64,000 bases of DNA from Chlorops oryzae (taxonomy: Eukaryota > Arthropoda > Insecta > Diptera > Chloropidae): contig CM035806.1 in the NCBI GenBank assembly GCA_020466095.1, positions 8,847,251 through 8,911,250 of the forward strand, written 5' to 3'. Positions within the stretch are counted from its first letter, which is position 1. Every line of letters starts with the position of its first letter. Under the pieces are notes generated by a model. The model ran no database searches. It was not told where the DNA came from and was given only the letters and a program-made list of their open reading frames with translations. The position numbers were made by a program, and so were the translations under genes. This document shows, one piece after another, positions 1-64,000 of this stretch.

Positions 1-2803
1 ATCAATTTTCAAAAAATTCTAGACCAGAAGGTCCCCTTAATTGTCCCAATTACAAATTTCAAATAAATCACGAAATTCGGGAAAAGTTCGTAATATTAAA
101 TTTTGAAAAAAAAATTTGGTTGATTATTTTGTTGTATGAAATACCAAAAGTATTAACACTTAACAAAACTTTTGTTTGAAATTTTTGAAAGTGCATATAA
201 ATATTTGTCTAAAATTCTCATTAAGCTTTATGCGAACTTACATACAAGAAGAGACGAAATAATAAAAATTGCCTCACATATGTTTATGATGTTATAATGT
301 ATAATTATTTCCGTAAACTGACTATGCAGACTCAAATTTTTATTATGGAATATTTTGATATGGCATTTTTTCCTTGTTTATTTATTTAAAATAATTGGTT
401 GATTGTTATTAATACCTTTGGTTGTTGATATTACAAATCGTTTGTTGAAATATTTCATTGAGTGTTAATACTTTGAGTAATTGTCCCAATTAAACGATTT
501 GTTAATATAACAAATAGTGTGATAGGCTGAGTTTTAACAACGATTTTTTTTATATTGATTAAAAAATTTGTTGTATTTACGCACGAAATTCTTTCTGTGT
601 ATATAGGAGATTCGCGTTGCTCTTTTAGATAGAAAAAACTGTTATAATTCAATGTCACTTTAGAGGGAACGTGATTAAGCTAAAAAATATGTACCTCTAT
701 GATTATGATACTTACAGTTCCGTCCATCTGCATGTCTAGCTCAAGTGGACATCTCTTTCAGCCAGAAGGTTTTACCCCCGGTCGCATGATCATGTGGTCT
801 ATTGCTATGACAGCCATCTGTGATAAAACCATTCACATTCAGATTCCACCGACGGAAACTTTCGCTGACACATGCAAATAACATTCGATGGAGTCCATCG
901 TTGATAAATATGTACTATGCACGGTCATCATCTGCCAATGATGATGCAATTCAATTTAAATTTTCAATCGCTCTCAATTAGTTCTTAGAATAAGTAAAAA
1001 CAATTCATCTCCTAAAAAAAAACTTCGATGAAATATGATAACAAAATATCGAATGGCCACTTCATATTTTCGAAATGAATGTATATATAATATCGGGATT
1101 CTGCTCCAACAATGCTGTGATTTAGTCAACTGCATTACCAGCCAGAAGAGCTGAGCGACGGTATGGGAAAGTCATTCATAAAATTGCTTAACATCAGATT
1201 GACCACAAGGAACAACAATGTCCAGTTGATTGAATATAAGAGCACAGGAAGAGCCTACATATAGACAACCACAGGTCATTTTATTTCTATAAAATTTAGA
1301 TTTTAGAAGACGATAGGCTCAACAACATTTTTTTTTTTTTTTGTAATTTTTTTTTGTAAAATGTTTGATCAAACAAACAAACCTCGAAATCGTCAATTGA
1401 CTTTTCAAAAAAGACGATTAAAAAGAGGAGTCTCTTTTAGGTCTGCCATTTATAAAAGCCATGGCGATCTGACCACTGACTGATCGATGTGTCTCCCGAT
1501 TGTGGAAGTCAAGAAAGTAAGATCGACTTCATTTTGATCAAAAATTTACATCGCCGAGTCTTAAATTTCTTCTACTTCTTGCGTTTTGAAATATCCCGGC
1601 TTGCCCCGGGGGTTGTCAAAGCGCAATCAGTTCCTCCATTTCGTTCTGTCAGTTCAATCTTTCGGGGTCCTACATACAGCCTCGAGATCCTATTTTATTG
1701 AGTCCATCCAATGAGGTTTCTGGCGCCCTCGCCAGGTCTGCACTTGTATTTTTAGCCCTGTAGCCCCTTTTTTTTTTGCCAAAGCTATCCTCAAGAAGTG
1801 TCCATACCAGAGTTGTCTTGCTGCCCGCATTTTCCCAATAATTGGAGCAACTCCACGTTTGGAACATGATCAGTCTTGAAAAATCCGCACATACATTGTA
1901 AAACACGTTGAGTCTTCAAAGATTACAGCCGCATGGGTTCGGGGTGCTTTTTACCCTCATCATATATAAAGTTGAATGAGCTTGCTTCTACTCTGAACAT
2001 TCGGTATTCTCGATATTTAGTTATGGGTTAAATTTCACCTTTATCGGAGCCTTTCAGGGTCCGATCCAGCTTTTCTGCCACTCTGACTAAATTCAATTGT
2101 ATGTCACCCCAATGATGGCACTACTGGGGGTACTGTTTTCTCATATCTATGTGGAATTGCCGCCGCTCAGGATATTTGACCGCCTTGCCAATCCTTAAAT
2201 CGATGCACATGCAGCCTTCGGTGTCTTCAGATAGTCGGAATTCTCTGTTTTAGGCGGTATCAGGCACTAGTCCTTTGGTTGCCCAGCCCAGCCCAGCCCA
2301 TTAGTCTTACGACTATGACTGACCGTCTCTGTTCCGGATATGATGTATAACACAACTGGGAGCTGAAACAACTGGCATGGCGGGCTTATTTAAAGAAAAG
2401 AAACAGAAAAGAATTAAAGGTTTTTCCCCAAAACTTACGCTATACATATGATAAGAAATATGGAACTCTGGACCTTAACGTCTACATTAAATTTGTATAT
2501 GACCGTCGAAATTGTTTGGCTTGTGATGAAAAAAAAAAAAAAACATTTCTTATCAAATTTTCGAAAAATTGTCGTTCTCACAATCGCGCAGCGGTAAAGT
2601 CGAATGAATGCAATTCGATTATCATCGGACGTGACCTAAGATTTGACCCCTATCGGTATCGCTCTTGTGTCAGATGCTTGCTCCCAGAATTATAACCTTA
2701 ATCGTATCGAAGTTCGGAAAAGAGCTTTTACGGAAGAGTCTACGGCTCCGGCCGTTATCGCTTTAAAAGTCAAAAAAGTTATCTCTCGTCTTGCATTTCA
2801 ATA

Positions 2804-2850
2804 TACATACATACATACATACATTCATACATACATACATACATACATAT
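2804..2850. repeat. CATA tetranucleotide microsatellite
   Basis: About 45 bases of ACAT/CATA repeat. A second tract lies at 10429-10456. Confidence 0.9.
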
Positions 2851-2929
2851 GTGCATAGGTTCAGTATATCCAGTCCAGACAGGCGACCAAATTTTCAGAT
2901 TCTCTTCGTGCCATATCGGATCCGGCGGG

Positions 2930-3010
2930 ACCCATTTTCTTCATACCTGACACACCCTATGTATCAAGGGTAAATTGCATTTGTGCGTACGTGTGTGTAG
3001 CACCCAAAAA
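2930..3010 (+). mobile_element. Fragment of Tc1-like noncoding element (ATACCCGACAC family)
   Basis: A diverged match to the start of the element at 16677: a CATACCTGACACACC start, then a block like AATTGCATTTGTG, then GTGTAGCACCC and a CAGTCGA motif. Only the 5' end is recognisable. Confidence 0.5.
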
Positions 3011-3655
3011 GCAGTCGACTGGCAACACTGTTGCTCGACAGCAGCCAGAGTACCTATAAAAGTGAAAATGGCGGAAAGGAAGCTAAAATGGCACCGAAAT
3101 AGTTCATCAATGATCAGCAATATGGAACAATAGTGTGGCCAGATTGCGCGATATAGTGTGACATGTGAAAAATTTCCTGATTTCTCTCTCTCTTTTTTCT
3201 TGGACTTGGACGCAAAAGAAATCCAAATTTATGTGCCCAATTGAATCGTTATTCAGCAAAAGCAAAATGCCGTAAAAAAATACTCGATATTAATTAAATT
3301 TCAAGAGTTAAATTTACACAGTGATCGATAAGTTATTAGAAGGTGTCGTTGTCGTTGATGGGAGATGTGTAGAACATCATTTGTTTGGATTAAGGATGGG
3401 CAAAATGTATCGAATTATCGTTCATCTTGAAATTTTTTAGTTATAATGATGTATCGAAAATTTCAACCCTATGCCTATCATGAGGCATATATATAAAGAT
3501 CAAATGCTTGTCAAGCATGTGTGAAAGTGTGCTAGTGATATTTGAAACAAGATAAAAAATTTTTTTGGATTTTTGGGCAATCGAGGATACTTCGCGTGAC
3601 ATATTGTATCATATCTAAGATGATAGGAATTTTAGGAATTTATCCATACATTTTT

Positions 3656-3825
3656 AACCATAGCATACGCAGTTTATCCTGACGCCTATAATTCTCATTT
3701 GGTTTATAAAATGGGACACATAAGACTCGCAGAATTTCTGTAAGTTTTTCGCGCCGTAAATTGGCAAGAAAGTGCTTTAGTTTGTCTTATTTACCGGTTT
3801 TTCTCGTTACGGCTGGGGTAAATAC
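3656..3825 (+). mobile_element. Left-end fragment of the satellite-core element family
   Basis: Carries the family's left block (TTCTCATTTGGTTTATAAAA, then GGGACACATAAGACTCGCAG). It is preceded by CATACGCAGTTT, as in the copy at 39790, and followed by a TTTGTCTTATTTACCGG block. No core or right end follows before the next copy begins at 3990. Confidence 0.75.
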
Positions 3826-4230
3826 AGAGCTAAAGGGACAAAGGAAAGATCACCTCTCTTGAGGATACTCAAAGATACAAAGCGACAAAGTATGGTCACG
3901 ATCTATTTAAATAGGGGTATCTAAATTATTTTGGCATCAATAGAATTGATTTGTTCTCAAAAACATTAGTTAACAAAAAGTTATTTACTTATATAATTCT
4001 CATTTGGTTTATAAAATGGGACACATAACACACTCACAGAACTTCTGAAAATTTTTCACGACGTGACAGTGACAGAGAGATGTCTAAGTTTGTCTTTTTT
4101 TTGCCGGTTTTTCTTGTTAGGGCTGTGGCAGTGATGCCAGATCGTGTATTTTTTCATTCAAACAACGTGATATAGAAAATCGGAAAATCGGTATTTCACC
4201 CAGAAACACATATAACCATACAATGTCACT

Positions 4231-4462
4231 CTCATAGATATTGCGCGGGATGTTTCGCGCTAGTTAGAAAGAGATGGTACTCGGCAGGCAAAAAAAGAGC
4301 GAGAGAGAAATACTTTTGGTGAGTACCTAAGTGAAAAATTCTCATTTTGGTGGGTACCCAAGACCGTGGTGGGTACCCAAGACCGTGGTGGGTACCCAAG
4401 ACCGTGTTGAAAAGAGCCAAAATGGAAACGGCTCCCGAGTGACATATATAGTTATATATGCC
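4231..4462 (+). repeat. Core module with three 19-bp GGGTACCCAAGACCGTGGT units
   Basis: The module runs from GATATTGCGCGGGA to GAGTGACATATATAG. The 19-bp unit occurs three times at about 4350-4406. The same module, with a single unit, is at 46664-46862. The two copies therefore differ by tandem expansion of the unit. Confidence 0.85.
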
Positions 4463-4559
4463 CAGAAATTTATACATCGCCCTAATCTAAATGAGGACAT
4501 TTTTACGATTCTCTCCATTTCATAAAAAGAAAAGCCCTCTCTGTCACCGCCAGCGCCAC

Positions 4560-5098
4560 CAGTGGCGTGTCTAGAGAAATACTGCTTTGATAGTGCTTAT
4601 ATTTTCCACAGTGGTATATTGAACAATTATAAGACATTAACCCAAAAAGTTTTTTTGGGGGTTGGCTAGAGGAAGTTTAGAGAGTTATGGACCAAAAACC
4701 AAAAAAATCCGAAAAATTTATGGCGTCCGATTTGGATGAGAATTTATATATAGAATAAGCGAAAAAGGCTAAGAATTTTTGCGTCAAAATTTTTTCAAGA
4801 AACCGATTACAACTAGTCTAGTTAGGGTCTAGTTCCAAACTGGTCCAGAAAGGACCAGTTTTTTGAAAAAATTTTAGTGCTAAAATTCTTAGAATTTTTC
4901 ACTTATTCTATATATAAATTTTCATCAAAATCGGACGTTATGAAATTTTCGGATTTTTTTGGTTTTTGGTCCATAACTCTCTAAGCTTCCTCTAGCCCCC
5001 CCCCAAAATTTTTTGGGTTAATGTCTTATAATTGTTCAATATACCACTGTGGAAAATATAAGCACTATCAAAGCAGTATTTCTCTGGACACGCCACTG
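4560..5098. mobile_element. Foldback hAT-type MITE, copy 1
   Basis: A 539-bp noncoding element that is an inverted repeat over most of its length. It starts CAGTGGCGTGTC and ends in the complement, GGACACGCCACTG. It is flanked by perfect 8-bp direct repeats AGCGCCAC (4552-4559 and 5099-5106). The 8-bp duplication and CAG...CTG termini fit the hAT superfamily. No transposase is present, so it is nonautonomous. A second copy is at 19483. Confidence 0.9.
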
Positions 5099-7075
5099 AG
5101 CGCCACCTCTTCAAAGCTAATGTAAATCATCGATGTTTTCGATATTTTGAAACCATCTTTAATTTCGATAGTGCTATCGATTTTTTCTTTTCTCCAGATC
5201 TATATGAGAGATCGCAACCACTTATATAAGGCTTCCACTACATAATGATTGAGGAGTGCTGAGAGCCGCGCTTCCTTCTCACACGATGATGCATGAAATT
5301 TGGAAAATTCATTGAATGTTGCTAGCAACAAATTCTTGATTAGTGTCACTCAAATAGTTTGCTTAAAACGCGATAGTATTTTTGTATTTTGTAGATGGAA
5401 CTTATAAGGTGCTACAAAGCCGTTTCGTCGTTGCGTTGCGTTGCGTTATGTTACGTTATGTTGCGTTGCGTTGCTTTGTGCGCTATTGTGTAAGGCATGG
5501 GGAGGCATGCCATAACTGAACTTGTTTGCCTTTTTATAGATTTCTCATTTTCGAACATGCAGCAAAAATGTCTAGATTTGTTTAGTTCGAAACTGAACAC
5601 AGAGAGTGCACATATTTGTAGTTGCGCTTAATTATGTATTTTTGAGTTGCTACCAAAAAAAGCAAAAAAAAAAATCAAAAAAAAAAATCGCTGATACGAC
5701 GATATATTCAAGAAAGAAGAACCTGTCTGCCCAGAAGCGCAAGTGCTGACAAACGCCTGATGGCTTGGCTTCAAATGGCGAATCCGAAGATACGAAGAAA
5801 CCGAACCAAACGAAACGCAACGAAACGAAGAAGCACTTTTCCCCCCCGTCTGTCAAGGAAGTCGACGAACGACTACGAAGACGGCAGACGACGGAGGATG
5901 GCGGACAGAGGACAGACGACGGACGACATACCGGCGCGCTTCATTTTCCCAAGTCAAAGATGTCAAATCATTCAGCAATCATAAGAAGAGTCCCAGCCCG
6001 TCCTGTTCCGACCCGTCATGTTTCACGCAGCGAAACTTGCTCACTCGCTCGGTTGCTTGCCTTACATTGCCTTGCCTTGCCAAGCGCAAATCGTCTCCAT
6101 TTTACTTATTTTTTATTAATTAGCTCGGAAGTCTTTGCTCTGCTTTGCTTCTCTTTGGTAGAGAAAAAAAAAAAAAAAAACCGTTCTTTGCTGCTGCACG
6201 TATCATTACAAAAAACAAAAAAAAAAAGGACGTCCACGTCCAAATCATTTCGTTCATAAATTTATTGTATCTTTGCCAAAAAGATGCCAGGGTTAAATAA
6301 ATTTTGCTTTCGTCGAAAATAGGTGCAAACGCAAGCAAATTGAGAGAAGCAAGACTTTTCCTTTGACAGAATTCACTACCATCTTTTCATTTATTTATTT
6401 CCTTTTTTCCAAAAAAAGTTTTTAAAAAACCAAAAACAGAAATCCAAAAATACGAAAACAAAAAGGTTCTTATGAAAATTTCGCATTCAAGTAGTCCTGC
6501 GTTCAGGATGCTTCGGGTATTGGTGGTTTTGTCCGAATAGTTTCTTTTATGTTGTCCTGTCACTGAGAAAGAAATCGTCTTAGTTGATTGCGCAAAAATC
6601 TTCCTTTAAGAGGCTTTCCGTTGTGGGCATGGGCGTTTCAAATTGAAGGACTTTCGTCGAGTGAAAATGGCGTACCAATTGTTTAGAGAGATATTAAGCC
6701 TGCGAGCTTCAATATTCATTTCGAAATTTCTATCAAATTATCATTGAATTTCCATTCCTCAAGCTGAGCTTATTAGAAATGAAACACTCAATTATTACCA
6801 TTTTCTGGCAACACTAACCAATCGGAAATTGCAATTTGAACTTTCGGTTGTCACGAGCGCTACTTGTTTATTGTCTTTAGGTGTAGGTATCTTAAGATGT
6901 TTATAATAACATTTACAGAGTTGAAAGCACTATTTTTTGCAGCGTCAAAAAAGCTGGATCTGAAAAGTACCTAAAAGCTTTCAAAATTTGAATCTATAAA
7001 CTTATATGAAGGACGAAAAAATTGCCTTTTGATGATTCCCATGATAAAAATTATTTTTTTTGATGATAGGTTATA

Positions 7076-7214
7076 ATGTCCGTGTTTAGATTAAGAGAGA
7101 CAGTGGAAGGAAACACATGAGAGTGACAGAGACGAAAGGCATTCCATCTCCGTCTTTCTCATGTGTTTCCTTCCAGTGTCTCGCGTTTTGTCTCCCTGTT
7201 TAAACGGGGACAAT
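7076..7214. mobile_element. Small inverted-repeat element
   Basis: The left arm (ATGTCCGTGTTTA, then GACAGTGGAAGGAAACACAT) pairs with the right arm (ATGTGTTTCCTTCCAGTGTC, then TGTTTAAACGGGGACA). It is about 140 bp and noncoding. No clear target duplication was seen, so the class is not assigned. Confidence 0.7.
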
Positions 7215-7663
7215 CAGAGGTATTTTTTTTTTTAAATAGTCAGAAAGTGATGCAAAAACTGGAATGCATTGGAAAAAAATCATTTTCATTTTGTTTTCTG
7301 TTTTGTGAAAAAATTTTTCTCAGTGTACAATTAAAGGAGAATTTTTTCCGATTCCTTGTTCTATTAACAATCAGTCGCCATTTGTTTCATCATTTTATTC
7401 TAATGAGTTTTCAAGATATAAAATTTTGAAAAATTACTTAATAAAATGGATTTTTCTAGAAGTTTTGATGGAGGAGTTTTCGAGGGTATTTCAAGGACAC
7501 TGCGCGGAATGGAAATATAAAACTCGGTTTCTACCGTATTTTAAGGCACCTTGTATTTATCCAAAAAACCAAAAAAAAAAAAATCCTGAAAATCCCCTTC
7601 AGGGGCCCGTAGACCGGCTATACCCTTTAAATGTGGTTTTGCTAAGGCTGCGAAGAAACATTA

Positions 7664-7790
7664 ATGGTACTCATGCAGCTTCGCAAATGCCTTCGCAACT
7701 TTTCCCATCGTAAATTTTCATATAAATTTTGACAGTTTTGTGTGACAAATTTCTCATTTCCCACAATTTGCGTAGCTGCATGAGTCCCAC
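7664..7790. mobile_element. TA-flanked miniature element (TGGTACTCATGCAGC ends)
   Basis: A 127-bp inverted repeat with ends ATGGTACTCATGCAGCTTCG and GTAGCTGCATGAGTCCCAC, flanked by TA (7662-7663 and 7791-7792). A related copy is at 48436-48561. TA duplications and a G(T/G)GG(T/A) terminal pattern suggest Tc1/mariner-type mobilisation. Confidence 0.75.
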
Positions 7791-9394
7791 TAGTTACTGT
7801 GCGACAATAATGCGATCGCAACAGTTACGAGTTCTGCAAAGATTGCACAGCCATTTTTAATTTCTTCATTTACGGTAAAACGGAGGTAAAAAAAAGGATG
7901 AGGGAAACGCTCCATTATCTTCGAAAATTGGTGCTTTTAGTGACTAAAAAATGGGCGGAATACGATACCACTATGAAGGCAAATTATAATTGACAATTGC
8001 TACAGGGAACTGACTGCGTGTCTTTGGAAATCTCAGACAAACACCACCCATTCGAAAATATTCCATATATCAAACGCAATTTTTTTTTTTCTTTCAATTC
8101 GAAAATGTATCAAAATCTCTCCGATCAAAAAACTCTCTAAAGTTCGGAATTTGCAAGTATTAATTTCCAAGCGGCGACTGTAAAAACGATCCATTTAATT
8201 TTCATCGTTCCTCATATTGTAATCGGTATTTCGATAAAAGGAAAGCATTCCTCGCTTATCAGCACCTTTTAGTGCATTTTGAAACCTTTAAAGTCGCAGC
8301 AAGCATTTTGTCAATAAGTGATCCGTCAATTAGTTCCATACGGGGAAAAAAAGTACACATTTACAAGTCTCGGCGGTCTTATTTCAAACAAAAAAATTTC
8401 AAAAAAAAAAATTTACAAAAATTAAAAACAAATAAAAAAATACCGCACAGCATCATTAATCTTACAAACCGAATCTTCAACGTATCCGTTTTTTTGTTTT
8501 TTCCACCAATTTTTGAACGCATCTCACGCACAAATGGAAATTGTGACATTAAGGCTTCAACTATAAAAATAACAAGTCGTTCATGTTCAATTCGATCCTT
8601 CATGCTGTTGACGCCATCGAATACATTATGTTTTAACTAAATGAATTGTGTTTAGACATCAAAAAAATATCCGAGGGGCATCAATTCTGATTTCATTATT
8701 TACTCATAGAAGGCTCTACAAAAAAAGCCCATTTTTGAATTGATAAATAACCAACCGATTATTGTAATAGCTTCTTAATTTGAAATGCAATTTGTTTCGA
8801 CAATATTTTTTTTTTAAATATTTTTATTATTCAAAATAATTGTCAAAGCGTTATGTATAAACATCGATAACACTAGTTTACAAATTGAATGATGAATGAA
8901 AATTATTCTATATATAATGGCTTAAGTGTAGGCAAGGTTTTTTTTTTTGTGATATGACTGCCTTTATTCCTTCATTTATAAAATTATAACTTCGCCATTT
9001 ATCCATGGAGTTTGAAAACTAGCATCTCAATTTGTTTGGCAAAGAACCAACTTGAAATAAAAAATTGAAAAAATAAAAATTTTATCAGTTTGCGATCGGT
9101 TTTTTAGATGACGATGAAAGAAAAAATTTCATTTAATATCACGTGGTAATATACAAGAAGCCCCGAATTTTAAAACCTTTCTTACACAATTCTCCATACT
9201 TTGGAACCAGCACTGATGCTAGGCAGCACTTTGATGACTCTTTTTCCTTGGATATTGTTAAAAAATCTTTTATTTCTGTTTTCTTTAGGAAAGTGATCAG
9301 TAGAAATTCCTTTGCAAACACTTGAAGTGACTTTTGGATAAAGGTAATAATCGAAGAAATCCCTCAAAACGGAAAAAAAAACTCCTCATTCTGG

Positions 9395-10023
9395 CATCAG
9401 CGCTTTGAAAAAATTTTTAGCATGACGCCAAAAATTCTCATTTGGTTTATAAAATGGGACACTTAAGACTCGCAGAATTTCTGAAGATTTTTCGCGACGT
9501 GATGAAGCAAGAACGTGTGAAAGTTTGTCTTACTTATTGGCTCGATTGAGCTGGGGAGCTATCGATAGTTTGATAATCGATAGTCGATAAGTTCCATAAT
9601 CGATAGTTTCTATAATCGATAGTCAAAATAATCGATAGGTTCAACAATCGATAGTTTCAATGATCCATATTTTGCAACAATCGATATTTTCAATAATCGA
9701 TATTTTCAATAATCGATATTTTCAATCGATCGATATTTCCGATAATCGTTTCTAGAATCGATACTTTCGATTATCGATAAGTTTTGATAATCGAAAGATG
9801 AATTTTCGAGCGGCTCTCGCCCTTATCTAAATAAAGGCATTTTTAGGAATCGGTCCATTCCCAAAAGAAGAAAGCCCTCTGTCACCGCCATCACCACCTT
9901 TCTAATGCTAAAGTAAATGTCCATGAATCAAAACAATCGATAGTCTTCAAAAACCATCGATGTATTCGATAGATTGAAACGATCGATAGTATCGATAGTG
10001 CTATCGATTGTTTCTCCAGCTCT
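9395..10023 (+). mobile_element. Satellite-core element, complete copy with TATCGATA core
   Basis: The left block (GCATGACGCC, then TTCTCATTTGGTTTATAAAA) is followed by about 250 bp of AATCGATAGTTT-like units at 9548-9800. The right block follows (TTTTCGAGCGGCTCTCGCCC, CTAAATAAAGGCATTTTTAG, CTGTCACCGCC) and ends in ATCGATTGTTTCTCCAGCTC near 10023. The unit before it (9325-9395) is shared with 32155-32220. Confidence 0.8.
9548..9800. repeat. TATCGATA-rich satellite core
   Basis: Around twenty degenerate copies of a 10-12 bp unit centred on the palindrome ATCGAT, with spacer bases TTTC or AATA. Related tracts are at 39960-40145 and 60100-60475, always within the same element family. Confidence 0.85.
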
Positions 10024-10832
10024 AGTATACAGAGGAAAGGCTAAGTCATTTAGCCGATTTTCAGACATTGTCGATCTAAGGTATGTGTTGAGACGACGCA
10101 ATGTGGAAAAGCACTGTGCATTTGTGGCAGTAGTGACAAGAAAAGATCGCCAATATGCGGAGGATTTGATGGAAATGTTTGGAAATGCATCTGCATTGCA
10201 AAAATTTAGACTATGAAATATGAAGGTCTATAGATTCTTATTTTCTTGACGGATCTCAAAATTATGTAAGAAAATTTCTTAGAGGAGTTAATTTTCTTTA
10301 ATTCGAGGGATAATTTTTTCAAATCGGATGATGCATTGTCGAGTTCTGACCGATTAAGGGGCAAAAAAAAAATTTTTTTTTTTTCAAAAAATAATATAAA
10401 ATATTTATTGCAAAATTCCATTTCACACATACATACATACATACATACATACATACGAGTGAAGTAAAATTAAAGCTTTGAAATAAAATGCTTCCATAAA
10501 AATTTTTTAAAAATATTTTTCGCGTGTTTAGAAGGCCAAAGTCCATGGGAAAAATGTATTCAGATCTGCTGAGAAAAAATCCTGTAAACTAGTGTAATTT
10601 GTCGTTTATTTTTTTTCTTCTATGGCTGAGGGAGTTAAAAACTCGTTTTGAATGGCAGCCATGCACTTGCACTTGTGAAAATAAATACCAACTTGAAAAG
10701 TATGTATATCAAATAAACCCCGCATATATTATATTATGATAGATTTGAACTGGTAGAAAAGCTGAACTAGTTTCTATAATAACTTGAATGTGCTCTATAA
10801 TTATCTACATACATATGTATATGATTGATCCA

Positions 10833-11615
10833 TTTCAGTCGTCAAGTGAAGGAGGTCATATCACATCGTCGAAGCCAGAACGTTTCTCAGACATCAAACT
10901 AATGAGTTCATTCATATTTGTTAATTGAATGGAAATGATTTATGCCGCTTAAGGCTCAATTTCTTAGTATTAGTCGATCGCAGTGGTTACAACAATACAT
11001 ATTGAAAGCTCGTTTTGTCCAGGCTCTCAATGTCTGGCCGGTCAGGCTGCTGATGATGGCTGGATGTTGTAACCGAATGTCTTAATGGAAGGCATTTAAC
11101 CATCAATGTGTGAGAATTGCCACAATTTAATTACACATACATACGTTTGTTTTGTGCATAAATGTAGATAGTCTTATGCCAGTCGACCCGAATCCTTGTA
11201 CATCATTGTATAAATTCTTGCAATTTCAGTCACTCAAATTGAAGGAGTGTTATGAACATTGTCGAAGCCAGAACGTTGACTCAGACATCAAACTAATGTT
11301 TTCATTCATATTGTTAATTTAATTGAAATGATTTATGAAACTTAAGGCTCAATTTCTTAGTATTAGTCGATCGCAGTGGTTACAACAATATTTATTGGAA
11401 GCTCGTTTTTTCCGAATCTCAATGTCTGCGATTATGCTGCTGATGATTTCAGAAAATCGTAACCGAATGTATTAAGGAAGGCATTTAACCATAAATGTGT
11501 GAACTGCCACAATTTAATTACACAATACATAAATTGGTTTTGTGCAGGAAGTTGATAGTCATAGGCCAAATCAATCCTTGTGAAATCCTGCATTGTAAAG
11601 CAAATGTCTTGAAAT
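10833..11615 (+). repeat. Tandem duplication, two units of about 390 bp
   Basis: Unit 1 starts TTTCAGTCGTCAAGTGAAGG near 10833 and unit 2 starts TTTCAGTCACTCAAATTGAA near 11224. Both contain GTCGAAGCCAGAACGTT, CAGACATCAAACTAATG, AGTATTAGTCGATCGCAGTG and GCCACAATTTAATTACACA in the same order. Neither unit has a supported open reading frame. Confidence 0.85.
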
Positions 11616-12447
11616 GTTTCACATTTCCGAATTGACGACGAATAACATATCTAACGAAATAACTTTGATTTTTTGATTTTTGATCAGCCAGCGTCGAGTT
11701 ATGAGGGACACCGCAATCCTACTAAGTATTTTGCGAGACACTTCAGAATAATAATTGCTAGCGTTGCCATATTTTTTTCAAAAATTTCTTCTTGAAAATA
11801 TTACCCAAAATTCTTCGAATGTAATACTTTAAAGTACCATTGATATTAATATGTAGATTTGAACCAAGAATGATAGAATATAAGATTAAGCCATGCGCAG
11901 ATTTTATTTTTATCCGAGCACTTGTGACGTTTTTGTTGATGATGCCACAAAGTTGCATAAAATTTTTAAAAATATTTCTGTAAACATTTTCCAGTTTTAC
12001 TTTAAACTAAAGTTATTAAATGATTTTTTGTTTTTTTTTTTATTGATCATTTTACAAGAATCTCAAATCTTAAAGCCATGTTTTGTGAAAGTTTCAAATT
12101 GGTAGTATGTTTTTCGAACGTCAGTGGCAACGCTGTAAACACATAAATTCTTTAATTTAAACTTTTTGTGTTGAAAATTTTTATCTGTCAAAATTTTTTA
12201 ATAATTTCAACCAATCAGAATACTTTTAACGCTACGTCACAAGTGGACATGCGCAGAAGAATCAAATTTTGAAATCTCATTGTCGTAACCTTATAATTAT
12301 GCCTCAAAATTTGAATATGTAAAAAAATGAAGAAAAAAAAATTCAAAAAAATATTCAAAAAATATTCAAAAAAAAAAATGCCAAAAATTCAAAATATTCA
12401 AAAAATTCATAGTCAAAAAGTCCAAATTAGTTCGATTTAGTATGCCT

Positions 12448-12679
12448 CAAGGCGTATTTAAAAAGGTGGTGGCAGTAGGAACTGCTCTTCTTCTTCCCTT
12501 TTTTCAACTCGGAACTGTCAAAATTTTGTATTGAATTTCGTACGCTTACATTTTCCACGGAAATTAAAAATTGTTAATATTGGAACAAAATTCAAACAAG
12601 CGTGAACTGATTTTGACATTTCCGAGTTTTTTTTACATTGTTGTTGTACTACTGCCACCACCTTGTTAAATACGCCTTG
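12448..12679. mobile_element. Inverted-repeat element with 9-bp TSD (MULE-like by TSD length)
   Basis: A 232-bp noncoding element. The left end CAAGGCGTATTT leads into AAGGTGGTGGCAGTAG, and the right arm is CTACTGCCACCACC running into AAATACGCCTTG. It is flanked by perfect 9-bp repeats AGTATGCCT (12439-12447 and 12680-12688). A 9-bp duplication is typical of Mutator-like elements. The class rests on TSD length only. Confidence 0.75.
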
Positions 12680-13859
12680 AGTATGCCTATTAAAATGTTG
12701 AATTTTCAAACTAACAAAAAAAAGCCTACTTCAGTGAATAAAATATTCAAAAAGCACAGTTAAATGCAAAAAAATTCAAAAAAATCCAAATTTATCAAAA
12801 TCCGAGCTCTACTTATACTCTATCATCCTTGGATTTGAACAGTGTCGCCAAAAAAAAAAAAAAAAATCACATAAATGTGCCCGAGAGTTCACATGCACTT
12901 CTCACATTTTAGGGGAATTTTTGCTCTTGATTGGATGGTTTTTTTGATCCCACACATAGAATAAGCCCTTGCACATGTCATCATTGCTAGGATCAACGGC
13001 GTATTTGACGGTAGGATGAATTGAGCCATAACTCTAAATCATCTTTTATTTTGAACTAAAAACGAACATTAACCCCCTTGCCCCTCCTCCCACAACATCA
13101 TTACACCTTTATCTACTAGGATATTAACTGGTCTTTGGGGGTTCGCCAACAGTAGCGTTAAAAGTAGTAGGTACACGATAACTCTCTGTTTTCTATGTTA
13201 ACAAGACATTAAATATTTTTAATTTACATTTCGATAGTGGTTAAAATGGTTAATGACAGACTGAGGGACATAACCCACCAATGAAAATTTCCAATAAGTA
13301 TCCAGGGGCGTACTGGGCCTACGGGCAACCGTTCAAATGCCCGGTGGGCCCCCAGTGAGCTGTATCTGGGATCAATACTTATGGAGTAAGGATTTTTGTT
13401 TTTTAATATTTTTATTCTTAGGTAATGCCCGGTGGGCCTTTTGATCCCCAGTCCGCCCCTGCCCGTGGGAAATGTTTCTTAATCATTCGGAGGTACCCAC
13501 ATATGTACATATATGTACGTTTGTGAACCGATTTCCATTGGTATGTGGAGCTCTGCATTTGAATGTGCTCCATAACTTTCGTTAATCGAACAGTTCCCCT
13601 TCTCATTTTCTATATCATTTAAAGGCATTAGTTTGAAAATTAATAATATTTATTTATGTAAATTATTCATGAGCACCATTAATGAATGATCATCGGCTAC
13701 TAATATTTATGGCAGTTCTTTCTCAAATATTCATTCCATAGAACCAAATACCCAAATACCAAAATATCAAATATCCATAGATGAAAAAAACCAAAAACTT
13801 GAGTGAAACGGAGACCAATAAATTGAATTTCGAATATCGCTTCGAAAGAAAAAGGTTTA

Positions 13860-14005
<146 letters not shown>

Positions 14006-14011
14006 ATCTCG

Positions 14012-14287
14012 ACACTAGCTTACAAATAATTATTTTTGAATTTCTCAGGAGATCTCAATGCACTTCTTCCATGGACTTTAACCTTCTAACAGCATGAAAA
14101 CAATATTTTAAAAAATTTTTACACTAATTATAAAATTATTACTTTGCCATTTATCCATACATTTCGAATTTTAGTACCTAATTTAACTTTATATTTGTAT
14201 TTCTTTTGTAAAAAAATAAGCCCAAGGTCATATAAAAAGTGCATTGAGATCTTCTGAGAAAAAAAAAATTTTTTTGTAAGCTAGTGT
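14012..14287. mobile_element. Inverted-repeat element with ACACTAGCTTACAAA ends
   Basis: The left arm (ACACTAGCTTACAAA, then TCTCAGGAGATCTCAATGCA) is mirrored by TGCATTGAGATCTTCTGAGA and then TTTGTAAGCTAGTGT. It is 276 bp and noncoding. Related parts lie at 8870-10610 and 52935-53545. No clean target duplication was identified. Confidence 0.75.
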
Positions 14288-14690
14288 TGTCATAATATTC
14301 ACACTCTTCCAAAGAAGACGACACTTTGGAATCGGATTGGAGTCTTCTTCTTAAAAGCTAACTTATACGATCGTGTGTGCTTGTGTGTATTCAATGCGGT
14401 TGAATTGAGGTTCTATAAAATTTATTGCTATGAAAACCTTGACTTATCATTTATTTAGAATTTAGTGGAATATTATTTTAATAGCCTTTATAAATTGTCC
14501 GAAGAGCTCAAATATCGTTAGAAAAGACATCAATGTTTTGTCTCCCATCAAAGTTTTCAATTTAATATTAAATAAAATTTTTTGAAATAAATTTGTTCAT
14601 CAGAAAAACCGGAATAAAATAATAGAACTTTTACGAAAAATTAATAATAGTATTAATAAAAAAAAAAAATCGTTTCTCTGAATATTGCAG

Positions 14691-14896
14691 CAGCAGAGCG
14701 CCAGATTTCTTGGGCCTGGTATAAGGGAAAAGAGTCCAACACCACCAATAGCACACCAAGCGAGCAGTCATTGTGGAAATGCTGCCGTCGCAAACAACAA
14801 TCACCTTCTCTACAGATCATCCTCCTCATGTTCCGATATTTGTGATCACAGTACAAAGCCATTTGGCACCGTTTATAGCAGCGATTCATTTAGAAG
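14691..14896 (+). CDS. ap: apterous, first recognised coding exon (exon 2 by comparison with Drosophila)
   Basis: This exon encodes the N-terminal region of Apterous, a nuclear LIM-homeodomain transcription factor. In flies Ap specifies dorsal wing identity and neuronal fates and works with the LIM cofactor Chip/LDB. It follows an acceptor ATATTGCAG and reads QQSARFLGPGIREKSPTPP, later DICDHSTKPFGT, closely matching the N-terminus of Drosophila Ap as I know it. It ends in a split serine codon (AG|C) before donor GTAAGC. The frame is open upstream only through the splice acceptor, so the initiator ATG must lie in an earlier exon outside the recognised part. This region has no known domain. The neighbouring exon continues in phase 2. 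The identity is very secure; the choice of acceptor (14691 or 3 bp later, CAGCAG) is ambiguous. Confidence 0.93.
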
Positions 14897-15263
14897 GTAA
14901 GCACGGACGCGCACCGCATCGCACCGCACAACCATACAGATAAATTAAGTGTGGCCTGGGTGTCGGTGTATGCGATGCGTTCATACACGAGCGCATAAAT
15001 CAATTAATAAGTGCATAAAATTTTCAACAAATCAATTTCAATAATTTAAGCGTTGGCAAAAAGTATAAAAATAAAATTTAAAAAATTTTTAAAAATTTTA
15101 AGAAAATTTAAAAAAAATAAAATAAATTTTCTTAATTAAAAAAAAAATTATAAGAAAATAAAAGAAGACGAAAAAAAGACGATTAGAATGTTTATTTATT
15201 TTATTTTATTTTATTTTATTATTTATTTATTGAAATGTTGCTTTGTTTTCTTCAAATTGACAG

Positions 15264-15483
15264 CTATGAAACAGCAGTTGCTGGCGCATCATTTGACGAA
15301 TCGTCAATCAAGTATTCCATCAGTCGTAGTCGAACAGAATGCACTGAGATTAGCGATGAAACCAATTCTGGCATATCATTCAAAACTGAACCGTTCGGCC
15401 CGCCCAGCAGTCCCGAATCGAATTGCGAGGCAAACTTGACACGCAGCCCGGACGATTGCGCTGGCTGCGGTCGAATAATACAG
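15264..15483 (+). CDS. ap: apterous exon 3: N-terminal region and start of LIM domain 1
   Basis: The acceptor is AAATTGACAG. The exon completes the split serine codon and reads YETAVAGASFDESS, then SISRSRTECTEISDETNSGI, SFKTEPFGPPSSPES, and finally DDCAGCGRIIQ. The C-A-G-C pair is the first zinc-binding CxxC of LIM domain 1 (residues 134-137, counting from the first recognised exon). The exon ends in phase 0 at CAG|GTAATT. It is an acidic, serine-rich linker followed by the LIM start, as in Drosophila Ap. A hAT-type element (15533) with another element nested in it begins only about 50 bp after the donor. Confidence 0.96.
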
Positions 15484-15532
15484 GTAATTCAAATTGACAG
15501 GGAATACGAAAAATCAATTTACTTATATTAAC

Positions 15533-16261
15533 TAGGCATGCCAATGCCGGGATCCCGGGATTTAAAAAAAATTGTATTAAATCGATAAATTCGTAGAAAA
15601 AATCGTTTGAATCTGTTAAATCGTTTAGAGCATGTTTCCACATAGTGCATTAACTATATGCATTAAAGTTAACGCATATAGTTAATCACTGTCGTTTCCA
15701 CTTGCGGACTGAGCATTAACTAATCAGCTGATTTCGTCGGAAGCTGATGTAAAAAAAGGTGAAAAATACCCCTTTCTTATATTTTGGTAGATATAAACGA
15801 TATATGGATATATTACAATCTTCATTTGATTTCAATGTGTGAAATAGCTTAAATATTTTTACTTATTCCTTGGATTTTCGATTTTCAATTTGATTTTTAT
15901 TTCAGCGGTTCTTTTGATTTGACAGACCGGTTGTTATTTTACGTACTTTTCTATTCAGGGGTGCAATTTTTCGTAATATTTGCAAGCAAGACCAAATGCA
16001 ACCATGATGTTTTATCTGCGTTAAATTTTAATGCATGCATAATTGAGGTGATTAACTTGACATTTTTGTATGGGTAATCACATTTTTAATCATGCGTTAA
16101 CGAGTTAATGCAGGTAATTGAGTTAATGCACTATGTGGAAACATGCTATTAATCGAAGTTAAAATAAATGGATGTGTTAATTAAACTTTTGTTGAATAGC
16201 CAAGAAAACCACCGGGACTAATTCCGGGATCCCGGGATATCCCGGGATTTTGACATCCCTA
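15533..16261. mobile_element. hAT-type element with nested TTA-flanked element
   Basis: A 729-bp noncoding element. It starts TAGGCATGCCAATGCCGGGA and ends in CCCGGGATTTTGACATCCCTA, with inverted GGGATCCCGGGAT blocks at both ends. It is flanked by perfect 8-bp repeats ATATTAAC (15525-15532 and 16262-16269). TAGGG-like ends and an 8-bp TSD fit hAT. Positions 15628-16148 are a separate insertion. Confidence 0.88.
15628..16148. mobile_element. Nested element with GAGCATGTTTCCAC ends and TTA duplication
   Basis: The left end GAGCATGTTTCCACATAGTG is mirrored by CACTATGTGGAAACATGCTA, and TTA flanks both sides (15625-15627 and 16149-16151). Inner blocks GCATTAAC/GTTAATGC are also inverted. A 3-bp TTA duplication fits the PIF/Harbinger superfamily. 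It sits wholly inside the hAT-type element and so inserted later. Confidence 0.7.
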
Positions 16262-16605
16262 ATATTAACCCTTTTTAATTAAGGCCAGGTTTGGCATCAA
16301 CATTCTAAAGAGATGCTTTAAGGGGTCATTCTGATGTGAACGCGTAAATTTTTTCTCCTTTTTTTTTTTTGAGAATATTTTTTTGCAAGACGAAAAAATT
16401 TAAATCATTTTAATTTTTTTTTATATACTTTTACTTGTAACGTAAGGAAGCATTACACTGTTACACTGGCTTTTGACTAAATATTTGGAATTTCCGTTGC
16501 AAAAAAAAAAAGAAGCTTCAAACAGTGGCAAATATATTTGACTAAGCGTATTATTTTTATTACAAATATTTCATTCAAACGCCAAACAGTGTAAATCCCC
16601 ATTTG

Positions 16606-17731
16606 TATATGGGTATTTCTAGAAAAAAGTAAACTTTTTGTCACGTCCGAGTCTTTCTAATCTGCATTAAATTTTTATACCCGACACACTCTGTGTCGAG
16701 GTATATTGCGTTTGTGTGTAACACCCAGAACCAGTCGAGATAGCCCATACAAAATATGTATAGAAATGATCAGCGTCACTAGGAGATTCGATTTAGCCAT
16801 GTCCGTCTGTCAGTCTGTCTGTCTGTCAGTCAGTCTGTCTGTCAGTCTGTCAGTCTGTCAGTCAGTCGTCTGTCAGTCTGTCAGTCTGTCTGTCTGTATA
16901 CAGTTTTCTTATCGAAGAAGTTGAGTTATCTTGAAGAAATTTGGTATGCGTGCTCACGGCGACATGAGTAAGAACAAGTTCGAGAATGGACCCGATCGGA
17001 CCATTTTTAGGGGTACCTCTAGTACTAGGGTCTGTTACGAAAATCACAAAAACTGCTCTAAAACCGATGTTTTACAAGATATTTTGATGAAATTTGGCAT
17101 TTGAACATATTTTAGGCCAATTAATGTGATTTACAAAAATTAGAAAAATGGGCGTGGCAGAAGGGCGTTTTTCGAAAATTGTCTCCTACTCCCGAAACGC
17201 CTATGGCACTTGAACGAAAATTGGCACTTATACTTCCTTTGTAGCCATAAACATCTTGCCCAAAAATTTTCTTGATCGGTCCATTATTAAGGGTACCTCC
17301 AGTACTAGGGTCTGTCAAAAAACATCTCAAAACTGCCCCAAAATCTGGCTTTTTCCAAATATTTCAATGAAACTTAGAATTTGCGCGTATATTTAAGCCT
17401 CCGATCAGAATTCCGAAAAATTGGAAAAGTGGGCGTGGCAAAGGAGCGGTTTTCATAAAGAAATTAAACAAAAGTCGGTATATGGGGCCCCTATGGCCTT
17501 TAAACAACTCCTGATATTAAAAATTATTTGAAGATGTGTGTCTGTGTCGGGTATTCTATTGTCAGGCTCGCCTGACTATAACACCCTTACTTGTTATAAA
17601 TATATAAAGGTCCCCAAGAGCTGCGCGATAATAGTTAGAAACGAAATTAGTTACCATTTTCCACATTCTTCAATTCGGGACTTAAAATTACTAAAGTAAC
17701 TCTGTCACGTCCGTTTGGAAATACCCATATG
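16606..17731. mobile_element. Element with CATATGGGTATTT ends, split by a Tc1-like insertion
   Basis: The left part (TATATGGGTATTTCT, then CTTTTTGTCACGTCCGA) and right part (GAGCTGCGCGATAATAGTTA, TTCAATTCGGGACTTAAAAT, AATACCCATATG) together match the uninterrupted 198-bp copy at 39421-39618. The 16677-17595 element is inserted between them. A third, broken copy brackets 23302-24145. Confidence 0.7.
16677..17595 (+). mobile_element. Tc1-like noncoding element, copy A
   Basis: It starts ATACCCGACACACTCTGTGT and ends in CTGTGTCGGGTATTC, then CAGGCGAGCC-type sequence and CACCCTTACTTGT. Inside are CACTAGGAGATTCGATTTAG, CCATGTCCGTCTGTC, a GTCT/GTCA tetranucleotide tract (16799-16898) and several GTGGGCGTGGC-like phrases in degenerate repeats. 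The layout resembles short noncoding Tc1-type elements of Drosophila. A reverse copy is at 56311-57211 and a partial one at 30421. No transposase is present. Confidence 0.7.
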
Positions 17732-17877
17732 CCGATCAAACGGAAAATGTTTATCAAATATACATATGTTAAATATTTTATTTCAAATATTTGTTCAAAT
17801 CCCAAACAGTGTAATACTAGTTTTAAACAGCAGAAAAAAAATTTTTAAAAAATGTAAAAAAATTTTTTTTTACATTA

Positions 17878-18030
17878 GGGGTATTCACAAAGGCGTCGGA
17901 AAATAGGAAAGTCGTAAAATTTTAACTGCTTAAAAAGTTGTGCAAGATACAAAAAAAAGTTTAAAAAATTTTTAAGAAGTCGCATTTTTCCGATTTTCCG
18001 ACGTTTTTAACACGCCTTTGTGAATACCCC
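17878..18030. mobile_element. TA-flanked miniature element (GGGGTATTCACAAAGGCG ends)
   Basis: A 153-bp inverted repeat. GGGGTATTCACAAAGGCGTC is mirrored by CGCCTTTGTGAATACCCC, with TA on both sides (17876-17877 and 18031-18032). It is related in end pattern to the elements at 7664 and 48742. Confidence 0.85.
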
Positions 18031-18136
18031 TATTGTTAATATTTTTTTTTTAAGTCAAATTATACACTAAAAAAAATTAGGTCGTAGAGACTGTTTATGA
18101 TGTCTGAAACAAAAAAGTCGAATCAATTATTCTTAA

Positions 18137-19299
18137 CAGGGATCGGCAGTAATAATATTTTCAGCAATATTATCGGTACTAATTGCGGATTGACCAAAAA
18201 TTTTTATTCTTTTATTCTTGATTATTGAATAAAAAGAAATCACGAATTGCAAAAATAAAATTTCTGAATAATGAAAAATTGATATTTCAAAGTGAAAAAA
18301 TTTGGATTGATAATATGAAAATACTTATAAAAATAAAAATTGCGATTGCTTAAAAAATCGAAATTTTAGATAAAAGGATTATGAATTGATTGAGTAATGA
18401 ATAATCAGTCTTTTTGTATTACGGATTATTCAGGAAATCAATATTCATACTTCCAAGATTATGGATTATTTGAATAATCAATATTCATATTCCCAGGATT
18501 ATGGATTATTTCAATAATCAATATTCATACTCCCAAGATTATGGATTATTTGAATATTCAATATTAATATTCCCAAGATTATGGATTATTTGAATAAAAG
18601 TCGAGATATCCCATTGGAAATTGGTATGGAAATAATCAGCTGCTCCAGTAGATCCGATTGACACGTTTTTTTATACCCGACATAGTTTGAGTCCAAGGTA
18701 TATTGCGTTGCGTGTGGTTGTGTATTACAGACAGCACCAGTCGCAATATACCTTGGACTCAAACTATGTCGGGTATAAAAAACGTGTCAATCGGATCTAC
18801 TGGAGCAGCTGATTATTTCCATACCAATTTCCAATGAGATATCTCGACTTTTATTCAAATAATCCATAATCTTGGGAATATTAATATTGAATATTCAAAT
18901 AATCCATAATCTTGGGAGTATGAATATTGATTATTGAAATAATCCATAATCTTGGGAATATGAATATTGATTATTCAAATAATCCATAATCTTGGAAGTA
19001 TGAATATTGATTTCCTGAATAATCCGCAATACAAAAAGACTGATTATTCATTACTCAATCAATTCATAATCCTTTTATCTAAAATTTCGATTTTTCAAGC
19101 AATCGCAATTTTTATTTTTATAAGTATTTTCATATTTTCAATCCAAATTTTTTCACTTTGAAATATCAATTTTTCATTATTCAGAAATTTTATTTTTGCA
19201 ATTTGTGATTTCTTTTTATTCAATAATCAAGAATAATTAAGTATGGAAAAATTTATAATCAAAAAATCAAAATTCAAAAATTTTTTTTGCCGATCCCTG
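18137..19299. mobile_element. Giant foldback hAT-type element
   Basis: A 1163-bp element made of two inverted arms of about 560 bp around a loop near 18707-18741. The ends are CAGGGATCGGCA and TGCCGATCCCTG, flanked by perfect 8-bp repeats ATTCTTAA (18129-18136 and 19300-19307), fitting hAT. Each arm contains about four 41-bp subrepeats with the phrase AAGATTATGGATTATTTGAA. Near the hinge each arm also carries the tip of the Tc1-like family (TATACCCGACATAG). Arm similarity is very high by eye. Confidence 0.9.
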
Positions 19300-19482
19300 A
19301 TTCTTAAGTACGTCTGTCGTTATCGTCCGTACCAGAATTATAAAATATTATTGAAAAAAAAAAACAAACAATGGCGGACTGTGTAAAAAAAAAATTTGTC
19401 TTTTAAAATCGTTAAAATTAAGAAGCTATTGACGAAAAAAAATACAATTCTGGTACCTGCGAGAACTACTAGTAAGTGGAAG

Positions 19483-20031
19483 CAGTGGCGTGTCTAGAGA
19501 AATACTGCTTTGATAGTGCTTATATTTTCCACAGTGGTATATTGAACAATTATAAGACATTAACCCAAAAAAAATTGGGGGGGGGCTAGAGGAAGTTTAG
19601 AGAGTTATGGACCAAAAACCAAAAAAATCTGAAAAATTTATGGCGTCCGATTTGGATGAAAATTTATATATAGAATAAGTGAAAAATTCTAAGAATTTTA
19701 GCACTAAAATTTTTTTTTAAAAACTGGTCCTTTCTGGACCAGTTTGGAACTAGACCCTAACTAGACTAGTTGTAATCGGTTTCTTGAAAAAATTTTGACG
19801 CCAAAATTCTTAGCATTTTTCCCTTATTCTATATATAAATTCTCATCCAAATCGGACGCCATAAATTTTTCGGATTTTTTTGGTTTTTGGTCCATAACTC
19901 TCTAAACTTCCTCTAGCCGCACCCCCCTCCCCCCCAAAAAACTTTTTGGGTTAATGTCTTATAATTGTTCAATATACCACTGTGGAAAATATAAGCACTA
20001 TCAAAGCAGTATTTCTCTAGACACGCCACTG
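19483..20031. mobile_element. Foldback hAT-type MITE, copy 2
   Basis: A 549-bp element of the same family as 4560-5098, with CAGTGGCGTGTC ends. The asymmetric centre (ACTGGTCC...GACTAGTTGTAATCGG) is reversed relative to copy 1. The flanks are perfect 8-bp repeats AGTGGAAG (19475-19482 and 20032-20039). It is noncoding and lies in the ap intron upstream of the LIM1 exon. Confidence 0.93.
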
Positions 20032-20575
20032 AGTGGAAGAATATACTACAGTTTGAAAGCAATTGGTTGGTTAGTTTGCCCTATAGGACATTCACCGTTC
20101 CAGAAAATGATGTTTCGCGAACGCGAAAAACGCGATTAAAGCCTCAAGAGCAGAAAAAGTCGCTTATGGCGCGTCGGCAATTATGCGCTGCAACTTTTTC
20201 AAAACTTGAAATTTCGGTCTGATATTTTGACAGCATATGTGAAGGTATTTTCTCAATAAGTTTTACTATCGAAATATGAAAGAAAAAAAAAAAATTTAAA
20301 AGTGCTTTCATCAGAATAACCACTTAACCTCGGCTCAACACCAGCTAAAGCATTTAACGGGAAAAATATAAAGAAAATATGTTCATACGTCACCAGTGCG
20401 TGCGAGAGGGTTAATAGAAGAATGATTTGATGCGTAACGAATGTTTATTTTAATTTTAATTTTTTCTTATTATTAAGTCAAAGTCAGAGCACCTACAATG
20501 AAAACGTTCACAGTTTCATTCTGACTGAATTTTCGTATTTTTTTTTATTTATTTATTTATTTTTTTTTTTTGCAG

Positions 20576-20715
20576 GATCGTTACTACCTCTCCGCCGTGG
20601 ATAAGCGGTGGCACGTCAGCTGTCTGCAATGTTATGCATGTCGACAACCACTAGATGGGGAATCGTCGTGTTACTCGCGAGACGGCAATATTTACTGCAA
20701 AAGTGATTATTATAG
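20576..20715 (+). CDS. ap: apterous exon 4: body of LIM domain 1
   Basis: It follows a long T-rich tract and acceptor TTTTTGCAG. It reads DRYYLSAVDKRWHVSCLQCY, then ACRQPLDGESSCYSR and DGNIYCKSDYY, and ends in a split arginine codon (AG|G) before donor GTGAGT. It supplies the remaining zinc ligands of LIM1: the H and C of HVSC, then CxxC (LQC/YAC), the C of SSC, and YCKSD. The domain spans residues 134 to about 187 of the recognised protein. LIM domains bind the LID of Chip/LDB rather than DNA. All expected ligands are present. The following intron, 20716-47765, is 27 kb and carries most of the mobile elements in the window. Confidence 0.97.
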
Positions 20716-22741
20716 GTGAGTTTGTTTGCACATGTTCGCAGGTACAAAAATAACAACAACAACAACAACAACAATAGCAATAGCAACAAAAACAAAACAG
20801 AACAGGTCCGTGTTTTCCGCTAGACTTAAAATTCAGCTAACCGGTCGACTCAACTCAATCATTGGATGGATTCACCATGTTAACCAAGAGCTCTAAAGCT
20901 AGGAAAAAAAGAAACGGCATGTTGCAACTTGCCAACTTAAACGCAATTCGATGTATTCTTTCATCACCGCGCAGTCGCGATTCTTCTCCGGCTCCAATGG
21001 GGACGAAAATGGGGAACACGACGAACAAGAATAGGCAGAACAAGATGATGAAGAGGGGCTGAGGGAGAGGGCGAGGGAGAAGGAGAAGGGGAGGTAAAAG
21101 AAAATCAAGGTTCAGAGAACTTGAAATGAATCCTATGAAAATTCTCTTGACTGAATTCAAAAACAAAAACAAAACAAAACCAAAAACAAACAAAAAGAAA
21201 AAATACAAAAAAAAAATTTTTTTTAAATAACTTAAAAAAATAATAAAAAGAAAAAAAAAAAACGAATCCAAATCGAAAAAAGAAAGAATAATAATGAGGA
21301 AGAAAATTCCAGCTTAAGAGCTTCTTCTCTACGCTACAATTTAAAGCGCTTTTAAGATCCTCCTCAAATGGATTTGCTTCCGATTTGCAACAAAAAAAAA
21401 AAAAAAAAAAAAAATGAAAAAAATGAAAAAAAAACCCGCAAAACGCTCTTGTGAAATGTGCTGTCGCAAATCTTTGATGCTTCGCTGATAAACTTGCCCA
21501 CTCGAACATAGCGACGAACGCCTGAAAATGATTTCTTAGCACGCAATCGAAAAAATTTATGCGAACTCGCACTCCCCGCACGCTGCACGCTGCACGGCAC
21601 TCGCCGGCGTTGTTCGGACGCGCTTTCTAGGCGACTGAAATGGGAACCTACAGGTTGGTCGTTGGACTGACTGACAGACAGACAGACGAACGAAGGAACG
21701 AACAACTTCGTGACGGTCGGAAATAGAGCTACTATAACTTTAAGGGCGTAATCCAGGCTTTGATGAAGGGGGACAAAATTGAAGTCGATTTTTACTTGCA
21801 TGACTTATGGATTTTTAAAGGGGTTGGGGGCCACCGTTAACCCACTCCCCCCATTAAACGCGCCCTTGGGTATATCGTTTAATATCGTGACTGCGTGTTC
21901 TCTCCGCTTGTAGAAGAGAGAGAGCGAGAGAGCGAGTTTAGGCTCCCCGGGTCCAGATTTCAAGAAGGCCGTTCGTGCTGCATTGAGAGTCTATGTACAT
22001 CTCGCGCCACAACGGCATTTGTGGCTCAAAAGGAAAAGCGGAAAGAAAGAAAAGGGTATGGAAAAGGGTAAATAAAAAGAGGGGGCTCCAAATGCGCAAA
22101 ATTCTTCGCGGTCCGTGGTCCGGTCCGTCGTTGCAGTGTCATGCAATCGCACAATTGCGAAATTAGCACAACACACTGGTACACGCTTAGTATACGCTTA
22201 GTGTTGGGACACACGTCGTAATAATTAAAGTTCTTAGCAATAATTTCATGGATTGCTGCATAAAGTGCAACGAGCAAAGTCGCCAGAGATACAATTACAG
22301 TTTTTTTTTTAATTCTTTTTTTTTTTTTGGTAAGCCCCCCTTTTCAAGCTGCACTCGGATCAACGCTAGATCGTAATTGCTGGGATAAGAGAATTGCACA
22401 TAACGTGAACACAATCATTTTTTCCTGCCCTGCAAAGTCCAGAGAGTTTATTGCCGTTTAGAAAACAAAAAAAAAAAATAAATAAAAAAATAAAAGAAAA
22501 TTATGGCTTGATCCCAAATGAAGAAAGTCAAGAGCCCATTCCATTAGAGGAAAATGAATTTTGTGGAAATTGGAATTCTCGTAGAAATGTTATTACGATT
22601 TAACAAAAACCTTCGGGCTGTGGAGAAGTGGATTCCTATCGCTGTATTTCTTGAAGGTTTCAAGGAGTATAATAATGGATTCGATCAGAGGGATAATTAT
22701 TTTATAGGTATAAACAGCGGATTAACCTTATAGGCAACAAA

Positions 22742-22916
22742 CAGGCCCGTAGAGAGAAGTTTGGGGCACGGTGGATTTTTTTCCCGGGCTCCTCAAAGAA
22801 ATTTGCGACCAAAAAAAAAAAAAAAAAAAACAAAATACCCTTGCCAATTGCGGGCCCCTTCAGAAAGCCCGGCCCGGGGGAAATCCCCCTTTTCCACCCC
22901 TCTCTACAGGCCTGCC
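22742..22916. mobile_element. CAGGCC-ended element fragment, GC-rich
   Basis: The ends CAGGCCCGTAGAGAG and CTCTCTACAGGCCTG are inverted. Inside are CCCGGG, GGGCCCC and CCCGGCCCGGGGG blocks resembling 51840-52146. The flanks GCAACAAA and CCAACATA agree at six of eight positions, suggesting an eroded 8-bp duplication. Confidence 0.5.
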
Positions 22917-23095
22917 AACATAGGCAGTTGTCTAGGGCGGCAAACTTTCAGAATTCAGACCGTCCGGGAATGCATCAATTACGAAAAGGCCGAAAATCTA
23001 AGGCTGCCAACATAGGCAGTTGTCTAGGGCGGCAAACTTTCAATTCAGACCGTCAATGCATCAATAACAGAAAAGGCGAAAATTAGGCTGCTGCC
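22914..23095 (+). repeat. Tandem duplication of about 85-90 bp
   Basis: CTGCCAACATAGGCAGTTGT, CTAGGGCGGCAAACTTTCA, AATTCAGACCGTC and ATGCATCAAT occur twice in order (from about 22912 and 23003). A third partial start is at 23091 (GCTGCTGCCTGAGGCGGC). Confidence 0.85.
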
Positions 23096-23139
23096 TGAGG
23101 CGGCAAAATCTCAACTGCGTATGACGGCATATTGTCTTA

Positions 23140-23280
23140 GGGCCAAGGTACAATAGTCCGAGAGTCGTGCGTGAAACAGTCTGTCTCAATCTCCCTCTAT
23201 ATCTCTGTATCTCTCACTCTCTCTCTCTCCCACTTTCTCTCGCACGCACGCATTACTCTCGGGCTATTGTACCTTGACCC
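23140..23280. mobile_element. PIF/Harbinger-like MITE
   Basis: A 141-bp inverted-repeat element with ends GGGCCAAGGTACAATAGTCC and GGGCTATTGTACCTTGACCC, flanked by TTA (23137-23139 and 23281-23283). A GGGCC start and 3-bp TTA duplication are typical of PIF/Harbinger MITEs. The centre is a CT-rich tract. It lies within a broken copy (23302-24145 and flanks) of other repeats. Confidence 0.8.
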
Positions 23281-24284
23281 TTAATCCGCCCCTGCTTATA
23301 TAGGAATTTTCTAGGAAACAAAAAAACGTTTTTGTCGCGTCCGTATATATCTGATTCCCTTTACGAACTGCATAGAAATTATTATAAATATGAAAGTCCA
23401 CATAAACTTCATAAAAAATATTCAGGAACTAGAGATGTAAAAGTGCAAAAGTTTACACTACTCGAGTGTATTCGTTATTTTTCGTCAAGTACTCGTTACT
23501 AAGTACTCGTTACATTTTTCTAAATATTGTTCATTCATTCATCAAATAACTCATGATACAAGAAAACAAGATAGCGCCACTTGAGAGAGGAAACGTCACA
23601 AACTCAAAATCGCGATTCGTTGTTGTTGTTTCCCATGTTAAACCGGCTTTTTACTTTTTTGAATAGCATGGGAAACAACAACAATTTCTCGCTCAGTGAC
23701 GTCACAAATTCAATTTTCGGCTCTCAAAGAGAGCCTCAAAATAGCGGTACTGAAGTGGCGCTATCTTGTTTTCTTGTATCATGAAATAACTCAAGGTTGA
23801 TAGAGAAATCAAAACTCCTTCATGCTCTTTGAATAGTCACCCAGTACATAGTAATCAAATATCAACTCAATTCACTCTACTACCATATAAACTGTTTTGC
23901 GGACCCATTATTTTAGTTCCTAATTAAATACTCCGGCAACCATCAGCTGGCATGTGTGCAAAAGAAAAGTACTAGTAACGAGGTACTTTTATCAGTAACG
24001 AGACGTTATTGATTAATAACTACACTAATCGTTACTTTTTACCGAATAGCAACGATCTATCAGGACAAAATACTATTTACCGCATTCTTGAATTCGGGAC
24101 TTAAAGTTACTTACATGCGGCGGAAATTCCCATATTCATAAGGAGAGGAGAGGATCATTTTTTCTCTAGGGCTCTTAGGGCGAAAAACTTATTTATTATT
24201 GCTCTTAAAGGAGTAATTAAAAGAGAGAAAGAGCTTTTATGGTGATATTTTGGGGCGGAAAATATTGTCTAGATGCTATGTTCT

Positions 24285-26110
24285 CACTAGGTAGGGTTAT
24301 CGCGAATACCAGGGTTTCTGGAGAATGTCAAAAGCATTAATAATAAAATCATTTCTAACCGAGATAACCGAGTTAAATTTAACTATCATGAAGAGCGCAG
24401 AGTGCACTCTGAATTGTCAGTTACATTTGCTAAATGAATAATAAATATGTAGAGTATTTTATGTATGAGAATTGACTAGAACTTGAGCAGCAACAAGCTG
24501 TTCTGCAGCAAATGAAGTCAGTGCAAAGGACTAGACCAATTCTTCTTCTTGCGTATGTTAAATCTACCGCATCACGGGGTCCGCAAACTGACAGTCCATT
24601 TTGCTCTATCGGCCGCATCATTCGAGGTCAGTCAGCTACAGCCGCAAAAAAATTAGATCTATTTTGTACAATATAACGAGTCATTGCATGAGTCTCTAAT
24701 TGACCGCATTGACGCGGGAGGTCAGCATTGTGGGCGAGGTTATTTTCAATGACAGTCTTTAAACATTTTAGATTATGCAATATAAATGCGTGTCAGTATT
24801 TTTATGGTTACAATTTCTAGAGTAGACCATCGTATATCAGATATACGTTTTCTTGGCCAGTTCGAACTATCGAATATTTCGGATTATAGAGGCCGCCTAG
24901 GACGCGTCTGAATTTTTATACAAAAAGGTCCATTGTAATCTGACAAATCACAGCCATCTTCAATAATAAATTCTATCAGATTAACAGATTAGGGTTGAAT
25001 GCGAAGTAAAGCCGCAGTATGAATTTTATACCAACTTCGAATTTTGTTGTTTTTGTTTGAATGTTATGTCCAAACATTTTTCCGGCTGGAATACATATGA
25101 TCGTATAAATCTCCAACTCGCTCGAAGCTGATATATTAACGCTTTGAGTTAAAAATTTTCTTAACGCCCTATATTGTGAGAACATAGCATAACGAGGATA
25201 TTTTATGGGGGTTATGCAAGTACTAAGTTTCTTTGGAGAACTCCAAAAATGGTAATAATTTACAATATACAATTTTGCTTTACAGTGTGGATAGTAATAT
25301 TTAAAACTAGTCATGAAGAGGTCAGTTTACGAAAAAGGATCACTCTGAGTTTGATCAGAATATGAATAATAATGTATGTAGAGTATTTTATGTATGAGAA
25401 TTGACTAGAACTTGAGCAGCAACAAGTGTTTTGAAAAGAAGTGCAGTGCAAAAACTAGACCAATTTCTTCTTCTTGCGTATTTAAATCTCCCGGCCCATC
25501 CCGGGGTCCGCAAAACTCGACCAGCTCCACCATTTTGCTCTATCGGCCGTATCATTCGAGGTGAGTCAGCCTACAGCCGCAAAAAAAAAAAAAAAAAAAA
25601 CCAGACCAACTTGTACAAATATAAACGAGACAGCTGAGCTCTAATTGACCGCATTGACCGAGGGAGGTCAGCAAATTGTGGGCGAGGTTATTTGTCAATG
25701 ACAGTTCAATGTTAAAAAAGACAGTTTGAGATTTTAGTTGGCAATATAAAATGGGAGGTGTCAGGGTATTTTTCGTGGTTACATCTAGAGTAGACCATCG
25801 GTTATCTGACAAACGTTTTGTTGGCCAGTGTCGAACTATCGAATTTTTCGGATTATAGAGCGCCGCGGCCTAGGACCGTCTGGAATTTTTTTTACAAAAA
25901 GGTCCTTGTAATCTGAAAAATCACAGATCCAATAATAAGATTCTATCAGGAGTGTCACAGAATCCGATAGCTCTAGGAATCGGAATTAAAACCGATCGAA
26001 ATTTCATACCGAATTTAGAAATTTTGTTGTTTTTGGTTTTGAATCGGTTCTCAATTTCACAAAACCCTATTTTATCCGGCTGTCTATGAAATAAATATGA
26101 AAATTCAGTC
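24285..26110 (+). repeat. Tandem segmental duplication, period about 930 bp
   Basis: The block at 24427-25100 is repeated at 25364-26090. Shared phrases in order are GTAGAGTATTTTATGTATGA, GAATTGACTAGAACTTGAGC, TTGCTCTATCGGCCG, TAGAGTAGACCATCG, CGTTTTCTTGGCCAG-like and GAATTTTGTTGTTTTTG. Weaker matches extend from 24285 and 25170. The copies differ by many small insertions and deletions. Neither encodes a recognisable protein. Confidence 0.8.
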
Positions 26111-28339
26111 GACTGAAATTCCAATTCCGACAGCTATCGGATTCTGTGACACGCCTGTATTATATCTTTTAGTCAGTTTTATTGTAAAAATTTTTTATGA
26201 ATATCGGTTTTATATTTGTCGAAAACAGAGCAAAACCGAGTCGATTTCAATGACACTCCCTGAATAATAGACATTTCGGATTACGAGGAATGCCGGAATA
26301 GATAGACCCATTGAATTAATAAGTCTCGAATATTTTCAGGAATTCGTTCGAACTATTGGAAATCAGCTGTTAATCATATCATTTGAATGAATGCAACTGG
26401 GTAGAAATAGATAAATGGTTTTAGATTTTTATTTTTGACCATCTCCATATTTAATTTTTAATTATTATTTGGGCTTTTTTTTTGGGTCCCTAATTTTTTT
26501 CACTTATAGTGAAAAATTTAATTTTCTGGCAATTGAAAAAATTTATTTTTCTAAAAAATGTGGACAAACTCTTCCCCCTTAACTCTTCCCGAACGGATCC
26601 CGTATCAACAGTACGCTCTATAAGTCTGTGAAATAATCAAATCAATTCGTGGCGACTTTCTATTTCTCATCACGATTTTATTTTTGAATTTAGGGGGCGG
26701 GAAAACTAGTCACCACACTGCCTAACATTACAATGTGGCACCATCGCAAGAAAAGTCTCTAGGCAAGAAAAAAACAATATCCACCTGACACTGCGGCCTT
26801 TGTCGTACTGGAGCGGAGCGGAGGAGCTTTCACCATATTCCCGCGTATTTTTTATGGCCTGCTATTCAATTGTTCAATTAATCACATAAAAAAAAAATTG
26901 AGACATGTTCGCCTGTCATATTTTCGCCCCAAAAAAAAAAAAAAAAAAAAAAAAATTCAATCAAATTAAATTGCGATTGAATTCAACAGTATGACATCCA
27001 CGCACGAGCATGCCCGAAACCATCAAAGGAGACTTGACCAAAAAAAAAAAAAAAAAAAAACTATGAATAATTAAAAGAAAATAAAATAAAACGCGCCTCT
27101 GAGTTCCATCAATGAAATGAATCCGGGGGGAGGGTGTCTTAATGCCTTGCTTTCGACAGAATTTCGTGTAAATTTCGCCCGTATGAGCGAGCACACATCA
27201 TAATTCATGGACTATAAGAGTAAATCAAAATTTTAATCATTTGGAAATTTCGGAATTTTCAAAATTTCGTTGGCTTTCTTCTTTTCTTTTTGCTTTTTGC
27301 TTTTTCTTTTCTTCTTTCTTTTTTGGAGCAATAAAATGGGGAAGTCATGCTTGTCACTCGTATTTCCTCTCAAATGATTCTTGCGACATTTATTGCCGCT
27401 CTATATTTTATAACAGTGAACCGTGAGCGCGCGTTTGTGGGGAAATCTCATGCGATGCCATGCATGGGATGCGACGACCAAAACGACGACAAAACGACGA
27501 CGAAGACGAATACGAGAAACATCCATACGTAATCTTCCAAGCATGTAGAGATAGATAGCACGATTGCGATTGCTGGGTACTGGTGATGGTTGTTGTTGTT
27601 TACTTGTTGTTATTGTTGTTGTTGCTGCTGCTTTGGCTGTTGGCTGTTGGTTGTTGCATTTCCTAGCAAGACATAAATTGTGCCTGCCTCCTGGAATGTC
27701 ACAGTGCCTGTGACTTTGGGCTGGAGTATCGGGTTTTCTGCTGTTCTGTTGTGTTTTGTTTTGTTGTACTGTGCTGTGCTAAGTTGGGCTCATCTTTGCG
27801 GCATTTGCCGCGACAGTGGTGTGGTTCCGCTTGCACGACTTTCCCTGCGACATAATAAATGCGTGTTATATTATCAATCAAGTGGCTGCTGAGCGGCATA
27901 CGATCTTCATTTGATTTATGCCGAAGACGTCAAATATGACAAGGCGACATTTGTACATAAATTTATCTCGCTATCTCTCGGTTTAACCAAAAAAAAAAAA
28001 AAAAAAAAAAAAAAACAATATTAATTCATACCATAAAGCCATTTAAGTATTTGTGTACGCGAGTGTGTGTAGAGATGTGTTGAATTTCTTTTTTTTTTGA
28101 CAAAAATATTTTCGAAATATTTGCAAGTTTTGACAATTTTTATTCATTTATATCATTTTTATTATTTATTATATACATACATATGTATTTTATACATTTA
28201 TAAATATAGTTAATTATTATACATATGTACATTCATACAAACATATTTACATACATCATAAATAAGTATATTAGGTATTAATATCCAGTCGATTCTGGAC
28301 AAAGTGAGCTAATCCTGTTCGTATTATCGCAAGGCCTGT

Positions 28340-29010
28340 TCATATTATCGATGCTGATCGCACTATCGAGGCATGTTCAGATTGCCGAGATTGTTCACAC
28401 TATCGAGGCTGTTCATATTACCGTGGCTGTTCACACTATCGAGGCCTGTTCATACTACTGAAATTGTTCCCACTATCGAGGCCTATTCAAATTTCTTAGA
28501 TTGTTCACACTATCGAGTACGGTTCATGTTACCGACGCTGTTCACACTATCGAGGCTGTTCATACTATCGAGGCTCTTCACACTATCGAGACCTGTTCAT
28601 ATTTCTTAGATTGTTCACACTATCGAGGCTGTTCATACTATCGAGGTTCTTCACACTATCGAGGCCTATTCATATTTCTTAGATTGTTCACACTATCCAG
28701 TACTGTGCATATTACTCACATTGTTCCCACTATCGAGGCCTATTCATATTTTTTAGCTTGTTCACACTATCGAGTACGGTTCATGTTACCGAGACTGTTC
28801 ATACTATCGAGGTTCTTCACACTATCGAGACCTGTTCATATTTCTTAGATTGTTCACGCTATCGAGTACTGTTCATGTTACCGAGTCTGTTCACACTATC
28901 GAGTACTGTTCATATTACCGAAATTTTTCACACTATCGAGTTCTGTTCATATTTCCAAGGCATTTCAAACTATCGACTACTGTTCATGTTACCGAGACTG
29001 TCCATACTAT
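28340..29010 (+). repeat. Minisatellite based on CACTATCGAG and CTGTTCATA
   Basis: About 670 bp of degenerate units of roughly 20 bp, such as TTCACACTATCGAGGCTG and GTTCATATTTCTTAGATTG, combined into longer blocks. The array is open in several frames, which explains the overlapping open frames there. No protein family is recognised and the array is taken as noncoding. Confidence 0.85.
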
Positions 29011-30420
29011 CGAGACTGAATTTTTGCATGTTTAATTTCATTTATTTCAATCAAAAATGTAAGTACCTACACAATTTTTTGCATGCAAGGCTCACAAAAA
29101 ATTATTTTTTTAAATAAAAACCTGGGTTCCTCGAAAAAAATTTCAATAGGGATGTTTGTATGTTACATTGTCCTTATGATTTTTCAGAGGCCTTCTCGTG
29201 AAAATTTCGAATCTATTGTGAAAGCCTGACCTTATGTATTCACACAACCAAGTTGTTCCCTCTATCCCGGGACTCACAGTATCCAGACTCGAATGTTTTT
29301 CGGGTTGGATCTTTGGTTAGTTAACCCCAAGTCAAATGAAAGTTTTAAGGCCACGATTTTTGGCTCAGGTGCTGCTTGAATATTCTCCTCGCCATATTAC
29401 ACCCTATAATAATCCACAACAGAATTACACACATATAATATGTCTGCAGAATGTTCCTATAAAAAAAAAAGAGTTTAAAATAAATTTAAAATTAGAGAAG
29501 CTCCATAAATCTGCAACAGTCACGATGGTCAGGTTTATTTGTATTCTTCTTCTTCTTTTTGTTGTTGTTGCTTCTTGACGTCAGGAAAAAGAAACATATG
29601 AATTCCACACTTCTGAATTCGTGAGCTGAAATGCTTATCTAAAAAAGAAAGAGAACAAAAAAAAAAAAAAAGGAAATAAACGACTCCAATTTTATTTGAA
29701 AATTATGACTGAATCCTTGCGAAATTTTTATGGTCTCCAAACTAAGATGTCTTAAAGTAGAGAACAGCAGCCGCAGCGCCTTTTTTTTCCCATTTTTTTT
29801 TTCTTAATTTTTATTTTTTTTATTTTTTTCATTCATTTCCTTGTCGTTGATCCCGCGACGGCCACTGCTAGCCAACAGTAGTAGTCACTATGTCCAGTTC
29901 CATCAAGAAAACCGTCCTCACGAAGAGATAAAATAAAAAGTGCTTTGCTCGCGAGTTAAAATCCTCGTGATTTGTTACACGTTGGTCGCCAAAGTCGTAG
30001 CGCCCATAAGAGCTATTATCGTTCAGGCTGTTTTCTTCGGAAATTTTTATAGCCCTGCGTGTTTCTGTTCTACTCCGTTCGGTTCGGTTCTGTTCTGTTC
30101 TGTTCTGTTTCAAGCAAACGTTGTAAACGAATAAGACATGTGAACGCCATGCAATACGGATCGATGCGATGCAATCTCTCAGTGCAAATAAAAGTCGGTA
30201 ATATGTCTGTGCTCACGCTGAGAATAGAGCAGTTCTGGCTGAAAGTGGAGACAACATATCAATAAAAATCACTCATAAGCCCTAAGCTACGAAAAAGAAG
30301 AAGAACAAAAAGACGAACAATTAAAAATAGAAAGATAAAAAAAAATAAATAAAAGAAAAACATCAACAGGTACCAAACAACTTTTGCAAGGACATTGACT
30401 GCAACATCAATATTTTTTTA

Positions 30421-30753
30421 TTATATCCGATACGCTCTGTGTCGAATCGGGTATATTGCGTTTGTGGGGCTGTGTGTAACACCCCGAAACAGTCGGAAGA
30501 GACCGCATGGAAAATCTACAGGAATGAGCAGTGTCACTAGGAGTTTCGACATGTCTGCCCGCCTATCCGTCCATGTGTCTGTCTATCAGTCAGTCAGTCA
30601 GTCTGTCATGCTATCTGTCAGTCTGTCTGTCAGTCAGTCGTCAGTCTGTCATGCTATCTAGTCAGTCTGTCAGTCATGTCATTCTGACAGTCTGTCTATC
30701 GGTCTACCTGTCAGTCTTTCTGTCAGTCTGTCAGTCAGTCTGTCAGTCAGTCT

Positions 30754-30801
<48 letters not shown>

Positions 30802-30965
30802 TGTCAGTCATTCTATTTGTCATTCTGTCAGATTTTCGGTCTGTCAGTCTGTATGTCAGTTAGTCTTTCTGTCAGTCTGTCTATCAATCTGTCTGTCAGT
30901 CTATTTGTCATTCTGTCTGGCAGTCTATCTGTCTGCCTCCCCGTCACTCTATGTACATACATATA
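30421..30965 (+). mobile_element. Tc1-like noncoding element, copy C, with expanded tetranucleotide tract
   Basis: The start TATATCCGATACGCTCTGTG leads to GGGTATATTGCGTTTGTG, GTGTCACTAGGAGTTTCGAC and ATGTCTGCCCG. About 380 bp of GTCA/GTCT repeat follow (30570-30950). The other end seen in copy A is missing, so the copy is truncated. Confidence 0.7.
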
Positions 30966-31011
30966 TGTATGAATATTTTTTGAGATATTTAAATGACATT
31001 TAAGCTTATGT

Positions 31012-31545
31012 TTAAAGCCCAAAATCCAATATTGCGAGAGCGCGATGCGCGAGTGCGTGACGTCACGAAAATGTTTTGCGTGACGCATTTCAATCTCCAA
31101 TGAGAGTTTTGAAAATGATAGCATAATTTCGCTTCTAGTAATGCAATATTTGAACCAATTACCAATCGAACGAGTACCGAGTACTCATAAAAATTATACG
31201 TTATCACTTGAGTTGAAAATTTTCATTCAAATTTTTCAAAAAAATTTCAAAATTAACCAAAGCTCGCGAAATATTTTAAAAGCTCTTTTTCACGGAACAG
31301 TGAACAGTTTTTGTTTTATTAGTTTAAACGAGTACCCAATAGCGAGTACTCAAAACAAAAGCTACATCATTAACCTGTCAAATTGCCTCGCAACGAGAAA
31401 TATTAAATTTTTCTAAATTTTCTCTCTACGAGTTCTCGCAGTGCGATACATTGGAGCTTGAACCATACGATTAAATGTATTAAAATTTGTGTGCGTCTCG
31501 TCTCGCGCTCTCGCATCGGGCTCTCGCAATGTTGGATTTTCTAAT
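31012..31545. mobile_element. Dispersed repeat with CCAATATTGCGAGAGC ends
   Basis: GCCCAAAATCCAATATTGCG at the left is the inverse of CTCTCGCAATGTTGGATTTT at the right. The interior (GAGTACCCAATAGCGAGTAC, GCTACATCATTAACCTGTCA, GTGCGTCTCGTCTCGCGCTC) is repeated at 48983-49366. Open frames are short and unrelated to known proteins. Confidence 0.7.
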
Positions 31546-32219
31546 TTTTTCCCAGACAAATGGCCACACCAAGCTTTATCATCTGTAAATGGAGCGTGAG
31601 TGAGTGCCAATTAAGACAGTGTACGAGAATGCTTCCAAATTTTCGGAACTGCTAGTCCTTAGACTCGTGCACATACCAAGATAGTCAGAATTTCGAGTCT
31701 GAAATTTATAATATTTTTTCATAATATTCAGGGACAAGTGTTGCCGCAAATATTTGCATCCGTGAATGCCAAAATTTGACATTCGCTGCAACACTTGTAG
31801 GGACAAGCACTGCCAGACGTTCCACTTTTTGTGGAAAAAATGGTGGAGTGAAAAAATTCCATTTGCAAGACAAGTCATCTAGCAACGCTGATGGGGGACT
31901 TATCGGATCACTTAAATCGATGACAAGATACAACTCGGAGAGGGGTAGAGAGAGTTTTGCACTCATGATATATCTACGAGAACTAGGCCCTGTTTTTATA
32001 TTGTCAATTTTTCGTACGATTCTGATGCAAAAGAATCTCCGATTGAAATATTGAAGACAATTTTTTTTAATTAATCGTAATATTGCAGAAACTTAGCTGG
32101 GGAAACTCCCCATTTTTAATGTATTTCCATGTTTTTGTATAACTTGTAAACATTTGAAGTGATTTTTGGTTAAAGATAAAATCGAAAAAATCCCTCAAAA
32201 CGGAATAAAACCCCCTCGG

Positions 32220-33115
32220 TCTGGCATCAGTGCAAAGAATAAAATTTTTGCATGACGCCTAAAATTCTCATTTGGCTTATAAAATGGGACACATAAGACT
32301 CGCAGAAATTCTGAAGATTTTTCGAGACGTGAAGAAGCAAGAACGTGCGTAAGTTATAATCATCATGACCGTCATCATCATCACCATTAAAAACATCATC
32401 ACCATCAACAACATCATCACCATCAACATCATCATCACACATCATACATCACATCAACCATACTCAACCCATCACACCATCATCATCATCCATCATCATC
32501 ATCTAACACATCATATCATCAACAATCATCATCCATACTATCACCATCACCATCATCATCAAATCATCACCATCACAACAAACAATCATACATCACTCAA
32601 AATCTCATCATCCAAAACTCACACACCGTACACCACCAATCACCACATACATATAACATCATACAACATCACCATCACATCAACAATCAACAACATCAAC
32701 AACATCAACATCAACAACACACAACATCAACAACATCAACAACATCAACAACATCAACAACATCAACAACATCAACAACATCAACAACATCAACAACATC
32801 AACAACATCACACATCACAATCAACAACATCATCACCATCATCACCATCAACACATCATCACCATCATCATCACCATCATCATCATCATCACCATCATCA
32901 ACATCACCATCACTCACCATCCATCACATCATCACATCACCCATCATTCATATCAAACTCGACCATCCATACAGTCACCCGTCACAGCCAGCCACCTTCA
33001 ATGCTAAAGTAAATGTCCCGAATATAACCATGATATTTATATCTTCATATTCAAACCATCGAATTCGATAGTTACAGCTCGCTACTCGATATTCGCTATG
33101 CACCAGCTCAATCCA
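32220..33115 (+). mobile_element. Satellite-core element with CATCAC core
   Basis: The left block (TTGCATGACGCC, TTCTCATTTGGCTTATAAAA, GGGACACATAAGACTCGCAG) is followed by a 640-bp CATCAT/CAACAT array. A degenerate right block follows: CACCTTCAATGCTAAAGTAA, then CAAACCATCGAATTCGATAG and CACCAGCTC near 33111. The element shares its leading 65 bp (32155-32220) with the copy at 9395. Confidence 0.75.
32355..32995 (+). repeat. CATCAC / CAACAT trinucleotide-type satellite core
   Basis: It holds runs of ATCACCATC, a pure stretch of 9-bp CATCAACAA units at about 32694-32810, and CATCATCATCACC runs. It is open in one frame as a histidine-, threonine- and serine-rich peptide, which is a by-product of the repeat. 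Confidence 0.9.
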
Positions 33116-36036
33116 ATGCTCATAAGTTAAATGTCTGAATCAACCAGGTGCTCAAAACTATGTATGCTTTTGAGTAGTTTGATGAACCACTACGTACCTA
33201 AATTATTCATATGCGATATTTCCACAAGTTGGTCAATTCGATACCATTAAATTCCATATATACTCCAAATTGAGCCAAAAGACTAATTGTCTAATAGATT
33301 TTTCTGAAGTGTTAGAATTATCAGCCGACGGTTCAATGCCTAGGTTTATTTATGTCGCATAATTAGCACCAGCAATAACGGTCCGCATCTGATGGTAACC
33401 CACTTAACTGTAAACTTAAAATCCTTATTCAAAATGTACCGAAATAGAAAATTTTCTAGCGACAAGAATTATTTGAACGTTTAAAATTATCATTCACCAT
33501 TTCATTCTCATTCCATAATATATCATCCTTAATTGACGAGCCACAATAAAAAGAGTTTACTAAATTGTTTAATTAATTTAATCAACGCGATTTTAAAGCG
33601 CTTAAAAAATTATGCGTCGCGATAACATAAATGCCTCAATTTGAATAATTTTGGAGTTTATCAAGAAAAATAAAAAATAAATATAAAAATAAACAGCCTG
33701 AGAAGTCTTGATGGGAAACAATTTAAAAAATATTTCTCTCAGGTGTGTAGTTTATTTTGGCTTAAACGATTTTATACGTTCTTAAAAAAAAAAATTCCAA
33801 AAAAAAATTCCAAAAAAAAAGAAAAGAATTCCAAAATGCAAAACAGTTCAATGTAACCATTTACGGTTCAGGTGTATTCACAAAGAAAACCTCTTTTTTT
33901 TTTATTGATTCCCGCTGAGTTGCCTGCTTTCTGGGTCTTCTGAAACATCGAATTGAATAGACCTCTGCGGTTTTACGGCTAACAATGCGAACAACACCGA
34001 AGTTAAGCAATTGTGTCTACGAAGCCCCAAACTCGGAAGTAAGAAGATTGCTCGTAAAAGAGTTAATGGCTTCATTTAAAAGATTTGGGAGTGTGTTCCT
34101 TTCGAATGGCCAGCAAGCAAGCGAGCAAGCGAGTTTCCCTGTTTATGATTTAATTATTTTTCAACAAAACCAAAAAAAAACTTAAGGAAACTGAAGAAAC
34201 ATAAAAAAATAAAAAACAAAAAAATAAAAAAACATAGAAAACATAAAAAACACAACCATCAAAATCGCTCAGGTTAGCGCCGCCGCGTTGGTGCAGCAGC
34301 GCCATAAAAATGCTGCGAGCACAAAAAAAAAAAAAAAAAAAATTGTGTGGGTATATAAAACTCTAGCGCACACATTAAACAATTTTAGGGCCCACTTTTT
34401 GCCCTGCCCCCACTACTCATTTTTCTGCCTTCGCTCGCCTACACTCAATGGTTTTGTGGGTTGATGGTGCTACATAGTGCCAGTGTTGCTGCAGCTCATG
34501 TAAAAGGTTATGAGGAGGAACAAGACATAAGCATTTAAAATAGTGGAATTTTCAATTGCAGTAAAAGTTTTTCTTTTTTTATGCATTTCTTTTTTATTAT
34601 TACTATTTTTTTTTTTTTTTTTTTACTTTTTTATTGACCTGGCAGTAGTAGACGGCCGTAGGGAAAATATGCAAATTTCTCGATAGAGAAAAAAAGCCAC
34701 AACAAGGAAAAGGGGAAGACGGCGAAGGCAAAGGGAAAGGGAAAGAGAAATGAAAACAGTTTTTCCACTTTAATGAAGAGCCATCGAAGATGGGCACTTA
34801 GGTCATGTTTAAGCGGCTTTAAAGTTTCCATAATTTACGATCACAATTCGCATTGGCGGCGACAGCGCACAGTGGGTGTTTGCTGGCAAAAACATCCAGT
34901 TTTCAAACAATTCATTTCAAAAAATTAATGATGCAGTTTCGTAGGGGATTGTCTAAGTGAGAGAAAACCATACATTTTTTTTTTTTTAAAGATAATATTT
35001 TCACTTGGAAGACCCGTTGGAAGTCGCATAAAGATTATAGGGAAATAATTGACAAATTCAGTGTTGCATTAATGGTAAAGAAAATCATTCCTTATACATA
35101 CTCAAATGATTTCCTTAAGTGAAATACAAAATTTAGTCATGGATCCACCGAAGGATTAAGTTAAAAACGATAAGTGGTTTAAAAGTTAGGGGGAAATGCA
35201 AATGACTATATATATATATATATTATAGGTAGATCGTTTTGTTCGACAAACAAAAATTGAAAATTGCCCTAGTGAAATAAGATTCTACAATTTTTTTTGG
35301 AGAAAAAATGCCCAGGGAACCATAGGTCAAAGCCGAATTTTTTTCTTTCGCTTTTCAAAAAGAAGGCCCATCTTAAATATGCCTAAAAGCATGCTACAAA
35401 TTTATGTAATTTCTACCTAATCAAAAAAAATTTTAAATTGAATTTTTCTCATTTTGATTCTTAGCATAATTTTAGGCATGAGATATGATAAAATTTTGCA
35501 TGAAAAATCATCATAAATTGGCCATTTTAAGACAGTTCTTAAAGAAAATATAAAATTTTTTCAATGGCTCGAGTTTTGGAGATGTTTTCCACCAACAATG
35601 ATGACCAAAATAAGTCGAATATGGCATGAAAAACCTTTGTTTGCAAAAGCGGAAGGTAAAAAATTCACATTTGACCTATAGTTTCTTCGGCATAATTATT
35701 AAGTGCGGGCAACAGAATAATATTCTGCTAGGGAAATAGGAGGTTATAAAATCGATCCACCTTAATATATACATATATTATTGTATAAATACAACATTTG
35801 ATATTTTATTTTTTTTTTTGGGAAGGAACACATTTCTGCTACGATCTGTTGTTTTCTAATTGGCAAAAAATTGAAGTTTAGAGCTTTTTCTAACATATTA
35901 TGGGGAAAAAAATGTTCGGCATATTTTGGCAATTTTTGGAAATCGTCGATTTTCGATACAAAGTCCAGGAAAAAATTGCAATTTAAGTTTCGAACATTTT
36001 CGATAGTATACTTTTAGGGTAGTCGATTGTAATGAC

Positions 36037-36282
36037 CAGGGCTCGGATTTTATTGATTTAAAAATATATAAAGCATACTTTACGGGCCAAAATTTTTTTT
36101 ACCGACATTTTGTGAACAATTTTAGCGAAGTTGGACTTCAAACTGCTTTTCTAACTTCAAAAAAAAAAATGCATATTGAAGTTAAAAATCGATTTGAATC
36201 TTAACTTTATGTGAGCTGAACAAAATTTGGACTCCATAAAGTATGCTTTAAATGTATAAAAGTCAACAGAATCCGAGCCCTG
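36037..36282. mobile_element. hAT-type MITE, CAGGGCTCGGA ends, copy 1
   Basis: A 246-bp noncoding element with ends CAGGGCTCGGATT and AATCCGAGCCCTG, flanked by perfect 8-bp repeats GTAATGAC (36029-36036 and 36283-36290). The interior AAGCATACTTTA/TAAAGTATGCTT is also inverted. Confidence 0.93.
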
Positions 36283-36513
36283 GTAATGACAGCTATGGAT
36301 GGTAAGTTGGAGCAGATTATGATGAAACTTTCAGGATCTTTTCTGCCTTGTAGTTAGCAAACTGTATGCAAAATTAAAAAAAAAAAAAAAAAAAAAAAAC
36401 TCAAATGAGAGGAAAAAAATTGATATGGAAAAATCATTTTTATTTTGATGAATCTTCGTTTTTTTTTTTCTCTTAATTCCATTAAAATAAAGCTCGATGC
36501 CCGATTTCATTAT

Positions 36514-36763
36514 CAGGGCTCGGATATATATGCATTTATAAATTTAAAGCATACTTTATGGGGGAAAAACTTTTCATACCAACATTTTGTGAATAAGTCT
36601 ATTGAAGTTGAACTTCAAACGGCTTTTCTACCTTCAAAAAAAATTCATATTGAAGTTAAAAATCTATTTGAATCTTAACTTTATGTGAGTTGAACAAAAT
36701 GTTTACTCCATAAAGTATGCTTTAAATTTATAAATGCATATATGTATGTATATCCCAGCGCTG
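36514..36763. mobile_element. hAT-type MITE, CAGGGCTCGGA ends, copy 2
   Basis: A 250-bp element of the same family as 36037-36282. It starts CAGGGCTCGGATATA, and the right end has drifted to TATCCCAGCGCTG. It is flanked by perfect 8-bp repeats TTCATTAT (36506-36513 and 36764-36771). The two copies lie in the same orientation 232 bp apart, but their different target duplications show two separate insertions rather than one tandem duplication. Confidence 0.92.
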
Positions 36764-37663
36764 TTCATTATTCTAGGAGCACTCCTCCTATCTTTTACCA
36801 CGATATGTATGAAGCATTACCACTGTGCGGCGGCGGCGGCAGCAGCAGCACACAGTACAAGGCCTCAACTTCCACTTCCACTTCAAATTTAATATCAACT
36901 TCGGCTCTGACTGTGGCTCCGGCTTCGATTTGAGTGGACTCGTAAAATATCACGCAAGACTGCCGACGAAGGTCGGACACAGGTTGAAGAATGTATACTA
37001 ATTAAAAACAAAAGGGGGAAAAAGCAAAAAAAAAAAATATATATATATATATTTTTTTTCTTTATATGTCGTTATGAGTTATATTTCTTAAAGATGCGAT
37101 TAACGTGCGGTTTTCAAAGTTACGAGTTTTTAAATTTTCCACGCAAGAAAAAATGCGATCGAAAGAGGAATATATGTATGTATGTGATTTTCAACTATGT
37201 ACTTAACTGTGTGCACACCTTGAACTTATGAAATGGGACAGAGCTGGGGCTTGAGAAACTGACTGAAAGACAAAGGACCGCCGCACTGATGGAATATCCT
37301 TCAATATACATATTGAACGTTGAATGTTCGCAGTCTCGTGGCATTGTTTGCTCTCAATTGTGCGAAAAATCATAATCTTACGACTGAATGCAGCGCCGTA
37401 AAATCATCTCGTCTGCAGCGTACAAAACACAGAGGCCAGGCCGATTGAACGGGAGCGTAGTGGGCACGACGCACAGTGTCGCAGCGGAGACGGAAAGGAG
37501 AGAAAACATAACAAATCATTATCACATCGGGTAGAGCAGCGGCGTACTTTCAGATTCGAATTATCACCGCGGGAGATACGAGCCATGTGCGTTGAAAGGA
37601 TCAAGTTTAGATTTCATCACCTTTTTGTATTGCGTTTTTTTTTTTTCTTCTCTTCCGCCGTCC

Positions 37664-37684
37664 GTCCGTCCGTCCGTCCGTCGT
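37664..37684 (+). repeat. CGTC tetranucleotide microsatellite
   Basis: Five CCGT/CGTC units follow a T-tract. Confidence 0.85.
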
Positions 37685-38386
37685 GTCGTGCGAACGAATG
37701 CAATTGAAAAATTTGTAAAGAAAATATCGGTCACCAGCAGCAGCCAACCCGTCAGCCACCAATAGCCGCGGCGACGCTGGCAACACAAACAAATCAATGC
37801 GAGAAATGTTTGCGATACAAATAACAAGTACAGCAAAAAGTCGCGCTCAATGGGAATGACGCGCCACAGTCTCACCTATGTATGCCTATGTATGTACATA
37901 TATTTGTTACACCGAAAACGCGAAAACCATTCACACAATATGGAAAAAAAAAAATAACAAACCGAAACCGAAAAAAAAAACAAAAAGAAACATAGCGCAA
38001 CTCCCATGAATATTTGTGAAACCATTGGCCCAGCGGGATCTTGTTTTTCTCTGTGTTTCAACTCGGGCGATTCTCATGTTACACGCAAAACGCAATGTGC
38101 CATCAAATGGTATTAACGACACTCGATTGCATGCATACCTTCTCAAAAAAATCTTCACAAAAAGGAGCAAACGAATAATTCAGCTTAGTCCTGATGCTAT
38201 TTTTCGTCAATAGATCTCTCTTCTTTTTTTCCTCTTCCAATTTTTCCTGAGAACAGCAAACCATTTAGAAAAAGCTTCGAGTTCAAATTGGAAAAGAAAT
38301 GAATCGGAATGGATCTCAATTTAGACCTATAAGCTCTGGACAATAGAAGTCCTTGAAGTCTTTTGATTACCCAAATTTGATTAATA

Positions 38387-38842
38387 GGCCGTTTACATAT
38401 GTCGTTTTATTCGCGTTTTAGCAACTTTGCTCGTTTTATCACTAAAACAACTTAGATTTTTCCCGTTTTATCATACAAAACTAAAACGAGAAACTTTCCT
38501 GTTTTAATTTAAAACAAGTAGCTAAACAAAATAAATCCTGCTTATAACTCATAAAAATATCGAAATCTGAGTGTCATCACTATAAAAATGCAAAACATTT
38601 GGTAATTGAAATTTCGAATTTAAAAATTTTGAGGTTGTTTCCACAACCAATGTAGAAAACGAACACAATTTCAATAATTGCTTCTTTTCTAAATAACAAT
38701 ATTCAGCCATATTTCACGTGTTAAGCAAACAAACGAGAACCACAAAATGACAAAACGACATGCGCATATGTAAACACCCCGTTTTGATTTAGTCGTTTTA
38801 GCTTAAACGAGTAGCGCTAAAACGTATATGTAAATACCCTAT
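38387..38842. mobile_element. Inverted-repeat element with GTTTACATATG-type ends
   Basis: The left end GGCCGTTTACATATGTCGTT is matched in inverse by AACGACATGCGCATATGTAA at 38755 and, more weakly, by ACGTATATGTAAATACCC at 38825-38842. The true right end is uncertain. TA occurs at both outer flanks. Confidence 0.5.
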
Positions 38843-39420
38843 AAGACTTTTATGAAATTGATAATCAGACCTTTTAAGCCGCAAATTAATATGAATAACC
38901 ATTGCATTATGTTGCTCTCTTTTTACCATAGCCTTATCCTTTTTAATCCTTTTTTAATTTGCTTTGAACTTTTTAACAAAATTTGGACTGCCCTTCCTGA
39001 AAGTACTTGATTTATTTGGCAAATCCCTGTATTTGGTTTTTTCGAATTAGCAAAAGATCAATTTGAAATTGGTATTAAAAATTGTGGCCGTGAACTAAGT
39101 TGCGCACTTTTTTATGGCTATGTCTCGCAAATCCTTTCTTATTTTACTTTCCTCTCTATGACAAATTTGTAGCCTTGGACTTGGAGACTTCGGAACTGAA
39201 GAAATACATACATAAATAATTGTTCCGAGAAAATTTCATCTACTTAGTAGATGTTACGGTTACCCAAACCGTTACGGTTTTTTTTTAGAGATGCAACGGA
39301 TAGTGATTTAGCAGGATACACGGGATACTGGATATCCGGGTAGATGCGACATGCAACATAAAATTGGAGTCATTAAACCTTTTTAGTTGCTTATTAATTG
39401 AGTGTGTAACGGAAATGGAG

Positions 39421-39618
39421 CATATGGGTATTTACCAAAAAAAAATGTAAACTTTTTGTCACGTCCGAACATATCTAATTGCCATTCTGATCGGCATAAA
39501 ATTTTATAAGTATAAAATTACCGGAAGAGCTGCACGATAATAGTTAGAAACAAAATAACCATTTTCCACATTCTTCAATTCGGGACTTAAAATTGATAAA
39601 GTAACTTTTACCCATATG
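39421..39618. mobile_element. Uninterrupted CATATGGGTA-ended element
   Basis: A 198-bp copy with ends CATATGGGTATTTACC and TTTTACCCATATG. It contains CTTTTTGTCACGTCCGA and TTCAATTCGGGACTTAAAAT. It represents the empty-site form of the element that is split at 16677. Confidence 0.75.
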
Positions 39619-39789
39619 AATTGCCGTAGGTGTGTGTTAGTTAGCTCGGCAGCTGTAGTATCGTTTCTTCGTGTAAAAGGCGGCCCGAACCGGCATCGCT
39701 GAGGAGACATACATACATACATTGTACATATTAATAACAAAATAATTGTTAACCAAAAATCTTTATCTGCGCTCCCTTAAGAGTACAGC

Positions 39790-40160
39790 TGGAGAACCAT
39801 GGCATACGCAGTTTAGCATGACACCTATAATTCTCATTTGATTTAAAAAATGGGACACATAAGACTCGCAGAATTTCTGTAAATTTTGCATGACTTGAAG
39901 GGGCAAGAAGATGTGTAAGTTCATCTTATTTATGAGTGTTATATAGTTAGAGCTTAAGATTTATCGATCGTTTCGGTAATCGATAACAGGTAATTTCGAT
40001 AATCGATAATTTTCGATAATCGATTGTTTTGCCAGTCGATCAATTTTATAATCAAAATTTTCCATTCTCGATCATTTTTCATAATCGATAACTTCCATAA
40101 GCGATAAATTTAATAATCGATAATATTTAATAATCGATAATTAGTCAATGATTAGTTTTT
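39790..40160 (+). mobile_element. Satellite-core element copy with TATCGATA core, right end missing
   Basis: It starts CAGCTGGAGAACCATGGCAT. The GAGCTGGAGAA start is the inverse of the TTCTCCAGCTC end of the copy at 9395, so the family has short inverted ends. The left block and a TATCGATA-type core (39960-40145) follow, but the right block is absent. Confidence 0.7.
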
Positions 40161-40551
40161 TGCATTCGGTTTTTAAAAAATCCGCATTTTTAATGTCCTC
40201 GCAAAAATTGCAAAATTTTGTAAGCCAGTTAAATGGGATATAAATATATTATTATTGATAATAATTCGATTTATTCTCTAAATTAGTTATAGATCTGGTG
40301 AAATCTGGTGAATATTGGTGTCCCTCAAACCCGCACGGACATCACAAAATTTAAAAAAAAAAAAAAACCATTCATGCGAATTCCTTTAAAAGGGACCATC
40401 GAGTCCCATCAACAAGGCTGCTTTGAGTGAGCCGATTTTTTTCCGATTCTTCCGATACGCATTCTTTATCAAATGCAAAGGAATACATAGGAATTACATG
40501 TGGGGGCCCTTGATATCACTGAATAGAATCATTATTTATGATCTACTTATC

Positions 40552-40554
<3 letters not shown>

Positions 40555-40600
<46 letters not shown>

Positions 40601-40617
40601 CTCTCTCTCTCTCAGCT
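40555..40617 (+). repeat. CT dinucleotide tract
   Basis: About 60 bp of CT/TCTC repeat with a few interruptions. Confidence 0.9.
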
Positions 40618-41524
40618 CTTGTCTCGTCTTCACACAGTATGAATACATTCTCACTAGAATTAACACGTTACCAAAGTACGAGTATATTTATACGAATAAA
40701 GTCCTGCGAATAGAATCGGATGACCTCCCACCTTTTGGCTTCAACATTTCGGTATTGAGCACATCTGTAAAGCAATTAATCCTACAGCTCGAATTTACAA
40801 GGGGCGTGTCCAAAAGTCCCACATACTTAATATGACCCATTAAAGGTCGTGAATTTTACATTATTCTCTGTTGGTTCATTTTTTTTTTTTTTTGGTTTTC
40901 TTCAGCCAAACACTTCTATACACACACATACATATTTCTTTTAAAGTACTTGCATATGCGTGTGTGCCAGCGATCGCATCAAGGAAAAGGATTTCCATTT
41001 CGTTGAAAATGATTTGGGAAGTGCCACAAGGGGAGGCTGTTGTCTTCTGGGCACATCTGAATTTCATTTTACATCTTTCTCATCTGTGCCTATCGCTGAG
41101 TGGATCTTTTTGGGACATGGGATCCTTGTGCGTTCACCAACATGTGTGCGTGTGCGTGTGCGTACGTGAGTATGCGAGTTTGAGCGTATCACTCGTCCAT
41201 GGGGCATGCGATGATAAACTCGTAAACTGAGATGTTGATGCGCTTCAAACACTTGTACCTTTTATAACTTAGGACCATCATAAATAATATGAAACATGGT
41301 CTGGCGCATGTTGAATCGGCACTAAAACCAACAGTGGAACAACGCCACTCGCGCGCGCCGCGCCGCGCCGCTGTTTCGGCCTCCCGAATTGGAATGTCTG
41401 TGTGACTGTGGTGCCTATGATTATGATTTGGATGTGCCGATTCCGATTCCAAGTCCGATTCTGGGTCCACATACATGCATACAAACACACACACACACAC
41501 ATACGTACGTACGAACGCTCATAC

Positions 41525-41811
41525 CCAGCCGGAAATGTCCCGGTGAAACAATCAATGATTTCAGCATGACATTAGAGCCGCGACTTCTCCTGATTATACA
41601 CCAACTTTCTAATGAAATTAACACACAAGCGGGATTGGCAGTCATAAAAGCATATGTCACGAGCTGGTCATCGAAAGTGGAGTAGATCTACTCCGTCGTA
41701 TCGATACCTCTATCGATGACAATGCCATTGGAGTTGCAATGAATAACATTTCCTCTCGATGGCAATGAAAAACTTAATGAATTGGTCATTTATGAGAAAA
41801 TTTCCGGCTGG
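41525..41811. mobile_element. CCAGCCGGAAAT-ended element, uninterrupted copy
   Basis: A 287-bp noncoding element with ends CCAGCCGGAAATGTCC and AAAATTTCCGGCTGG. It is the reverse complement of the outer parts of 43143-44842. It contains the intact junction GGAGTAGATCTACTCC next to CGTCGTATCGATAC, which is the empty target of the Transib-like element T1. Its own target duplication is unclear. Confidence 0.85.
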
Positions 41812-42689
41812 GTACGTTATCTGCTCTCGCCACTCTCGCCGCTTGAGAAAAAATGAATTATGATTATTGCCATGTAAAAGACCAGGCGAAATGTCAAAGT
41901 GACATCTTTTAATATATGATTATGTTTTCAAGAGCTTGAAATCTGATACGTTCGTCGTCGAGCGCTTTCTCGCCTTCGCTGTGACGGGGTTCGCTGATTC
42001 GCGCTGCTTGACTTGCTGGTGCTGATGCTGATGCTGCTGCTACCTCTGCTATCTGCCCTCTGCCTCAATCGAAGTGTCGGCCTCCTCTAGAGCCTGTTTA
42101 TCTACTGTTACTGTTACTGCTGTTCGCTTGCTCGTCCGTCCGTCTGTCTGTCTGCCTTTCGGTTCGGTTGTTCAGTTGTTCGGTTGCTTGTTGCCGTCGG
42201 TGAATGCCTGTTCGTCGTCATAGTCATCGTCATCCTCATCCTCATCGTCACTCAGACGGAGAGTTCCCACACAAGGCCACAAGTGTGCTTCTGATACGAC
42301 AAATCGCCAGCACCATCGCTATCGCCATCACCAGCCAGCCAGCCAGCCAGCCAGCAGAGCAGTCAACAACAGCATCAACATCAGGTTCAACATCAAGCGT
42401 CGAACGGACTCTCTGCAGTGACACATCAAATTGCTTCAGCTTCTGCTCTGCACTACGGCCTCAACTGCGGCCAGCCAAATCGTTCAACAATTCACCACAC
42501 CAGGCTACCGCATTTACGGGTCCAGAGCGAAGGAGGTGGGGCCGCAGCGGAAACATGACACGTTAATATTGAGGCTGAAATTCGGAATACGTGTGGAAGT
42601 TCTCACCAGCGGAACTACCGCACAATGATGTGTGCACGACAACTTCTTTCTTCATTTCATTCCTTCCATGCAGATGTCATCGTTTGTCC

Positions 42690-42708
42690 TCTGTTGTTGT
42701 TGTTCTCG

Positions 42709-42740
<32 letters not shown>

Positions 42741-42840
42741 GCTGATGATGTTAATGTTTTTGTTACTGTTACGGTTGATGTTCTTGTCATATGTTGATTT
42801 TTGTTGTTGTTGTTGTTGTTGTTCTCGTTGTTATTGTTGC
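42690..42840 (+). repeat. GTT trinucleotide microsatellites
   Basis: Two GTTGTT tracts (about 42693-42742 and 42801-42824) are separated by mixed sequence. A short AC tract follows at 42984-43010. The open frames here reflect the repeats. Confidence 0.85.
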
Positions 42841-43266
42841 TTGTAGTGCTGCCTGTCTTTGGTTTGCACTTGTTCCGCTTTGGCTGTGCTTGATTTACGA
42901 TTGATTTACGATCATCACGTTTATACCCGTACACGACGACGATGAAAAGGCGGATACGGGGTCTCAAAATCTTGAGGGAATATGCACACACACACACACA
43001 CACGCACACACATCCATGTGAGCACTTGTTTAGGCGCGCGTAGGAACTTACGCAATCATAAAGTTGTTCATAAAAATGTTTAAATGGATAGAAATAATGG
43101 CAAAGATAACCACACGTTCAGGTACTCAGACCATGCAGACACCCAGCCGGAAATTTTCTCATAAAGGACGAATTCATTAATTTTTTTCACCAAGGATATC
43201 AAGGGGGAAATTTGAGTACTTCTCAATTACAATGGCATTGTCATCGATAGAAGTATCGATACGACG

Positions 43267-44668
43267 CACAGTGGGATTGCTCCATACATCGTGCGGCAAA
43301 AAATAGAAGGAATAGTCCTATCACAATGAAAACTGGTATGCGGATGTAAATTGAGGTCATTAAGATATAAACTAAAATTTATCGAAATCGCTTCACACAT
43401 TCAGGTATCCCCCATAGACCCCCACATGCAGTTTTGTATGGCATGTTACATCTAAAACTCAACCGATTTTAATGAAACTTTGTCAGAATGTTGTTTATAC
43501 TCAAAAACGAATATACACCTAAGTCTGTTTTTACACGGTAGATTGGTTCCAGAAGAAGCCGTGTAAAAAAAAACCGTGTAAAAAAAGACATTGATCTTTA
43601 AGCTAGTGTTCGCAAACTATCGATAGCACTATTGATACTATCGATGGTTTCAGACTTTTTTCTTTCATAAATACTTTTTTGTGATATGAACATACTTCGC
43701 AAAAATTAAATTTGACAAAAAAAATTTAAGTACATAAAATTTCAAATCGTGCTAAATGGTAATAAAATCGTGTAAAAAAATTAAAAATATTCAATTTTCA
43801 AACCGTGTTATATCAAAACCGTGTAAAAAAACCGTGTAAAAACAGACTTAGGTGTATATATAAAAAAATTGTTCAAATCTGACAGTCCCTAGGGGTACCT
43901 CCCCTGGATAACTGCCTTTTCAGTATAAATGTCATCATAGTTTCGTATGTTCTCACATTCGTAAACAAAAATTTTAATATAATGTTTTGTTTTTGTAATT
44001 GACCCTTAGTTAGTTCTTAATTTCTTAAAAACATTGCCATCAGAAATTATAATAAAGCGTTAATGAATACTGATCATCCTTAACATATGCAATGATTTTT
44101 TTCTTTTCTTAATATCCAGACATTTGCGCGGTGATTTTTAACAAAAAAAAAATGGACTTTATCGAGACAATCGTAAGTGGGCGGTAAATTTTTTTTTTCA
44201 TAGATCGTTAGAACAAACTCCAGACTTTTATTTTTTATCAACTAGAAGACAAAGCACGACAAAGCATATAAACTTTTTGTCCATTGAAAAAAGGAAAGGC
44301 GCCATTTTCGAGGTAGAATTTTTGATAGCCCACCTCCTCTTCGATATTCAATAAAATGCCACAGTTTTGAATTCCTTTTAAAAATCAAACTCTAAATTTT
44401 AATAAAAAAAATCACCTTTATAGCAACAGTGGTAGATTTAATCCGAAAAAAAATGGGAACCAATTGGAAAATTTTTTTTTTTCAATTTTTCGAAGAAAAA
44501 ACATTTTCTATCTTTAGCTTAAATTTTTTATATAAAAAAAATTATGTTTTTTGAAAAAACAGTTTTGAATTATTCTTATCTAGAGTTTTCTCATTTAGAT
44601 TAAATCGACAAATCATAAAATTAGGATGGTCAAAAAATCCTATTTTTTGCCGCTGAAATCTCACTGTG
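43267..44668. mobile_element. Transib-like noncoding element T1 with 12/23-type ends
   Basis: A 1402-bp element. The left heptamer CACAGTG (43267-43273) is followed by exactly 23 bases and then CAAAAAATA (43297-43305). The right heptamer (44662-44668, inverse) is followed inward by exactly 12 bases and then the same CAAAAAATA (44649-44641, inverse). Perfect 5-bp duplications CGACG flank it (43262-43266 and 44669-44673). The related element at 41525-41811 carries the uninterrupted site with a single CGACG, which proves the boundaries. No open frame of note remains. The interior includes a nested TA-flanked MITE (43516-43854). Heptamer, 5-bp GC-rich duplication and AT-rich nonamer fit Transib. 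Confidence 0.88.
43516..43854. mobile_element. TA-flanked MITE nested in T1
   Basis: The ends CACCTAAGTCTGTTTTTACA and CGTGTAAAAACAGACTTAGGTG are inverted and flanked by TA (43514-43515 and 43855-43856). The centre holds ACTATCGATAGCACTATTGA and CCGTGTAAAAAA repeats. It is 339 bp and noncoding, of Tc1/mariner type by its duplication. Confidence 0.85.
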
Positions 44669-45394
44669 CGACGGAGTAGATCTACTCCTAATTCGATTAC
44701 CAAATTGTGACATGTACTCTGATGACGGCCAATGCCGCTTGTGTGTAAATTTCGTTAGAAAGTTGGTGTATAATCAGGAGGAGTCGCGGCTCTAATGTCA
44801 TGCTGAGATCATTGATTGTTTCACCGGGACATTTCCGGCTGGACACTCACATGCATCATTGTGCACTCTACATGTACCTACGTATATATTGATACATATT
44901 AGGCAATGGAAGATCTTTCACGATATTCTTAAAACTCTCATAAAGAACGATGAAAACAAATTGGCGCCAGCTTCTTTCAAATATCCTTTGACTGTGAACG
45001 AAGATTAATTCTGCCTTTGAGATAAAAAGAAAATTTTAAGAAATTGATTGGAAAGCTTTTATTCTCCATTCTTAATGCCATAGTTTCATTGCACTTCTCA
45101 ATGTCCAAGAAAAAATTATATAGGTACGTATGTATGTACTTACTTACAAATTCAATTTTGGAACTGACCTGTTATAATACCCTAAACAGATTACACCATT
45201 AATGCAAAACAACGGTTTAATTTTGCATTTTGTCGAGCATTTGTCTTGAATTTGATTCAATTTAAATTATTTGATACAAGTTAAAGCGTGAATTATTCGT
45301 TTTTTGTCTGGCAGCTCTAAGAAAAAAACCTACCGAAGGTTATGATATTTTTGCTAGAGCTGGAAAACGATCGATAGTTACGACCATTGTACGC

Positions 45395-45556
45395 TATTTA
45401 CACGTTAAGACATTTCGATAATGAAACACACTTTTTGTTGGGCTAGGGACGCACGGGAATGTGGTATGGGAGCGTTTTTCTCTCTTCCCCTTGCCTCCTT
45501 TGCCAACGAAAATTTGTTTCATTATCGAAATGTCTTAACGTGTAAATGGCCTCTTG
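45395..45556. mobile_element. Foldback element with TTTACACGTTAAGACATTTC arms
   Basis: TTTACACGTTAAGACATTTC, then GATAATGAAAC, is mirrored at 45517-45548. The loop holds CGAAAATTTG and a CT-rich stretch. A related, inverted-centre copy forms 51119-51269. It lies between parts of a TATCGATA-bearing sequence (GAGCTGGAAAACGATCGATA at 45355). Confidence 0.75.
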
Positions 45557-45654
45557 ATAGTCTGAATAGTCGATAGCTCTGACATTAGTCGATATGTTAC
45601 TATCGTAAGTTACATATTCATAATAAACCCAACTAATTGAATTAGAGCACAATT

Positions 45655-46100
45655 ACTAGTGAGCTTTCAATCAAGTATGTTTGAGCTGTTTAAATGGAAA
45701 TATCCATCATTTGAAATTTTAAATTAAAAAAAAATTAATGATGGTCCTATAAATAAAAAACTTCAAAGGGTATAGCACTATAAGCATAGTGATTCTAGAA
45801 ATCCCAACGGAAGCCGAATTTCAAATTACTAGTTAATTCAAGTCATGTTTAGCTGTTAAATGGCAAAATCAATATTTTCGGGAAGTTTTAATGCTCTCGA
45901 AAAAAATCCCTAATATGTCCTTAAATAAAATCCTTGAAAAAGGGGTATAGCACTTAAGATATATTCTGCCCCGGAAGCCGATTTCAACTTTAGTTATTTT
46001 GCTGTTTAGGTAAATGCAAAACAATTATTTTCGGGAAGTTTTTGCTCTCGATCCCCTATAGTCCTTGAATATCCTTGAAAAAGGTGGTTTTTAGAGAAAA
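45655..46100 (+). repeat. Degenerating tandem repeat, period about 160 bp
   Basis: Three successive units share, in order: TTTGAGCTGTTTAAATGG-like, TTTTCGGGAAGTTTT, TGCTCTCGA, a GTCCTTAAATAAAA-like phrase, GGGTATAGCACT and GGAAGCCGAATTTCAA-like. The units become shorter and more diverged rightward. Confidence 0.7.
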
Positions 46101-46663
46101 TTTAAAAAAAAAATCATATCTAAGACAACTATAAAGATAGAATGTTCATTCAAAAGCATATATATAGAAAATTACTCAGAAAATATTACAAAAATATTTT
46201 TCAGGTAATTTTGCTAAAACCAATACATGCTCCCGTGGAAGGATATTTTTCCATGACAATTTTTTTGTTGTTCGAGTAATGCGACTAGCTTAATTAAAAT
46301 TTTCGAAAATAGAGTTTTATACCAGAATTAAGTATGCTGGGTTTCAATACGCTCAGGCGCCTGCGACATTCTTAAAAATGGCAAGTTTAAAAAAATGTTG
46401 CATACTTCTCGGGTATACCTGTGATTGGTATGCATCAATATGATTTTTCCGTATTGTCATATCATGTGAATTTGTGTAATAAACAACAAAGAAAAATAAA
46501 AAATTGCTTAATCCTACAGAAAAATCTAACCACAGTCCAAATATTCCCTAATTCTACTGAAAAATCTAACCCAAATAAAAATTGCAAAACAACTAATCTA
46601 TGAAATATGTAAACAAAGCAATAAAACCCGAAAGTGAACAGAATCGATCTACCTGTCTACCTG

Positions 46664-46862
46664 GAACTGGAGATATTGGGCGGGACGTTTCGCGCCAGCT
46701 AGAAAGAGATGTTACTCGGCAGGCAAGAGAAGAGCGAGAGGGAAATACTTGTGATGAGTACCTCAGTGCAAAATGCTCATTTTGGTGGGTACCCAAGACC
46801 GTGGTGAAAAGAGCCAAAATGGAAACGGCTCCTGAGTGACATATATATATAGTTATATATGG
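46664..46862 (+). repeat. Core module with a single GGGTACCC unit
   Basis: Homologous to 4231-4462 from GATATTGGGCGGGACGTTTC to GAGTGACATATATATATAG, but with one 19-bp unit instead of three. No left or right block of the satellite-core family is attached. Confidence 0.85.
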
Positions 46863-47765
46863 CGATAATATTTCGAACTGATTTTGACGAAAAATATCAA
46901 AATTATTCATTCGGATTGAACAAATCGTTTTTGGAATATTTAATTTGAATCCTTCTTCTCTTTTCGAGCGCCCACACATAAAATGTTAACCCTTGCAAAA
47001 TACTACGTAGTGCATACCGACTGCCAGAGCGTGTTCCCCATTCCTATTATTATCTACGTTTTATTTTGACTTTCCTATTACTGATCTTGCATTTATTTGT
47101 TTTATTTTCCATGTCTAAAATTTTCGAGTATAAAGAAAATGTCATCATTATCTATTGCTCATGCTGCATATTTGAATCGAGAAAAGAAAAACCAAAAAAA
47201 AAAAAGAAAAAATTTGCTGTTCTTTTTGCACTTAAGATCGAGATTGACTCCAAACCGAACGAAAATAGCAAACCATTGTATTAATTTGCGTGGAGCTACT
47301 GTTGGGCTACTACTACTGTAATTCTCTAATCATGGCCTTACCCAAAGCCATAATTTGAGGCCCGCTATAATTTTGAATTTAATTGAAAAGCTCGCTTAAT
47401 GATGACGGCACAAAAAGCGAACAGATCCAAGGATGCAATGACGCGTGCATGAATTCTCAGCGGCGTTGCGTGTTCCCAAATATCACTGCAAATAATTGAT
47501 CGATCCAGGGCTTCTGCACTGTTTTTTTTTTTTTTTTTGTATTTTTTTATTTCTTTTTTTTTTGTATTTTTTCGGCGAGTCTCGCAGAATAAATATCTGA
47601 GACTTTTGACTGGCAACACCTAATTATGTATTTTCGGTTTGCAATCATGTCTCTGTGGGAAGGATATTCAAAAAAAAAAAAAAAATAATAATAATAATAA
47701 TAATAAAAATAAAAAATAGAAAGAGAATAATTTGTTGGTCCCTGTGTTTTTTTTTTCGTTTGCAG

Positions 47766-47939
47766 GGTATTTGGAACGAGACGTTGCTCTCGATGTCAAG
47801 CGGCCATAGATGCGCGAGAATTGGTTATGCGGGCAAGAAACTTAGTTTTTCATGTCAACTGTTTTTGTTGTACGACTTGTCAAACTCCTCTAACGAAAGG
47901 TGATCAATTCGGAATCATCGATGCACTCATATATTGCAG
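47766..47939 (+). CDS. ap: apterous exon 5: LIM domain 2
   Basis: It follows the 27-kb intron with acceptor TTCGTTTGCAG. It completes the split arginine and reads VFGTRRCSRCQAAIDAREL, VMRARNLVFHVNCFCCTTCQ, then TPLTKGDQFGIIDALIYC. The zinc ligands of LIM2 are present: CSRC, HVNC, the CFCCTTC pair, and YCR(IH) completed by the next exon (residues 196-249). LIM2 and LIM1 form the tandem unit that binds Chip/LDB. It ends in a split arginine codon before donor GTATGT. The next intron is only 94 nt, in contrast to the preceding one. Near-identity to Drosophila Ap makes the call secure. Confidence 0.97.
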
Positions 47940-48033
47940 GTATGTAAGGGAGTAATTGAAGATCCTCAAGTTTCTACGGATTTTACAATTTTTTTCATTT
48001 ATTTTTTTTTTTTTTTTTTGTTCCTTTTTCTAG

Positions 48034-48290
48034 GATCCATTATAACAGAGCTCGTGATGGCGATGCAACAGCAGCAGCCTTAATTGGCAGCACTTTCGCG
48101 TATTCATCACAGTTTGGTTCGCCGCCAAATGATTCTTCCAGTCCGCACTCAGAAGCTAATCGCATTGTTCCTACTGGCATATTTGTGCCCGCCTCACACG
48201 TTATCTCAGGACTGCAGCAGCCACCAAGACAGAAAGGGCGACCTCGAAAGAGAAAACCGAAAGAGATTGAAGCTCTAACTGCCAATATGG
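48034..48290 (+). CDS. ap: apterous exon 6: linker between LIM2 and homeodomain
   Basis: The acceptor is CTTTTTCTAG. It reads RIHYNRARDGDATAAALIGS, then FAYSSQFGSPPNDSSSPHSE, IVPTGIFVPASHVISGLQQP, and PRQKGRPRKRKPKEIEALT with ANM at the end. The basic GRPRKRKPK stretch is AT-hook-like and conserved in Apterous; it probably also serves in nuclear localisation (inference). The exon ends with one base of an aspartate codon (ATG G|) before donor GTATGTTC, phase 1. The linker is variable relative to Drosophila (an alanine-rich insertion at DATAAAL), as expected for this region. Confidence 0.96.
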
Positions 48291-48369
48291 GTATGTTCTT
48301 AGGTATTGATACTCATTTGAATACACACACACTCTCTTATACGTATAAGTTAAAAATTATAAGTTATTT

Positions 48370-48724
48370 GTGGTATTCAAGCAGCTGTGGTGAATTGAAG
48401 TGTGCAAATTTTTCCATTTTGTACGAACGACCCTGCGAAGAACAAGTGGGGGACTCGTGCAGCTTCGCAAATTGTGGCAAATGAGAAATTTGTCACACAA
48501 CTGTCAAACATTTACGATGGGAAAAGTTGCGAAGGCATTTGCGAAGCTGCATGAGTACCACTAACGAGTGCAAAACTTGTGCGATAATATGTCGCAAATT
48601 TTGCCCATCAAAATCGATGTGCAATATTTGCCCGGCGGCGGAATTTTTTTTTCCATACAAACAAATTTGCACGAAACGCAAAATTTGCGAGGGTGCAAAA
48701 AATGCACACCTGCTTGAATCCCAC
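48370..48724. mobile_element. GTGGTATTCAAGCAGC-ended element with nested relative
   Basis: The left end GTGGTATTCAAGCAGC is the inverse of GCTTGAATCCCAC at 48712-48724. Positions 48436-48561 form a separate inverted repeat (GACTCGTGCAGCTTCGC to GCGAAGCTGCATGAGTACCAC), homologous to 7664-7790. It lies in ap intron 6. The duplication of the outer element is not clear. Confidence 0.65.
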
Positions 48725-48741
48725 TATTAAATAAAATATTA

Positions 48742-48858
48742 GTGGTATTCAAGCAACAGTGCAAATCGCAGTGTGCAATATTTGCACTGCTTTTTTTGTA
48801 CGCAATTTGACAAGTGCAAATATTGCACACTGCGTTTGCACTGTTGCTTGAATACCAC
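48742..48858. mobile_element. TA-flanked miniature element (GTGGTATTCAAGCAAC ends)
   Basis: A 117-bp near-palindrome. GTGGTATTCAAGCAACAGTG is mirrored by CACTGTTGCTTGAATACCAC in near-inverse form, flanked by TA (48740-48741 and 48859-48860). It lies in ap intron 6. Confidence 0.85.
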
Positions 48859-48982
48859 TATTGAAATTTTGTGCAATTATTATTCCATCCTCCTTGAAAT
48901 TCATCATTCATTTAAGACCGTCGGAGTATCCTGTAACTAGTCTTAAAAAAAAAAAACTCGTTAGTACAAAAATTTTCATTCT

Positions 48983-49366
48983 AGCAATGCAATATTTGAA
49001 CCAAGTACCAATCTAACGAGTATCGAGTACTCATAAAAATTATACGTTATCACTTGAGTTGAAAATTTTAATTCAAAATTTTCAAAAAATTTTCAAAGTT
49101 TAAAGCTCTTTTTTTCACGGAACAGTGAACAGTTTTTGTTTTATTAGTTTAAACGAGTACCCAATAGCGAGTACTCAAAACAAAAGCTACATCATTAACC
49201 TGTCAAATTGCCTCGCAACGAGAAATATTCAATTTTTCTAAATTTTCTCTCTACGAGTTCTCGCAATGCGATACATTGGAGCTTGAACCATATGATTAAA
49301 TGTATTGAAATTTGTGTGCGTCTCGTCTCGCGCTCTCGGATCGGGCTCTCGCAATGTTGGATTTTG
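48983..49366. mobile_element. Second copy of the 31012-31545 repeat, left end truncated
   Basis: It shares AATATTTGAACCAA, GAGTACCCAATAGCGAGTAC, GCTACATCATTAACCTGTCA and the CTCTCGCAATGTTGGATTTT end with the copy at 31012. The outer left end is absent. A further CTCTCGCAATGTTGGATTTT follows at 49460-49479. Confidence 0.75.
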
Positions 49367-49670
49367 AGCTTTAGCCTTCGTTTAAGTTTCCAAAATTTGG
49401 AAAAGTAGGCATGGCCAAAGGTCGTCTCGTCTCGTCTTGTCTCGCGCTCTCGATCGGGCTCTCGCAATGTTGGATTTTGGGCTTAAGACCCCGAACTGGA
49501 GAGTAATATCCGTTTTCTTCTGATTAATTTCAGACTTTTTGGAATTCAAATTCTGTGATCCTATTATTTTTGCACATTAATTTTCATTTTCTTTTTTTTT
49601 CATTTTTTTTTTAATGTGTTTTTTGCTCTCACTACCGCATTGACTTTTTCTTTGGGATTTTCTCTTTTAG

Positions 49671-49867
49671 ACCTGAATACTGAGTATCTTGATTTTAGTC
49701 GCGGGTCCCATATGAGCGCGTCCTCGAGAACGAAACGGATGCGCACGTCGTTCAAGCATCATCAACTGCGTACGATGAAATCATATTTTTCAATCAATCA
49801 TAATCCCGATGCGAAAGACTTGAAGCAGCTGTCACAGAAAACTGGACTTCCAAAGAGGGTATTACAG
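49671..49867 (+). CDS. ap: apterous exon 7: first three quarters of the homeodomain
   Basis: The acceptor is TCTCTTTTAG. It completes D333 and reads LNTEYLDFSRGSHMSASSR, TKRMRTSFKHHQLRTMKSYF, SINHNPDAKDLKQLSQKTG, then LPKRVLQ. The homeodomain starts at T353 (RTKRMRTSF), and this exon covers helices 1 and 2 and the start of helix 3. It ends in phase 0 at CAG|GTAAGC, between homeodomain positions 46 and 47. An intron at this site is common in LIM and other homeobox genes. The intron before it (48291-49670, 1380 nt) carries three mobile elements and the one after it is 195 nt. Confidence 0.97.
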
Positions 49868-50062
49868 GTAAGCTGCGCTGCGCTGAGCTGCACTGAGCTG
49901 CACTTAGCTGCACTGAGATGTGTGTGATTACCACAAACATACTACATCATATAGTGGACAATCTCTCATCCATATTGTTTGTTTTTTTTTTCTTCTTCGT
50001 TTTTTTTCCCCCATTTTTTCTTTTCTTTTGCATTTTCCCCGTTTTGTGTGTGGTTTCTCAAG

Positions 50063-50236
50063 GTGTGGTTTCAGAATGCACGCGCCAAATGGCGTCGCAT
50101 GATGATGAAACAAGATGGCACGAGTATGATCGAAAAGGGCGATGGATCTCTGGATTTGGATGGCATCTCAGCACATAGTCCCACATCATTTATTATGGGC
50201 GGAACGAGCACAACACCACCTCACAGCTTAGACTAA
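50063..50236 (+). CDS. ap: apterous exon 8: recognition helix, C-terminus and stop
   Basis: The acceptor is GGTTTCTCAAG. It reads VWFQNARAKWRRMMMKQDGT, then SMIEKGDGSLDLDGISAHS, and PTSFIMGGTSTTPPHSLD with stop TAA (50234-50236). WFQNARAKW is the DNA-recognition helix; N51 and the flanking W48 and F49 are intact. The C-terminal tail matches Drosophila Ap in its SLDLD and HSPTSFI motifs. From 14691 the seven exons give 455 codons plus stop, so with the missing 5' exon the protein would be about the 469 residues I recall for Drosophila Ap. Nothing suggests a pseudogene. Confidence 0.98.
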   Translation: MWFQNARAKWRRMMMKQDGTSMIEKGDGSLDLDGISAHSPTSFIMGGTSTTPPHSLD

Positions 50237-50990
50237 AAACATAAAAACAAAAACAAAAAAAAAAAAACGGCGAAAACAAAAACAAGAACAAATATACAAA
50301 AAAAAAAATTAAAAAATCAATTAAATGAGAAATAAGCACAAAAAAGAAAAAAAGAACACGCAAAAAAAAACAATTGAGCTCATCACATCATTCACGTTGA
50401 TGGGTTAAGGAAGAATTCCAATGCATGAGCATAAAGGCTATAATAGGGCATTATGCATTGTTTGGACAAGAAAAATCGAGATCGATCAGTCGTCGTATTC
50501 GTTGGAATATAAACTTTCAAAAAAATGAAACTTGTTTTCTCTTAACAACAACAAAAAGAACAACAACAAAAAGAACAACAAAACCTAATTATTTAAATAT
50601 AACGATTTAAAATCGTAATGCTATATGGATCCAGTGACTGTTAAAAACCAATATTTAGGTTTTCTCTATGCCTCTCGATATACGAGGAGTATTTAAGAAG
50701 TTATTCAATGAATGATTATCGATATAAGAGGAGTATTTAAAAACCTATTTTTTGGTTATCGTATCATTTTTTTTTTTTTTTTTTGTTTTTTATCTTAAGA
50801 TTAATTCTAAAAAAAAAATTTTTTTTATTTTAAATGTATTTTCGCGTGTAAAGACGTTAAACAACACCAGCTCCGAAACGCTTCAACCAACTTAAATTGG
50901 AAAAATAACTGACTTATATAAATATATTTAAAAACAAAATAAAAGGAGATCAGACGAAAGTTCTTCGGAAATAAAAAAAAATTCGATTCA
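50237..50990 (+). other. ap: Probable apterous 3' untranslated region
   Basis: A-rich noncoding sequence after the stop with no mobile element. Candidate polyadenylation signals AATAAA are at 50938-50943 and 50970-50975. Repeats begin at about 51067, which suggests that at least one short 3' end lies before that. Longer 3' ends cannot be excluded. Confidence 0.5.
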
Positions 50991-51066
50991 TGGAATTAAC
51001 GCATGAATTAACCCTCTGCAGCTGACGTGATCGAATTTTAGGAATATAACTGATCGATGTTTTTTG

Positions 51067-51316
51067 GCCATCCCTATGTCCCGCTACGCCACTATAGAGA
51101 TGAGACGTCTGTTAGAGGCCATTTACACGTTAAGACATTTCGATAATGAAACAAATTTTCGTCGGCAAGGAGGCAGGGAAGAGCGAAAAACGCTACCAAC
51201 CCATCCGCAGCGTCGCTGCACAAAAAGTGTGTTTCATATATCGAAATGTCTTACGTGTAATGGCCTCTAACAGACGTCTCATCTCTATAGTGGCGTAGCG
51301 GGACATAGGGATGGGC
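51067..51316. mobile_element. Large palindrome containing a foldback element
   Basis: CCATCCCTATGTCCCGCTAC, GCCACTATAGAGATGAGACG and TCTGTTAGAGGCCATTTACA on the left are mirrored by the complement ending CGGGACATAGGGATGG on the right. The inner arms are the ACACGTTAAGACATTTCGAT family also seen at 45395. The arms include both a CAGTGGCGTAGC-type end and the tip of the adjoining hAT-type element. Confidence 0.85.
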
Positions 51317-51828
51317 AAAAAACATCGATATTTTTAATACGATATATCGAAAATTTATACTGATATTTTTGCTCGGCGATATATCGTACATCGATATACA
51401 TTTCCCGACATCGAAAGCGATATTTTGTATACGTCTGTCGTTGTAAACATTGTGCTTCACACTTATTTCTCTTGGATATAAAGCGGCATTTTAATCGTTC
51501 ATATCTTATCTTGTCGTATCATATCTTATCATTCTATCTGAGAACTCGAAAACGTCCTTTTGTACACTCCAATTTTGTCTTAAAAATATGTACAGTGTAC
51601 TCTGTCTTAAGCAACAACCTACGGGACCGAAAAGTCCGCTTAGGAGGGTTCTCCTTAAGCAGAAGGTACACTGTAGGTACTGTATTTTAGTACAATAGTC
51701 AATTTTAATTGGTATTTATAATGTCGATATATCGAAAACTCGATATTTCTCCCCCGATAGTATCGTTTCAATTTCGATGCTTTTTAAATAAATCGATACG
51801 ATGTATTTTTCCATTTTGCCCATCCCTA
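51306..51828. mobile_element. hAT-type element with TAGGGATGGGCAAAA ends
   Basis: A 523-bp element. TAGGGATGGGCAAAA is mirrored by CATTTTGCCCATCCCTA, with CGATATATCG-rich subterminal sequence. The flanks GCGGGACA (51298-51305) and TCAGGACA (51829-51836) agree at six of eight positions. Outside, GTAGCGGGACA...TTTCGGC resumes as at 53660, so it split an older repeat. A pogo-like mini element is nested at 51593. Confidence 0.7.
51593..51673. mobile_element. Pogo-like micro-MITE
   Basis: An 81-bp inverted repeat with ends CAGTGTACTCTGTCTTAAGC and CTTAAGCAGAAGGTACACTG, flanked by TA (51591-51592 and 51674-51675). CAGT ends and TA duplications fit pogo/Tigger elements. Confidence 0.75.
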
Positions 51829-51839
51829 TCAGGACATTT

Positions 51840-52150
51840 CGGCACAATAGGGGCCAGGTCCATAGAGAGAGAGAGAGAGAGAGAGATTAGGAGCCCAGAG
51901 GATTTTCTTGTCCGGGGCCCCCTGATAAAAAAGTGTGACCAAAACAAGAAAGGTCTCAGCTCGGGATGGAGAAAAATCCTGAACATTTGTGGGCCCCTGC
52001 AGAAAGCCCAAGGCACTTTTCTCCGGGGCTCCCTAACAAAAAAGTGCGACAAAAAAATTGAAACGTCCCCTGCTCGGGTTGAAAAAAATCCCTTCATAAG
52101 GCCGGGGCTCGGTGGAAATTCCCCTTTCCCCTCTCTACAGGCCTGATGGG
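51840..52150. mobile_element. GC-rich transposon-derived repeat with CTCTACAGGCCTG end
   Basis: It contains two similar blocks (CCGGGGCCCCCTGATAAAAA and CCGGGGCTCCCTAACAAAAA, each followed by a GTG(T/C)GACCAAAA-like phrase). It ends CCCCTCTCTACAGGCCTG, as does 22742-22916. A GA microsatellite at 51867-51886 is at the left. The structure is degraded. Confidence 0.5.
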
Positions 52151-52934
52151 GTCTGAATGAAGGAAACGCCACCCCCACCTTAAATAAAAAGAAAGACCTT
52201 TTTAAAAAATTTTAATACTATTTAGTACCCGTGGCGGCTGTCCCCTTCAAGTCTCCCTTCACTATGCTACTGCATCTCTAAACTGAATTCGTGAACGGCG
52301 TATTTTTCACCTTGTTTCTTATTAAGAGCAAGAAGTTTCCAACCGAAAAAAAAAACGATGAAAAATTTTAATAAAAGGCATTTTTATTCAGAGAGCGCAA
52401 GGATCGTAAATTCGGATTTCGAATTTCAGATTTCAGATTTCGGTAGTCTTTCAGACGACGACGCCGTCAGCTGCAGAGGGTTAAAAATCGATAAAGTGGG
52501 CTTTTAACTCCTCCTATTGAAATCATTTTTGAAAACAATTGTCGAGGACTTGGACTATACAACTAAGTCAGAGCGCACAGTCGTATGGCGATCTCTTGGT
52601 TGTGGGATAGAATTACATACTCTCCAAGAGGATCTTTTTTCGTTTGAGTTGATCGCCCTTCGGATCGGTCTGCAATCCCATAAACTTCTGCAAGTCCTCA
52701 AGGAGAATTTATTCGTGTAAAAGAGATTCCAATGTGCTCCTTCAAAGGATATACATAGCTCAATCTCAAGAGAAACCTTCACAATCGTTAGAGTCATATA
52801 CAGTTTTAAAAACTCTTTCAATCGTTTTCTAATTAGTTGACCATATTTGAAGGAAGAGATATCGATAAGAGTTTGCACTTAACGAGTAGTTTGTATGAAT
52901 TCCCGTCACTATCGCCAGTTTGCAAAAAATTCGT

Positions 52935-53545
52935 TTTGAATTTCTCAGGAGATCTCAATGCACTTTTCTTATATAATTTGGCCTTCTTAACACAAAAAAA
53001 AAAAAAAAAATCTTTTTATTTAAGTTTTGCTTTAATATTAATGTATAAATGTGTTTTGAAAAAAATACATTTTTAAGTAGGTATTATAGCTTTTTTCAAC
53101 AGAACTAGACAATGCGCCATCCGATTTGAATAAATTATCCCTCAAATTAAAGAAAATTCAACCTTCTAAGACCTTTTCTCACATAGAGATTTTAAGATCG
53201 GTCCAGAAAATATGGATCTGTAGACCTTAAAACCTTTTTTTTTTTTTTTAAATCATATTTGCTTAGAAAATTTATGAAACTTTTTCTTTTATTGGGTACC
53301 AAAAAATCGATTGCAGAGGAAAAACTTTTTATTTATTAATTTTTTTATTTAAAGTTGGTTCTTTACCAAACACAATAAGATATTAGATTTCATAATCTAT
53401 GCATAAATGGCAAAGTTATAATTTTATAAGTGAAGGAATAAAGGCAATGTAAGCAATGAAAATTACAAATTGAAGCCTTAAACTATGCAATGTATTTTTG
53501 TCATAAGACTTAAAATCCATAAGAAAACTGTATTGAGATGTCCTC
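52935..53545. mobile_element. Copy of the ACTAG-ended element family, expanded
   Basis: It starts like 14036 (GAATTTCTCAGGAGATCTCA) and ends with an inverted ACTGTATTGAGATGTCCTCC. It includes ATTATAACTTTGCCATTTA-like blocks and the segment homologous in reverse to 10207-10350. Confidence 0.6.
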
Positions 53546-55215
53546 CATTAGGTGCTAAATATTTACTCTAAAAAAGGAGTTTCTCAATCCCACTCTCCAA
53601 AATCGTTTATTTAAATTTTAAAACGAACATTTTTCTTGTGTGGCGCGATATACAGTGGCGTAGCGAGACATTTCGGCGCCCGGGGAACAATAGGGGCACA
53701 ATGCAGGAATGTAAAATTACCTTCATAAAAATTGAAATATGATTTGGCGCCCCTTGGCCCCCCTCACTACGCAACTGGCCATATATTTACATACATATGA
53801 GGCCGCTAACCCAATAACGGCCTAAGTAATATGTATTTTATTTAAAGAAAAAAACCATTATTGGCTCTATCGTCGTCTAAAAATTGTTCTTTATAGAAGC
53901 CAAATCTTTGTATATAGTCCGCTCTGGCGCTCCTCAAGGCCTCTTATCATTATCTTAAGCCGCGTCGCGACCACCCAAAAACCAACGTTTAACTAAATCT
54001 TTCGGTGATAACTAAAAATCGAAGCAAAATAATTCTCCTCTCCATATTTGCTATCATCTTTGAAGCGAGCTTGAATTTTCGCCTCTAATTAAAAAAAAAA
54101 AAAAATAATCGGAGTTAATATCTCAACTTAATTCTTGCCCCCAACGTCTTATACACGTTTTTAATTTTTTAATTTTTTTTTTTTAAATTTGGTCCAAAGA
54201 TACAAATTAATTACGAAAAGAGATTATTACCTACTTATTATATTATCTAAGCAGCGTTATGACTTTAGTACTTACATACATATACATTTATATATACTTA
54301 TATATATATATATAAAAGGCTAAGCTGATATCGAAGCTATTGCAATTTTGTATTTTCCTCCCAATCCCGCCCCCCCTACCCCCAAAGCACGTGCGTAGTT
54401 GGCGCTTACTTATTTGTGTACATAGACGGAGTAACGATAGTTAATATTGTTAAAGTAAGTCTGAAATGTTTATAGCGTGCATAAAAAGATATCATACGCG
54501 TATGTCCCGTACAGTCATTTGTAAAACGATAGTCCATTCTACTACAAATATGCAATACATATATACACATATATGTATGTATATATTATTATATTGCTTG
54601 CAAACAGTCGACCGGCGGCTGGCTTAATACGCAGTGTAATGTATGTATGTCAACAATAAGGGGGAAAAAAAGATCACAAAAAAAAATTGTGCATTTGTTT
54701 TTTTTTAACAGATGCTATTGTTGAAGCGAAAATAGCGAAAGGATGCGACCTATCGTTTTGCAAATAACTGTGGTATATATTCACAAGTTATTTTATAGAT
54801 AGAGCTGAATTTAGTTTAATAATAGAAATGACAGACAGTATAAGAGAAATTACGTTCATATGTACAATGTATTAATAAATATCAGAATTCTTTGTATTCT
54901 TGTTGTTGTGTTCTTCGGCCACCATTGCTATTGCTATGTATGTGACCTGGTTATACTGATGAGTTACCGATCGGATACGTTCATGCGCTCGCCGAATTTA
55001 TTCAATCAAGGGGAATATACATACCTACAAAGCAATCAGCGCTATTCTAAATGCGTATTCCCCGGGAATTTTTGCCCCAGAAATACATATATTCACGCGA
55101 CAAAAAAGGAGGTCTTCTAAGGGTCCATTAAAGAAAGAAAGTGATGACCTTTACATAAAAATGTTCGAAATTCTTGCTGCCTTTATACATATTCCCAGCG
55201 GCCAACAGATACTAC
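53546..55215. other. Intergenic DNA with mostly unique sequence
   Basis: It holds a CAGTGGCGTAGCGAGACATT fragment at 53654, an AT microsatellite near 54286-54315 and otherwise unique sequence. An open frame at 54860-55120 (86 codons, beginning MYNVLINIRILCILVVVFF) has a hydrophobic start but no recognised family, and I do not call it a gene. Confidence 0.5.
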
Positions 55216-55217
55216 CG

Positions 55218-55431
55218 GCTACAAAGTATACGAAATTGTAAGCGACCTGAATATTAATAGCTTACAAAGTATACAAGATTGTAAGCGAACTGCCTACCAA
55301 TAGCTTACAAAGTATACGAGACTGTAAGCGACCTGGATATTAATATCTGCAAAGTATACACGATTGTAGGCGAACTGCCTACCAATAGCTTACAAAGTAT
55401 ACGAGGTTATAGGCGAACTGCCTACCAATAC
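55218..55431 (+). repeat. Five 43-bp tandem units in an A-B-A-B-B order
   Basis: Units begin at about 55218, 55261, 55304, 55347 and 55389; the fourth is one base short. All share TTACAAAGTATACGA-like and TTGTAAGCGA-like cores. Type A ends in CCTGAATATTAATAG and type B in ACTGCCTACCAATAG. Confidence 0.9.
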
Positions 55432-56156
55432 CTTACTTTATGTGGTGCTGGTAGGCGTTCATTCTACAAACCGGCCACGCTCGAACAAAAGTATACTAGG
55501 ATGGTATATGAGGTCGTATGCATTACCGCCTACGGCCTACGAAATGTTTTGCGATTCATCGCTTCTGTAGGCAGCATTCTGGGCGCTGGGTTCCCTACCC
55601 AGTTTGATTGGAAAAGAAGTTTTTTTCAAATCCGCAATGAAAGCTCCCCAGGAACAGGACATCACAGAAGCTAAGGATTTGGATTGACACATTTTAGCTA
55701 AGGTACAGTACAGCAGCAAGTCTATTCAGTTTAGCAAGTGTATAAAATCCGACTGCTGTTCGCTAATAGACCCAGTCATTAGACTAGACATCTTTTTAAA
55801 TATATGAAAATTACAGAATGTGTTATTCTGGGTGCACAGTGAGAAATTCTGCTGCTCTTGTACTAATCCCTATGCATCCCATGATTGAATCATCGCATTA
55901 TCTAAAGAAATTTATCCGGCTTATGGAGACGACTTCGTGTTCAGGAATTTTATAAAAAAAAAAAGATCCTCGAGATTTGGGTTTGAATTCAATACTTACC
56001 TCTTTCAATTCATCTGAAGTATGAAGGCTCATAAACCCTAAACAGATTACACCATAAATGCCAATCAACGGCTTGATTTTATATTATGTCGTGCATTTGA
56101 TTTGAATTTAATTAAATAAATGCACAACTTAAAGCGTGAATTAGCCGATTTTTGCC

Positions 56157-56305
56157 TGGCACCAATAATTCTCATTTGGTTTGTAAAATGAGACACTTAA
56201 GATTCGCAGAGTTTCCGAAGAATTTTCAAGACGTGATGAAGCAAGAACGTGCGTACGTTATAGTCATCATCACCGTCATCATCACCAGTGTTTCCAACTC
56301 CTCAG
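56157..56305 (+). mobile_element. Left end of a satellite-core element, truncated
   Basis: TTCTCATTTGGTTTGTAAAA, GAGACACTTAAGATTCGCAG and GTGATGAAGCAAGAACGTGC lead into CATCATCACCGTCATCATCA, the same core junction as in the copy at 32220. The Tc1-like element begins at 56311. Confidence 0.75.
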
Positions 56306-56310
56306 ATGAA

Positions 56311-57211
56311 ACAAGCAAGGGTGTTATAGTCAGGCGAGCCTGACAATAGAATACCCGACACAGACTCACATGTTTCAATAATTTTTGAACTACGCCCAAA
56401 AACCGGACCACTAAGTAAGAATATTCAAGAGGTTTTTAAGACCATAAGGGGCCCCATATACCGACTTTTGATAGATTTCTTTATGAAAACTGCCCCTTTG
56501 CCACGCCCAGTTTTCCAATTTTTGTTGAACTATAATCGGAGGCTTAAATATACGCTCAAATTTTAAGTTTCATTAAAATATTTCGAAAAAGTCCGATTTT
56601 AAGGCAGTTTTGGGATTTTTGTGACATACCCTAGTACTGGAGGTACCTTTAAAAATGGACCGATCAAAGAAAATTTTTTGGAAGGATGCTTAAGGCTACA
56701 AAGGAAGCATAAGTGCCAAATTTCGTTCAAGTCCCATTTGAATTTCGGGTGTAGGAGACAATTTTCGAAAACCGCCCTTCTGCCACGCCCACTTTACCAA
56801 TTTTTGGAAATTATATTACTGGCCTTTTTAATATGATCAAATATCAAATTTCATCAAAATATCTTGAAAAACTTCGATTTTAGAGCAGTTTTTGTGATTT
56901 TCGTAACAGACCCTGGTACTGGAGGTACCCCGAAAAATGGTCCGATCGGGTCCACTCTCGAACTTGTTCTTACATGTCCCCGTGAGCACGCATACCAAAT
57001 TTTGTCGAGATAGCTCAACTCCTTCGATATGATAACTGTATAGAAACAGACAGACAGACAGACAGACAGGCGGACATGTCTAAATCGAATCTCCTGGTGA
57101 CGCTGATCATTTCTATATATATTTTGTATTATCTATCTCGACTGGTTCTGGGTGTTACACACAACCACACAAACGCAATATACCCTCGACACAGAGTGTG
57201 TCGGGTATAAA
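56311..57211 (-). mobile_element. Tc1-like noncoding element, copy B
   Basis: The reverse-strand copy of the element at 16677. On the plus strand it begins ACAAGCAAGGGTGTTATAGT and CAGGCGAGCCTGACAATAGA and ends CACAGAGTGTGTCGGGTATA. The degenerate repeats with GCCACGCCCA phrases and a short CAGA tract (57049-57075) are present. No transposase is seen. Confidence 0.75.
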
Positions 57212-57214
57212 AAG

Positions 57215-58375
57215 CGCTGATTAATTTTGAAAACGCGCTAAAAAGCACCGGAAATCAATGATTCCCAATTTCTAGTTTCAAAAAGCTGCGTCTAGATTAG
57301 AAACGATGCGACTAAGGCACCGAACAACCATCTCTTTCTTTCCCATATGCCATTCTATATCACAAAATAGTCACGCACAATGTTTCTCTAGTCTGAACGC
57401 AATCACAAAATTAAAGCTGCCAGATTCATCATTGGTTCATCTTTCAGCTGTTGTGTTAGGAACTGTTGCCTTCCAAAAGCACTAGATCTAGCGCGAAAAG
57501 CGTTAAGTTGGCATCACTGCTTAAGTCTATGTCTCGTTAAGTCCGAGGGCTGATTTAAAACAAGCCATGGTGGGGTTCGTGAGGACATGGAAGATACAGA
57601 AGAAGACTTCAGGGCGATGACAATATCACATCTTTCGTTCTCTTTGTTCGTCTTCGACCTAACTGTGCTGTTGTCCTACTCGACTGACCTTAAAACAAAA
57701 ACGGGCTAAGCTTACACAATCAAGCACACACACACAAATTTTTCACAGCAGGCACGCATTTTTTACGATGATGTATACTTAGGTGGAACATGTCCGATCG
57801 TGCAAGGATTAAGGTCACAAAAAAAATGTACACTTAAAATAACTCTTGAGGGAGATATTTCCAAAGCCGACGGAATGAAAGTCATTCAAATGAATTCTAT
57901 CCTGGCCCACTTAAACTCCTCGATGCCTTGATGCAGCCAGCTGGAAAAATTGTATATTCGTATACCCTTCTTACATGGGACCCAAAAGGGTAAGGAAATA
58001 CAAGCTATCATGAAGTTTTGGTTGCCTTCCAAAACGCACCGACGCAGAAAAGTATTTCAGAAGTGGTTTACGGCATAACAAAACTATCCACCGAGATCAG
58101 TTTAACCATCCCCTTTGTAATTCCGAACATTTCGAGAGGGGGCTTGAACCCCCAAAATCACCCTCCCAATACGCTCATAGTTCCCTTTGATGGTATTCGT
58201 CCTGAAAACACATTTCCAATTATTATTTCCCTCCAAATGCAAAACTACCCCGAGAAATGGTACTTTTTTTCAAAAAATTCCTACAATTCTCACTGAATTC
58301 ATGATTTCGGAAACGTATATAAAGCAATGAATTGAAGAAATTCTCAGTCATTCTCAGTCGATCAGGAGAACTATC
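57215..58375. other. Intergenic DNA, nothing recognised
   Basis: Mostly unique sequence. A 92-codon open frame at 58018-58296 has no recognised domain, and no splice or codon evidence supports it. Confidence 0.5.
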
Positions 58376-58376
58376 G

Positions 58377-60100
58377 GAATGGATATTTTCAAATTTGAAC
58401 ACCATCACCATCATCAATACCATCATCACGATCATCCCCATCATCACCATCAACACCATCATCAACATTATCAACATCACATTCAAACCATCATCACTGA
58501 CATTCACTCACACAAGTCACACACATCATCACTAATCACATCTTAGGATATCCATCACACACAATTCAATCATCCTCAACCACTTATCACACACATCATC
58601 ATCACCATCATCACCATTCAACACCATCAAGCACCATCATACAACATCATCATACATCATCAAATCACCATCGAATATCATTCAACAATCATCATCACCA
58701 AACACCATCATCATCACACATCAACAACACATCATCACCATCATCAACCATTCAACACACCAAACATCACATACCATCACCATCACCATCCATCATCACC
58801 ATCAAACACATCACATCATAACCATCACACAAACATACAATCACCATCACAACATCATCACCATCAACACCATCATCACCATCATCATCATCACCATCAT
58901 CACCATCAACACACATCATCACCACCATCATCACCATCAACTCACATCATCACACACCATCACTCAACATACCATCATAACACCATCATCACCATCAACA
59001 CACAATCATCACACATCATCACCAAACCATCAACATCATCATACACCATCACACCATCATCATCACCATCACAACCATCATCACCATACAACAACCATCA
59101 TCATCCATCATCACACCATCCATCATCACCATCAACACCATCATCACCACATCATCACCATCAACACCATCATCACCACCATCACATCACACATCACACC
59201 ATCATCACCATCATCATCACCATCACACCATCATCACACCAACACCATCATCACCACATCACCATCAACCATCATCACACCACATCATCACCATCAACAC
59301 ATCATCACCATCAACACACATCATACACCATCCATCACACCATCATCACCATCATCACCATCATCACCATCAACACCATCATCACCACATCACATCATCA
59401 TCCATCAACACCATCATCACCACCATCATCACCATCACACCATCATCATCACCATCACACCATCATCACCACCATCAATCACCATCAATCACCATCATCA
59501 CATCAACACATCAATCACCATCATCACCATCACACACCATCATCACCATCAACACCATCATCCACCATCATCACTACCATCATCACACACACCATCATCA
59601 ATCACACACCATCATCACATCATCATCACCATCAATCAACCATCAATCACCATCACACATCACCCATCATCACCATCATCACACATCACCACACACACAT
59701 CATCACCATCCATCACCATCATCACACCATCATCACCACTCACTCATCATCACCATCATCGTCATCATCACCATAATCATCATAATCACCGTCATCACCA
59801 TCATCATCATCACCAACCTCACCATCATCATCACCAACTACACTATCATCATCCATCATCGTCATCATCACCATAATCATCATAATCACCGTCATCATCA
59901 TCATCACCAACACCATCATCATCACCATCAACAACATCATCACAATCAACACCATCATCACCATTACAACCATCATCACATCACCATCATCATCACCATC
60001 ATCTCAAACACCATCATCTCCATCACCATCGACAACATCAACATCATCACCAACACCATAACCATCAATTTCACCATCTTCACCAACCTCACCATAATCA
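58377..60100 (+). repeat. 1.7-kb CATCACCAT satellite array
   Basis: Long irregular array of ATCATCACCATCAACACC-like units. Near its right end units with CGTCATCATCACCATAATCA appear twice (about 59759-59800 and 59860-59900), then a transition through ATAATCATCGATAGTTTC into TATCGATA units. It forms the core of a satellite-core element whose right block is at 60145-60353. Confidence 0.9.
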
Positions 60101-60475
60101 TCGATAGTTTCTATTATCGATAATACAATCGATAATTTTTATAATCGAAAGATGAATTTTCGAGCGGCTCTTGCCCTTATCTAAATAGAGTCGTTTTTAG
60201 GAATCTGTCCACTTCAAAAAAATAGAAAGCCCTTTGTTACCGCTAGCACCACCTTTCCAATGCTAAAGTATGTAAATGTCTATGAATCAAAACTATCGAT
60301 AGTTTGAAAACATCGATAGTATCGATAGTGCTATCAATTGTTTCTCCAGCTCTATAATCGATAGTTTCGATAATCGATCATATTAATAATCGATAGCTTC
60401 AATATTGGGTAATTTAAATAATCGAAAATTTCGATAATCGATCATTTCAGTTATCGATAATTTAAGTAATCGATT
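60101..60475 (+). mobile_element. Right end of a satellite-core element with TATCGATA tracts
   Basis: TCGATAGTTTCTATTATCGA is followed by the right block (TTTTCGAGCGGCTCTTGCCC, CTAAATAGAGTCGTTTTTAG, CACCACCTTTCCAATGCTAA) ending ATTGTTTCTCCAGCTCT near 60353. More ATCGAT units follow to about 60475. Confidence 0.8.
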
Positions 60476-60702
60476 CGCTAGAAAATTTTCTCAGCAAAAA
60501 ATTGAAGCATTCTTAGAGTCAATAAAAGAAAGTGATAAACTTTGCTTAAAAACTGTACGAATTAATAAAATAGACAGAAAGTATAATTTGAAATGTTTTT
60601 CTGGCTTTCGAGAACATTTTCAATATGAATTTATTTGGACACTAAGATTTTTGATCGAAAATTTTTAGGACATTTCTCGGAAGCCTCATCATTAGTCACC
60701 AC

Positions 60703-61143
60703 CAGGGTTCGGACTATACTCCGATCGGAGTAGATCTACTCCGTTTTTTTTTTAATTTTTGAAATCTACTCCGCCACTACCCTATACCTAAAATCTACTC
60801 CGATTTTTTCACTTCACCAAACTCAAAATAATTTTGTCTATGTCACGATTTAGACGTAATGAGAACGAGTTTTTTGTGTTCCCTCGTCGTTCGCAAACAA
60901 ATTGTTGTTTTCCATACAGATGTCTCTGTATCTAAATCTTGACTGATGTAGATAAAATAATATAAGTAATATGTAAATGTAAGTTATAAATGTTTGCTTC
61001 AAATAAATTGTTGACCTTTTTTTTTTTTTGTTTTTGGTGCGAAAATGAGAAATTCCAATTTATGTTACTACCCAAAAATTCATTTCTACTCCGATTTTTT
61101 CGGTCTTCTACTACGAAGTGGGATTTCCGTAGTCCGAACACTG
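60703..61143. mobile_element. hAT-type element with CAGGGTTCGGAC ends
   Basis: A 441-bp element. CAGGGTTCGGACTATACTCC is mirrored by GTAGTCCGAACACTG, flanked by perfect 8-bp repeats GTCACCAC (60695-60702 and 61144-61151). The left interior contains CTACTCCG repeats. It is noncoding. Confidence 0.92.
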
Positions 61144-62057
61144 GTCACCACCTCCCTCATCGCATATTCATCGAAACACAAACGTTTTTGCCATGCAAGA
61201 ATTTAATAAATTACTTTTTGAAAAAAAAAAAAAAATAAAATTCAATACATATTATTCAGAGATATTTCTTAGGCTTAAATAAAAAAATCGAAATACTCTT
61301 TTTCTCGTAATAACTTCATAGGTTTGAACAATCAGCAGAAAAATTGCAGTTTTATTATTGTTAATATTTTTTGTTCGTTTTTTTTTTTTTTTTTTTGCTT
61401 TTGTGTAATAATGTCTATAAAAAATATTCAAACACGAAGGTACGTACACTAAACATCTAACCGATTTAATGCAATTAGTTTCACTTAAAAATTTTCTTAC
61501 ATAAATGTCTTTTCCGCTACAGTAAAATACAAAAAAAAAAAATTTGCAGTCTGCCAAGTACATTTTGCTATGAAAATCGATTTTAAACAATTAACGACAT
61601 AAAACACTCCAAAAATACGTTATTGCAATACACACACACACATACACAATAACTAAACGTGTTTGATCGCCTGCGGTTTTTATAAATCTTTTTGTGTAAA
61701 GCTTGTGACAAAATGTTCGCCCTTATTTTTTATAAATATAATTTTTTTTTGCATTTTTTTCATTTTTTTTTTTTGCGTTTTTTTGTATATATATTTTTTA
61801 TGTTTTTATTTAAAATTTATCAATTGAAGAGTATTAATTCTGGTTATCCGAAGGACTACATTGAATGCAATCGCATTTGAGATAGACGACAATAAGAGAG
61901 CGCATTCCTAACACATATTCGTGGCGAAGGACTAGTTATAAGCCAGAGAACAGAATACGAAAAAAAAAAAAAGGAAACAGAACTCACAACAAATTCATCT
62001 TTGATAGAGAGTCTTTTTTTTCTATATGTGTGATTGTCGAAATAGTGAAATGTATAT

Positions 62058-62288
62058 TGAGTCGCTCAGTGGATAAAGGGAATGAGTCCAAAAATTTTAA
62101 ATGGAGAGACATTTGACGTTGACTTTAAGAACAAGTTATTACAAACAAAACTCAAAATTAAAATTGCAATATTAATTCTTAGGGCTTCTTTAACAATTTT
62201 CAAAAAAAAAAAAAAAAGTCAAAAAGGAAGTGTACTCACGCTAAATCTCAAAAAACGGACTCATTCCCTTTATCCACCGAACGATTCA
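62058..62288. mobile_element. Inverted-repeat element with AAAGGGAATGAGTCC arms
   Basis: GTGGATAAAGGGAATGAGTCC is mirrored by GGACTCATTCCCTTTATCCAC, and the weaker outer parts TGAGTCGCT and CGATTCA also pair. It is about 230 bp and lies just downstream of the vlc stop codon, possibly within its 3' untranslated region. Confidence 0.75.
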
Positions 62289-62297
62289 TATGTAGGT

Positions 62298-62328
<31 letters not shown>

Positions 62329-62450
62329 CCAAAAATATGGGAAATCTTTCAAAAATATGCGAAATTCTATTGCTGCTTCTGTTCTTATTGAGACCTTAGG
62401 TTTTAAGCGTTAATTCGAATAATTTTCAGCTTTAAGCCCATTTCCACGAT

Positions 62451-62819
62451 TCAGCTTTGGTTCTCATTTATGAAAATTTCTATTGAACCCTTTGCAATGC
62501 TATCTCCATCTCCTGCTGTTGCTCCTGAAGCGGCTGCAGTTGCAGCTTCTGCTCCCACTCCCACTCCCACTTTCTCTCCATCACCCACTCCGCCGTCTGT
62601 TTCTGCCGATGCAGCCAGTGCCATTTTATTCTTACGTTTCATTTCCATCAATTGCTTACGCTGAGATTCACGCTTGAGCGCGGCAGCAGACATAGCCGCC
62701 GCCGGAGATTTCTTTGTGCTATTTCCATTGGAAACAGGTTTTGGCTTTGGAATCAAAGTTCTACCGCTTGATTTTTGCTTTTTCGGTGTTACTGAGGGAG
62801 TAGTGATGTCTTCAGTTTT
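62451..62819 (-). CDS. vlc: vulcan (GKAP/SAPAP family), last coding exon
   Basis: This encodes the C-terminal 122 residues of a DLGAP/GKAP-type scaffold, which in animals links Discs-large-type membrane guanylate kinases to other synaptic or cortical proteins. It follows acceptor TTTTTGCAG on the minus strand and reads KTEDITTPSVTPKKQKSS, then LIPKPKPVSN, AALKRESQRKQLMEMKRKN and a glycine/alanine-rich stretch. It ends GSIEIFINENQS and TGA (62451-62453). KRESQRKQLMEMKRKNK and SIEIFI match the conserved SQRQEARKRL...ESIEIYI tail of vertebrate DLGAP proteins. The last residues (NENQS) lack the PDZ-ligand form of the vertebrate tail. The neighbouring gene is ap, as in Drosophila. The family call is firm and the vlc orthology is an inference from the family plus location. 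Confidence 0.82.
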   Translation of the reverse strand, partial: KTEDITTPSVTPKKQKSSGRTLIPKPKPVSNGNSTKKSPAAAMSAAALKRESQRKQLMEMKRKNKMALAASAETDGGVGDGEKVGVGVGAEAATAAASGATAGDGDSIAKGSIEIFINENQS

Positions 62820-63271
62820 CTGCAAAAACAAACAAACAAACAAACAAAATATTACAGTTTTCGAATTTATATCTACATGCTGCTACAGTGAACTACGGAT
62901 AAATGCAACACGAATAAATGCAAAAACCTCATAAGTGCAAGGTGCTTTGAAGCCTTTTTTTTATGATTTCCCATGAAAACATGCACGTATTAATGCAAAG
63001 AACGCATAAGTGCACAAGAATTCGAGCAAAAAACGTGTTGCATTTATCCGTACTCTACTGTATTAGTTTTAAAACCACAGTTGCCGTGCCAAATGTGAAA
63101 TTTTACGAAAGAAATTTATTTTAATAAAGCCTTGCAAAGTCTACGTAAAAGAAAAATCGAACTTATGCTTCGGTGAAGAGACCGAGACCTTGAGTGAATG
63201 GTGAGCCGACGAGTATACATACGACGGTGGTCGCACACTCTTCTTTCATTGGATGTCTGAAATGCGCTTAC
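62820..63271 (-). other. vlc: vlc intron carrying a pogo-like MITE
   Basis: Bounded on the minus strand by donor GTAAGC (63271-63266) and acceptor TTTTTGCAG (ending at 62820), phase 0 on both sides. It contains the element at 62886-63060. The rest has no recognised feature. Confidence 0.8.
62886..63060. mobile_element. Pogo-like MITE
   Basis: A 175-bp element with ends CAGTGAACTACGGATAAATG and CATTTATCCGTACTCTACTG, flanked by TA (62884-62885 and 63061-63062). The interior has repeated AATAAATGCAA and CATAAGTGCA phrases. The CAGT-ended inverted repeats with GGATAA and TA duplication fit pogo/Tigger. Confidence 0.85.
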
Positions 63272-63427
63272 CTTCCAGTTATTGCTTTTGAGATTTTCAA
63301 GTTCCGCAAATATTGAATCGAATATGGTCGACTTGTAAGTTAACCATATCCCAGAAACCTTGCAAATCATCTTCGGTAGTAGGAAATTTCTCTCCTGTTA
63401 TAGCGTTCAAGTTCTTGTGACACAGAC
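63272..63427 (-). CDS. vlc: vlc internal exon with a one-base frameshift
   Basis: It starts (minus strand) after acceptor TTACGCTCAG and reads GLCHKNLNAITGEKFPTTE, DDLQGFWDMVNLQVDHI. In the same frame it would continue RFNICGT to a stop. Skipping one base (G at 63320 on the plus strand) gives DSIFAELENLKSNNWK up to donor GTAAGC. That continuation aligns without gaps to the DLGAP GH1 helical segment (FWDLLQLSIEDVSMKF, then DELYHLKANSW-like). Exon phases on both sides also work only if that base is absent. It is therefore either a sequence error, a polymorphism, or a real disabling mutation in the last part of the gene. Splicing cannot explain it, since no alternative sites surround the base. 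Confidence 0.8.
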
Positions 63428-63499
63428 CTGAGCGTAAAAGTAAACGAATATTCATATAAATTTGATGCTTTGGTATTTCAATTTGATCGTTGCTGTTAC

Positions 63500-63596
63500 C
63501 TTCGAATTGCTTCATCTTTTGTGATACCAGCAGACGTGCTTTTCCAGACGCTGATCTTAGGAGTCCGAAAATTTCTTCAGAAATATCCGGTTGAAC
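63500..63596 (-). CDS. vlc: vlc internal exon
   Basis: The acceptor on the minus strand is CTTTTGCAAAG. It reads VQPDISEEIFGLLRSASGK, then ARLLVSQKMKQFE with one base of a glycine codon before donor GTAACA. It corresponds to the start of the DLGAP GH1 domain (ISDEVLGKIRSAVG, then LLMAQKFQQF in vertebrate members). The following intron is 72 nt (63428-63499), is a multiple of three and has no in-frame stop, so a readthrough form would keep the frame. The family alignment shows it should be removed. Upstream exons lie beyond 63597 and mostly outside the window; none was recognised between 63597 and 64000. Confidence 0.82.
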
Positions 63597-64000
63597 CTTT
63601 GCAAAAGAAAAAATAAATAAAAAAGGGTACAAAAATTATATGACTTTTTGCTGATGAGAGTAGGGCGGGCAACCGAAAAGTTGCTCCAAATACTAGGTTT
63701 TAGGAAATAAAATAGATCGGATTTAAAACTCGGTATACTGATTTCGTGAACATTACGGATTGATGGGGATAATAATAATAATATAGGGAAGGCTTATAGT
63801 TTAGTCGGATGCTTATAGGGGAATGACTTAAGGGGGTCTTCTCATTGAGCAACTTTTTTTTTTCGACTTTTTTTTTTTTTTTTGCATTTATTTATAGCTT
63901 GGGTAGTTGTGAATATGTGCCCCTAAAAGGATTTTTTGAAATTCGAAATAGTTTAGAGGATATAGCCTTCTTTGTCGAGCAAGATCTGCGCTAAAACGAG
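63597..64000. other. Upstream vlc intron, nothing recognised
   Basis: An AT-rich stretch with T-tracts and no coding similarity. It probably belongs to a vlc intron. Confidence 0.5.

Follow-up and report, generated by a model that had tools for sequence, protein, structure and literature searches.

A Transib-type transposon with 23- and 12-spaced ends in Chlorops oryzae, probably mobilized in trans by a transposase of the same genome

Structure of the element and its ends

The window, a stretch of 64,000 nucleotides of Chlorops oryzae DNA, contains an element that occupies positions 43267-44668 and carries the heptamer CACAGTG at each terminus, as read directly from the sequence. Together with its flanks (43262-44673), the layout is CGACG-(CACAGTG + 23 + CAAAAAATA ... 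TATTTTTTG + 12 + CACTGTG)-CGACG (Table 1). The left end (43267-43306) consists of CACAGTG, 23 bases and then CAAAAAATAG, and the right end, read on the minus strand (44668-44640), consists of CACAGTG, 12 bases and the same CAAAAAATAG. Such ends, built from a heptamer and an A-rich box, resemble the signals that are cut to build antibody genes. A pattern describing the paired ends matched twice in the window and had 0 matches in each of 100 dinucleotide-preserving shuffles.

An earlier note on this DNA had reported CACAGTG at both termini, 23-base and 12-base spacing on the left and right before the same A-rich box, and a flanking CGACG duplication. Direct reading and the shuffle-tested pattern bore out the heptamers and the spacing, and the duplication lies at 43262-43266 and 44669-44673. 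The note had also cautioned that the spacers could be read as 11 and 22, and rightly: they measure 12 and 23 bases when counted to CARAAA and 11 and 22 in the register of the RSS nonamer, the robust part being the 11-base difference. The RSS nonamer consensus, given as ACAAAAACC in PMC8289069, agrees with the window ends in its CAAAAA core only (GCAAAAAAT). The right-end box has six A's in the window copy and five in most aligned relatives.

Transib elements have termini that begin with CAC within an RSS-like heptamer and a GC-rich target-site duplication of 5 bp; the window copy has CACAGTG at both ends and CGACG on both sides. Its assignment to Transib is based on these ends and this duplication, because nothing recognized is encoded in the element, in which tblastn with a related transposase found no transposase remnant.

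Comparison with an uninserted copy (L005) revealed a nested insertion of 339 bp in the window copy. The insertion has long inverted ends and is flanked by a TA duplication, from which we take it to be mariner/Tc1-style. Because this insertion interrupts the copy, the element proper measures about 1.06 kb. A stretch 98% identical to the nested element is also present inside another locus, L049. Elsewhere in the window, positions 57115-57255 encode a 48-aa stretch that is 56% identical (E 2e-9) to the Transib transposase of T51, a separate lineage of this genome.

Table 1. Positions of the element, its end signals and the nested insertion in the window
Feature	Position	Strand	Basis
Left 5-bp target-site duplication, CGACG	43262..43266	.	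Direct reading and matched flank
Left heptamer, CACAGTG	43267..43273	+	Direct reading, paired-end pattern
23-base spacer with core CTCCATACAT, recurrent in the family	43274..43296	+	Pattern left the spacer free
Nonamer-like box CAAAAAATA, 23 end	43297..43305	+	Direct reading, paired-end pattern
TA duplication, left of nested insertion	43514..43515	.	Comparison with uninserted copy L005
Nested 339-bp insertion, inverted ends CACCTAAGTCTGTTTTTACACGGT	43516..43854	.	Absent from copy L005
TA duplication, right of nested insertion	43855..43856	.	Comparison with L005
A-tract of the 12 end, inverted (a T-tract when read from the heptamer inward)	44632..44637	-	Lies where 23 ends have their A-tract
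Nonamer-like box CAAAAAATA, 12 end	44641..44649	-	Direct reading, paired-end pattern
12-base spacer AGATTTCAGCGG	44650..44661	-	Direct reading, paired-end pattern
Right heptamer, CACAGTG	44662..44668	-	Direct reading, paired-end pattern
Right 5-bp target-site duplication, CGACG	44669..44673	.	Direct reading and matched flank

Pairing of 23 and 12 ends across the genome

A search of the 442-Mb assembly from which the window comes returned at least 84 matched pieces of the element, a lower bound because 40 of 1013 first-look candidates were scored. Over the right part of the window copy, the listed members of its family showed 89-95% identity to it. We then looked for partner ends at loci L001-L038, allowing a wide range of spacers and leaving out L015 and L016, which are the window copy again. 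A 23-type end was present in 33 rows. For 18 of these, a partner end flanked by the identical 5 bp was located, in every case without a mismatch, and the partner was 12-spaced in 18 out of 18. These copies comprise 13 of the window family, including the window copy, and five of two sister families. Of the other 15 rows, 12 had no partner found (in two of these, L009 and L024, there is a 12-type end with a mutated heptamer), two (L017 and L035) were partnered by a 12-type end whose flank did not match, and one was a chance overlap; the script missed two more 23 ends, at L006 and L038. Among the target-site duplications from matched copies, 16 out of 28 were CGNCG. The two sister families retain remnants of a transposase C-terminus some 400-750 bp inside the 23 end.

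In pattern searches of the genome, a heptamer, a spacer of 7 to 24 bases and CAAAAAATA after CGG matched 139 times, compared with 0 for the reversed-pattern control. Of the 100 such matches listed, 98 had a 23-base spacer and one a 24-base spacer, and the last was the right end of the window copy, with its spacer of 12; the pattern misses the other 12 ends, which have CAAAAATA, CAAAAATT or CAAAAAATC instead. A pattern for 12 ends matched 174 times, again with 0 matches for the reversed-pattern control. On contig C1, 70 23-ends and 92 12-ends matched the patterns exactly (the 23 ends of the autonomous family described below do not match and are excluded). Within 4 kb, 44 out of 47 neighbouring pairs were inward-facing and 12/23; within 12 kb, 46 out of 51 were inward-facing, and all 46 of these were 12/23. 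No inward pair on this contig joined two ends of the same type, the remaining pairs being tandem or outward. As all end pairs share descent, this uniform pairing does not amount to independent trials of a pairing rule.

These data bear on whether the 12-spaced end of the window copy could be a private deletion from a 23/23 element. The right-end box, with five or six A's, shows that small indels arise at this end, and nothing else that we found speaks for such an origin. Against it, 12 spacing is present in all 18 flank-matched copies, two sister families among them, the autonomous relative is 12-spaced too, and the 12-end pattern has 174 genomic matches with none for its control. Because the 12 end recurs in the flank-matched family and sister copies, we reject a private deletion as vanishingly improbable. 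The earlier note had proposed asking whether both ends of the family share one spacing: the family keeps 23/12 in all of its flank-matched copies, which rules out a symmetric family consensus.

An autonomous relative and other Transib lineages

Searching the genome with the RAG1-family profile PF12940 gave 27 matches of 15-29 bits, five of them above the family cut-off. Three of these loci, L056-L058, terminate at a 23-type end akin to the left end of the window element. Five others (L059-L063) carry a 12 end on the 5' side of the transposase, CACAGTG-GTATTTCGGTGG-CAGAAATTC, and a 23 end on its 3' side, CACAGTG-GTATTGCTTCATACATTTCTTGG-CAAAAAATA. L059 is 99.67%, 99.77% and 99.74% identical to L060, L061 and L062, respectively, and L063 is 99.77% identical to it over 2,205 bases and 96.8% over 863. 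A genome-wide search that allowed up to two mismatches found 11 23-ends and 11 12-ends of this family, all 22 of which were mismatch-free over 40 bases. They form ten pairs, eight spanning 3,048-3,055 bp, one 4,342 bp and one 6,637 bp, with identical 5-bp flanks in 10 out of 10. Opposite the eleventh 23 end (C2:8473714-8473753) is a 12 end that has small deletions, and the flanks of the two differ.

The eleventh 12 end belongs to a hybrid element (L074:59-1468; G000:C1:102845198-102846607) with a CGGCG duplication on both sides. In this element, the 12 end has 671 bp with 99.85% identity to the young autonomous family, and the 23 end has about 287 bp with 94% identity to a sister family. The hybrid reflects either a cross-family 12/23 pair that moved together or later gene conversion.

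All five copies, L059-L063, have an uninterrupted main exon frame of about 551 aa. The first-exon frame is open in L059, L060 and L062, is shifted in L061 and is not among the frames of more than 100 aa listed for L063. Splicing of a predicted 66-base GT-AG intron, worked out on L059 alone, would yield a Transib transposase of 622 aa. Residues 78-530 of the 551-aa main exon match HzTransib chain 6pqn (E 1.1e-116). In the alignment, D126, D225 and E436 of HzTransib, the catalytic triad described in PMC6941560, correspond to D245, D349 and E559, numbered along the spliced protein. We infer an offset of 17 between the 6pqn chain and the numbering of that paper, which fits all three residues. Among the listed frames of the 3.05-kb copies (L059-L062), none of more than 100 aa lies on the coding strand beyond the two transposase exons. 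The RAG2 profile PF03089 had no match in the genome, a weak result since no control genome matched either. The autonomous relative encodes a predicted RAG1-core-like DDE transposase of the Transib kind that is apparently intact, and it is young and recently amplified. A full-length copy encoding such an enzyme had been suggested as a target for searching, and L059-L063 provide it with the same layout of ends. A transposase of another class is rejected for this relative by the PF12940 and HzTransib matches.

How closely is the window element tied to this family? Their consensus ends agree at 33 out of 40 bases on each side, and the window element is 64% identical to the autonomous family over 228 bases; with no transposase remnant in the window element, the connection is drawn from these ends and this identity. 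The 12 end of the autonomous family reads CAGAAAT and has no clean A5. The divergence among window-family copies makes that family older than the autonomous copies, and the original mobilizer may have been another relative.

The earlier reading of the window element as a nonautonomous Transib-like transposon is supported by these comparisons, given the retained 23/12 ends and the Transib-type relative. We consider it probable (roughly 0.85), judging from sequence, that it is a non-coding 23/12 Transib-type transposon, likely moved in trans by a Transib transposase like that of the autonomous relative in the same genome. Under our proposal, the transposase would bind both ends, would cut with a hairpin, as reported for HzTransib, and would insert the element at CGNCG-like sites, staggered by 5 bp. 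The KRGRP-containing N-terminal region of the enzyme, which we presume to be comparable to the nonamer-binding region of RAG1, would read the A-rich box at its distance of 12 or 23 bases from the heptamer, the two box positions lying one helical turn apart. By analogy, the 23/12 asymmetry may be used as a pairing rule.

Ten further transposase-bearing loci, one copy each, represent other Transib lineages of the genome. In seven (T39, T46, T48, T50, T54, T55 and T68), both ends and a matching 5-bp duplication were fixed by taking the best-scoring pair with equal flanks; the ends of T44, T45 and T51 were not fixable within the flank taken, and these three were left out of the end comparison. All seven have symmetric ends. 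In 6 out of 7, both ends have an A-tract that begins 23-26 bases from the heptamer; T54 has none at this distance, and its two ends run parallel. Counting the 12/23 lineage, one of the eight lineages with determined ends is therefore asymmetric in this genome. T55 (L071 joined with L055) is a distant symmetric Transib with A-tracts at 14-15 and 26 bases of each end, possibly a double-box state. In a tree of 37 rows (27 of the 120 listed outside relatives, from 390 found, and the ten lineages of this genome), the autonomous transposase fell into a supported clade with relatives of 67-80% identity; the tree rows carry no data on the ends of outside elements. Apart from Transib, a cluster of nuclear mitochondrial COX1 copies, one almost complete, is present at G000:C3:87.5-87.8 Mb. 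In a protein comparison of COX1-like nuclear copies (at least 120 matches, from 7,997 scored candidates), the top five among those listed were from the chloropid genera Thaumatomyia, Anatrichus, Elachiptera, Oscinella and Cadrema, at 96-97% identity, ahead of other fly families at 93-96%, which makes a chloropid host likely at the level of family. An open frame of the window had no homologue at E 1e-5.

Anatomy of the ends and relation to 12/23 signals

Consensus 23 ends were built from 7 autonomous, 18 window-family and 9 and 7 sister-family copies, and consensus 12 ends from 6, 15, 3 and 4 copies, respectively. Because copies had been picked by exact 23/12 spacing and spacer motifs, the consensus alignment itself is no test of spacing, support for which comes instead from the flank-matched family and autonomous pairs. 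All consensus ends of the four 23/12 families (8 out of 8) begin with CACAGTG, and CATACAT recurs in the 23 spacers, though the search pattern placed no constraint on the spacer. Within a family, the two ends can be aligned once 11 bases, about one helical turn, are omitted from the 23 end. The 12 ends have an extra conserved stretch, ATTTTTYGACC, which was not a criterion for picking copies. It contributes an A-tract in inverted orientation that, counted from the heptamer, lies at base 24 of the consensus sequences and base 25 of the window copy; the A-tract of the 23 ends lies at base 25. Across all four families, the proximal box and distal tract of the 12 end (44632-44649 in the window) together form a palindrome-like CAAAAAT..ATTTTTG.

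An inverted A-tract at the 23-type position of the 12 end means that both ends may be read at one distance. The ends could then be functionally symmetric, with an A/T tract some 24-25 bases inside the heptamer read at both, inverted at the 12 end, and with the 12-spaced box secondary. Consistent with this, the T-tract starts at base 24 in the 12-end consensus of all four families, one base from the start of the 23-end A-tract; 12-end positions 31-40, unused in picking copies, are invariant at 9 out of 10 across the families; six of the seven other lineages have their A-tracts at 23-26 at both ends; and the young autonomous family has a distal T6 but a proximal CAGAAAT. However, GGCARAAA stands at 12 or 23 bases in 8 out of 8 consensus ends (of copies picked by that spacing), the flank-matched and autonomous copies independently support the 12/23 spacing of the box, the two ends of each family align with an 11-base gap, and the distal tract of the 12 end is opposite in polarity to that of the 23 end. 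On balance, we find functional symmetry somewhat unlikely and retain the 23/12 reading.

The ends share with the vertebrate 12RSS and 23RSS the heptamer CACAGTG, a CAAAAA core and spacers that differ by 11 bases, but they match the nonamer in its core only, and the fly A-tract lies one base nearer the heptamer. The HzTransib transposase of Helicoverpa zea (PDB 6pqn and five other entries) shares homology with residues 78-530 of the 551-aa exon and aligns at the DDE residues, whereas PMC8289069 describes the HzTransib ends as symmetric and as bearing little or no resemblance to a nonamer. ProtoRAG of amphioxus is likewise a RAG-type transposon with asymmetric ends and 5-bp GC-biased duplications (PMC8289069), but its spacing is 27/31 and its genes are a RAG1L-RAG2L pair. 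Another likeness, by description, is to Transib5 of D. melanogaster and Transib2, N1, N2 and N3 of An. gambiae, reported as 12/23-asymmetric in PMC8355894 (after Kapitonov and Jurka 2005), which have heptamer-like termini and spacers of 12 versus 23 (plus or minus 1). Compared with these, the present families belong to another fly, are multicopy and coexist with a young autonomous relative. No title in the literature searched named a chloropid Transib, and among the matches listed, none naming chloropid genera names Transib. Further accounts of what is known are given in PMC7204232, PMC11844651 and PMC4411706.

Whether this likeness is informative about V(D)J signals is a separate question. 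It may be convergent or fortuitous, and the odds that it carries no information on their origin seem to us even. One in eight lineages with determined ends is asymmetric in this genome, most Transib families, HzTransib included, are described as symmetric (PMC8289069), and the RSS register is off by one base, all of which fits convergence. Against convergence, asymmetric 12/23 Transibs are reported from other Diptera (PMC8355894), and PMC9435367 describes Transib Subgroup I as all asymmetric, Subgroup II as including both kinds and a RAG-like element as asymmetric too, treating asymmetry as inherited from an ancestor. A more far-reaching picture would be that a fly transposase enforces 12/23 pairing by itself, without RAG2, on CACAGTG ends, and that the double inverted A-box of the 12 end marks the helical turn removed from an ancestral 23/23 end, making the family a living intermediate in the origin of the 12/23 rule. 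We regard this picture as unlikely; the ancestral asymmetry set out in PMC9435367 speaks against its symmetric ancestor.

12/23 Transibs had already been published, and the additions made here are the families of another fly together with a young autonomous relative. Where the 12/23 rule came from has long been asked; HzTransib, a Transib whose biochemistry has been described, has symmetric ends. With an apparently intact, recently amplified 12/23 Transib beside symmetric Transibs in one genome, 12/23, 12/12 and 23/23 substrates can all be presented to one enzyme in the absence of RAG2. Such substrates would tell whether a pairing preference can belong to RAG1-type enzymes alone or depends on RAG2, and the transposon and its predicted transposase would offer good experimental prospects for testing 12/23 pairing without RAG2.
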